IMG/VR virus record: IMGVR_UViG_3300031972_001979
Coordinates: 1 to 34,466 of that record
Origin: a virus
Strand: one strand, 5' to 3'
Length of the DNA: 34,466 bases
Positions 1 through 34,466 of the stretch are shown piece after piece. Within the stretch, counting starts at the first letter, position 1; every line of letters starts with the position of its first letter. Position numbers and translations under genes: made by a program. The notes beneath the pieces are model-generated. The model had not been told where the DNA came from. It saw nothing but the letters and a program-made list of their open reading frames with translations, and ran no database searches.

Positions 1-77
1 TGCAACTACAGTACACTGTTATCAGAAGTATAAAGCAGGTAAACGAGTCAATGCACTGCAATCTATTATTACAGTCA
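1..77. repeat. Terminal direct repeat, left copy (circular assembly overlap)
   Basis: These 77 bases are identical to 34390-34466. The reading frame at the right end continues in phase through this overlap into the frame at the left end, so the repeat is the join of a circular map rather than two genomic copies. The length of 77 equals a common maximum k-mer of de Bruijn assemblers, which leave such an overlap on circular contigs. A natural terminal repeat of 77 bp inside a gene is less likely. Confidence 0.9.
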
Positions 78-229
78 TTGTTATTTTCTTTTGGACAGCT
101 TCAATGTACAGAGAACTCTTTCTCGGAGGAGACACAACCTCTCCTTATCTTTATGCCATGTTCGGTATCGTTCAAGGTGTAGCGTTTGGTATGTCATTCG
201 AGAATATTATTAAGTTTATTAAGAAATAA
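1..229 (+). CDS. Holin-like small membrane protein (3' part; 5' part is at 34337-34466)
   Basis: This is the downstream part of a 93-residue protein whose ATG is at 34337. Joined across the circular overlap, it starts MELKYMLALTHS and ends ENIIKFIKK. It has three hydrophobic stretches, at about residues 6-22, 38-54 and 66-82, separated by short charged loops, and a basic C-terminus. Small size, several membrane helices and a place directly between two cell-wall-hydrolase-like genes are what is expected of a holin that permeabilises the inner membrane at lysis. I cannot assign a holin family from sequence alone. The stop TAA (227-229) overlaps the ATG of the next gene by one base, suggesting translational coupling. 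Confidence 0.6.
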   Translation, partial: ATTVHCYQKYKAGKRVNALQSIITVIVIFFWTASMYRELFLGGDTTSPYLYAMFGIVQGVAFGMSFENIIKFIKK

Positions 230-699
230 TGATTAAGCTCACGATAAAAGCATTAAAAATACCAAGAGTACAATCAATGATATTCTGGGCTATTCTTATT
301 CCTGTTATTTCTATCGGGTTCAAGTGGGCATTTTATACAGTCATGCCTGCAACTTTCTTCTTTGAGTATTACTCTGTAGAGCCTACTAAGGCTATCTTCC
401 AAGACGGAGAAGACCTTATTTTTGAGTCACACTTTCAAGTAAGCAGGAGTCTCAACTTCCACTATAACGATATTCTACGTTGTAACATAGATAACTATGA
501 TAGTGCCTTTCACTCTCAAGTGTTGGGGAAGATTTCTCTGCCAAGTATCGGAGAACGTACTTCTATCTGGACATACAACCACACACCTCCTTCTGCACCT
601 AGAACGTGTTTCCTAGACACGACCATAAGAGCAGAGCTACCTTACAATGTAACTAAAGTTCAGAAGATAAGAAGCGAGTCATTTATCATTAAGAAATAA
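229..699 (+). CDS. Membrane-anchored protein of the lysis cassette, unknown function
   Basis: A 156-residue protein with a short basic N-terminus and one strong hydrophobic segment at about residues 17-40 (MIFWAILIPVISIGF), which looks like an uncleaved signal anchor. The remaining 115 residues are polar and would face outside the cytoplasm. They contain two cysteines (C85 and C127) that could pair. The ATG overlaps the stop of the holin-like gene (TAATG), and the papain-like lysin follows 6 bases later. The position and topology would fit a spanin-like or lysis-regulating protein. No lipobox is visible and I recognise no family, so the function is open. Confidence 0.65.
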   Translation: MIKLTIKALKIPRVQSMIFWAILIPVISIGFKWAFYTVMPATFFFEYYSVEPTKAIFQDGEDLIFESHFQVSRSLNFHYNDILRCNIDNYDSAFHSQVLGKISLPSIGERTSIWTYNHTPPSAPRTCFLDTTIRAELPYNVTKVQKIRSESFIIKK

Positions 700-705
700 T
701 CTAAT

Positions 706-1749
706 ATGAAAGATCAAAATCCAGGAGCAATAAGAGACTATAGAAGCAGAGAAGATAAGAAAAAAGACATCCTCTTCAAAGAGATTGTAGCAAGCACTTC
801 TCCTGTTGAGTGGGAAGAAAAGAAGCCTAAAGAATGGCGGTCATTTCCTATTCGCAATCAAAACGGATCAGGAAGCTGTGTTGCTATGACAATGGCAAAG
901 TTACTTGGTATCTTAGAATGGCAACGTGGAGGAGAGTTTGTAGAATTTTCTGCTTCTGATATTTACCAACGAAGATCTAATAAGAACTGGGGTGATGGAC
1001 AAGGAATGATTGGAACTGATGCTTTCGATATTGCACGAAAATATGGTGCTACCTTAGAGCAGTTTATGCCTTCTATGAATCTCACAGAGAAACAGATTAA
1101 CGAAGTGCCTCGCAAGGAATATCACGAAAGGATAGGTTCTGCTTTTACAATAGACAACTACGTACAGTTTACTCCTAAGACCTCTTTTGAAGAGATTGCA
1201 TCGACTATCCAAAAAACAGAGAAGGGGGTAATGGTATGGTTTAAGTTTGATTATAAAGAGTGGTCAGACATCCCCGAGGTTATTGTAACTAACCCGAGAT
1301 TACACCACTCAGTTACCGCAGTAGACTTCACTCTTTTAGATGGTAAAAAGTATCTTGTTATCGAGGACTCATGGGGAGAGAAGAGAGGAAAAGAAGGAAG
1401 GCGTTTAATTTCAGAAGACTTCTTCCGGCAACGAAACACTTTTTGTGCATACCCTTTATCTTTCAAGTTGAATCCAATTATCACTGATCAGAAAGTAAGA
1501 GTTATCCACAAGTTTAAAAAAGATATGGAGTTTGGAGAGAGGAGTGAGGAGGTAAAGTTGATGCAACAAGTACTCCAACAAAAAGGGTTCTTCCCTAAAA
1601 ATGTTGATTGTACGGGGTATTATGGAGCCTTAACAGCAAGAGCAGTCCTTGCCTTCCAAAAGGAGTATGATGTCGCTCCTGAGACTGTTTTGAATCGATA
1701 TAAAGGACATTACGCACACAAAGCGACGCGTGCATATCTAAATAAATAG
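706..1749 (+). CDS. Papain-like (C1 family) cysteine peptidase with C-terminal peptidoglycan-binding domain; candidate endolysin
   Basis: A 347-residue protein in two parts. Residues about 35-250 look like a papain-fold peptidase. The oxyanion Gln and catalytic Cys lie in NQNGSGSCVA (Q52, C58, the six-residue spacing of papain). The catalytic His is in HHSVTAVDF (H201), and the third residue is in IEDSWGE, where Asp (D221) replaces the usual Asn. Residues about 270-347 resemble a PG_binding_1 domain (FGERSEEVKLMQQVLQ, then YYGALTARAVLAFQ), which anchors enzymes to cell wall. There is no signal peptide, so export would need the holin. It ends the lysis cassette and is followed by a terminator. 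It most likely cuts peptide bonds of the cell envelope. Amidases and muramidases are the usual phage lysins, so a C1-type lysin is uncommon. A role against host proteins is an alternative. Confidence 0.75.
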   Translation: MKDQNPGAIRDYRSREDKKKDILFKEIVASTSPVEWEEKKPKEWRSFPIRNQNGSGSCVAMTMAKLLGILEWQRGGEFVEFSASDIYQRRSNKNWGDGQGMIGTDAFDIARKYGATLEQFMPSMNLTEKQINEVPRKEYHERIGSAFTIDNYVQFTPKTSFEEIASTIQKTEKGVMVWFKFDYKEWSDIPEVIVTNPRLHHSVTAVDFTLLDGKKYLVIEDSWGEKRGKEGRRLISEDFFRQRNTFCAYPLSFKLNPIITDQKVRVIHKFKKDMEFGERSEEVKLMQQVLQQKGFFPKNVDCTGYYGALTARAVLAFQKEYDVAPETVLNRYKGHYAHKATRAYLNK

Positions 1750-1758
1750 TGCTATACT
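1750..1758 (+). promoter_or_regulatory. Possible extended -10 promoter (TGCTATACT)
   Basis: TGCTATACT fits the TGnTATAAT pattern seen repeatedly in this genome, with one change. It begins at the lysin stop codon. A transcript from about 1765 would be only some 55 nt before the terminator at 1795-1819. It is weaker than the other sites. Confidence 0.3.
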
Positions 1759-1794
1759 TACAAGTAAGAATATCTGCGAAAGTATGTTTTCCAC

Positions 1795-1819
1795 AAAGTC
1801 ACTACACCAGTGGCTTTTT
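1795..1819 (+). terminator. Rho-independent terminator after the lysis genes
   Basis: The stem AGTCACT (1797-1803) pairs with AGTGGCT (1809-1815) through one G-U pair, with loop ACACC and a T tract at 1815-1819. It closes the late transcript 45 bases after the lysin stop. The extended -10 of the next promoter starts immediately behind the T tract. Confidence 0.75.
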
Positions 1820-1820
1820 G

Positions 1821-1829
1821 TGTTATAAT
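1821..1829 (+). promoter_or_regulatory. Extended -10 promoter (TGTTATAAT) for the 1878 gene
   Basis: A perfect TATAAT at 1824-1829 with TG one base upstream. No good -35 is seen, as is usual for extended -10 promoters. The expected start near 1836 gives a leader of about 42 nt before the ATG at 1878. Confidence 0.6.
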
Positions 1830-1877
1830 TAAAATTAAGAATATGTTTCTAAATATTTTTACAAAAAAGTATGTATC

Positions 1878-2102
1878 ATGAAAAGGGAATATGGTATACA
1901 CAAGAATTATGAGAATTATTTACAATCTCGAATAGAGAGGTGTAAAGCTAACCTCGTAAAATATCAAGACAATGGAGAGAAGTGTATACATATAACCAGT
2001 CAGATAGTTATGGATCAGAGGGCAATAAGAAAATATAAGAGCAAGAACCATCCTAGCAACCCTTGGCTAAGCAACTCATTCAGTGGAAAACTAATTGAGT
2101 GA
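1878..2102 (+). CDS. Hypothetical small basic protein
   Basis: A 74-residue protein rich in Lys, Arg, Tyr and Asn with no membrane segment and no family I recognise. Residues 8-36 (NYENYLQSRIERCKAN) look helical. It stands alone on its own transcript unit: a terminator and the extended -10 promoter at 1821-1829 lie upstream, and another such promoter begins 4 bases after its TGA stop. It has no Shine-Dalgarno sequence, like nearly all genes here. Its isolated promoter suggests expression apart from the late genes. The frame is supported by position and promoter rather than homology. Confidence 0.5.
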   Translation: MKREYGIHKNYENYLQSRIERCKANLVKYQDNGEKCIHITSQIVMDQRAIRKYKSKNHPSNPWLSNSFSGKLIE

Positions 2103-2105
2103 GAG

Positions 2106-2114
2106 TGTTATAAT
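2106..2114 (+). promoter_or_regulatory. Extended -10 promoter (TGTTATAAT) of small RNA B
   Basis: TATAAT at 2109-2114 with the TG dinucleotide in extended -10 position. The predicted start near 2121 falls exactly at the base of the first hairpin of the RNA at 2121-2196. Confidence 0.6.
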
Positions 2115-2120
2115 GTTTAA

Positions 2121-2196
2121 GTGCCAGTTTTTACTGTAGAGGGCTGGCATGGCTAATAAAACAAAAAGGAGTACTAACTATGTTAGTGCTTTTTTT
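2121..2196 (+). ncRNA. Candidate small structured RNA B (about 76 nt)
   Basis: A short transcript is bounded by an extended -10 promoter and a strong terminator, with no convincing reading frame. The 5' hairpin pairs TGCCAG (2122-2127) with CTGGCA (2144-2149) around a 16-nt loop. A single-stranded linker follows, then the terminator hairpin at 2170-2190. An 18-codon frame from 2149 runs through the terminator and looks accidental. The function is unknown. It resembles a regulatory or decoy RNA in layout only. Confidence 0.5.
2170..2196 (+). terminator. Strong terminator of small RNA B
   Basis: AGTACTAAC (2170-2178) pairs with GTTAGTGCT (2182-2190), nine pairs with one G-U and a 3-nt loop, followed by a run of T to 2196. 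An A-rich stretch precedes the stem. The next promoter starts two bases after the T run. Confidence 0.85.
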
Positions 2197-2197
2197 G

Positions 2198-2206
2198 TGT
2201 TATAAT
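2198..2206 (+). promoter_or_regulatory. Extended -10 promoter (TGTTATAAT) of small RNA C
   Basis: TATAAT at 2201-2206 with upstream TG, directly behind the terminator T run of RNA B. The expected transcript start is near 2213. Confidence 0.6.
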
Positions 2207-2212
2207 AAAAAA

Positions 2213-2280
2213 GGAAAAATATAGATATAAGATTTACACACAGAGAAATCCCCAAGATTAGTTGGCGGATTTTTCTTTTA
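2213..2280 (+). ncRNA. Candidate small RNA C (about 65-70 nt)
   Basis: This lies between the promoter at 2198-2206 and a hairpin-plus-T-tract terminator at 2246-2274. The 5' half is A/G-rich and looks unstructured. There is no reading frame of note. The function is unknown. Confidence 0.45.
2246..2274 (+). terminator. Terminator of small RNA C
   Basis: AAATCC (2246-2251) pairs with GGATTT (2267-2272), and CCAA (2252-2255) with TTGG (2262-2265). C2266 is bulged, the loop is GATTAG, and a T-rich tract follows. Confidence 0.75.
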
Positions 2281-2282
2281 TT

Positions 2283-2291
2283 TGTTATAAT
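2283..2291 (+). promoter_or_regulatory. Extended -10 promoter (TGTTATAAT) of small RNA D
   Basis: A third copy of TGTTATAAT, with the hexamer at 2286-2291, again directly behind a terminator tract. The expected start is near 2298. Confidence 0.6.
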
Positions 2292-2297
2292 AAAGTA

Positions 2298-2393
2298 GTC
2301 CGAAAAACACTAGACCTAATCATCTAAGACCTTTGTGGGCGCGCTGAAGCATGAATTTTTCTTAGAAAGACTATCCCTTGTGGATGGTTTTTT
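2298..2393 (+). ncRNA. Candidate small structured RNA D (about 96 nt)
   Basis: Bounded by the promoter at 2283-2291 and the terminator at 2371-2393. Possible internal pairings are CTAAGA (2324-2329) with TCTTAG (2360-2365), or alternatively GAAAAA (2302-2307) with TTTTTC (2356-2361). The two share base 2361, so they exclude each other and could be a switch. A GC-rich GGGCGCGC (2338-2345) sits in the apical part. No tRNA cloverleaf can be drawn and no frame is convincing. Confidence 0.45.
2371..2393 (+). terminator. Terminator of small RNA D
   Basis: CTATCC (2371-2376) pairs with GGATGG (2382-2387) with one G-U pair and loop CTTGT, followed by six T (2388-2393). Confidence 0.8.
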
Positions 2394-2427
2394 CTTTTCA
2401 ACAGTTCCTTTATTGATACATGAGGAG

Positions 2428-2433
2428 TATAAT
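2428..2433 (+). promoter_or_regulatory. -10 promoter element (TATAAT) for the 2451-2900 genes
   Basis: A consensus TATAAT 18 bases before the ATG at 2451, without the TG extension. The predicted start near 2440 gives a leader of about 11 nt. Confidence 0.5.
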
Positions 2434-2450
2434 AGAACATAGATAGCTCT

Positions 2451-2567
2451 ATGAAACACGGAAAACAAAAAGTAATTGTCGGAACGCTCTCACTAGCGTT
2501 TGTTGTTGTGGTAATGTCTTCACGTTACTTGAACCCCAAAAACTGGATATATGTCCCAAGGAACTAG
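2451..2567 (+). CDS. 38-residue single-pass membrane peptide
   Basis: A frame of 38 codons beginning MKHGKQKVIVGTLS. A basic N-terminus is followed by a hydrophobic segment (about residues 8-23, VIVGTLSLAFVVVVMS) and a polar tail, the usual form of a small inner-membrane peptide. It is the first frame behind the TATAAT at 2428 and overlaps the HNH-like gene by 17 bases, so the two may be translationally linked. No family is recognised. The correct phase with the promoter and the clear topology favour a real gene, but its length leaves chance possible. Confidence 0.45.
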   Translation: MKHGKQKVIVGTLSLAFVVVVMSSRYLNPKNWIYVPRN

Positions 2568-2841
2568 ACTTTGTACTTGTACAAAATGTGGAGAGGAAAA
2601 ACCTCAACAAAAACATCACTTCTATCCTCAGTGTCATTTTGGATCAGGAAAGAAGAACTGTCACACAATGGGCTTATGTCCGGAGTGCCACTTTAAGATA
2701 GACTACATTATCCTAGCTGTGGAATCGTATTTAGGAGATGTAGACTTCGGCAAGAGGGCAAAGCTCTCTAAACATAGTTATGATAAAATTCATCGCTACT
2801 GGCTGAAGGACTCAAAAACAATCCAACTTTTCTTTTCATGA
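2551..2841 (+). CDS. Small HNH-like zinc-binding protein
   Basis: A 96-residue Cys/His-rich protein. CTKC (10-13), KHHFYP (21-26), N36 and LCPECH (42-47) fall in the order of an HNH nuclease core: a CxxC knuckle, a catalytic His pair, Asn, then a second CxxC followed by His. The arrangement suggests a treble-clef HNH fold with one zinc ion and a metal-dependent DNA-cleaving site. The C-terminal half is basic and helical. It overlaps the membrane peptide upstream and shares an ATGA overlap with a 20-residue frame downstream. Stand-alone phage HNH proteins can be homing, packaging-associated or host-directed nucleases. Here it sits among small-RNA modules far from the terminase genes. A non-catalytic zinc finger is the alternative. 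Confidence 0.6.
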   Translation: MSQGTRLCTCTKCGEEKPQQKHHFYPQCHFGSGKKNCHTMGLCPECHFKIDYIILAVESYLGDVDFGKRAKLSKHSYDKIHRYWLKDSKTIQLFFS

Positions 2842-2900
2842 ACTTACAACTTGAATTAGATCTTGATCTCGAAGGAGAGCTTCCTCTCCGGATCAAATAA
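2838..2900 (+). CDS. 20-residue acidic leucine-rich peptide
   Basis: The ATG overlaps the stop of the HNH-like gene as ATGA. The peptide (MNLQLELDLDLEGELPLRIK) alternates Leu with acidic residues. The overlap favours reinitiation, but the frame is very short. It may be a tail peptide or only chance. Three hairpins follow directly. Confidence 0.3.
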   Translation: MNLQLELDLDLEGELPLRIK

Positions 2901-2904
2901 TCAC

Positions 2905-2985
2905 AAGGGTATAACCCTTAGGCCGAACAGGTATCGCTACCTCAGGCATAAATAATCGTACTGCTGGGTATAGTGGTACGATTTT
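2905..2985 (+). terminator. Three tandem hairpins ending in a terminator-like stem
   Basis: Hairpin 1 pairs AAGGGT (2905-2910) with ACCCTT (2914-2919). Hairpin 2 pairs AGGTA (2929-2933) with TACCT (2938-2942) around TCGC, and can be extended by GCC with GGC. Hairpin 3 pairs AATCGTAC (2954-2961) with GTACGATT (2976-2983), eight perfect pairs followed by TTTTCTCTC. The last is a plausible terminator of the 2451-2900 transcript. The first two give the 3' UTR extra structure. Confidence 0.6.
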
Positions 2986-2992
2986 CTCTCCG

Positions 2993-3001
2993 TGTTATAA
3001 T
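2993..3001 (+). promoter_or_regulatory. Extended -10 promoter (TGTTATAAT) of small RNA G
   Basis: TATAAT at 2996-3001 with upstream TG, behind the terminator-like hairpin at 2954-2985. The expected start is near 3008. Confidence 0.6.
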
Positions 3002-3007
3002 AGAGAA

Positions 3008-3085
3008 GCTAAAGGTTTTAATAGTTCCTTTAGTAACGCCTTGTCTTGCAAACAAGAAAAGACTCTTACGAGGAGTCTTTTTTTT
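3008..3085 (+). ncRNA. Candidate three-hairpin small RNA G (about 78 nt)
   Basis: The first hairpin begins at the predicted transcript start: CTAAAGG (3009-3015) with CCTTTAG (3027-3033). The second pairs CTTGT (3040-3044) with ACAAG (3052-3056). The third is the terminator at 3057-3085. There is no reading frame. It is the most completely structured of the small RNAs in this region. Confidence 0.5.
3057..3085. terminator. Bidirectional terminator between small RNA G and the early minus-strand genes
   Basis: AAAGACTC (3058-3065) pairs with GAGTCTTT (3073-3080) with a 7-nt loop and eight T in the plus direction. Read on the minus strand, the stem is followed by TTTTCTTG, so it can also stop the early operon that ends at 3134. 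Confidence 0.8.
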
Positions 3086-3133
3086 GTTCATTTAACTTTA
3101 GAATAAAAATATTCCTAAAAAGAATGTTGCCAT

Positions 3134-3241
3134 TTAGTTAGTTTTTACATAATCCTTTCCGAGAAATTGTATCGCTTCTCGTTCAGATTGTTCTTGTAAG
3201 TAATCAAGTCTTTTTTGGTGTTCTTCTTCTGATTGTGACAT
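3134..3241 (-). CDS. 35-residue protein with REAIQFLG motif
   Basis: A short frame (start MSQSEEEHQKRLDY) whose C-terminal half SEREAIQFLGKDYV closely matches SDREAIQFLGEEYV of the small protein at 8981-9142. This makes both credible as real genes and as paralogues. It is charged and probably helical, without membrane segments. Its ATG lies 2 bases after the stop of the upstream gene at 3243-3461, as expected in this tightly packed minus-strand operon, of which it is the last gene. The function is unknown. Confidence 0.6.
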   Translation of the reverse strand: MSQSEEEHQKRLDYLQEQSEREAIQFLGKDYVKTN

Positions 3242-3242
3242 A

Positions 3243-3461
3243 TTAGTTTTCAAACTCTCTACCCAGAGTATAACTCCAAGCACATTCTTCTAAAGCCTTC
3301 TTAAAATCTTCAGCTTTCCAGTCTTCATAATCACTTTCATAAGTATCTTCAGCAAAGACTTTACCATCGACTGTTATCTTGAAGTCGTAGCTGTAGTTCC
3401 CAAAGTATTCACAGTCTGGAAATACCTCAATATTTTTAATTTCAACTGTTATTGTTTTCAT
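3243..3461 (-). CDS. Hypothetical acidic protein
   Basis: A 72-residue acidic protein. It opens with alternating residues typical of beta strands (MKTITVEIKNIEVFP, then YDFKITVDGKVF) and ends with a probable helix (DWKAEDFKKALEECAW). A beta-alpha mini-domain of this sort is common among early phage proteins that bind host factors, but I recognise no family. It lies 2 bases after the upstream gene and 1 base before the next ATG, so it is part of the early operon. Confidence 0.65.
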   Translation of the reverse strand: MKTITVEIKNIEVFPDCEYFGNYSYDFKITVDGKVFAEDTYESDYEDWKAEDFKKALEECAWSYTLGREFEN

Positions 3462-3463
3462 AG

Positions 3464-3778
3464 TTAGTTTTCCTTAGCGTTGTTAATCTTCTCTTTGAGT
3501 TTGGCGATTTGGTCGTCTAGTGCTTTGTTGTACCCAATACACTTGTTATTTCTGTCTTGAAACTCGTTCTCTGTTTCAGCACTCGATGTGATGCCTTCAA
3601 CCTTTTTACTTTCCTCCAACTCCTCTATCTGTGACTCCCACTCTTTAATGACTGCGTGTTCTCCATACTCTATAAGAGCTTGTGAGAATACTTCAAAATC
3701 ATACTTTCCGATGTCCAACATTCCGTCAGTGCTGTTCTTCTGGACTATTTCTTCTATCTTGATTAGGTCGTGTTGCAT
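3464..3778 (-). CDS. Hypothetical coiled-coil protein
   Basis: A 104-residue, highly charged protein. Residues about 36-60 (HAVIKEWESQIEELEESKK) and 80-104 (NKALDDQIAKLKEKINNAK) have heptad-like spacing of hydrophobic residues and probably form coiled coils, which points to an oligomer or adaptor. There is no signal peptide or enzyme motif. It lies in the early minus-strand operon 6 bases after the 28-residue zinc-finger peptide. The function is unknown. Confidence 0.65.
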   Translation of the reverse strand: MQHDLIKIEEIVQKNSTDGMLDIGKYDFEVFSQALIEYGEHAVIKEWESQIEELEESKKVEGITSSAETENEFQDRNNKCIGYNKALDDQIAKLKEKINNAKEN

Positions 3779-3784
3779 ATTTTT

Positions 3785-3871
3785 CTAATTATCTACTCCA
3801 CACTCAAGGGAGCAGTATGGTTTATAAGGTGATTGTTCTGGTACTTCTACGTTACATTCTGGGCATGTCAT
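3785..3871 (-). CDS. 28-residue single zinc-ribbon peptide
   Basis: A tiny frame, MTCPECNVEVPEQSPYKPYC and eight more residues, with CxxC (C3, C6) and CxxxC (C20, C24), enough to bind one zinc. It matches the third zinc unit of the 129-residue protein at 4506-4895, where the shared pattern is NCPVEVPEDHPVYVDYCSLRC. This similarity, and its start directly at the end of the upstream gene, make it a likely real gene despite its size. The pattern YCSxxC is typical of small treble-clef or ribbon fingers. The function is unknown. Confidence 0.6.
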   Translation of the reverse strand: MTCPECNVEVPEQSPYKPYCSLECGVDN

Positions 3872-3872
3872 A

Positions 3873-4265
3873 TTACTTGTTGTTATCCATTAGATTGTTC
3901 TCTAGGAGGTGGATGAGCATTTTTGCTCGTGCTTCTGCTTCGTTCAATTCCATAAATTCACTTGTCTGACTATTTGTGTAAGAGACTAGCCAGTCACCTC
4001 CTTGCATTTTTATGCTAGATAAATCTGAACTATTGTTTATCTCACCTGGCAACAACTCCCCTAGCTCGCTTGATGTGAAGGCTGAAACTTTTGTCGCATA
4101 ACCTGCCTTAACAGCGTCAATCTCTCCGTAAGAAAGTGTCCACATATCTTGCTGTTCTGTAAATGCCAAGTCACAATCCCAATAAAACAAGCTCTCCTGC
4201 TCCACTCCTAGCTCCCTCAATCTCTTTGCACTTTCAAGTGTACATACTTGGTCTTTGAGTTCCAT
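3873..4265 (-). CDS. Conserved phage hypothetical protein (AFTSSELGELLP type)
   Basis: A 130-residue protein starting MELKDQVCTLESAKRLRELG, with FYW at 27-29 and SAFTSSELGELLPGE at about residues 61-75. I remember this layout (a KDQVC-like start, AKRLKELG, FYW, then AFT.AELGEMLP) from a widespread family of uncharacterised proteins in phages and prophages, often found near replication genes. That recollection has not been checked by a search. It has no membrane segment. It probably has a mixed alpha/beta fold with a C-terminal helix (ELNEAEARAKMLIHLLEN). It sits mid-operon. The function is unknown in the family. Confidence 0.75.
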   Translation of the reverse strand: MELKDQVCTLESAKRLRELGVEQESLFYWDCDLAFTEQQDMWTLSYGEIDAVKAGYATKVSAFTSSELGELLPGEINNSSDLSSIKMQGGDWLVSYTNSQTSEFMELNEAEARAKMLIHLLENNLMDNNK

Positions 4266-4276
4266 ATGTTATTTAC

Positions 4277-4360
4277 TTAATTTTTAGAGTAAAATTCCAT
4301 TGCTTTCTTTGCTTCTTCTTCTGTAATCTCTATGTCTTTGTTTGTTTTGTATGTTTTCAT
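4277..4360 (-). CDS. 27-residue hypothetical peptide
   Basis: A frame beginning MKTYKTNKDIEITEEEAKKA and ending with FYSKN. It fills the gap between two operon genes in the same direction, with normal spacing to both. A short beta hairpin followed by a helix is likely. The phage-like composition and tight spacing support it. Its length keeps the confidence modest. Confidence 0.45.
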   Translation of the reverse strand: MKTYKTNKDIEITEEEAKKAMEFYSKN

Positions 4361-4366
4361 AATCAC

Positions 4367-4504
4367 TTACCTTAACTCTCTCATGTAAACATCACCTTCT
4401 TTAGTCACAATATAGAGAATATATTTTTCCTCACGAATATGGGAAATGTTCTCTATTTTATTTCCTTCTGAGTCCTGGAACTCCATTTTTTTCATCTTAA
4501 TCAT
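4367..4504 (-). CDS. 45-residue hypothetical beta-strand protein
   Basis: A frame beginning MIKMKKMEFQDSEGNKIENI and continuing with alternating hydrophobic residues (EEKYILYIVTKEGDVYM), the look of a small antiparallel beta sheet. It starts one base after the stop of the 129-residue zinc protein and ends 6 bases before the next ATG, so spacing fits the operon. No family is recognised. Confidence 0.55.
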   Translation of the reverse strand: MIKMKKMEFQDSEGNKIENISHIREEKYILYIVTKEGDVYMRELR

Positions 4505-4505
4505 A

Positions 4506-4895
4506 TTACCTATTATTAGCATCTTCCTCACAACGGAGGCTACAATAATCTACGTACACCGGATGATCTTCCGGAACTTCTACTGGACAGTTCGGGTTTT
4601 GACATATTCTAGCCATATTACTTTCTTTAATTTGTTTAATAGTATACCGATCTCTACACGCAATAGTGCAAAAGAATTCATCTCCATCCCTCACACCTTT
4701 GTTTGCACTACAACGTACAAAACATTTGTCACAGATGGCTTTTGATTTCTTTATATGATCCTTCTTCTCTTTTTTAACATAAGCGGAACACTCATCGCTA
4801 CAATATACATGGTTCCAACTTCTTGCTTGAAATACTTTTTCACACCCTCTTTTTTTACACTCCTTTCTCGGGTAAAAAGCTTTTTCCATACACAA
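4506..4895 (-). CDS. Triple zinc-finger protein
   Basis: A 129-residue protein with three successive zinc-binding units: C13/C18/C32/C36, C55/C58/C76/C80 and C98/C103/C118/C122. Each closes with an aromatic-Cys-x3-Cys signature (YCSDEC, FCTIAC, YCSLRC), as in FCS/MYM-like and other treble-clef fingers. Basic linkers (KKEKKDHIKKSK) separate the units. Such proteins bind nucleic acid or host proteins. The third unit is duplicated as a separate 28-residue gene at 3785-3871. The start at 4895 gives MCMEKAF, and an inner ATG two codons later (4889) is equally possible. The function is unknown. Confidence 0.7.
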   Translation of the reverse strand: MCMEKAFYPRKECKKRGCEKVFQARSWNHVYCSDECSAYVKKEKKDHIKKSKAICDKCFVRCSANKGVRDGDEFFCTIACRDRYTIKQIKESNMARICQNPNCPVEVPEDHPVYVDYCSLRCEEDANNR

Positions 4896-4898
4896 ATT

Positions 4899-5201
4899 TT
4901 AATCACTAATAATGCTTGATTGTTCGATTAGGTTAGGACTTATAACTCCTTGTACTGTATCAAGCTCCTTGTATAGAACCTTTCCTTGTTCTATTAAGTA
5001 AGACTCTTTCAATAGTAATTCTGCTTCTCTCGATACCTTGTACTGATCAAAAGTGTTTGCACACTTCTCTCCGTTATAACAAAACGTAGGACTATAATCT
5101 CTAATAAGTGGTTCTGGCGCGAAATGATTATAGACATTATATACTACGACTGCATGAATGATGATCAAATAAATGATCTTAATTTTTTTCTTTTTCTCCA
5201 T
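4899..5201 (-). CDS. Hypothetical protein with N-terminal membrane anchor
   Basis: A 100-residue protein with a strongly basic start (MEKKKKIK) and one hydrophobic helix at about residues 9-24 (IIYLIIIHAVVVYNVY). It continues with a polar domain of about 70 residues that carries two cysteines (C41, C47) able to form a disulfide. The positive-inside rule places this domain outside the cytoplasm. An early membrane protein of this kind could act in superinfection exclusion or inhibit host envelope functions, but nothing in the sequence decides this. It starts one base after the next upstream operon gene. Confidence 0.65.
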   Translation of the reverse strand: MEKKKKIKIIYLIIIHAVVVYNVYNHFAPEPLIRDYSPTFCYNGEKCANTFDQYKVSREAELLLKESYLIEQGKVLYKELDTVQGVISPNLIEQSSIISD

Positions 5202-5202
5202 A

Positions 5203-5493
5203 TTATTTTTTTGCTGGTTTAAATTGAATAAATTCTGTTGACGATGCTTGAGCCACTCCCGACTTCTCTTCCTTGTGTTTGAGAATAGCTAGATTTTCTT
5301 TAGCCTTCTCAACTTTATCTGAATAAGAATAAGAACTTCTACTTGATACACAGAGGGTTCCTCTGTCATCTTGAATGTTTTGTATGTTTTTCTTTTTGAA
5401 GTCTTCAAGAATTTTAGAAGCAAGATCTTTTTTCTTTGCTTCGAGGGCCTTGTACTCCCTGCTTACTTCGATGTATTGATCATAAATTTTCAT
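5203..5493 (-). CDS. Conserved phage helical protein, unknown function
   Basis: A 96-residue protein: an N-terminal helix (YDQYIEVSREYKALEAKKKDLASKI, broken into heptads), a short beta unit (RGTLCVSSRSSYSYSDKVEKA) and a second helix ending GVAQASSTEFIQFKP. I recall this order (a helix, then a TYSDKV-like segment, then KGIA.A..T.YL.F) from many small phage proteins of unknown role near recombination or nuclease genes. This is from memory, not a search. It is the first gene behind the promoter and operator at 5526-5554 and probably leads the early operon running down to 3134. Confidence 0.7.
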   Translation of the reverse strand: MKIYDQYIEVSREYKALEAKKKDLASKILEDFKKKNIQNIQDDRGTLCVSSRSSYSYSDKVEKAKENLAILKHKEEKSGVAQASSTEFIQFKPAKK

Positions 5494-5525
5494 AGATGTT
5501 GTTAGTGTTATTGATTAACCCTTAA

Positions 5526-5554
5526 AGTATATCATGCGAACTGCTCGCATACAA
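5526..5554 (-). promoter_or_regulatory. Early promoter with embedded 17-bp palindromic operator
   Basis: On the minus strand, -35 TTGTAT (5554-5549), a 17-bp spacer and -10 TATACT (5531-5526) give a start near 5519, ahead of the gene at 5493. The spacer is nearly filled by the inverted repeat ATGCGA/TCGCAT (5534-5550). The same TGCGNNCTNCTCGCA core occurs in the divergent promoter at 6449-6487, so one regulator could control both. The leader is about 25 nt. Confidence 0.7.
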
Positions 5555-5573
5555 GTAGTTTTCCACAAGGTGG

Positions 5574-5708
5574 TTATTTATCCGCTAGTTTTATGATCTT
5601 ATCAGCTTGTGCCTGACTTAATCGTATGCCTCGATAAGAACTCTTAGGTAGATTGTTCTTCTTAATGTTCCTTGCTTTTAGATATCTCTTTCGTCTTTTA
5701 TTATTCAT
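5574..5708 (-). CDS. 44-residue strongly basic protein
   Basis: A frame beginning MNNKRRKRYLKARNIKKNNL and ending in a helical RLSQAQADKIIKLADK. The N-terminal half is almost entirely Lys, Arg and Asn, which suggests nucleic-acid binding. The C-terminal half looks like one amphipathic helix. It follows the PD-(D/E)XK nuclease gene by 41 bases and ends 20 bases before the -35 of the operator-bearing promoter at 5526-5554. It is a candidate for a small DNA-binding regulator, but no recognised fold supports that. Confidence 0.55.
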   Translation of the reverse strand: MNNKRRKRYLKARNIKKNNLPKSSYRGIRLSQAQADKIIKLADK

Positions 5709-5749
5709 TTTCTTTTTTATGTTTATCCCAACGTTTTTTTGCTAATTCT

Positions 5750-6442
5750 CTAAAATACTCCTTCCCCTCCGGCTTCTTCTCGTGGCGAAGTCTTCCTAGC
5801 TTCTGGTAGTGTTCCTTGATTATCTTTTTTGAATAGTCCATAGTCTTCTTGAATTTCTTTAATTGTTTTAATAATTTTCTCCTTTATCAAATCTCTCTCC
5901 CACTGTTCTATTTTCCTATAATAATAGAAGACTTTTCCGGTGAGCTGTAGGCTGGTGTTTCTAAATATTGTTCCATTATACGTTACGTTTTTTTTCTCAG
6001 TCTCAATATGTGCAAGCCAACATCCATCCTTTACAGAACCTGTAGACTCCTGGATGAGCATTGAATACCAGTCTAATTGTTCATGCTTCTCCACTGTCTT
6101 TTGGTTCCAAAAATGATTTCCTTTGGCGTTTTTTCTCCCTGTCTTGTATTCTCCAAAACACCTTGCTGTAGGAGAATATGTATCTAAATAAGCTAAGAGC
6201 TTAACGTCAGTTCCTTCTATGTTTGTCAGGATCTTATGTTCCATGACCGCATACTTCTTTATGTGAGCAAAGTCAGGATCTCCATCTTCTAACTTCTGAG
6301 CAACCTTCTTCCCAAAGAAAGTCTCTGCGTTCATTTTAATCTCTTCGTTTAAATAATATCTCTTTCTGTATGAGGCTGGACTACTATTCCATAACTTATA
6401 TTGAGAGTAAGAAAAGTAAGGCCTTGGCATTGTTTTGGACAT
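5750..6442 (-). CDS. PD-(D/E)XK nuclease, RecB/Cas4-like
   Basis: A 230-residue protein with the signature of the RecB/Cas4-like PD-(D/E)XK nucleases. The N-terminal SYSQYKLWNSSPASYRKRYY (11-30) is the typical opening helix. D87 (YLDTY), E98 and K100 (GEYKTG) are the metal-binding and catalytic residues. Q122 and Y126 (EQLDWY) form the QxxxY motif. I see no iron-sulfur cysteine cluster, unlike full Cas4. It probably processes DNA ends in phage recombination or degrades host DNA. It is transcribed divergently from the ssDNA-binding protein gene, a natural recombination pairing. The -10 box TAAGAT ends 6 bases before the ATG, so the transcript is likely leaderless. Confidence 0.75.
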   Translation of the reverse strand: MSKTMPRPYFSYSQYKLWNSSPASYRKRYYLNEEIKMNAETFFGKKVAQKLEDGDPDFAHIKKYAVMEHKILTNIEGTDVKLLAYLDTYSPTARCFGEYKTGRKNAKGNHFWNQKTVEKHEQLDWYSMLIQESTGSVKDGCWLAHIETEKKNVTYNGTIFRNTSLQLTGKVFYYYRKIEQWERDLIKEKIIKTIKEIQEDYGLFKKDNQGTLPEARKTSPREEAGGEGVF

Positions 6443-6448
6443 ATCCCC

Positions 6449-6477
6449 ATCTTAACACTTGCGTGCTTCTCGCACAA
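6449..6477 (-). promoter_or_regulatory. Leftward early promoter of the PD-(D/E)XK nuclease gene
   Basis: Minus strand: -35 TTGTGC (6477-6472), a 17-bp spacer and -10 TAAGAT (6454-6449). The predicted start coincides with the A of the ATG at 6442. It overlaps the rightward promoter on the other strand, so occupancy of the shared operator TGCGTGCTTCTCGCA (6460-6474) would affect both. Confidence 0.6.
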
Positions 6478-6487
6478 GTGCTATTAT
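6459..6487 (+). promoter_or_regulatory. Rightward early promoter of the ssDNA-binding protein gene, with operator
   Basis: -35 TTGCGT (6459-6464), a 17-bp spacer and -10 TATTAT (6482-6487). The operator-like TGCG-N7-CGCA (6460-6474) lies across the -35 and spacer. An outer inverted repeat pairs CACTTG (6456-6461) with CAAGTG (6475-6480). The start near 6494 gives a leader of about 47 nt. Confidence 0.6.
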
Positions 6488-6540
6488 CAACATATCCCAA
6501 AAGGGATGTATTATTTAAGAACATTAACATAATCAATATT

Positions 6541-7176
6541 ATGGCACTAAAACCTAAGGAGCAAAAAAATATACTAACAGTATTAAGTGATGGCTCAATC
6601 AGACTTTCTGTTACAGAAGGCACAGAGGGTGCAATTACAAGAGAGATTAAAGACAAACAAACAGGTGAAGTCACTCAAGTAAAACACGAACTTGTGTTTG
6701 AAGAGTTATCTGGAAAAGTAACTGATATTACTTTTTTCGATGGAGACTTTGGAAAATTACTCCAACTAACCATTAATGATCTTGTCGATGGAGAAGATCA
6801 AGAATTTATCCTGTCTGTCGCAACGTCTTCATCATTTGGAGAAGACATTATGAAGAAGTTACCTGCTATGAACCTCGCCAAGGAAGCAACATTTCGGCCT
6901 TACTCATTCATTGGAGACAATGGAAAATCACTAAAAGGTGTATCTATCCTACAAGATGGAGAGAAGGTTGAAAATCATTTTTATGATAAGGAGAAAAAGA
7001 AAGCTTTAAATGGTGTACCAGCTCCGGAAGGAGACACCAAAAAGTTTGACTCTGATGATTGGAAGATCTATTTCACAAAAGTACGAAAGTTCTTGATAAA
7101 GAATATAGAGGATAATATTATCCCTGATCTGTCTAAAAAAACAGTCGACATCGATAAGGATGAAGACTTCAAATAG
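6541..7176 (+). CDS. Probable single-stranded DNA-binding protein
   Basis: A 211-residue protein counted from the ATG at 6541. A longer in-frame extension back to 6370 would overlap the divergent gene and its promoter, so it is rejected. Beta-rich segments (KVTDITFFDGDFGKLLQLTI, then FILSVATSSSF) suggest an OB fold. A segment KGVSILQDGEKVENHFYD precedes a helix, and the acidic tail (TVDIDKDEDFK) is like the C-terminal tails by which SSB proteins recruit partners. It sits beside a nuclease, helicase and primase. I also recall the QDGEKV..FY pattern from uncharacterised phage SSB-like proteins. The assignment rests on layout and tail rather than a decisive motif. It ends at a bidirectional terminator. 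Confidence 0.55.
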   Translation: MALKPKEQKNILTVLSDGSIRLSVTEGTEGAITREIKDKQTGEVTQVKHELVFEELSGKVTDITFFDGDFGKLLQLTINDLVDGEDQEFILSVATSSSFGEDIMKKLPAMNLAKEATFRPYSFIGDNGKSLKGVSILQDGEKVENHFYDKEKKKALNGVPAPEGDTKKFDSDDWKIYFTKVRKFLIKNIEDNIIPDLSKKTVDIDKDEDFK

Positions 7177-7185
7177 AAGATAAAA

Positions 7186-7211
7186 GAAAGACCGCCTAGG
7201 CGGTTTTTTTT
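7186..7211. terminator. Bidirectional terminator between convergent genes
   Basis: The perfect palindrome ACCGCCTAGGCGGT (7191-7204) forms a GC-rich hairpin. It is preceded by an A-rich stretch and followed by eight T, so it works in both directions. The stop codon TAG of the minus-strand gene (7196-7198) lies inside the palindrome. Confidence 0.9.
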
Positions 7212-7603
7212 GTTACAACAGTGTGTGCTAACTCTCCTGCTCTTTTCCAGTTAAGAGTCTTTGCTCTCGACTTTTCCAGTCCAAGTGTTCCAGCTCCAAT
7301 AAAAACAAAACCTTCAGGAAAGCGTATAGCGACAAACGAAGGTTCTTCTTTTATATAAATGTAATCAGGCAACCCTTCCACTCCCTCGGCTCGTATCAAA
7401 ACTCCTTTACTAGAATTAGTGATAGCATCAGCATAGTTCTCCTGGGCCTCTTTAAACTCCCTCAGCTTGAAGGTCTTCTCTCCTCGTGTATCTTTCAGCT
7501 CGATACTACAAGTCCTCATTAGTTTAGCGTTGGCTTTAATCCAACTTCTTATCACCAATCCAAATTGAGCTTCTTTCTTTTTCATACTCATACATTTTAT
7601 CAT
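7196..7603 (-). CDS. Resolvase-like PD-(D/E)XK protein (RecU/Holliday-junction-resolvase-like), tentative
   Basis: A 135-residue protein. FGLVIRSWIKAN is followed by SIELKDTRGEKTFKLREFKE, then GVLIRAEG, LPDYIYI and PSFVAIRFPEGFVFI. This order resembles a family of small phage and plasmid proteins (ELKHTRG, then FK.HQ..AL, then .FD.....PAYVVI.Y) annotated as RecU-like or Holliday-junction resolvase-like nucleases. The ELK and D positions would be catalytic. Such an enzyme would resolve branched DNA before packaging. The gene overlaps the helicase 3' end by 68 bases. An inner ATG (7585, MKKKEAQFG) is as likely a start. The stop codon lies inside the terminator palindrome. Confidence 0.5.
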   Translation of the reverse strand: MIKCMSMKKKEAQFGLVIRSWIKANAKLMRTCSIELKDTRGEKTFKLREFKEAQENYADAITNSSKGVLIRAEGVEGLPDYIYIKEEPSFVAIRFPEGFVFIGAGTLGLEKSRAKTLNWKRAGELAHTVVTKKTA

Positions 7604-8828
7604 TAAAATCTCTCTTATTCACAAGAGCGCTGTGGATAGCGAGATCAACTTTTGATTTACTTATGAGATTTATATATAAATTCTTCTTTAAATTATTAGC
7701 TCTCAAGATCCTCCCTTTTGCTTGTTCGTAGTCAACAATACTATAAGTCCTTGAAGCAAAGACCATAACCGGACATTCAGGAAGCTCCCATCCTGCACTT
7801 ATCTGAGCTTGTACAATGAAGACATACTCATCTGAGTTGTTTAATTTTTCTATAAGTTCTCCTCGGTCTTTTGTCTGTCCTGTCATGGTGTAGACACTCT
7901 TACCTTCTTTGTTGAGAGCTTTTTCTAAGTCCTCTATTTGTCTTGTATACCTGCAAAAGACTATCATCTTAGGAAATTGATAGCTATAATCGATTATCTT
8001 ATCTTGTTTACCATTAGGAAAGCTCTCAGGAGCGTTAAATTCGTCTCCTGCGAGGACTCCATTCTCTATTTGATTGATCTTACCTATAGCGACTAAAGGC
8101 TCAGGATATTCAAGCACCGCTTGTTTCATCATCTCTTTCTGCTTTGTGCTTACCTCTATTAATTCATTTTTAAAAGTCTGATGAGGAACATCAAAATAAT
8201 CTGATAGCTGTCCAACATACCCGAGGCGATTGACTACGCCAGCAAGCCGGACTTTAGTTTCTTGATCTCTCTTAGGAACCCATACTTCCCTTCTCCCCAT
8301 CGGGATTTTAAAATAATATATATCTCTGAACTTATAAAAGCACTCTGTGCCGGAACTCCATTCACCAAGAATAACGCCAGCTCCCCAGACTGTAAAAGGA
8401 TTTTTCACAATAGTGGCAGTTGCTAGGTATATCTTCTCAGGATTGTGCATGTCGATATACCCTTGAAGAGCCTCAAAGAGCTGTGAAGTCTTAGGGTAAG
8501 GCTTTTTATTCTTATACTTAACATTAGGTGTAACTCCTAATACAGTATGCGCTTCATCAACTATCACAGTGTTGAAATAGCCGATTGTTTTCCAATCTCT
8601 GCGGAATGTCTCTTTTGAGATTACAACAAGTTCCAACTCTGCTCCCATCTTCTTTAGTTCCCTTTCCCAGTTTTCATCTTCCTTCTGAGTCTTAGGACAT
8701 ATTACAAGGGTTTTTCCTTTCGCTAAACAAAGCGCAGTTCGAGTTTTTCCTGAACCAGTACCAAGAAACAACCCTTTTTTATCAGGGCTGTCCTTTATAA
8801 TGTCTTTTTGATGCTGGTAGAGATCCAT
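7536..8828 (-). CDS. SF2 DNA helicase (DEAH type)
   Basis: A 430-residue superfamily 2 helicase or translocase. It shows Walker A GTGSGKT (23-29), motif Ia around LVICP (41-45), Walker B DEAH (91-94), motif III TAT (137-139) and motif VI QAKGRILR (369-376, with the arginine finger). Between them the second RecA-like domain is marked by MIVFCRYTRQIEDLEKAL. The length and lack of extra domains fit phage replication or recombination helicases of the UvsW/RadD-like kind. It probably unwinds or remodels branched DNA using ATP, together with the primase-helicase, nuclease and SSB-like genes around it. The ATG follows an AT-rich stretch without Shine-Dalgarno, 3 bases after a small membrane protein gene. 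Confidence 0.9.
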   Translation of the reverse strand: MDLYQHQKDIIKDSPDKKGLFLGTGSGKTRTALCLAKGKTLVICPKTQKEDENWERELKKMGAELELVVISKETFRRDWKTIGYFNTVIVDEAHTVLGVTPNVKYKNKKPYPKTSQLFEALQGYIDMHNPEKIYLATATIVKNPFTVWGAGVILGEWSSGTECFYKFRDIYYFKIPMGRREVWVPKRDQETKVRLAGVVNRLGYVGQLSDYFDVPHQTFKNELIEVSTKQKEMMKQAVLEYPEPLVAIGKINQIENGVLAGDEFNAPESFPNGKQDKIIDYSYQFPKMIVFCRYTRQIEDLEKALNKEGKSVYTMTGQTKDRGELIEKLNNSDEYVFIVQAQISAGWELPECPVMVFASRTYSIVDYEQAKGRILRANNLKKNLYINLISKSKVDLAIHSALVNKRDFNDKMYEYEKERSSIWIGDKKLD

Positions 8829-8831
8829 GTA

Positions 8832-8975
8832 TTAATTCAAAATACTTACCACAATCATAATCATAGCAAGAAGCCATAATAGATTTATAACTTGTTTGTC
8901 TAGATCATGCTTCCTTGGACTATACAAGTCATCTGTTGTATAAATTGTTGTGTCTTCTAGTTTTTGTTTCTTCAT
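8832..8975 (-). CDS. 47-residue tail-anchored membrane protein
   Basis: A frame beginning MKKQKLEDTTIYTTDDLYSP and ending in one hydrophobic helix (residues about 29-46, VINLLWLLAMIMIVVSIL) followed by a single Asn. A cytoplasmic N-terminus with a C-terminal anchor is the likely topology. It fits between the upstream small gene (5 bases) and the helicase (3 bases) in the same operon, and has no recognisable family. Confidence 0.6.
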   Translation of the reverse strand: MKKQKLEDTTIYTTDDLYSPRKHDLDKQVINLLWLLAMIMIVVSILN

Positions 8976-8980
8976 ATTAA

Positions 8981-9142
8981 TTATCTTACGTATTCCTCAC
9001 CAAGAAACTGAATAGCTTCTCGATCAGATTTGTTTTTAATAAACTCTTGCCTTCGTTCGTACTCAACTGTCGCTCTGCTTTGTCCTGGAGCATTGTACTG
9101 TCCTGTCATGTCTCTGTAAGTATCTAGTGTTTCTCTATCCAT
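8981..9142 (-). CDS. 53-residue protein with REAIQFLG motif
   Basis: A charged, probably helical protein (MDRETLDTYRDMTGQYNAPG and so on) whose C-terminal SDREAIQFLGEEYVR matches SEREAIQFLGKDYVK of the 35-residue protein at 3134-3241. The two are paralogues or share a functional peptide. The N-terminal half differs. It starts 2 bases before the YozE-like gene ends and stops 5 bases before the next ATG, as in a tightly packed operon. The function is unknown. Confidence 0.6.
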   Translation of the reverse strand: MDRETLDTYRDMTGQYNAPGQSRATVEYERRQEFIKNKSDREAIQFLGEEYVR

Positions 9143-9144
9143 TT

Positions 9145-9372
9145 TTATTTACTTAGTTTTCTAAACTTCTTGTACTCCTTCCAGGCTTCATTGAATCCTG
9201 CTGACACTTCAGGATCATAGTCGGCTTCCTTTAGTATCATCATCCTGATTACCTGTTTGTTTTTATAATCTCCTAGAACTCCATCTAAGGTGTTTATAAT
9301 ATCTGAGATATGTCCAACAGGATCTTCTCTATGTTTTTGGGCTTTAAGCCAAGTGTAAAATGTAATTTGCAT
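9145..9372 (-). CDS. YozE/SAM-like fold small protein
   Basis: A 75-residue protein from the ATG at 9372 (MQITFYTWLKAQKHREDPVG). The longer frame from 9414 would run into the primase gene and is less likely. FYTWLKAQ..REDPVGHISDII fits the YozE SAM-like pattern (a Phe-Tyr-x-Trp-Leu helix, then Asp-Pro-x-Gly), a small helical bundle of unknown role found in Gram-positive bacteria and phages. It lies between the primase-helicase and small genes, 7 bases after the primase stop. Confidence 0.65.
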   Translation of the reverse strand: MQITFYTWLKAQKHREDPVGHISDIINTLDGVLGDYKNKQVIRMMILKEADYDPEVSAGFNEAWKEYKKFRKLSK

Positions 9373-9379
9373 AATTGAT

Positions 9380-11530
9380 TTAGTTAACCCCATCCCATTT
9401 AAATGGATCCTCAAGGTTTATATCTTTTAATATATTGTTTGTTGCTTCTGTCGGGAACCACCTTCTTAATGTAGCTCCATTGACCTTCTTACTTTTGTTC
9501 TCAAGTTTTAGAGTCCTTCTTAGTATCGTTGCAATATTAAGCTCTTCATTTCTTTTTAATTTATGAGGGCCATACAACTCTATTCCTGCTTCTGTTAGTG
9601 ATATACCTTCCTCTTCTCTCTTCTCCTCGCTTAGATCCGTATACCATAGTAAGACTTTTTCATCATCTTCTCCCCACTCTGCTCTAGAGTCTTGAAGGTC
9701 TTGAAGTTCTTGTTTAGGATATTCCCATGTAGTCTCTCCCACCACCATAACTCTGTGATAGGCCTCTGCATAGAGTTGATCCCTATTAGCCTTAATCCAA
9801 TCTATATCCGCTGGTTTTTCAAGACGAACAGGGAGCCAGCGCCTGTTTCCTGTATCATCTTTAAGCTCAAGTTTGTTTGTTGTTACAGCAAAGACACAAG
9901 AGCGTTTAAATTTGAGCATACCTCTTTCATATGGAGGCCGGAACTGATCTTCTGTCTTAGTAATCTCTGCCTTTAATTTCTTTACAGAGGTTCTGTCGAA
10001 GATATCACCCTCCGAGAACTCCACAATAATGTTTTGAGCTAAGATCATATAGAAGTCCTTGTCATCAGTAGAGTGTGTTGTTTCTACGTGCCAAGGAGAA
10101 CCAAGCTCACGAATTGATGTTGACTTTCTCCATCCTTGACCGGACTCAAGTGCCAGCACTTCATCGAATATACACCCTGGCTTCATGATCCTCTTTACCA
10201 TACCTTTGAACCAGTTAGAACCGATAGCTTGATTAAGCGCATCATCAGGAACCCCATATGAATGATGGAGCCAAGAGTTTAATCTAGGAACACCATCCCA
10301 TTTTATTGACATAATATAATCCTTAGGAGGATTAACTGAGTTCTCTCCTGCTACCGCTATAATTGCATCAGTAAGCATTTGTTTAGATACTTTTGAGAAG
10401 TCTAAATACTTTGTGGAAACATAACGCCAAACATCATACACCGCGCTTTCTTTCAAGTTGTACCACTCACTGTCTTTCCAACATGTCTCCACCATATGAG
10501 AGAAGTCGTTTAGACGGAACTTCGGAGCGATCAAAGGATCAGTTGATATTAATCGACAGATATTCTCAAAGATAACCAAAGGTTTTGGGTCTTTACCTGC
10601 GCTCATAATAAACTCTAACTCCTCTTCGTCACCGCTTGGTGTCTTTACTGTGGTTATTATCTTCTCTGAAGTAGGACTATATATTTCTGTAGTGCTACTG
10701 ATAGCATTGTCTAAGGTTCTATCTTGGTAGTCTTTTCTCTCTTGTGTTTTCTTTCTCTGTCCAAGAGGAGAATTTACCCACAGGGATCTCATTCTTTCTT
10801 TATCTTTTCCTGTCCAGAAAGCCAAATGACAACATAAAGAGAAGTCCGCAGAAGATAAGTCATTACTAAACTCGCTTGCATCTCCAGCATAGAGCGCTTT
10901 TATTGCACTTCCATTTTTGGCCACAAACATCTTTTGTAATAACTCCTCATCATTTAGAGAGATATCCACCTCAACAGGTTTTACTCTTTGCGCGCTTTCG
11001 GGTTCCTCTTTCTTCCAAGGGTAGCCTAGTATCTTTATAAGATTTTCAAACTCGCTGGCTGACACAGAACGTAGAGGTTCTGATCCTTTGAATTCATTCT
11101 CAGTAAAAGTGAAGTATCTTCCGTTACTATATATCTCTACCGCAACATCATCATTGAAGTGATGTTTGTTTCTTTCAAGCTCAAGAGGGTCTTCTACTTT
11201 TAATAGAACATGAAGTCCTTCTCCCGATGGAGACAACTCACAATATGTCTTTGATTGTTTTATAAACTCCTCGATCTCAGGGACTAGAATTTTATTGTCT
11301 TTGAGACAATGATCAAAATCTATCCCTACGATCTTACCAAGCGTTGGTTCTAAGACAATCCCTATTCCTGAAAATTTTTCAACATTTTCATTCACTTCTT
11401 CATACGTTGACCATGTTTCAGGGTCTGTTGAAGATGCTGGTTTTCCATTTATTTGATATGGAACCTTCGTGAAAGTATTGTCTTTACGTGCTACTTTCTT
11501 CCAGTTTACCCATATTTTTTTATCCTTCAT
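9380..11530 (-). CDS. Primase-polymerase / VapE-type helicase
   Basis: 716 residues from the ATG at 11530. A 34-codon upstream extension would enter the repeat region and its promoter, so it is rejected. The N-terminal 180 residues resemble a PrimPol domain: GIGIVLEPTLGKIVGIDFDH (D71 and D73 metal ligands) and SPSGEGLH (100-107). Residues 400-610 match the VapE helicase family: SIKWDGVPRLNSW, the P-loop ESGQGWRKST (462-471), IIVEFSEGD (501-509), FAVTTN (547-552) and GNRRWLPV (561-568). The P-loop has Trp-Arg where Gly is usual before Lys. The protein probably primes and unwinds DNA at the adjacent repeat-rich region. Transcription is likely from the extended -10 at 11562-11570. Confidence 0.85.
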   Translation of the reverse strand: MKDKKIWVNWKKVARKDNTFTKVPYQINGKPASSTDPETWSTYEEVNENVEKFSGIGIVLEPTLGKIVGIDFDHCLKDNKILVPEIEEFIKQSKTYCELSPSGEGLHVLLKVEDPLELERNKHHFNDDVAVEIYSNGRYFTFTENEFKGSEPLRSVSASEFENLIKILGYPWKKEEPESAQRVKPVEVDISLNDEELLQKMFVAKNGSAIKALYAGDASEFSNDLSSADFSLCCHLAFWTGKDKERMRSLWVNSPLGQRKKTQERKDYQDRTLDNAISSTTEIYSPTSEKIITTVKTPSGDEEELEFIMSAGKDPKPLVIFENICRLISTDPLIAPKFRLNDFSHMVETCWKDSEWYNLKESAVYDVWRYVSTKYLDFSKVSKQMLTDAIIAVAGENSVNPPKDYIMSIKWDGVPRLNSWLHHSYGVPDDALNQAIGSNWFKGMVKRIMKPGCIFDEVLALESGQGWRKSTSIRELGSPWHVETTHSTDDKDFYMILAQNIIVEFSEGDIFDRTSVKKLKAEITKTEDQFRPPYERGMLKFKRSCVFAVTTNKLELKDDTGNRRWLPVRLEKPADIDWIKANRDQLYAEAYHRVMVVGETTWEYPKQELQDLQDSRAEWGEDDEKVLLWYTDLSEEKREEEGISLTEAGIELYGPHKLKRNEELNIATILRRTLKLENKSKKVNGATLRRWFPTEATNNILKDINLEDPFKWDGVN

Positions 11531-11561
11531 AGGTGTATATGTATAAGTTAGTAATGAAATA

Positions 11562-11570
11562 AGTATAACA
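11562..11570 (-). promoter_or_regulatory. Extended -10 promoter (TGTTATACT) of the primase operon
   Basis: On the minus strand TGTTATACT reads from 11570 to 11562. The start is expected near 11555, about 25 nt before the ATG at 11530. No clear -35 is present. It should drive the genes down to 7196. Confidence 0.6.
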
Positions 11571-11610
11571 TATTTTAGATAAGAAAGTAACTTTAATTGT
11601 GGGGATAACC

Positions 11611-11860
11611 AAAAGTAGCACGTAAGTAGCACTGCGGTAGCACGACTAAAATCCTGTTTAAGCCTTATATTGCAACGTTTAACGGAAGTTGCACGAAAAG
11701 TGGCGGTAGCACGACTTTTTCTATACTTTACTACAAAATTAACTAGGGTATTAAAATAATAATTTATATAAATATTTTAATGCTACCGCTACTTTAGGGA
11801 AAAGAGCCTTAAATAGCAAGCCGAAATCGGTAGCAGGACTGGTAGCACTACCCGCTACCT
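11611..11860. other. Iteron-like repeat region; candidate replication origin or packaging site
   Basis: This region lies in the 364-base gap between the leftward primase operon and the rightward terminase operon. Direct copies of (A/G)GTAGCAC are at 11614, 11625 and 11636 (exact 11-bp period), 11705 and 11841. Variants are at 11687 (AGTTGCAC) and 11829 (GGTAGCAG), and inverted copies at 11781, 11788 and 11854. The central part, 11750-11781, is nearly pure AT and contains the inverted repeat ATTAAAATA/TATTTTAAT. Repeats on the helical period beside an AT-rich stretch resemble an iteron origin bound by the primase-helicase. The position next to the small terminase gene makes a pac site the alternative. 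Confidence 0.55.
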
Positions 11861-11879
11861 CTTTTCTTTCCATTTCTTG

Positions 11880-11888
11880 TGGTATAAT
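11880..11888 (+). promoter_or_regulatory. Extended -10 promoter (TGGTATAAT) of the packaging genes, leaderless
   Basis: The hexamer TATAAT (11883-11888) is followed by six bases (AAGGAT) and then the ATG at 11895. A normal start 7 bases downstream of the -10 would be the A of the start codon, so the message is predicted to lack a 5' leader. Confidence 0.65.
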
Positions 11889-11894
11889 AAGGAT

Positions 11895-12329
11895 ATGACT
11901 AAAAAAAATAAAAATGGTCGGCCTCTGAAGTATAAGGAAAGCTTCAATGATGAGGTAGACAAATATCTTGATCAATGCCAAGACTCTGTTGAGGAGTTTC
12001 ACAAAACGCGCGGAGATAAGTCTGACACATATGAAAGGGTTCAGAAGGTTAAGCTCCCCACCATTGTAGGGTTCTCAGTTTATCTAGGTGTAAACGAGAC
12101 GACTGTCTACGATTGGGCTAAAAAATATCCCAGCTTTTCCCAGTCTTTGGGGAGGATTAAAGACGTTCAGCATCAAAAATTGATTGATGGAGGGGTATCA
12201 GGAACCTATAATTCTACTATTGCTAAACTCATGTTGTCTTCTAATCATGGCTACAAGGAGAAGAGCGACATAACGTCTGACGATAAGCCGGTTCCTATTC
12301 TTGGGATCGACTTCGGTAAGGAAGAATAA
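11895..12329 (+). CDS. Terminase small subunit
   Basis: 144 residues from the ATG at 11895. The frame is open back to 11877, but that would overlap the promoter. It has a basic start (MTKKNKNGRPLKYKESF), a helix-turn-helix KLPTIVGFSVYLGVNETTVYDWAKKY (written here over two motifs: LPTIVGFSVYLG and ETTVYDWA), and GVSGTYNSTIAKLMLSSNHG towards the C-terminus. This order is common in small terminase subunits that recognise phage DNA and start packaging. It is directly upstream of the large subunit, 2 bases apart, and next to the repeat-rich region, which it may bind. Confidence 0.85.
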   Translation: MTKKNKNGRPLKYKESFNDEVDKYLDQCQDSVEEFHKTRGDKSDTYERVQKVKLPTIVGFSVYLGVNETTVYDWAKKYPSFSQSLGRIKDVQHQKLIDGGVSGTYNSTIAKLMLSSNHGYKEKSDITSDDKPVPILGIDFGKEE

Positions 12330-12331
12330 AA

Positions 12332-13525
12332 ATGTTCAAACTAACTACTGCTACAAAAAAAATCGCGAGAATGAAAGCAAAAGTTCGTGCAGTCCAAGGA
12401 GGGACTTCTGCTTCTAAGACAATATCAATATTACTTCTATTGATTCAGTATGCTCAAACAGATAAGAAGCCTACCCTCACTTCTGTGGTCGCGGAGTCCG
12501 TTCCACACCTCAAGAGAGGAAGCCTTAGAGATTTTAAAAAAATCATGAAAGCTCACTCTTACTGGAAGTCTTCTAATTGGAATGAGACTGATAAAATCTA
12601 CACCTTCGAGACAGGTTCGCAGATAGAGTTTTTTGGCGCAGATGACGACACAAAACTACGTGGAGCTAGGAGAGATAGGCTATTCATGAATGAGTGCAAC
12701 AACATCCCATTTTTGGCCTTTGAGGAGCTTGAGGTTCGTACAAGAGAGTTCGTTTATCTTGATTGGAACCCTACAAATGAGTTTTGGTTCTATACAGACG
12801 TTCAACCGCTCCGGGAAGATGTCGAACACCTCATTGTTACTTACAAAGATAACGAGGCCTTGGAACCATCCATTGTGGACTCTATTGAGTCTCGAAGGAA
12901 CAGAAAGCAGTGGTTCAAAGTCTATGGTCTTGGAGAGTTAGGAGAAGTCGAAGGGAAGATATATCGTAACTGGACTATTGTTGATGACATACCTGATGGC
13001 GCGCGCCTCTTGAGGTATGGTCTTGATTTTGGTTATTCAAATGATCCAAGCTCTCTTGTGGCTGTATATAAATATAACGATGGTTATGTATTAGATGAGA
13101 TTTTTTATCAGAAAGGTTTGTCTAACAGACAGATAGCAGAACAGATAAAAGCACAAGAAACGGATGTAACAACAGTTGCTGACAGCGCTGAGCCTAAGAG
13201 TATCGATGAAATTCGTGGTTATGGTATCGATATGATGGCGGTAAAGAAGGGAGCAGACTCTGTAAGGTCTGGAATACAGTTCGTACAAGATCAAACAATC
13301 TTTGTTACTAAGCGTTCTACGAACGTTATCAAGGAATATCGTAACTATATGTGGAAAACTAATACTGCCGGGGAGGTTCAGAACGTTCCTGATCATCTTT
13401 ATAGCCATGCGATGGATGGAATACGTTATGCTTTCACCCTTGAAATGCGTAATGAAGACCAAATAGGCGGTATTTTAGACGAATTAGAGGAAGAAAGACC
13501 TCTTTATAGTGACATAGGTCTTTAA
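12332..13525 (+). CDS. terL: Terminase large subunit
   Basis: A 397-residue packaging motor. The ATPase domain shows Walker A GGTSASKT (23-30) and Walker B RLFMNE (116-121, catalytic Glu). The RNase-H-like nuclease domain has acidic residues at D232 (LDFGYSNDPS), D284 (VADSAEP) and D362 (SHAMDGIRYAF). It pumps DNA into the prohead through the portal and cuts concatemers. The length is slightly short for the family but all motifs are present, as in other Terminase_3/6-type enzymes. It follows the small subunit by 2 bases. Confidence 0.95.
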   Translation: MFKLTTATKKIARMKAKVRAVQGGTSASKTISILLLLIQYAQTDKKPTLTSVVAESVPHLKRGSLRDFKKIMKAHSYWKSSNWNETDKIYTFETGSQIEFFGADDDTKLRGARRDRLFMNECNNIPFLAFEELEVRTREFVYLDWNPTNEFWFYTDVQPLREDVEHLIVTYKDNEALEPSIVDSIESRRNRKQWFKVYGLGELGEVEGKIYRNWTIVDDIPDGARLLRYGLDFGYSNDPSSLVAVYKYNDGYVLDEIFYQKGLSNRQIAEQIKAQETDVTTVADSAEPKSIDEIRGYGIDMMAVKKGADSVRSGIQFVQDQTIFVTKRSTNVIKEYRNYMWKTNTAGEVQNVPDHLYSHAMDGIRYAFTLEMRNEDQIGGILDELEEERPLYSDIGL

Positions 13526-13531
13526 CCAGGG

Positions 13532-13537
13532 TATAAT
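13532..13537 (+). promoter_or_regulatory. -10 promoter element (TATAAT) before the lysine-tailed protein
   Basis: A consensus hexamer in the 41-base gap after the large terminase gene, with GG in place of the TG extension. A start near 13544 gives a leader of about 23 nt before the ATG at 13567. Confidence 0.5.
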
Positions 13538-13566
13538 TAAGACTATTAAGAATAACTTTTATAAAT

Positions 13567-13797
13567 ATGTCACACCAAAAAGCTGTTGAGCTTCCTGAAG
13601 GAGGCTTCAAATTAAAGAACTTCGATAATAAAGGGTCTTTCGTGGGCTTCAGTGATGAGGTTTACCCTACTGAAGAAGAAGCTTTTGCTTCTAGAAAGCC
13701 GGACAAAAAGAAAAAGGAGGAATTAAAAGATGCTCTTCCTAAGAAAAAGCCTGCGAAGAAGGCTACTAAAAAGAAGACTACTAAGAAGAAAGACTAA
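13567..13797 (+). CDS. Small protein with histone-H1-like lysine-rich tail
   Basis: A 76-residue protein. Residues 1-45 form a small polar domain (VELPEGGFKLKNFDNKGSFV, then a helix at YPTEEEAFASRK). Residues 46-76 are nearly all Lys with Pro, Ala and Thr (PKKKPAKKATKKKTTKKKD), as in the tails of histone H1 and bacterial histone-like proteins that bind DNA non-specifically. It lies between large terminase and portal, 2 bases before the latter, so it may be packaged with DNA or help packaging. Small genes at this place are common, but a tail of this kind is not. Confidence 0.65.
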   Translation: MSHQKAVELPEGGFKLKNFDNKGSFVGFSDEVYPTEEEAFASRKPDKKKKEELKDALPKKKPAKKATKKKTTKKKD

Positions 13798-13799
13798 TT

Positions 13800-15734
13800 A
13801 TGGCAATCAGACTTACCTCACAAAAGAAAGAACAAATCCTCACTCAAGTACAAAGTGAGATTGACTTTGCTTTTAGGTATAAAGAAAAGAAGCGAACAAG
13901 TGCATGGCAAAAGAATGAGTCTATGTACTATGGAGAGAAGCCAGCTAACTCTGATGAGAGGGCTAATCTTGAGCTTGGTAAAATGCAAGAGTTCGTACAC
14001 ACGCTCCTATCTAAGATAGATACACCCCTTGTGTTTAAGTTCGGAAAGAAGAAGTCTTCAGATTTAATTCGCGCAGAAAGAGCTAACGCTATGAGGCGTG
14101 CTGATGCAAATGAGGGAGACTGGGATATGAAAGACCTTCTAGGAAAGAAGCAGGCTGTAATTTATGGTCGAGCTATTTATGCTTATCATGCAGAGAACCC
14201 TGGAGGATTTTATAAATCAGTATTGGAAAACGTAGATGTATATGACTTTGCTATCGACCCTTCTTGTGGAGGTCTTGATATTGAAAGGGCTATGTATATG
14301 GGGAGGCGTAATTTGATACTCACTACTGCTGATTTAAAGGCAGGTGTTAAGGATAAGATATACAACAAGGCTGAAGTAGACAGTCTCCTGGCTTCAGGAG
14401 GTAACGCTCAAAATAAACTACGTTCTGATTTAGATAAAGACTCTAGATCTGAAGCTGTTGCTGGAGACTCTAACAGAGAGATAGGACATAATGATAAGTT
14501 TAATCTGACACAATGGTTTACTACCATGGGAGAAAATCGTTACTTAGTTCTCATGAATGAGTCTACTGGAAGCATTATCCGTTGCGAGGTATGGTCTGAC
14601 TATGACTGGCCTTTCTGGTCTTGGGCTTCTTATCCTGATCTTACTGAGTTCTGGACTCCAGCATACTGTGATTATGTAAGAGAGATCTTTATGGCACAGA
14701 ATGTTTCTATCAATCAGATGATGGACAATGCTGAGCAAATCATTAGGCCACAGAGGGCTGTACTAGCAAGCGCTGTGAAGAACAAGAATCAGTTGAAGTA
14801 TAAGAAGGGAGGATATATTGAGCTTAATGGACAAGAAGATATCAACAAAGTCCTTCGTGTTCTAGACACGCCAAGTATTAAGACTCCACTAGATGTATAC
14901 TCTGTGCTGGACTCTATTGCTGAAAAGGCTTCTGGAGTTACCGCTTCTGCTAAAGGAGTTGCTGAGGAAGACAAGGTTACTATCTACAAAGGGAATCTCC
15001 AGGCTCAGAATGACAGGTTCGACTTCCTAAACAAGTCTTACACTCATGGATATAAGAGGTTCGCTAAACTTTATTATAAAGGGCTTATAACTCGTTTGAC
15101 TAAGAAGGTTGCTGTAGAGATTACAGGGCCTCAAGGAGTACAGATGGAAGAGATAAATAGAAGCCAAATACGATTACCTAAAGGCCGAGACTTCAATATT
15201 TTGGTAGAGTCATCTAATACAGAATATCAAGTGTCGTTCATGGAGAAGCAGGCAAAAGAAATGTATCTACAATCTATTCAACAAGATCCTCAAGTCAATC
15301 ACAAAAAAGTGTTAGAGCTTAGAGGAGAGATTGCTGGATATAAAGAAGAAGTTCTTTCTGAGATATTCGATGTTCAAGGTAATGGAGACTCAAGGCTTAT
15401 GGCTGAGGCTGATAGAGATATCGAAACAATCCTTGATGGGAACAGGCCTAAGGCTAATCAAAAAGCTAATATTGCTTACAAACGAAAGATTGTTGACTAT
15501 ATGCAGTCAAACAGTGAGTATTTATCAGAGACACAGTATAGCGGTCTTGTAGATTACATAAGAGACATTGATGACATCATTATGAGAAACACTGTTGCTA
15601 GCGCGACAGAGAAGGCAAATGAAATGATGTTACAATCTATTCCAGGAGGTTCAGAAAATCAGGGGGATCAGTCAAAACAAGAGAACCCTCCTGTTACACC
15701 TATACCAACTACACAAACTAATCCTAATATATGA
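13800..15734 (+). CDS. Portal protein
   Basis: A 644-residue protein in the classic portal position after large terminase. It is rich in helices and Asp/Glu. MQEFVHTLLSKIDTPLVFKF near residue 62, the stretch FYKSVLENVDVYDFAIDP near residue 138, and a long helical stem region (SINQMMDNAEQIIRPQR) fit podovirus-type portals, which form the dodecameric DNA channel and are longer than siphovirus portals. The C-terminus is Gln/Pro-rich and probably flexible. Its stop overlaps the ATG of the next gene as ATGA. Confidence 0.85.
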   Translation: MAIRLTSQKKEQILTQVQSEIDFAFRYKEKKRTSAWQKNESMYYGEKPANSDERANLELGKMQEFVHTLLSKIDTPLVFKFGKKKSSDLIRAERANAMRRADANEGDWDMKDLLGKKQAVIYGRAIYAYHAENPGGFYKSVLENVDVYDFAIDPSCGGLDIERAMYMGRRNLILTTADLKAGVKDKIYNKAEVDSLLASGGNAQNKLRSDLDKDSRSEAVAGDSNREIGHNDKFNLTQWFTTMGENRYLVLMNESTGSIIRCEVWSDYDWPFWSWASYPDLTEFWTPAYCDYVREIFMAQNVSINQMMDNAEQIIRPQRAVLASAVKNKNQLKYKKGGYIELNGQEDINKVLRVLDTPSIKTPLDVYSVLDSIAEKASGVTASAKGVAEEDKVTIYKGNLQAQNDRFDFLNKSYTHGYKRFAKLYYKGLITRLTKKVAVEITGPQGVQMEEINRSQIRLPKGRDFNILVESSNTEYQVSFMEKQAKEMYLQSIQQDPQVNHKKVLELRGEIAGYKEEVLSEIFDVQGNGDSRLMAEADRDIETILDGNRPKANQKANIAYKRKIVDYMQSNSEYLSETQYSGLVDYIRDIDDIIMRNTVASATEKANEMMLQSIPGGSENQGDQSKQENPPVTPIPTTQTNPNI

Positions 15735-16132
15735 TCAAATACGTAATAAAAGAGAAAAACAAAGAAGGGAGACATTCTATTATCGAGGCTACAGGTCTTA
15801 CAGATACTTTTACTATCAAGCAACTGTCTGACAATATTAAAGCTATCGAGAAGATGAAGAAGGAACAAGAGTCTAAGAAAAAGATTGAGGTTGCTACTGT
15901 CAAGAATATTCTAAGCAACTTTAAGTCTATCGCAGAGATGGAGCCAAAACCTGAAGACAGCAAGAGCGTTAGAGAGGAGAAAGAGAAATTTATCCTGGCT
16001 CTAAGTATGTATCTCAAATCAAGAGTTATTATTGATGAGACTACTAATAATTTAAAAAATATTAGAAAAGCACTTGCTTCTGAGAAAAAGACTCTGGCTG
16101 ATGTGAGGGAACAAACAAAATTGTATGAGTAA
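15731..16132 (+). CDS. Hypothetical helical protein between portal and scaffold
   Basis: A 133-residue, Lys/Glu-rich protein with a short beta start (MIKYVIKEKNKEGRHSIIEA) and long helices at about 30-60 and 85-133 with heptad-like spacing. It overlaps the portal gene by 4 bases and the next gene by 8, so the three are probably translated in a chain. It may be a capsid-assembly accessory. I recognise no family. Confidence 0.65.
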   Translation: MIKYVIKEKNKEGRHSIIEATGLTDTFTIKQLSDNIKAIEKMKKEQESKKKIEVATVKNILSNFKSIAEMEPKPEDSKSVREEKEKFILALSMYLKSRVIIDETTNNLKNIRKALASEKKTLADVREQTKLYE

Positions 16133-16436
16133 ACTTACTAACATAAAAGACGATCTTGCTGTAGCGAAAGACTTTAAAATCTTTACTGAATCATTCGGAG
16201 GTAAGGTCTTCCTAGAAAAGACCATAGAAGATATTGCTACTGGAGTTATGCAACTTGAGCTTATCAACACGAAAGATGAGGCCTTCACCATAAACACTAT
16301 TGTGGGATTAAAGAAGAACCTAGAAATATATAATTCGTTTGTTAATGCAACGTCTGATATTGATCTCATACAGGAAGCGTTAAAAGAGTACTACGACAAT
16401 CACAAAGACAAAAAGCCTGAGGCTGACGATGTTTAG
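16125..16436 (+). CDS. Hypothetical helical protein before the structured RNA region
   Basis: A 103-residue, mostly helical acidic protein (MSKLTNIKDDLAVAKDFKIF and so on) with a Lys/Asp/Glu-rich end. The start overlaps the end of the preceding gene by 8 bases. Its position in the head-gene block suggests a small head or assembly protein. The gene ends one base before a long region of RNA hairpins. No family is recognised. Confidence 0.65.
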   Translation: MSKLTNIKDDLAVAKDFKIFTESFGGKVFLEKTIEDIATGVMQLELINTKDEAFTINTIVGLKKNLEIYNSFVNATSDIDLIQEALKEYYDNHKDKKPEADDV

Positions 16437-16551
16437 CCTCAGGAGCTTACCAGGCCACATAACCATCGGGTTGTGTGCCTAGCATGAGATGAGGTTTTCT
16501 TCTCCATTTCTCCTCACTTGTGCTGGGCATACCACCGGATAGCAATATCTG

Positions 16552-16560
16552 TGGTATAAT
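16552..16560 (+). promoter_or_regulatory. Extended -10 promoter (TGGTATAAT) before scaffold
   Basis: TATAAT at 16555-16560 with upstream TG, formed partly by the 3' arm of hairpin SL3. A start near 16567 gives a leader of about 90 nt that carries hairpins SL4 and SL5. Confidence 0.55.
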
Positions 16561-16640
16561 AATTAATAACGGAGAGGAGGTTGGCCACCAAAGGCTTTTC
16601 CATTGTTATTATGGTTCTAATAACAAGAGGGACTTACCTC

Positions 16641-16646
16641 TATAAT
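16641..16646 (+). promoter_or_regulatory. Possible second -10 element (TATAAT) close to the scaffold start
   Basis: The hexamer lies 10 bases before the ATG at 16657, so a transcript from it would be nearly leaderless. It lacks the TG extension. Confidence 0.35.
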
Positions 16647-16656
16647 AAAGTTTTCT

Positions 16657-17421
16657 ATGCAAAAAAAAGCTAGCACTGAAGAGGAACAGAAAGATCCACA
16701 AGCTCAAGTGGACACTCAAAGTACTGAGCAAACACCTCAAGATACTTCAGATAATACTGGAGACACTAAAGAGCAAACTATTGCTGACGCGGTTTCTGAA
16801 AAGAAACAATCTGACACTGTTCCACTTGCCACTTATATGAGTGAAAAGAAACAGAGACAGGAGCTTCAAGCAAAGTATGACGAGTTACAATCTAATGTTG
16901 AGTCTAATAAGACCAGTACAGGTGAAGATATGTCTGCTAAGGATATTGAGAAGATCGCTGAAGATATGGGTATTGATGCTGAGTCTGCAAAGAAATTTGC
17001 AAACGCTATCGGTTCTAAAACTTCTGCGGATGTTGAAGAGATGAAACAAACTCTCGCTCAAATCCAACAAAAAGAAGAGTCTTCTAGAGTTGAGAAAGTT
17101 CTTAACCAATTCTATAAAGAAGCTCTTGAAAATAGTCCTGAGTTTAAAGACGTTGCAAACAAGCAGGTAGTTATGCAACTAGCTCAAATGACTACTAATC
17201 AAGGAAAGACCATGACGGAATTGTTAAATGAGACTTATGGATCTGTAGCTAATAAAGCTACTAGCTCTATGGAGTCATCATCTTCTAATGCAAAGGCTAG
17301 TCCTAAAGTAGACTTCTCTAAATTAAGAGAAATGTCTGCTGACGAACAGAGTGCTGTTCTCAAGGATCCTGAGCAAAAGAAGCAATACAATGATTATCTG
17401 ATCAAGAACTTGAATCTGTAA
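16657..17421 (+). CDS. Scaffolding protein
   Basis: A 254-residue, strongly charged protein without enzyme motifs, directly upstream of the major capsid gene. Residues 1-50 are disordered and Gln/Thr/Asp-rich. Residues about 60-160 are helical with heptad-like repeats (YMSEKKQRQELQAKYDELQS, then VEEMKQTLAQIQQKEE). The C-terminal part (FSKLREMSADEQSAVLKDPE) is the typical small helical coat-binding end. Scaffold proteins form the core on which the prohead shell assembles. Position and composition make this likely, although sequence identity in such proteins is low. Confidence 0.75.
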   Translation: MQKKASTEEEQKDPQAQVDTQSTEQTPQDTSDNTGDTKEQTIADAVSEKKQSDTVPLATYMSEKKQRQELQAKYDELQSNVESNKTSTGEDMSAKDIEKIAEDMGIDAESAKKFANAIGSKTSADVEEMKQTLAQIQQKEESSRVEKVLNQFYKEALENSPEFKDVANKQVVMQLAQMTTNQGKTMTELLNETYGSVANKATSSMESSSSNAKASPKVDFSKLREMSADEQSAVLKDPEQKKQYNDYLIKNLNL

Positions 17422-17458
17422 TAATAAATGGGGTAATTATTATTTTTAATTACTTATT

Positions 17459-18655
17459 ATGTTAAACAATTTTGCTGAATTCTTCGATAATTCATACGAA
17501 GAAATATTCCAAAAAGTACTGGTTTCAAAACCAATCATGAATGCTCGATTTGAAAAAACTCTTCGATACGGAGAGTCTGTAGAACGAGTAGCTTATGACA
17601 TCTCAGGTGTACGAGTACGTACAACTGTTCGAGGTTCTGCATCTACTATCGATACAGTAACTGACTCTTCTTCTCTGATCACTATTGATCAAGAAAAAGA
17701 AGCTGTGTTCCATATCTCTGATGGAGAAATGACACAAGCTGGGCCACTTAACCCTGGTTCTGTAATTGGAGCTAAAGTAGCTCACAAAATCGCTACTTAC
17801 GTTGATGCTGATGCTTTCTCAGAAGTTGTAAATGCTTTCACTACATTCGACACTGGGGATCTAACAACTGGAGCATCTAATGGTACTCCTATTGCACTAA
17901 GCGCAACAACTGTTCCTCAAATGTTTACACGTATGCCAGCTAAGCTACGAGCAAACAATCAAACTCTTATGAATCTAGCGTTCGTTTCTGACTCATACGC
18001 TGTGTCTGACATCGAACAATACCTACTTTCAAAAGAAATTGATGTTGTTTCTTCAATCTTTGCAAACGGATATGCAGGTAAAGCAGGTAAAGCTGAAGTG
18101 TATGTTTCAGAAAACCTAACAGGAGTTACAACTCTTGGTATTGCAACACAACCTACAGCTAACGATACTGTAGTCATCAATGGTCTAACATTTACTTTCG
18201 TTGCTTCACCTTCAGCAGAAGGAGATATCGACCTAGGTTCTGATGTTGATGAAACACGAGCAAATCTTGCATCTGCTCTTAACCAAGGAGCTGGAGCAGG
18301 AACTGCATACATTGCGTTTACTGGTAACGATCTAGAATCTCTAGAAGATCTAAACGTTACTGCTACAAACGATGATACTGCAAACACTCTTACTGTCGTA
18401 TGTGTAGGATCTGGTCGACTAACTGTCTCAGAAACATTCACAGATGGTACAGACTCTGTTGTAAACAACTACATCCGGTCTTACTTCGGTAAAAAAGGAG
18501 CTATCGATCTTGTTATTCAAGACTCAACTGAAGTTGATATGCGAAAAACAGATGATCGAAGAGGATATAACATCTTCTCATCTGCTCTTTACGGAAAGAA
18601 AACTTTTGCAGATGGTGCGCAACAGTTTGAAAATGTTCTTATTGATGCAAGTTAA
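17459..18655 (+). CDS. Major capsid protein with inserted beta domain
   Basis: A 398-residue protein in coat position. Residues 1-222 and about 338-398 form the shell part (FEKTLRYGESVERVAYDISG, then SSLITIDQEKEAVFHISD, DALAF-like YVDADAF, and RRGYNIFSSALYGKK near the end), fitting the HK97 fold of podovirus coats. Residues about 223-337 differ: IATQPTANDTVVINGLTFTF, then ETRANLASALNQ, then LNVTATNDDTANTL, a beta domain seen in many phage surface proteins. It appears inserted in the coat, as a display domain, much as P22 and T7-like coats carry extra domains. Arg codons are nearly all CGN here, unlike neighbouring genes rich in AGA. It is probably the most highly expressed gene. Confidence 0.85.
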   Translation: MLNNFAEFFDNSYEEIFQKVLVSKPIMNARFEKTLRYGESVERVAYDISGVRVRTTVRGSASTIDTVTDSSSLITIDQEKEAVFHISDGEMTQAGPLNPGSVIGAKVAHKIATYVDADAFSEVVNAFTTFDTGDLTTGASNGTPIALSATTVPQMFTRMPAKLRANNQTLMNLAFVSDSYAVSDIEQYLLSKEIDVVSSIFANGYAGKAGKAEVYVSENLTGVTTLGIATQPTANDTVVINGLTFTFVASPSAEGDIDLGSDVDETRANLASALNQGAGAGTAYIAFTGNDLESLEDLNVTATNDDTANTLTVVCVGSGRLTVSETFTDGTDSVVNNYIRSYFGKKGAIDLVIQDSTEVDMRKTDDRRGYNIFSSALYGKKTFADGAQQFENVLIDAS

Positions 18656-18668
18656 TACTTACTCTTTC

Positions 18669-18731
18669 ACTCCACTTTGGTGGGGTTTAGTACAGGATAT
18701 CCCCCTGTGTTAAACTCTGTCTGAGTACAGA
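18669..18731 (+). terminator. Three tandem hairpins after the capsid gene (attenuator or processing site)
   Basis: ACTCCAC/GTGGGGT (18669-18686), GTTTAGTACAGG/CCTGTGTTAAAC (18685-18715, 12 pairs with two G-U, 7-nt loop) and TCTGT/ACAGA (18716-18731) follow each other without spacers. There are no strong T tracts, so partial termination or RNA protection of the abundant capsid message is more likely than full termination. The gap 18656-18761 holds nothing else. Confidence 0.55.
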
Positions 18732-18761
18732 ATCTTATTGATTAATAGACCAAACATATAT

Positions 18762-19367
18762 ATGACAGGAACCACAATCGTACAAAATTTTGAAACATAT
18801 GTAGATGATGGGACTGAGTTATCAACAACTCAGGAATTTTCACTATTAAACAAAATTTATCGTAAAGTACTTGGTTATAAAGACTGGAGTTTTCTTAATA
18901 AGGTTCATACCGGAACTGTATCAGGTACAACTCTTGCATTACCAGCAGATTTTGACAGTCTTGCTGAGAACAACGAAGGAGCTAGTAATGAGTATGGTCA
19001 AGAACCTGTGGTTTTCATAGGTGTAAACAAGACTCCTTACAAAATTATAAGTCTCGCTCAAAGAAACAAATATCGGTCATCAGCAGGGTTCTGTTATCTT
19101 GACTTAGCAAATGATCAGATCGTCTTCACTGTAGCTCCCACAGAAACGGAGGCAGAATTTAATTACAAGTATGTTCCTGATGATATTGTCGCTGGGACAC
19201 AACCGGTATTCCCATCAAGATACTCACACGTTTTGTATCATGGGATGGCGGTAGACGATTACATTATTCAACAGTCTCCTAAAGCTAAGAGTTATGCAGG
19301 AGAAAACCAAGCTATGTATGCTTCTTGGTTAGATCAACTATGCGACTGGGACTTTAAGCAAAAATAA
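18762..19367 (+). CDS. Head-tail adaptor protein
   Basis: 201 residues from the ATG at 18762. A TTG 24 bases upstream is possible but less likely. It is helical at the start (ELSTTQEFSLLNKIYRKVLG), then KDWSFLNK, then a beta segment (TVSGTTLALPADFDSLAEN), and ends with helices containing SRYSHVLYHGMAVDDYIIQQ. This layout, including an aspartate-tryptophan motif and a C-terminal stretch describing a helical bundle, is that of podovirus adaptors (gp4-like or gp11-like) that dock the tail to the portal. It is immediately followed by the beta-propeller hub gene. Confidence 0.65.
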   Translation: MTGTTIVQNFETYVDDGTELSTTQEFSLLNKIYRKVLGYKDWSFLNKVHTGTVSGTTLALPADFDSLAENNEGASNEYGQEPVVFIGVNKTPYKIISLAQRNKYRSSAGFCYLDLANDQIVFTVAPTETEAEFNYKYVPDDIVAGTQPVFPSRYSHVLYHGMAVDDYIIQQSPKAKSYAGENQAMYASWLDQLCDWDFKQK

Positions 19368-19368
19368 T

Positions 19369-21231
19369 ATGGATAAAAGAATTGAAGCTTTCATATCAGG
19401 AGTTCATAATTTAGTTAATCCGGAGATTATCCCTGATGATGCTTCTTCTAGTTCTCTTGGCTGGAGGACTATTGATGGGAACATCGAGCTTGTTAGAGGT
19501 AGGCAGTTTGTTGGTGATGAGGGAGGGCCAGGAGCTTCTGAAGAACTTCATACTGGCTTCAAGGCAGATGGTACAAATGTCATTTTCAGGAAAGAAAGCA
19601 CGAAGATACAGTATCTTAATGGTGCTACCTGGGAGGATGTCATTACAGGCCTTACAGAAGATAGACCTGTACAGTTTGCTAACTATCAGTCACTGGCTGG
19701 GACTTTCGTCTATGTGTTTTCTCAAGAAGGATTATGGAAAATCTGTACAGCAAATCCTGGACAGTACTCTGATCAGTATCTATCCACAAAAAACTTTAAA
19801 GGATATGGAATAATCGACAGGGCAAGAACACTTTTGTGGGGTCGAGAAGAAGATGCTACCGGATTATATGGCTCATATATAGATGCTCAAGATGGTGTTG
19901 TATATACTACAGAGTCATCAGAGGCTGTTACTGATGTTTCAAGTGGAACACTTTCATTTAAAGCAGGAAGCGACAGGAGAACATGTTTTGGTATTGAGCT
20001 TACAGTAACAACTTCAGGACAAGTATTCACAGATGACTTTAACGGAAACCTTGTAGGAGATGCAGGAGGGACAGGGACAATTAATTATATGACTGGAGCC
20101 TTCACTACAGACGATACTGGTGCAGGGACAGTTGATTATCAGTGGGAGGATGCAACAGATAAAGGCATTCTCGACTTCTCAAAGAGTGCTACAAGGCTTG
20201 CTGGAGAGGGGTTTGTCCTAAGACAAGATCTCAATGGTGATGCTATCCAAACAGTGATACCACTTGAGGGGGAATACTACTCTATTAAAAAGACTTCTGC
20301 TTACAGATATATTCCTGATATAGCAGACGTAAACCCTACAAATGAAATATACAGGACAGATATTGGTGTTCCTTCAAGAAAATCTGCTATCGGAACTGGC
20401 GCAGGGATTGTATTTATCAATACTGCTAATCCTGATAAAGTAGCACTGACTATTCTAGAGAGAAACCCTGTCGGAGATAACATTATCACCAGGGACTTAA
20501 CAACTCATTTTGATTATACAGAATTTGATTATACTAATTGTGCTATCGAGACATTTAATCGGTACATTATTTTGGCATGTAAAAAGAAAGGTGATGAAAT
20601 TAATAACAGGATTCTGATTATCGATGTTCAGTCAAACACTGTCGATGTCTCAGACTATGATGCAATATCATTCACAAAGACTGGAGACTACTTATACTCA
20701 GGAAGTCCATCAAGCAAGTCTGTATATAATACATTCTTTGGCTTTGATGACTTAGATGCTGTCATAAATAACGTCTGGTACGGAAAAAGAGAAAGGATCG
20801 GGACTGAAGATCTCAAAAAACTTAAACATATTCAATTAAGTGGAACAATCTCAAGGGAACAGAAAGTCCAGGTATATATTTCCGTTGATGAAGGAGAACC
20901 ATCTCTTGTGGGTACAATCAGAGGTGACGGAGGATATGTTGACTCTTCAGGAGCAGGGACAGTTGGATCACTTATGGTAGGTACAGAGGTTATCGGAGGT
21001 GGAGAAGAAGAGTCTATATACCCTTATAGGCTAAGACTAAGAGTTAAAACCTCTAAGTTTAGGTCTATTCAGATATCATTTATAGCTACAGGCTTCGGCT
21101 ATGCTTCAGTGAGTCAGTTGGGATATGTAGATGTCTGGGGTTATGAGTCGAAAATGCCTAAGAAATATAGGCAGAAACAATATGTTTCACTCGATGGAAC
21201 AACGACAGACAATGACAATGCTCAGTTTTAA
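19369..21231 (+). CDS. Tail hub/nozzle beta-propeller-like protein
   Basis: A 620-residue protein, beta-rich throughout. Repeated blade-like units, for example VQFANYQSLAGTFVYVFSQ, LDFSKSATRLAGEGFVLRQD and FDYTNCAIETFNRYIILACK, give the look of a beta-propeller such as P22 gp10 or the T7 nozzle protein. It sits one base after the adaptor. Its N-terminus (ISGVHNLVNPEIIPDDASS) is common in tail-hub proteins of podoviruses. The C-terminal 130 residues (HIQLSGTISREQKVQVYISV) form a beta-sandwich-like end domain. It probably forms the tail tube end and DNA channel. Confidence 0.65.
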   Translation: MDKRIEAFISGVHNLVNPEIIPDDASSSSLGWRTIDGNIELVRGRQFVGDEGGPGASEELHTGFKADGTNVIFRKESTKIQYLNGATWEDVITGLTEDRPVQFANYQSLAGTFVYVFSQEGLWKICTANPGQYSDQYLSTKNFKGYGIIDRARTLLWGREEDATGLYGSYIDAQDGVVYTTESSEAVTDVSSGTLSFKAGSDRRTCFGIELTVTTSGQVFTDDFNGNLVGDAGGTGTINYMTGAFTTDDTGAGTVDYQWEDATDKGILDFSKSATRLAGEGFVLRQDLNGDAIQTVIPLEGEYYSIKKTSAYRYIPDIADVNPTNEIYRTDIGVPSRKSAIGTGAGIVFINTANPDKVALTILERNPVGDNIITRDLTTHFDYTEFDYTNCAIETFNRYIILACKKKGDEINNRILIIDVQSNTVDVSDYDAISFTKTGDYLYSGSPSSKSVYNTFFGFDDLDAVINNVWYGKRERIGTEDLKKLKHIQLSGTISREQKVQVYISVDEGEPSLVGTIRGDGGYVDSSGAGTVGSLMVGTEVIGGGEEESIYPYRLRLRVKTSKFRSIQISFIATGFGYASVSQLGYVDVWGYESKMPKKYRQKQYVSLDGTTTDNDNAQF

Positions 21232-21237
21232 TAATCA

Positions 21238-21246
21238 TGGTATAAT
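21238..21246 (+). promoter_or_regulatory. Extended -10 promoter (TGGTATAAT) of the tail-fibre gene
   Basis: TATAAT at 21241-21246 with upstream TG, 11 bases before the ATG at 21258. The expected start near 21253 would leave a leader of only about 5 nt. Confidence 0.6.
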
Positions 21247-21257
21247 ATAAGTAAAGT

Positions 21258-23225
21258 ATGGCAGACAATCTTCCAAAAATCATAGCAGACTTCCAAACAA
21301 GTCTCTCAGGTTCTGTAAGTGCGGGAGACACTACAGCAACATTACAAAACGCAGTCGACTCAGATGGTGTGGCTCTTCCTAATGGGCTGTATGCGTTTAC
21401 AACAGATAAAGACTCTTCATCACTAAAAGAGTTTTTTATTGGTACTCTAACAGGGAGCGACATAACAGATATTAAATCAGTAAGTCGACAAGGAGTCTCG
21501 ACTACAGGGTTTGCTAGAGGTCATAGAAGTGGAGCGAATGTAATTATATCTAATCATTCTTCTCTCGCTGTGCTAACAAAACAAGTTGGAGGAGAAAGCG
21601 GACTAGATGCTGACTCTCCGATTTTTTATGATGCTGAGCCTACACTTTCTCAACGAGAAGAAGTAGCTACTAAGGGATATGTAGATGACTCAGGTTCAAC
21701 AGGAGCAATCTCATACGCTAAGGTTATCGTAACAGGAAATGCAGGAGAAACACTTACAGCAGGTGAAGTAGTTTACTTCAAGACATCAGACCAAGAGTGG
21801 TATAAAGCTGATGCAGATACTGCTTATGGAGAGAATACTCAATTTGGTATTGCTCAAGGGGCAGGAACAGATGGAGCTTCTATCACAGGGGGGGTTCTTA
21901 TTCGAGGAACTGATGTTAACCAAACAGGAATGACTGCTGGAGCATCTCAATATATCTCTACCACAGCAGGAGAACTTACAGAGACAGCTCCGACTAATGA
22001 TATCTTTGTAGGTGTAGCAAAATCTGCAACTTCAGTAATTGTAAACTTCGAGAACAGAATTACTGACTACCTAGACTCTGATGCTGTAACACAGTCTACA
22101 ACCCTGGGAGAACAAACAACTTCTACAAATACTGTGGAGACAGGAGAAGCTGATGCAACTACTAAGAAAAATAGTATTGCACAATCTTTTGTTGCTACTA
22201 AGACAAAGATGAGAGGGGTAAACCTATGGAAAAAAGCAGACACAGGAACATTCACAGGCTCTGTGGTTATCACACTTCAAGCTGACTCATCGGGAGAACC
22301 TTCAGGAACTGCTCTTGCTACTGCAACACTGACAAACTCGCAGTGGATTGTATTAACTGATGATGCACAATTTGAGGCATTGTTTGCTAGTGAATATGAC
22401 TCTCTCACTGTGGGCGATACTTATTGGATTGATATTCAACCTTCTACTTCTGACAATTCAAATCATCCTAATGTTGGAGCAGATACTTCAGGAGGAAGTG
22501 GTGGTGCTTACTACAACAACACAACAGATGGGTGGGTTCAAATTGCTAGCTCAGACTTGTACTATCAAATCCTTGAAGGGAACGTAAATCAAATTACAAA
22601 AACTGATTCAACAGGAAAGTTGAGCATAGACCTTATTGACGTTGCAAACATCCTTATTCCAGGAGTCGATACTACTTATAACCTAGAGTGGATTAAATAT
22701 GCACTTCCTCTTGTCGATGACGATTCAGACAGGAGATTTTGGCAAAGCTTTTCAGGGGTTTTAGGTTCAGTTATATCCATTGATGGAACAGTTGCTGTTT
22801 CAAACCTTCTCGAAGGAGCTCGTTGGACTAACCCTTTGGAGATGAGCTTCTTTGCCGACATCTCTACAGGAGACGAGACTATGCTCGGATATTCAGAACT
22901 CACAACATTAATTGTAAACCACTTACTGGTAACGAGACACTGTGCGTTCGTTCTTGATTCATCAGGGACACTATATGCTTCAGTAGCAGATGGTACAACT
23001 CAAACTCTTGAGGAAATCACAGGAGTAACAGTAACGGACAAACACCACTATGCGGTTAAGCTAGATGGTGGAACATCTGCTGAGTTCTGGATTGATGGGG
23101 TACTAAGAAAAACACTAACAACGAACCTTCCCTCTGCGGGTACCCCTCGAGCACACTTCAGTAAAGGAAGTGGAGGTGTCCAAACATATGTTTGGAACCC
23201 TATAGTAGCATTTAAATTAATCTAA
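21258..23225 (+). CDS. Tail fibre / receptor-binding protein with LamG-like end
   Basis: A 655-residue, Gly/Thr/Ser-rich beta protein. The N-terminus (FQTSLSGSVSAGDTTATLQN, then GFARGHRSGANVII) is a type I remember from many phage fibres. Residues about 130-270 form a beta module (ATKGYVDDSGSTG, then GETLTAGEVVYFK). Residues about 305-440 give another sandwich (FVATKTKMRGVNLWKK, TGSVVITLQADSSGEP). The C-terminal region, about 475-655, looks like a LamG/concanavalin-like fold (HHYAVKLDGGTSAEFWIDGV), suited to glycan binding. Together these suggest an adhesive fibre that recognises the host surface. It has its own promoter directly upstream. Confidence 0.7.
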   Translation: MADNLPKIIADFQTSLSGSVSAGDTTATLQNAVDSDGVALPNGLYAFTTDKDSSSLKEFFIGTLTGSDITDIKSVSRQGVSTTGFARGHRSGANVIISNHSSLAVLTKQVGGESGLDADSPIFYDAEPTLSQREEVATKGYVDDSGSTGAISYAKVIVTGNAGETLTAGEVVYFKTSDQEWYKADADTAYGENTQFGIAQGAGTDGASITGGVLIRGTDVNQTGMTAGASQYISTTAGELTETAPTNDIFVGVAKSATSVIVNFENRITDYLDSDAVTQSTTLGEQTTSTNTVETGEADATTKKNSIAQSFVATKTKMRGVNLWKKADTGTFTGSVVITLQADSSGEPSGTALATATLTNSQWIVLTDDAQFEALFASEYDSLTVGDTYWIDIQPSTSDNSNHPNVGADTSGGSGGAYYNNTTDGWVQIASSDLYYQILEGNVNQITKTDSTGKLSIDLIDVANILIPGVDTTYNLEWIKYALPLVDDDSDRRFWQSFSGVLGSVISIDGTVAVSNLLEGARWTNPLEMSFFADISTGDETMLGYSELTTLIVNHLLVTRHCAFVLDSSGTLYASVADGTTQTLEEITGVTVTDKHHYAVKLDGGTSAEFWIDGVLRKTLTTNLPSAGTPRAHFSKGSGGVQTYVWNPIVAFKLI

Positions 23226-23226
23226 T

Positions 23227-24366
23227 ATGGCATTATTCGACTACATAGACAAACAAGGAAAAAGACAATCAATAGAGGCTCCTGATGCAGGAACCGCTAT
23301 AGCTAGCGCGAAAGATATTATGCCTAGTTCAGGAGTTCAATCTAATCCTGTTCCTAATCAATCAACCAAAATAGAGCCTACTATCGGTGAAGCTACTTCT
23401 GGTTTTCAGAAAATAATTAATCAGGCTTCAGGATTGGATGGTACAAAAGACTCAAGCTCAAGTAGCTCATCAATTAAGAATGAGTATATTAAGAGTGTTT
23501 CTGAGACAGGTGATCCTGATCGTTCTCGAAGAAATATCGAGGCTATGATGGAGAGAGAGATAAAAGCAACTAATGATATTTATGCTGATCTTATGAGAAA
23601 GGCTCAAATAAATAATCAAGCTCAACTGGGGTCTAATCGAGCATCCCAATCTCGTGGAGGACTTATTGGTTCTGATTTTGGACAAGCTCAATCAAGTAAT
23701 GTTCGAGCGCAAGGACAAGACGTATTAAATGCGCTAGGTCACGAACAGTCTGCTGTAATTGCTCGTATTATTAATGAGGGTTCTGACAGAATGGCTGAAG
23801 AACGTAGGCTTATGAGAGAGGCAAAAGAGTCTTCATTGTCTGAGTATGTTACACAAATGGGGGAACAACAAACTCGAAATACCGCAAGAGCCGGATCTTT
23901 AGTAAACTCTCTTATTGCTCAAGGTATTGATCCTACTGAATTAGAAGAAGAAGAACTTGCACAACTGGCTGAAGCCTACGGAGTATCTCAACTAGATATC
24001 ATGTCTAAGTATCAAGAGAACTATGAAGCTCCTGAAGCGGAAAAGGCAAAAGAGACAGAATACTTTAATCTAAGTGAAGGAGGTTCTCGATACAGAATTA
24101 ATCCTGAGACAGGAGAAGCTGAGGTAATAGCCTCAAGACCAAAAACATATGCTCCAAAAGCAGTGACTAAAGCTTCAGAGCCTAATAGATATGATGATAA
24201 AACTATACCTGGTGATATCTATGGAGACTTGATTGCCGACACTAGCAGTGGAGCTTCTCTTGGAGAAATCCTCGGAGCTTATCCTGAAGTCAACTCAAGT
24301 TATATAAGAAATTTATATTCTGACTTGAATCCGGAATCAGATGAAGACGATATATTAGACTTTTAA
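23227..24366 (+). CDS. Putative internal virion / ejection protein
   Basis: A 379-residue helical protein. Ser-rich residues (about 76-82) are followed by long helices (residues 90-230, for example EAMMEREIKATNDIYADLMR). A segment rich in Gly, Ser and Gln (LGSNRASQSRGGLIGSDFGQ) resembles the flexible parts of podovirus ejection proteins. The C-terminus is acidic (SDEDDILDF). Its place between fibre and the 2506-residue protein, where such phages keep ejected proteins, supports this. No enzyme motif is seen. It starts one base after the fibre stop. Confidence 0.5.
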   Translation: MALFDYIDKQGKRQSIEAPDAGTAIASAKDIMPSSGVQSNPVPNQSTKIEPTIGEATSGFQKIINQASGLDGTKDSSSSSSSIKNEYIKSVSETGDPDRSRRNIEAMMEREIKATNDIYADLMRKAQINNQAQLGSNRASQSRGGLIGSDFGQAQSSNVRAQGQDVLNALGHEQSAVIARIINEGSDRMAEERRLMREAKESSLSEYVTQMGEQQTRNTARAGSLVNSLIAQGIDPTELEEEELAQLAEAYGVSQLDIMSKYQENYEAPEAEKAKETEYFNLSEGGSRYRINPETGEAEVIASRPKTYAPKAVTKASEPNRYDDKTIPGDIYGDLIADTSSGASLGEILGAYPEVNSSYIRNLYSDLNPESDEDDILDF

Positions 24367-24379
24367 CATAAAATAAATA

Positions 24380-27300
24380 ATGGCTGGCCGACTAACAAAA
24401 AACAATGAAGAGACAACAAGGGGTCGATTATCAAAGACTGGCGAAGGCCGGTCTGTTGGTCGTCTTGAACCGAGAGAAGTTGTCGAGACTCCTGCTCCTG
24501 TAGTAAAACCTATTGAGCAGAAAAAAGAGAAGGGTTTTGTCGGAAAGTATATTGATAATGTTAAAGGCGGAGCTGGTATTGTTGCGGATAAGGCAAGTGA
24601 GAAGATTAATAAATTCTCTGAAGATGTTACTGGTGGTATAAAGTTTATTGAAGAAAACGCTCCTGTATTACCTAAAACTAGCGCTAAGTTGTTTGAGAAG
24701 CTAACTCCATTCGAGCAAAAAGAAATTGATACGGAAAAGGACTACACAAAGAAGAGGACAGCTCTAGACTCAGTAAAAGATGTTATGGATGAGCCTCACA
24801 AGCTTGTGCCTTTCATGTCGAGCGCTCCTGAAGCCACTTACTACAGTGAACTTCTTGAAGCTTCTAAGAATATCGACAAACTTGTGGGAGATGATGCTCT
24901 TGGAGAAAAAGAACAACGTCAACTTGATCTCATCAATGACTTTATAAACAAGTCTGAGCAAGACTCTACTTTTGCATCAAATGTAATAGATATTGTTTCA
25001 GGTGTTCCTGCTTTTGCTGGAGAGCTTTTTGCTACCGGAGGTACAGCTACAGCAACGAAGGAAGCTACAAAGAAGATGATACAAAAGACTCTAACTAAAG
25101 AGCTGAAAGACAAAGTAAAGTCTAAGGTAGGGAAGAAAGCAATAGATCTAGCAGAGAAAGGTGTTGCCACAGCGGTAAGTGAGGGAGCCAGACTACCTGT
25201 CGCTGGAGCGCCAAGGATTGTTGCTAATACTTTGAAAGAACAAGTTCCTACTTTCGGTCTTGAAACTCAAGAGGATGGGACTGAGGTTCCTTTTATTGCA
25301 GAAGAAGGTAAAGACCTTGGAGATGCTTTCACTTCGGCTATCACAAATCAATACATAGAACTTGTTTCTGAGAGATCAGGAGCGCTTATTCCAAAGCTTC
25401 CAAAAGGAGTTACAAGTAAAATCATGGAGTCTTCTCTTGTGAAGAAGATTGCTGAGCTTAATCCTGGTATTGACAAATCAAAACTTACAAGTGCTTTGAA
25501 TAAAATGGGGTGGAACGGAATTGTAGGAGAGGTCTTTGAGGAGCGAGTGGGAGATGTTATGAGAGGTGTTACAACTGAATTAGGACTGACTGATGAGGAG
25601 TTCTCTTGGCCGACAGCAGAAGAATGGGCTACAGAGTTTGTTGCTTTTGCTATTCCTGGAGCAGGTATTGCAGGGCTTAATGTTCTTGCTGGAGAGAAGA
25701 AAGAGGTTGAAAGAAGAGATGCTCCTGAGGTCTTCCAAAAGAAAAACCCAGTAGAAGCAATCAATGCTGTTAAGGATCCGGTAAAAAGAATTAAACTTCT
25801 TGGTAAAGCTGGTAATGAAGAGACAGTCGAGACTGCTACACAGTATTTAAACTATCTTGAGAATTATGTTTCACCTCAAGACCTAAATGTTGTGGCAAGT
25901 AGTATGGCTAGAGACTTAGCGAAAGAGATTGAATCTATTATTCCTGATCAGCAAACAATGTTCCAGTCTGATAGAAGAGAACGATCTGCTCGATACTTAC
26001 AAACAAGAGACACTATACATAAATTGTTAAGAGCAAAAGATAATGCTAAGACAGAGACTGCGAGAAAAAGACTAGAGAAAGAAATAGGTAAGCTTGAAAA
26101 CAATCTTTCTAAGTATCAATTAGAGGATGCACAAGAGGTTGATAACTTTATTAATCAAGATAGAGTTTTCCAGCAAATTAAAGACATTCCTTTCCTTCAG
26201 AATGTTGAGGTTAAGAAAGTAAAAGAAATTGTTACAAGAGATGGTGGAAGAGCTTTTGGTTCTTACTTAGACGGAGTAGTAAAATATATTGATAACCCAC
26301 TTGAGACAACAATACCTCATGAGGCTTTTCATGCTTTCTTTGATATGGCTATCACCACAAGAGAGAGAGATGCTATTTTGACAGAAGTTCGTGACTTATA
26401 TCCAACATCAACACTTAGTGAACTTGAGGCAGAAGAGAAGCTTGCTGATCTGGCAGGTAAATATTTTAATGCAGATGCAAAAGGAAAGAAGGCTATCCTG
26501 GATCAATTCAATACAGACAAAGAAGGAAGAACATTCTTACAAAAGATCTTCGATAAAATAGCTTCTCTGTTGAAAGACCTTAGGGGAGATATCGATACTG
26601 TACAATCTGTGCTTAACTCTTTTGCTACAAAAAAAGGTGCTAATCGATATTCAGAGGTACAAAAAGAAGTTAGAGGAATAAGAGAGGCGTTCTTAGAAAA
26701 CCCTGATGAGTTTACTATTAAGCTTTTTAAGAATAAAGAATTCTCATCTAGAAGAACATCTTCATATGAACACTTGTCAAATCTTCTCAAGAGTATCAAT
26801 CCTAAGAAAGGAGAGAGACTTATTGTAGAATCAGTTCTTAACTCTCCTCAGTTTAAAGATGAGAGGGTTATTAATCTTGATGAATTCTCTCAAGCAATCA
26901 AAGCCGAACTTCTTGTGCTTAATACTATAGAGAATGACTCTCATGCTGATTATGGTATGGATGCTCTTGGTTATAATCCTGATATCAACACTAAGCCAGC
27001 CACAGTGATTATCAACACTAATTTTAATCACGGAGCTACAGGACACTTCTCAAACGCTTTCGATGTGGTCACAACTAAAGATGACTTAGAGATTCTCACA
27101 AAGGATGATAAGTATGTTGTTAGAAGAAAAGGTATCACTGCTGGATCATCAATAGAGAACGTGTATGAGACTTTTAATACTTCTGCGGAAGCGCAAGAAT
27201 ATGTAAATACGTTTGCGGACAGACGGACTAAAGATGCCGGTATGCTTTCTCATTACCGAAAATACACAGAGGATAATATCGATCATGTTGTAGAGTTGCA

Positions 27301-30300
27301 GTCTGATGTTTTCCAATCTAATCTTACCCATCTTCTTAGGAGTAATGAAAAACTAAGGCTTAATGAGTTGAAAAATGCCATAGATAGATCAGTCATTTAT
27401 TTTCGTCAAGAAAAGATGAGGATATCTCATTATAAAAAACGTGGGTTAGAAAGCCTAAAAAAACGTCTTGAAAGAGAATTGGAAAATAAGGAAGATCCTA
27501 ACGCGGATAGTAAAATTAAGGATAGTAGAGAAAATCTTGAAGGTTTTCAAAAAGCATACGAAGAGAAGGTCAAAGAAATAACCGATAATGTCAATAAAAA
27601 GTATGGAGTAGAAGAAGGCTATTACTTCAGAAAAGAGACTGAAAGAATTATTGATCATCTAGAAGAGAAGATAGAGAGTCTTGAGATAATGATTCAAGAA
27701 TTTGAGAGTAAAGATAATACTATCCCTGATCTTGCTCTAGTCAGAGTTATACAAAATCTTGAAGATTCTTTTTACTCTGAAAAGATGTTGCCTATACAAT
27801 CTAAGCTCTTTGATCCTAATTATGATCCAAAAGGGTCGGCATTGACAGAAGTCACCGATGAAAAGAAAACACAAAATCTATTAAAGCTCGGAAAAGAAGC
27901 CTTGAATGTTCTTGAGGAGTCTAAGTTTGAGTTTGAGAAAAAGAGATCTGAAATAACAAAAGAACAGTTAGAAGAAATCAATAAGTCAAATAAATTTATC
28001 GATCTAAGAAATATATGGCCTGACATTACACTCAAGCAAGCTATCAGGTCAAGCGCAATGTCTGGAAAAGACAAGATGCGTTTTGCTACACCTTTGACTG
28101 TTTCAAAAGTTGAAGGATGGATGCAACAGAATTCTTTCGATGGTGGAGAAACACAATATAGAGAGGGTGATTTGACAGAACTTGAGGAGATTGAATTCTT
28201 AGGCGCTCCAGGAGTTGCATTTGATGTTAATGCTGATGGTTATGAGGTTATCTATAATACGGAGGGAGGAGAGATAAAAATAGAGACTGTCGATGATATT
28301 GATTATGGGAGGAGAGATCACCACGAAGGGAGTGTAAGAGGAGGACACGACATCACTGACTTTGGGGATAGTTTAGATGAATATCTAAAAGACAAAGGCT
28401 TGAGTGATGCCAAAATAAAAGAACTCAAGAACATGGACTTATATGAATTAAGTGAACAAGAAGAAACCTCATCCTTTGTGGAGGATTATGTCGAATCAGA
28501 AGTAGAGGCTCTTATGGATGATCAGACAGCAGTAGATTGGATGGAAGAAATCTATGGAGATGGTTCTGTAATGACATTAACTTCTTTTGGTCAAGAGTAT
28601 GTAGTATTTAGTCCTGATGGAAGTATTCTGGGTCAAGAAATACAAGGGTGGCCTAGTACTTATGATGGAGAGGATGTTGATTTTATTCCAGGAGATTATA
28701 TCTCTGATCCTGATCTAACTAATATTGCAAACAAATATGGCGAGGGTGGAGTTTTCCACAAGTCTCTTGTTAAAGCAGTAGGTAAAGATAATGTCAAGAG
28801 GGTAACAGATAGCAATGGTAACGGATGGTGGGAGGTAGATATCAAACCTGAACACAAGGACTCTATTGAGCTATATCAGAAAATAGAAGAATCAGAGAGT
28901 GAGCGTAGAGCAAGGATTGCAAGGATGCTTTCTAAGACAGCACAATATGATGAGACTATGACTGAGCTTGAGGTATTAATTGACGAATCAGACACATACC
29001 TTGTGCCAGCAAAAGATCAGAAACACTCAGGTCATATGGTGCGGACTTCTACTTTTCCTAAGTGGATCCCTTCTCACTTACGAAGTCGGAAGATGATGAA
29101 GAGGGTTTACGAGCTACTAGAGAAGAACCAAGCTCCTCACGGAAACTCAACACGACAGAATGAGTTGTTTGATGTCTTTTCAGATTTTGTAGCCTCAAGA
29201 GTAGGGCTTACTGATAAGGACTTTGAAGCAGGGAATGATGCTGTAGAGGAAGATATCTTCCCTAAAACACCAAGTAAAGAAGACTTAGCGAAAGAATTAC
29301 CAAAAGGAAAAGCAATACCTTCTTTATCTCCAAAGGATTTTGTAACTGAAACAGAGCCATTATCAGAAGAAGAGGCCAAGTCATTAGAAGAAGTATCGCA
29401 AGAAAACATTGTAGACTCGCTTGAATTATATTCTTTACCATTAAAACAAATTATAGAAGAACCAGGTACTCCTGTCAATAAGAAAACTAACTTACTAGAT
29501 TATCTTAGAACTCCGGACAGGGTTCTGAAGAAGCTTGGTCTTGATAAAGAGATGAGACTTCTTCGGCAACAACATGAAGGGTACTTACAAGAACTCCCTA
29601 AAAACATTGATGTTGTTTCTGAGTGGGGTAAGAGAATGAAAGCAGGAGATAATGAAAAAATCTTCACCTACCTTGATGGACAAAATAAAGGAGAGAATCT
29701 TTCTGAGGAGGCAAAAGAGATTGCTGAAGAAATTCGAGCATATCTATTAGCTTGGGCTGACAGACTAAACATCCCTGTAAAAGGTCGTATTTCAAATTAC
29801 ATTACTCACATATTTGAGGATCAATTAATTCAACAAGAATTTGATGAGGATCTTGCAAAGATTATCTCAGATAAAGTCGCTGGGTCTGTGTATAATCCCT
29901 TCCTGCAAAAACGTCTTGGCGCTAAAGGGTATAAACAAGATACACTGCTTGCTCTTGATGCTTACACAAAGAGGGCGACAAGAAAGGCTTATATGGATCC
30001 TGCGCTTGAGATACTGTCTGAGCGAGCTGGAAGCCTTGAGCTATCACAATGGACTTATGTTAAGAGTTATGTAGACAGAATAAACATGAGGCCTACTGAT
30101 CTCGATAACCTTGTGGACAACACTGTAAAGTCTATCCCTTGGATTGGATATAAAGTAGGACAAAGGCCAGTAAGTCGGCTGTCTAGTCTTTTAAGAAGAA
30201 TGACATACAGAGCCATGCTCGGGTTAAACCTTGGTTCTGCTCTACGTAACCTTTCTCAGGGTGCTAACACTTTTGCAAAGCTAGGAGTGAGAGATACCTT

Positions 30301-31900
30301 CACTGGGTATATCAACTTGTTTAAGAAAGGATCTGTTCAAGAACTACATGATCAAGGAATTCTTCTTGATAACTTTATTCAAGACAGAGTTCTAAGCTCA
30401 TTCAAGAAAAAACTTTATCGTATAGATAAGGCTCTTTGGGTGTTCTTCGATACTGCCGAAAAGATTAACCGAGGTTCTGCTTATCATGGGATGAAGGCAA
30501 AACTTATTCGAGCAGGAAAGTCTGAGAGAGAAGCTATTGATGGTGCTAAGAAGTTGGTAAGAGATACACAGTTCTTATTTGGATCTATTGATACACCTCT
30601 TGTGTTATCAAGTGATGTTGTCAAAACACTTAATCAGTTTGGATCATTCACAGTGAAACAAATGGAGTTCTTAGGTGAGATGATGCAAAACAAAGAATAC
30701 GCTGGACTTATGAGATATGCTCTTGCTGGTATGTTCTATGTAATGACAGTTGGAAGGCTGTTTGGTATGAGGCCTGAAGAATTAATCCCTTGGTTCAGGT
30801 TCGATACACCTGCATCATTAAAATTCCCTTGGGAAGTTGCAAAAGTAGCAGTTGATGCTCCTGATGCTTACGGACAGTCTAGAGATGGTAGAGAGAAGTT
30901 TGAGGATGTTATGAAGTCTCTAATAGGACTCATCCCCGCTGGAACACAAGCTAAGAAAACTATTCAAGGCTACGATGCTTGGACAGAAGGAGCTTCATAC
31001 AACAAGGCTAATCAATTACAATTTAAAGTAGACACCTCTCCTGTGGATGGGTTTAAGTTGATGGCGTTTGGAAAATGGGCTACTCCGCAAGCGAAAGAAT
31101 ACTTCAATAGGGTAGATAAAATCAAAAACGAGAAGAAAGAAATGATGCCTACTTATGAAGACATCAAAGAACTAGCAATCGAAGGTAAGAAAGATGAAGC
31201 TAGAGAGATATATAATAATCTCACAAAGAATGAGAAAAGATTATTCAAAGCTATTAAGTCTGACGAGAAAAGAAAAGAGACTCTAGATGGTAAGAGAAAT
31301 ATTACTCCTGTTGTTTACCAACTTCGAGACTTGGTTCTTGATGGTAAGAAAGATGAAGCAAGAGAGATTTATAACAACTTGAGCAAGAAAGAGATGGGGT
31401 ACTTCAAGCTTGTTAAGAAAGATCTTGAGAAAGAAAAGAGGGCTTCACAAGGGATGACTTCTAAGTGGTCTGATGGTGATGTATACACAGAGGATGGGGT
31501 TATCGGTCTAACTATGGCATATGCAAAAGCTCTTCTAGTCGATCCTGTGAGTGCGTTTACAACAATGTTTAGTGAAGAACGCCTTAACTATGTAGCAAAT
31601 GATGCTGTTATTATGGTGAGACTTCCTCTAGAGGACTCTCAGGCTATAAGAAAAGAGCTTGGTGCTGATGATAATGTTCGACTAGATCATATCGTTCCTC
31701 TTCAATTAGGAGGAGATAATAGTGATAAAAACTTACAATTAGTTCCTACCGCTGTTTGGAAGAACTACACTCCTATAGAGAACTATATAGGAAGACTCCT
31801 CAGGGATGGAAAGATAAAAGAAAAAGAGGCTCAAAATCTTATTAAAGATTTCAAGAGCGGACTGATTACTGCTGAAGAGATCTTTAGTAAAGAGTTCTAA
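24380..31900 (+). CDS. Giant polyvalent virion protein (zinc-peptidase motif, HNH-like C-terminus)
   Basis: A 2506-residue protein, 22% of the genome. The N-terminal 70 residues are basic and disordered. Residues about 190-450 are Ala/Gly-rich helical. H647-EAF-H651 (IPHEAFHAFFD) is an HExxH zinc-peptidase motif, with a plausible third ligand among E683-E686. Residues about 790-1000 resemble large polyvalent-protein modules (IDHVVELQSDVFQSN). Very charged helical stretches follow. Two copies of GKKDEAREIYNNL, at 2269 and 2322, mark a 53-residue repeat. The last 75 residues carry DHIVPLQLGGDNSDKNLQLV (2436-2455), an HNH nuclease motif. Such proteins are ejected into the cell with the DNA and combine several activities that protect or prepare the genome. 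A structural tail role is the alternative. Confidence 0.7.
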   Translation: MAGRLTKNNEETTRGRLSKTGEGRSVGRLEPREVVETPAPVVKPIEQKKEKGFVGKYIDNVKGGAGIVADKASEKINKFSEDVTGGIKFIEENAPVLPKTSAKLFEKLTPFEQKEIDTEKDYTKKRTALDSVKDVMDEPHKLVPFMSSAPEATYYSELLEASKNIDKLVGDDALGEKEQRQLDLINDFINKSEQDSTFASNVIDIVSGVPAFAGELFATGGTATATKEATKKMIQKTLTKELKDKVKSKVGKKAIDLAEKGVATAVSEGARLPVAGAPRIVANTLKEQVPTFGLETQEDGTEVPFIAEEGKDLGDAFTSAITNQYIELVSERSGALIPKLPKGVTSKIMESSLVKKIAELNPGIDKSKLTSALNKMGWNGIVGEVFEERVGDVMRGVTTELGLTDEEFSWPTAEEWATEFVAFAIPGAGIAGLNVLAGEKKEVERRDAPEVFQKKNPVEAINAVKDPVKRIKLLGKAGNEETVETATQYLNYLENYVSPQDLNVVASSMARDLAKEIESIIPDQQTMFQSDRRERSARYLQTRDTIHKLLRAKDNAKTETARKRLEKEIGKLENNLSKYQLEDAQEVDNFINQDRVFQQIKDIPFLQNVEVKKVKEIVTRDGGRAFGSYLDGVVKYIDNPLETTIPHEAFHAFFDMAITTRERDAILTEVRDLYPTSTLSELEAEEKLADLAGKYFNADAKGKKAILDQFNTDKEGRTFLQKIFDKIASLLKDLRGDIDTVQSVLNSFATKKGANRYSEVQKEVRGIREAFLENPDEFTIKLFKNKEFSSRRTSSYEHLSNLLKSINPKKGERLIVESVLNSPQFKDERVINLDEFSQAIKAELLVLNTIENDSHADYGMDALGYNPDINTKPATVIINTNFNHGATGHFSNAFDVVTTKDDLEILTKDDKYVVRRKGITAGSSIENVYETFNTSAEAQEYVNTFADRRTKDAGMLSHYRKYTEDNIDHVVELQSDVFQSNLTHLLRSNEKLRLNELKNAIDRSVIYFRQEKMRISHYKKRGLESLKKRLERELENKEDPNADSKIKDSRENLEGFQKAYEEKVKEITDNVNKKYGVEEGYYFRKETERIIDHLEEKIESLEIMIQEFESKDNTIPDLALVRVIQNLEDSFYSEKMLPIQSKLFDPNYDPKGSALTEVTDEKKTQNLLKLGKEALNVLEESKFEFEKKRSEITKEQLEEINKSNKFIDLRNIWPDITLKQAIRSSAMSGKDKMRFATPLTVSKVEGWMQQNSFDGGETQYREGDLTELEEIEFLGAPGVAFDVNADGYEVIYNTEGGEIKIETVDDIDYGRRDHHEGSVRGGHDITDFGDSLDEYLKDKGLSDAKIKELKNMDLYELSEQEETSSFVEDYVESEVEALMDDQTAVDWMEEIYGDGSVMTLTSFGQEYVVFSPDGSILGQEIQGWPSTYDGEDVDFIPGDYISDPDLTNIANKYGEGGVFHKSLVKAVGKDNVKRVTDSNGNGWWEVDIKPEHKDSIELYQKIEESESERRARIARMLSKTAQYDETMTELEVLIDESDTYLVPAKDQKHSGHMVRTSTFPKWIPSHLRSRKMMKRVYELLEKNQAPHGNSTRQNELFDVFSDFVASRVGLTDKDFEAGNDAVEEDIFPKTPSKEDLAKELPKGKAIPSLSPKDFVTETEPLSEEEAKSLEEVSQENIVDSLELYSLPLKQIIEEPGTPVNKKTNLLDYLRTPDRVLKKLGLDKEMRLLRQQHEGYLQELPKNIDVVSEWGKRMKAGDNEKIFTYLDGQNKGENLSEEAKEIAEEIRAYLLAWADRLNIPVKGRISNYITHIFEDQLIQQEFDEDLAKIISDKVAGSVYNPFLQKRLGAKGYKQDTLLALDAYTKRATRKAYMDPALEILSERAGSLELSQWTYVKSYVDRINMRPTDLDNLVDNTVKSIPWIGYKVGQRPVSRLSSLLRRMTYRAMLGLNLGSALRNLSQGANTFAKLGVRDTFTGYINLFKKGSVQELHDQGILLDNFIQDRVLSSFKKKLYRIDKALWVFFDTAEKINRGSAYHGMKAKLIRAGKSEREAIDGAKKLVRDTQFLFGSIDTPLVLSSDVVKTLNQFGSFTVKQMEFLGEMMQNKEYAGLMRYALAGMFYVMTVGRLFGMRPEELIPWFRFDTPASLKFPWEVAKVAVDAPDAYGQSRDGREKFEDVMKSLIGLIPAGTQAKKTIQGYDAWTEGASYNKANQLQFKVDTSPVDGFKLMAFGKWATPQAKEYFNRVDKIKNEKKEMMPTYEDIKELAIEGKKDEAREIYNNLTKNEKRLFKAIKSDEKRKETLDGKRNITPVVYQLRDLVLDGKKDEAREIYNNLSKKEMGYFKLVKKDLEKEKRASQGMTSKWSDGDVYTEDGVIGLTMAYAKALLVDPVSAFTTMFSEERLNYVANDAVIMVRLPLEDSQAIRKELGADDNVRLDHIVPLQLGGDNSDKNLQLVPTAVWKNYTPIENYIGRLLRDGKIKEKEAQNLIKDFKSGLITAEEIFSKEF

Positions 31901-31904
31901 TCCG

Positions 31905-31913
31905 TGGTATAAT
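31905..31913 (+). promoter_or_regulatory. Extended -10 promoter (TGGTATAAT) before the spike-base gene
   Basis: TATAAT at 31908-31913 with upstream TG. The start near 31920 gives a leader of about 31 nt before the ATG at 31951. It should supply spike, fibre and lysis genes. Confidence 0.6.
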
Positions 31914-31950
31914 AAAGAAAACGGAGACTTATTAGTAACAAACTTATTAT

Positions 31951-32220
31951 ATGTTTACAAAAAACTTTAATAAAACAGGAGGATATGCGCGTGGGATCAA
32001 TCTTCAATCTGAAGAAGCGATTACCCTTGCTACGAGCGATAGCGCAACTTTTGAGCCGGCTAGCCTTTATATAGGTACAGGTGGTGATCTAAAAGTTGTT
32101 GACTCATCAGGAAACACAACAATATTCGCCAATGTTCCAGGAGGAACAATTTTGCCGGTGCTTGTTACGCAAGTCTTTGCAACAGGAACTACCGCTTCAG
32201 ACCTAATCTCTCTAAGATAA
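31951..32220 (+). CDS. Spike base protein (RCAP_Rcc01079-like)
   Basis: An 89-residue beta protein whose pattern LYIGTGGDLKVVDSSGNTTI, then FANVPGGTILPVLVTQVF, then ATGTTASDLISL closely follows the small spike-base proteins known from gene transfer agents and many phages, which form the base of a host-recognition spike. It starts the last virion unit and is followed by a 49-residue protein and a fibre. The motif resemblance is from memory. Confidence 0.75.
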   Translation: MFTKNFNKTGGYARGINLQSEEAITLATSDSATFEPASLYIGTGGDLKVVDSSGNTTIFANVPGGTILPVLVTQVFATGTTASDLISLR

Positions 32221-32227
32221 AACGCTT

Positions 32228-32377
32228 ATGATGCTTATCATAAGTAATGCAATCTCAAATTCTTCAGTCCAACAGTCTGGGGAAGCTCCTCCTCCAGTTG
32301 AGGCTTTTAGCTTTATCTGGGAGGATAGTGAGAACATGGTATGGGAAGATGGGAATAACGCAATCACAGAGGGGTAA
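32228..32377 (+). CDS. 49-residue Trp/Glu-rich virion-associated protein
   Basis: A frame beginning MMLIISNAISNSSVQQSGEA, then a Pro-rich stretch (PPPVEAF) and FIWEDSENMVWEDGNN. It fills the gap between spike-base and fibre genes, with 7 and 30 bases to its neighbours. Another frame over the same bases (32247-32435) runs into the fibre gene and has no sensible composition. Small proteins with WEDG repeats next to spike-base genes occur in other phages as I recall. The start could be either of two adjacent ATGs. Confidence 0.5.
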   Translation: MMLIISNAISNSSVQQSGEAPPPVEAFSFIWEDSENMVWEDGNNAITEG

Positions 32378-32407
32378 GAGTATTATTAATTTATTCATAT
32401 ATAAAAT

Positions 32408-33490
32408 ATGGCAGATAAAAAAACAACAGCACTAACAGCAACAACAACAGTAGCAGATACTGATATCGTTGCTATTGTGGCAGATCCGGGAGGATCACCT
32501 GTTTCAAAGAAAGTAACCAAATCGGACTTACTGAAAGTTGGAACAGATATCCAAGCATATAGCTCTGCTCTTGATAACGTTTCAGGGGTAAACACTGGGG
32601 ATCAGGATATTTCAGGAAAACAAGATATCCTTTCTGAAGGAGCTTTTGTGGATGGCGACAAAACAAAACTAGACGGAATTGAAGCAAGCGCAGACGTAAC
32701 GGATGAAACAAACGTTGTTTCAGCACTTAATGGAGCGACACTATCTACAGCAACTGTGGCTGGTACAGATAAGGTTATTATCCAAGATGCAGATGATTCA
32801 GATGATATCAAAACTGTGACAGCACAATCTATTGCAGATCTCGGTGGGGGAGGTGGAGCTACATATGCTCCTTCTTTCACTTTTAGTACAGATTTTTCTG
32901 GTCCTGTAGCACGTTTTAGTTCTGTTTTTGAAAGTAATGGAAGTCTTACTTTTGATAACTATGGAGCAAAAGTTGGACTAGATAGTTCTTCTGGTTCTGG
33001 ATCATATTCACAATTACAACTAGATGCTTCTCCTTCTACAGAAACACTTGCAAACACCATAGAGATGTCTGCTGGTATTTATGTACACGTAAACAGGGAA
33101 GATGATGAGTCTTATATTGGAGTAGGAGATAACCCTAGGGGTGGCTGGACATCAAGAGATTATTTTGGATTCATGCTCCGAGGACAGAGTGATTCTACTT
33201 CAATTCTATATGGAGTAAATTGTGATGGTTCAGGTAGTTATTCAGAAACAGAACTCCTCACAGGTATCACTTCTAATAACTTCTTAAAAGTAGCCTTAAA
33301 AAAAGAGTCTGATACAAAAATCACATTCTATTATAGCAACAATGGTTCTGCTTGGTCGGCAGGAACAGAAGTTACATCTCTTGTTCCAAACTCAGGATCA
33401 AGTACTCTCTTCACTGTGTTTTCTAAAAGATATTCGACACAAAGTTTGGGGATTATGAGATATCAGGCCTTTAATTATAAAAATTACTAA
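32408..33490 (+). CDS. Tail fibre / spike protein
   Basis: A 360-residue fibre. The N-terminus (MADKKTTALTATTTVADTDI) is a widespread phage fibre anchor (KIS/TTALT..., IVAD...G, KKVTKSDLL). Residues 80-100 carry VDGDKTKLDGIEASADVT, a motif found in many fibre shafts. A penta-glycine hinge at 146-150 (LGGGGGAT) separates the shaft from a C-terminal head (151-360) with jelly-roll-like strands (LKVALKKESDTKITFYYSNN), probably binding carbohydrate. It would work with the spike-base protein and the other fibre. Confidence 0.7.
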   Translation: MADKKTTALTATTTVADTDIVAIVADPGGSPVSKKVTKSDLLKVGTDIQAYSSALDNVSGVNTGDQDISGKQDILSEGAFVDGDKTKLDGIEASADVTDETNVVSALNGATLSTATVAGTDKVIIQDADDSDDIKTVTAQSIADLGGGGGATYAPSFTFSTDFSGPVARFSSVFESNGSLTFDNYGAKVGLDSSSGSGSYSQLQLDASPSTETLANTIEMSAGIYVHVNREDDESYIGVGDNPRGGWTSRDYFGFMLRGQSDSTSILYGVNCDGSGSYSETELLTGITSNNFLKVALKKESDTKITFYYSNNGSAWSAGTEVTSLVPNSGSSTLFTVFSKRYSTQSLGIMRYQAFNYKNY

Positions 33491-33510
33491 AAATTAGTTA
33501 AGACATTAAT

Positions 33511-33867
33511 ATGAAATCATACATAGCAAAAATAAATGACGTAGATACTGAGAAAGAATTAATTATCGCAAAGTCGCATGGTTACAAAGAAATAGTGATG
33601 GTGACTGAAGATGTCCCTTCGACTGAAGTAAATGAAGAAGGTGAGACTATAGATATTGTTATAAAAAAACAAGTAGAAGGTACTAACCCTCAATCTCCTT
33701 CTGAGTTTATTGCAGAACACTTCCCGGTATGGGTAGCTCGTGAGTACTTAAAGGTACTGTATACAGGAGCTGTATCTGAAGCTGTTAAGCAAACAAGAGA
33801 GACTGTTACACAAGCTGTGGACACGGAACTTGTTTCTAAAATCACAATGGAAGTAACTGAAGAATAA
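33511..33867 (+). CDS. Hypothetical protein before the lysis cassette
   Basis: A 118-residue acidic protein: a beta start (MKSYIAKINDVDTEKELIIA), a middle helix (SPSEFIAEHFPVWVAREYLK) and a long C-terminal helix (AVKQTRETVTQAVDTELVSK). It lies one base before the NlpC/P60-like gene, so it may take part in lysis or in late virion functions. No family is recognised. Confidence 0.6.
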   Translation: MKSYIAKINDVDTEKELIIAKSHGYKEIVMVTEDVPSTEVNEEGETIDIVIKKQVEGTNPQSPSEFIAEHFPVWVAREYLKVLYTGAVSEAVKQTRETVTQAVDTELVSKITMEVTEE

Positions 33868-33868
33868 T

Positions 33869-34333
33869 ATGAAGAAAATAACCCTCCATTCTCATAGAGG
33901 AGACTCACTTGTCTCAAAGGCAATCATGAGAGCCTCTCATGGAGGGTTTTCTCATTCCTCAGCTCAATTTGAGAACATCATATATGAGTCAGTAGAAGGT
34001 CAAGGCTTCATCAAGACTAATATAATCTCGTGGAAACACTCTCCTATCATTGAGTCTTATGAGGTAGAAGTAACTGAAGAGCAGTATGACAGCCTCCTCC
34101 AGTGGTCAGAAGAACAAGTAGGGAAGAAGTATGATTATACAGGTGTGCTTGCACACATTTCTCCTCTGTTCTTCAAGCCTCGAATGGGGTATTGGTACTG
34201 TTCAGAGTACGCTTTTGTGCTACTTAACAAGGCTAAGGGAATCTATGGAGACGATATAAGTCACCACAAGGTATCACCTCAATTATTCAGGGATATTGCA
34301 CGTATTACAGGAGGAGTTAAAAAGATTGTATAG
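33869..34333 (+). CDS. NlpC/P60-like (permuted papain-fold) cell-wall hydrolase
   Basis: A 154-residue protein. GGFSHSSAQFE (25-35, H29) and YWYCSEYAFV (108-117, C111) bear the His and Cys expected in the circularly permuted NlpC/P60 group (YiiX/YaeF-like), and GKKYDYTG (85-92) is another hallmark of that fold. Such enzymes cleave amide or ester bonds in peptidoglycan peptides, lipids or related substrates. It is the first enzyme of the lysis cassette and is followed, 3 bases later, by the holin-like gene. There is no signal peptide. A non-wall role such as protein deamidation is possible. Confidence 0.7.
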   Translation: MKKITLHSHRGDSLVSKAIMRASHGGFSHSSAQFENIIYESVEGQGFIKTNIISWKHSPIIESYEVEVTEEQYDSLLQWSEEQVGKKYDYTGVLAHISPLFFKPRMGYWYCSEYAFVLLNKAKGIYGDDISHHKVSPQLFRDIARITGGVKKIV

Positions 34334-34336
34334 CTT

Positions 34337-34466
34337 ATGGAATTGAAATATATGTTAGCACTAACTCATAGTATTGCTTTTGCACTAGGTGCAACTACAG
34401 TACACTGTTATCAGAAGTATAAAGCAGGTAAACGAGTCAATGCACTGCAATCTATTATTACAGTCA
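34337..34466 (+). CDS. Holin-like small membrane protein (5' part; continues at 1-229)
   Basis: The ATG at 34337 starts MELKYMLALTHSIAFALGAT, whose hydrophobic run is the first of three membrane segments of the 93-residue protein completed in the frame ending at 229. This edge is the other side of the circular join, so the gene is not truncated in the phage. It lies 3 bases after the NlpC/P60-like gene. Confidence 0.6.
   Translation, partial: MELKYMLALTHSIAFALGATTVHCYQKYKAGKRVNALQSIITV
34390..34466. repeat. Terminal direct repeat, right copy (circular assembly overlap)
   Basis: Identical over all 77 bases to positions 1-77. It joins the two halves of the holin-like gene in one frame and shows that the window is a whole circular map. 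The unique length is 34,389. Confidence 0.9.

Follow-up and report, generated by a model that had tools for sequence, protein, structure and literature searches.

Small RNA clusters behind phage lysis genes

Small RNAs of phages are usually described singly. In phiNM2 of Staphylococcus aureus Newman, three independent rightward sRNAs were mapped after the amidase gene (Bronsard et al., 2017, PMC5496865). The srn_9342-9346 region was termed a "condensed sRNA cluster" and called "unusual", and its srn_9343/9344 pair was proposed to be of the type I toxin-antitoxin kind (PMC5496865). Two of the transcription starts, P2 (1141525) and P3 (1141676), were mapped by RACE/TEX and lie 151 nt apart (PMC5496865). 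When we inspected the phiNM2 record (L238), we found, past the amidase gene, two occurrences (4636 and 4788) of a terminator followed by a T tract and the extended -10 element TGTTATAAT. Since this spacing of 152 nt compares with the mapped 151 nt, we conclude that the T-tract/TGTTATAAT junction coincides with the RACE-mapped sRNA starts.

A second row is found in the S. aureus phage phi12 (L239). Here, SprX (RF02672) lies at 3382-3531, past the amidase gene (Rfam, E 1.6e-43). Its promoter consists of a T tract and TGTTATGAT, and TGTTATACT stands directly after the SprX terminator. The published coordinates of S629 translate to L239 3209-3337, a unit between the amidase gene and SprX (PMC5826253), and S629 is identical to SprY (PMC9266662). 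SprX and SprY are trans-acting regulators of spoVG/ecb and RNAIII, which are host RNAs (PMC9266662, PMC12197685).

Several further RNA elements were noticed in these phages. In phi12, Listeria rli62 matches L239 3490-3619 below the Rfam threshold (49 bits against a gathering score of 83, E 3e-6), and the match overlaps the SprX end and the next unit. The Rfam DUF3800-I RNA closes the post-lysis rows of phi11 (L237 2667-2782) and phiNM2 (L238 4954-5070). Furthermore, a structured RNA with the core GAGAATTCATATG...GTAGG occurs in phi11 (L237 2501-2660), in Kayvirus 812 (L236 3001-3059) and in L175 (10376-10434). Staphylococcal siphophages have it in common (96.6% over 59 nt) with kayviruses, where it lies near the genes for tRNA and holin/endolysin. 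Paired changes were seen by eye, and the L175 copy has no Rfam match at the gathering score.

The window, its genes and its possible host

The window, by which we mean the entire stretch of DNA analyzed, comprises the 34,466 bases of a virus record. It carries a direct terminal repeat of 77 bases at its ends and is therefore probably complete. The genome encodes terminase, primase/helicase and structural genes, and Shine-Dalgarno sequences are missing from most of its genes. A blastn search of the first 8 kb against phage records gave no match. The nearest contig found, the only one recovered from IMG/VR with the primase as query, has 90% identity in the terminase and 86% in the primase and stops short of the array region. 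Queries with the peptidase, the HNH-like gene and a minus-strand gene recovered no relatives of the region from IMG/VR. Two relatives of the terminase are carried by MAGs of 0.7-0.8 Mb, and the sampled genomes from the phylum of one of these MAGs are mostly about 0.9 Mb in size, resembling Patescibacteria. Patescibacteria are possibly the host of the phage, although the seed genome was the sole match when 145 genomes were searched for the terminase. Nothing indicated that the row is a host chromosomal feature, the three-promoter pattern being present in 0 of 380 genomes of the same phylum.

The row begins at position 1750. The last gene ahead of it, on the same plus strand, encodes a putative endolysin (706-1749) with papain-type peptidase and peptidoglycan-binding domains (Pfam; PF00112, E 2.6e-10, and PF01471, E 2e-8), which matches the PHROG 1493 endolysin via its peptidoglycan-binding part. 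Three plus-strand ORFs lie within the row. The first encodes 74 aa (1878-2102) and has no family match in Pfam or PHROG. The second encodes a hydrophobic peptide of 38 aa (2451-2567) and the third a 96-aa HNH-like protein (2551-2841), which is recognized by Cys/His pairs at motif level only and has no match in Pfam or PHROG. The small peptide/HNH operon is likely transcribed from a TATAAT without TG (2428-2433). The 3' end of this operon is structured (2904-2983, z -4.01) and has two hairpins and a terminator, the extra structured stretch at 2904-2945 being followed by its own terminator at 2954-2983. ARAGORN finds no tRNA in the window, and a phage tRNA cluster or tRNA remnants were discarded as an explanation.

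Two side observations concern other genes of the phage. The minus-strand ORFs at 3134-3283 and about 9000-9140 have the common ending REAIQFLG[KE][DE]YV[KR] and are apparently paralogues. At 11841-11895, a terminator is followed by TGGTATAAT and the small terminase starts 7 nt past the -10 element, which would result in a nearly leaderless transcript.

Promoters and terminators form a non-random row

The TGTTATAAT element is present in five copies in the window, all on the plus strand and all inside 1821-3001 (1821-1829, 2106-2114, 2198-2206, 2283-2291 and 2993-3001). The chance expectation is 0.49 copies, and five copies were reached in none of 100 shuffles. At the genome's five other TGNTATAAT sites the element reads TGG (n=4) or TGC (n=1). 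The array promoters therefore have a distinct variant in common (5/5 in the array versus 0/5 elsewhere; one-sided Fisher test, 1/252).

According to the preliminary description, every promoter of the row lies directly behind the T tract of the previous terminator. Indeed, the promoters at 1821, 2198 (unit 3) and 2283 (unit 4) stand right after a T tract, and that at 2993 (unit 6) likewise comes after a terminator. The promoter at 1821 would serve the 74-aa ORF. The claim does not extend to the unit 2 promoter at 2106, which has no terminator ahead and is preceded by the 3' end of the 74-aa ORF. A further, weaker extended -10 element, TGCTATACT (1750-1758), belongs to unit 0.

Terminator-like sites are enriched as well, with 13 in positions 1-6000 versus 3.8 in shuffles. 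Within the row, terminators were found at 1792-1820, 2164-2196, 2365-2393, 2954-2983 and 3054-3084, and a bulged one at 2242-2276. We defined a strict unit as TGNTATAAT with a terminator 35-130 nt on. The genome contains three such units, all within one 1.3-kb stretch. Among 160 shuffled genomes, 148 had none and 12 had one, and there were never more. Adding the bulged terminator and the weaker promoter at 1750 to the strict units yields the full list of four or five frameless short units, 2121-2196, 2213-2280, 2298-2393, 3008-3085 and probably 1765-1820, each closed by an intrinsic terminator.

The units lack reading frames and differ in folding

The units had been described as having no convincing reading frame, and we can confirm this, since no frame inside any unit is longer than 11 codons. 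Unit 0, listed earlier with a "perhaps" at 1765-1819, is a probable small RNA of 1765-1820 according to terminator scan and fold. It has a terminator (1792-1820) and no internal frame, although its promoter is TGCTATACT instead of TGTTATAAT. The predicted RNA of unit 2 (2121-2196) forms a 12-pair hairpin ahead of its terminator at 2164-2196 (fold -28.9 kcal/mol, z -4.65). Unit 3 (2213-2280) has an unstructured 5' half, and its z of -4.62 is due to the bulged terminator. Fold and terminator scan delimit unit 4 (2298-2393), which ends in the terminator at 2365-2393. Unit 6 (3008-3085) again consists of a hairpin and a terminator, at 3054-3084 (z -3.03).

The preliminary description had also called the bodies hairpin-rich. 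This is true for 2121-2163 (z -2.57, p 0.016) and 3008-3050 (z -1.8, p 0.046), which fold better than shuffles, but not for 2213-2241 (z 0.25) and 2298-2364, which fold no better. Consequently, the whole-unit z-scores stem mostly from the terminators.

Similar rows occur in several groups of phages

An IMG/VR scan for three spaced extended -10 elements yielded 45 loci. Most of them turned out to be repeats within coding sequence or promoters in tandem that lack terminators, and were rejected; genuine arrays were found in L095, L107 and L118. The antirepressor of the L107 prophage is similar to antirepressors from lactobacillus and enterococcus phages, and between the integrase and repressor of L107 we counted, by eye, about eight or nine back-to-back units. 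The same prophage contains a second chain with two short promoter-terminator units (L152 5577-5793). A second IMG/VR scan used paired T-tract/extended -10 junctions, with a scrambled -10 element as control. It revealed 60 loci, 25 of which have terminators ahead of both promoters; the control gave 10 loci, none of them with terminators ahead of both promoters. Many of the 25 terminator-bearing loci belong to one staphylococcal group, and by inspection about ten groups are left.

Lysis genes adjoin the array in the staphylococcal group, in L217/L230, in L220 and in the streptococcal group (L178), and they lie just downstream of it in L194/L202. By inspection, arrays elsewhere are often, not always, beside lysis genes. 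Matches to the staphylococcal arrays were found in 321 phage records, and to the streptococcal arrays in 330. In a conserved Staphylococcus unit the hairpin is kept via one compensatory change, one pair being altered on both sides. The view that such a cassette is unusual was thus only half right, since staphylococcal, streptococcal, lactobacillus-like and metagenomic phages carry comparable ones.

We tentatively suggest that a series of promoter-sRNA-terminator cassettes closing the late region might be a general, unnamed feature of phages from several host groups and a platform to evolve and exchange host-targeting RNAs. The window would then be an example from a lineage without described phage sRNAs, possibly a phage of Patescibacteria. 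The DNA signature is a terminator T tract with an immediate extended -10 element, repeated every 70-100 nt and often beside lysis genes, and it would allow RNA clusters to be found from sequence alone. It ties together the phiNM2 cluster, SprX and SprY of phi12 and the signals past the TP-J34 lysin gene, and its presence in the window suggests that a phage of poorly known lineage carries short RNA genes. In a limited search of open-access papers, we found no statement that rows of this kind are present repeatedly among phages and recognizable from DNA.

A probable cluster of small RNA genes and competing explanations

In our judgment, four to five (perhaps six) small RNA genes, each independent of the others, probably form this cluster past the lysis gene, and their RNAs most likely act in trans on host RNAs. 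The preliminary description had already seen a serial small RNA cassette, and this is borne out by the non-chance architecture, the absence of frames and a T-tract/TGTTATAAT junction that corresponds to mapped sRNA starts in another phage. For the window's own phage, we infer transcription of the row, its timing and an action on host RNAs. Host RNA polymerase would start at each extended -10 element and halt at the next intrinsic terminator, 56-96 nt on, so that each RNA would be a separate and compact transcript. An extended -10 element does not need a separate -35 element and could therefore directly follow the preceding terminator. By analogy with SprX and SprY of phi12, the RNAs most likely pair with or titrate host RNAs. 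Regulation of host genes, one of the functions proposed initially, accordingly has a precedent in phi12. When phage targets near start codons were searched, no unit performed better than shuffled RNAs (all p > 0.1).

Four other readings are less likely than a small RNA cluster. The units might be promoter-terminator shells of lost small accessory genes (morons, with their own promoter and terminator), from which functionless RNAs are still made. The unit bodies have no similarity to each other, just the promoter region and short repeats being common to the units, and two of them show no excess of structure over shuffles. In addition, the row is absent from the terminase relatives (80 loci, 32 records), and the promoter at 1821 would still serve an ORF, all of which would fit such remnants. 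However, short units of similar size recur in unrelated phages, and the staphylococcal counterparts are kept across hundreds of records, some of their RNAs having demonstrated functions. We consider an origin as remnants unlikely.

It is more doubtful still that the row is a transcription barrier, with stacked terminators and head-on promoters insulating the late operon, which runs rightward, from the early operon, which converges on it leftward and ends at about 3134. The position would suit this, since the row sits exactly between the convergent gene blocks. Furthermore, the terminator stem of unit 6, the last of the row, was detected on both strands in the terminator scan and might serve the convergent minus-strand operon as a terminator too. 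Yet, a series of strong extended -10 elements is unnecessary for insulation, most terminators in the row face rightward RNAs only, and similar rows elsewhere are not always located between convergent operons.

It is improbable that the RNAs act as decoys or against host defences, for instance as RNA anti-CRISPRs or as sponges that soak up a host RNase. Short, hairpin-bearing and separately expressed RNAs would fit this role, but the unit sequences are not repeated and show no Rfam similarity. There was no Rfam match in the window at the gathering score and nothing convincing in 1740-3140 at E 10, and neither search returned the SprX (RF02672) or DUF3800-I (RF02969) model. The decoys for RNases or chaperones and the anti-defence RNAs suggested initially found no support. 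That the 38-aa membrane peptide and its surroundings form a type I toxin-antitoxin system or a set of tiny-peptide genes is very improbable: a hydrophobic ORF does lie inside the cluster and the phiNM2 pair has been proposed to be of this type, but the units have no frame above 11 codons and none shows strong or long antisense complementarity to the peptide gene.

Comparison with known clusters

One of the closest counterparts of the probable small RNA cluster in the window is that of phiNM2. In both, consecutive independent sRNA units without frames on that strand lie directly past a lysis gene, the amidase gene in phiNM2, and the identical TGTTATAAT is found behind a T tract. The distance from an RNA end to the next start is 20 nt in phiNM2 and a predicted 17-18 nt in the window. 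Unlike the window, the cluster of this staphylococcal temperate phage comprises three longer rightward RNAs (131-314 nt) and two antisense RNAs, and no sequence similarity between the two was noted. The SprY-SprX row of phi12 likewise consists of consecutive promoter-RNA-terminator units after the amidase gene, whereas its RNAs are 129-150 nt long and have known host targets, and the window has no SprX match. In Streptococcus thermophilus phages such as TP-J34, terminators, -10 signals and stem-loops are annotated right after the lysin gene, but the units of this region alternate with small ORFs. The array of L107 and the metagenomic arrays of L194, L217 and L228 have back-to-back promoter-short RNA-terminator units as in the window, and their placement differs (lysogeny region, lysis module, beside integrase). 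Since no Rfam family matches in the window, the staphylococcal rows are a precedent for the architecture and a possible function, not a case of homology. We conclude that the non-random cluster in the window belongs to a type that experiments have already revealed in staphylococcal prophages, and that its sequences are new.
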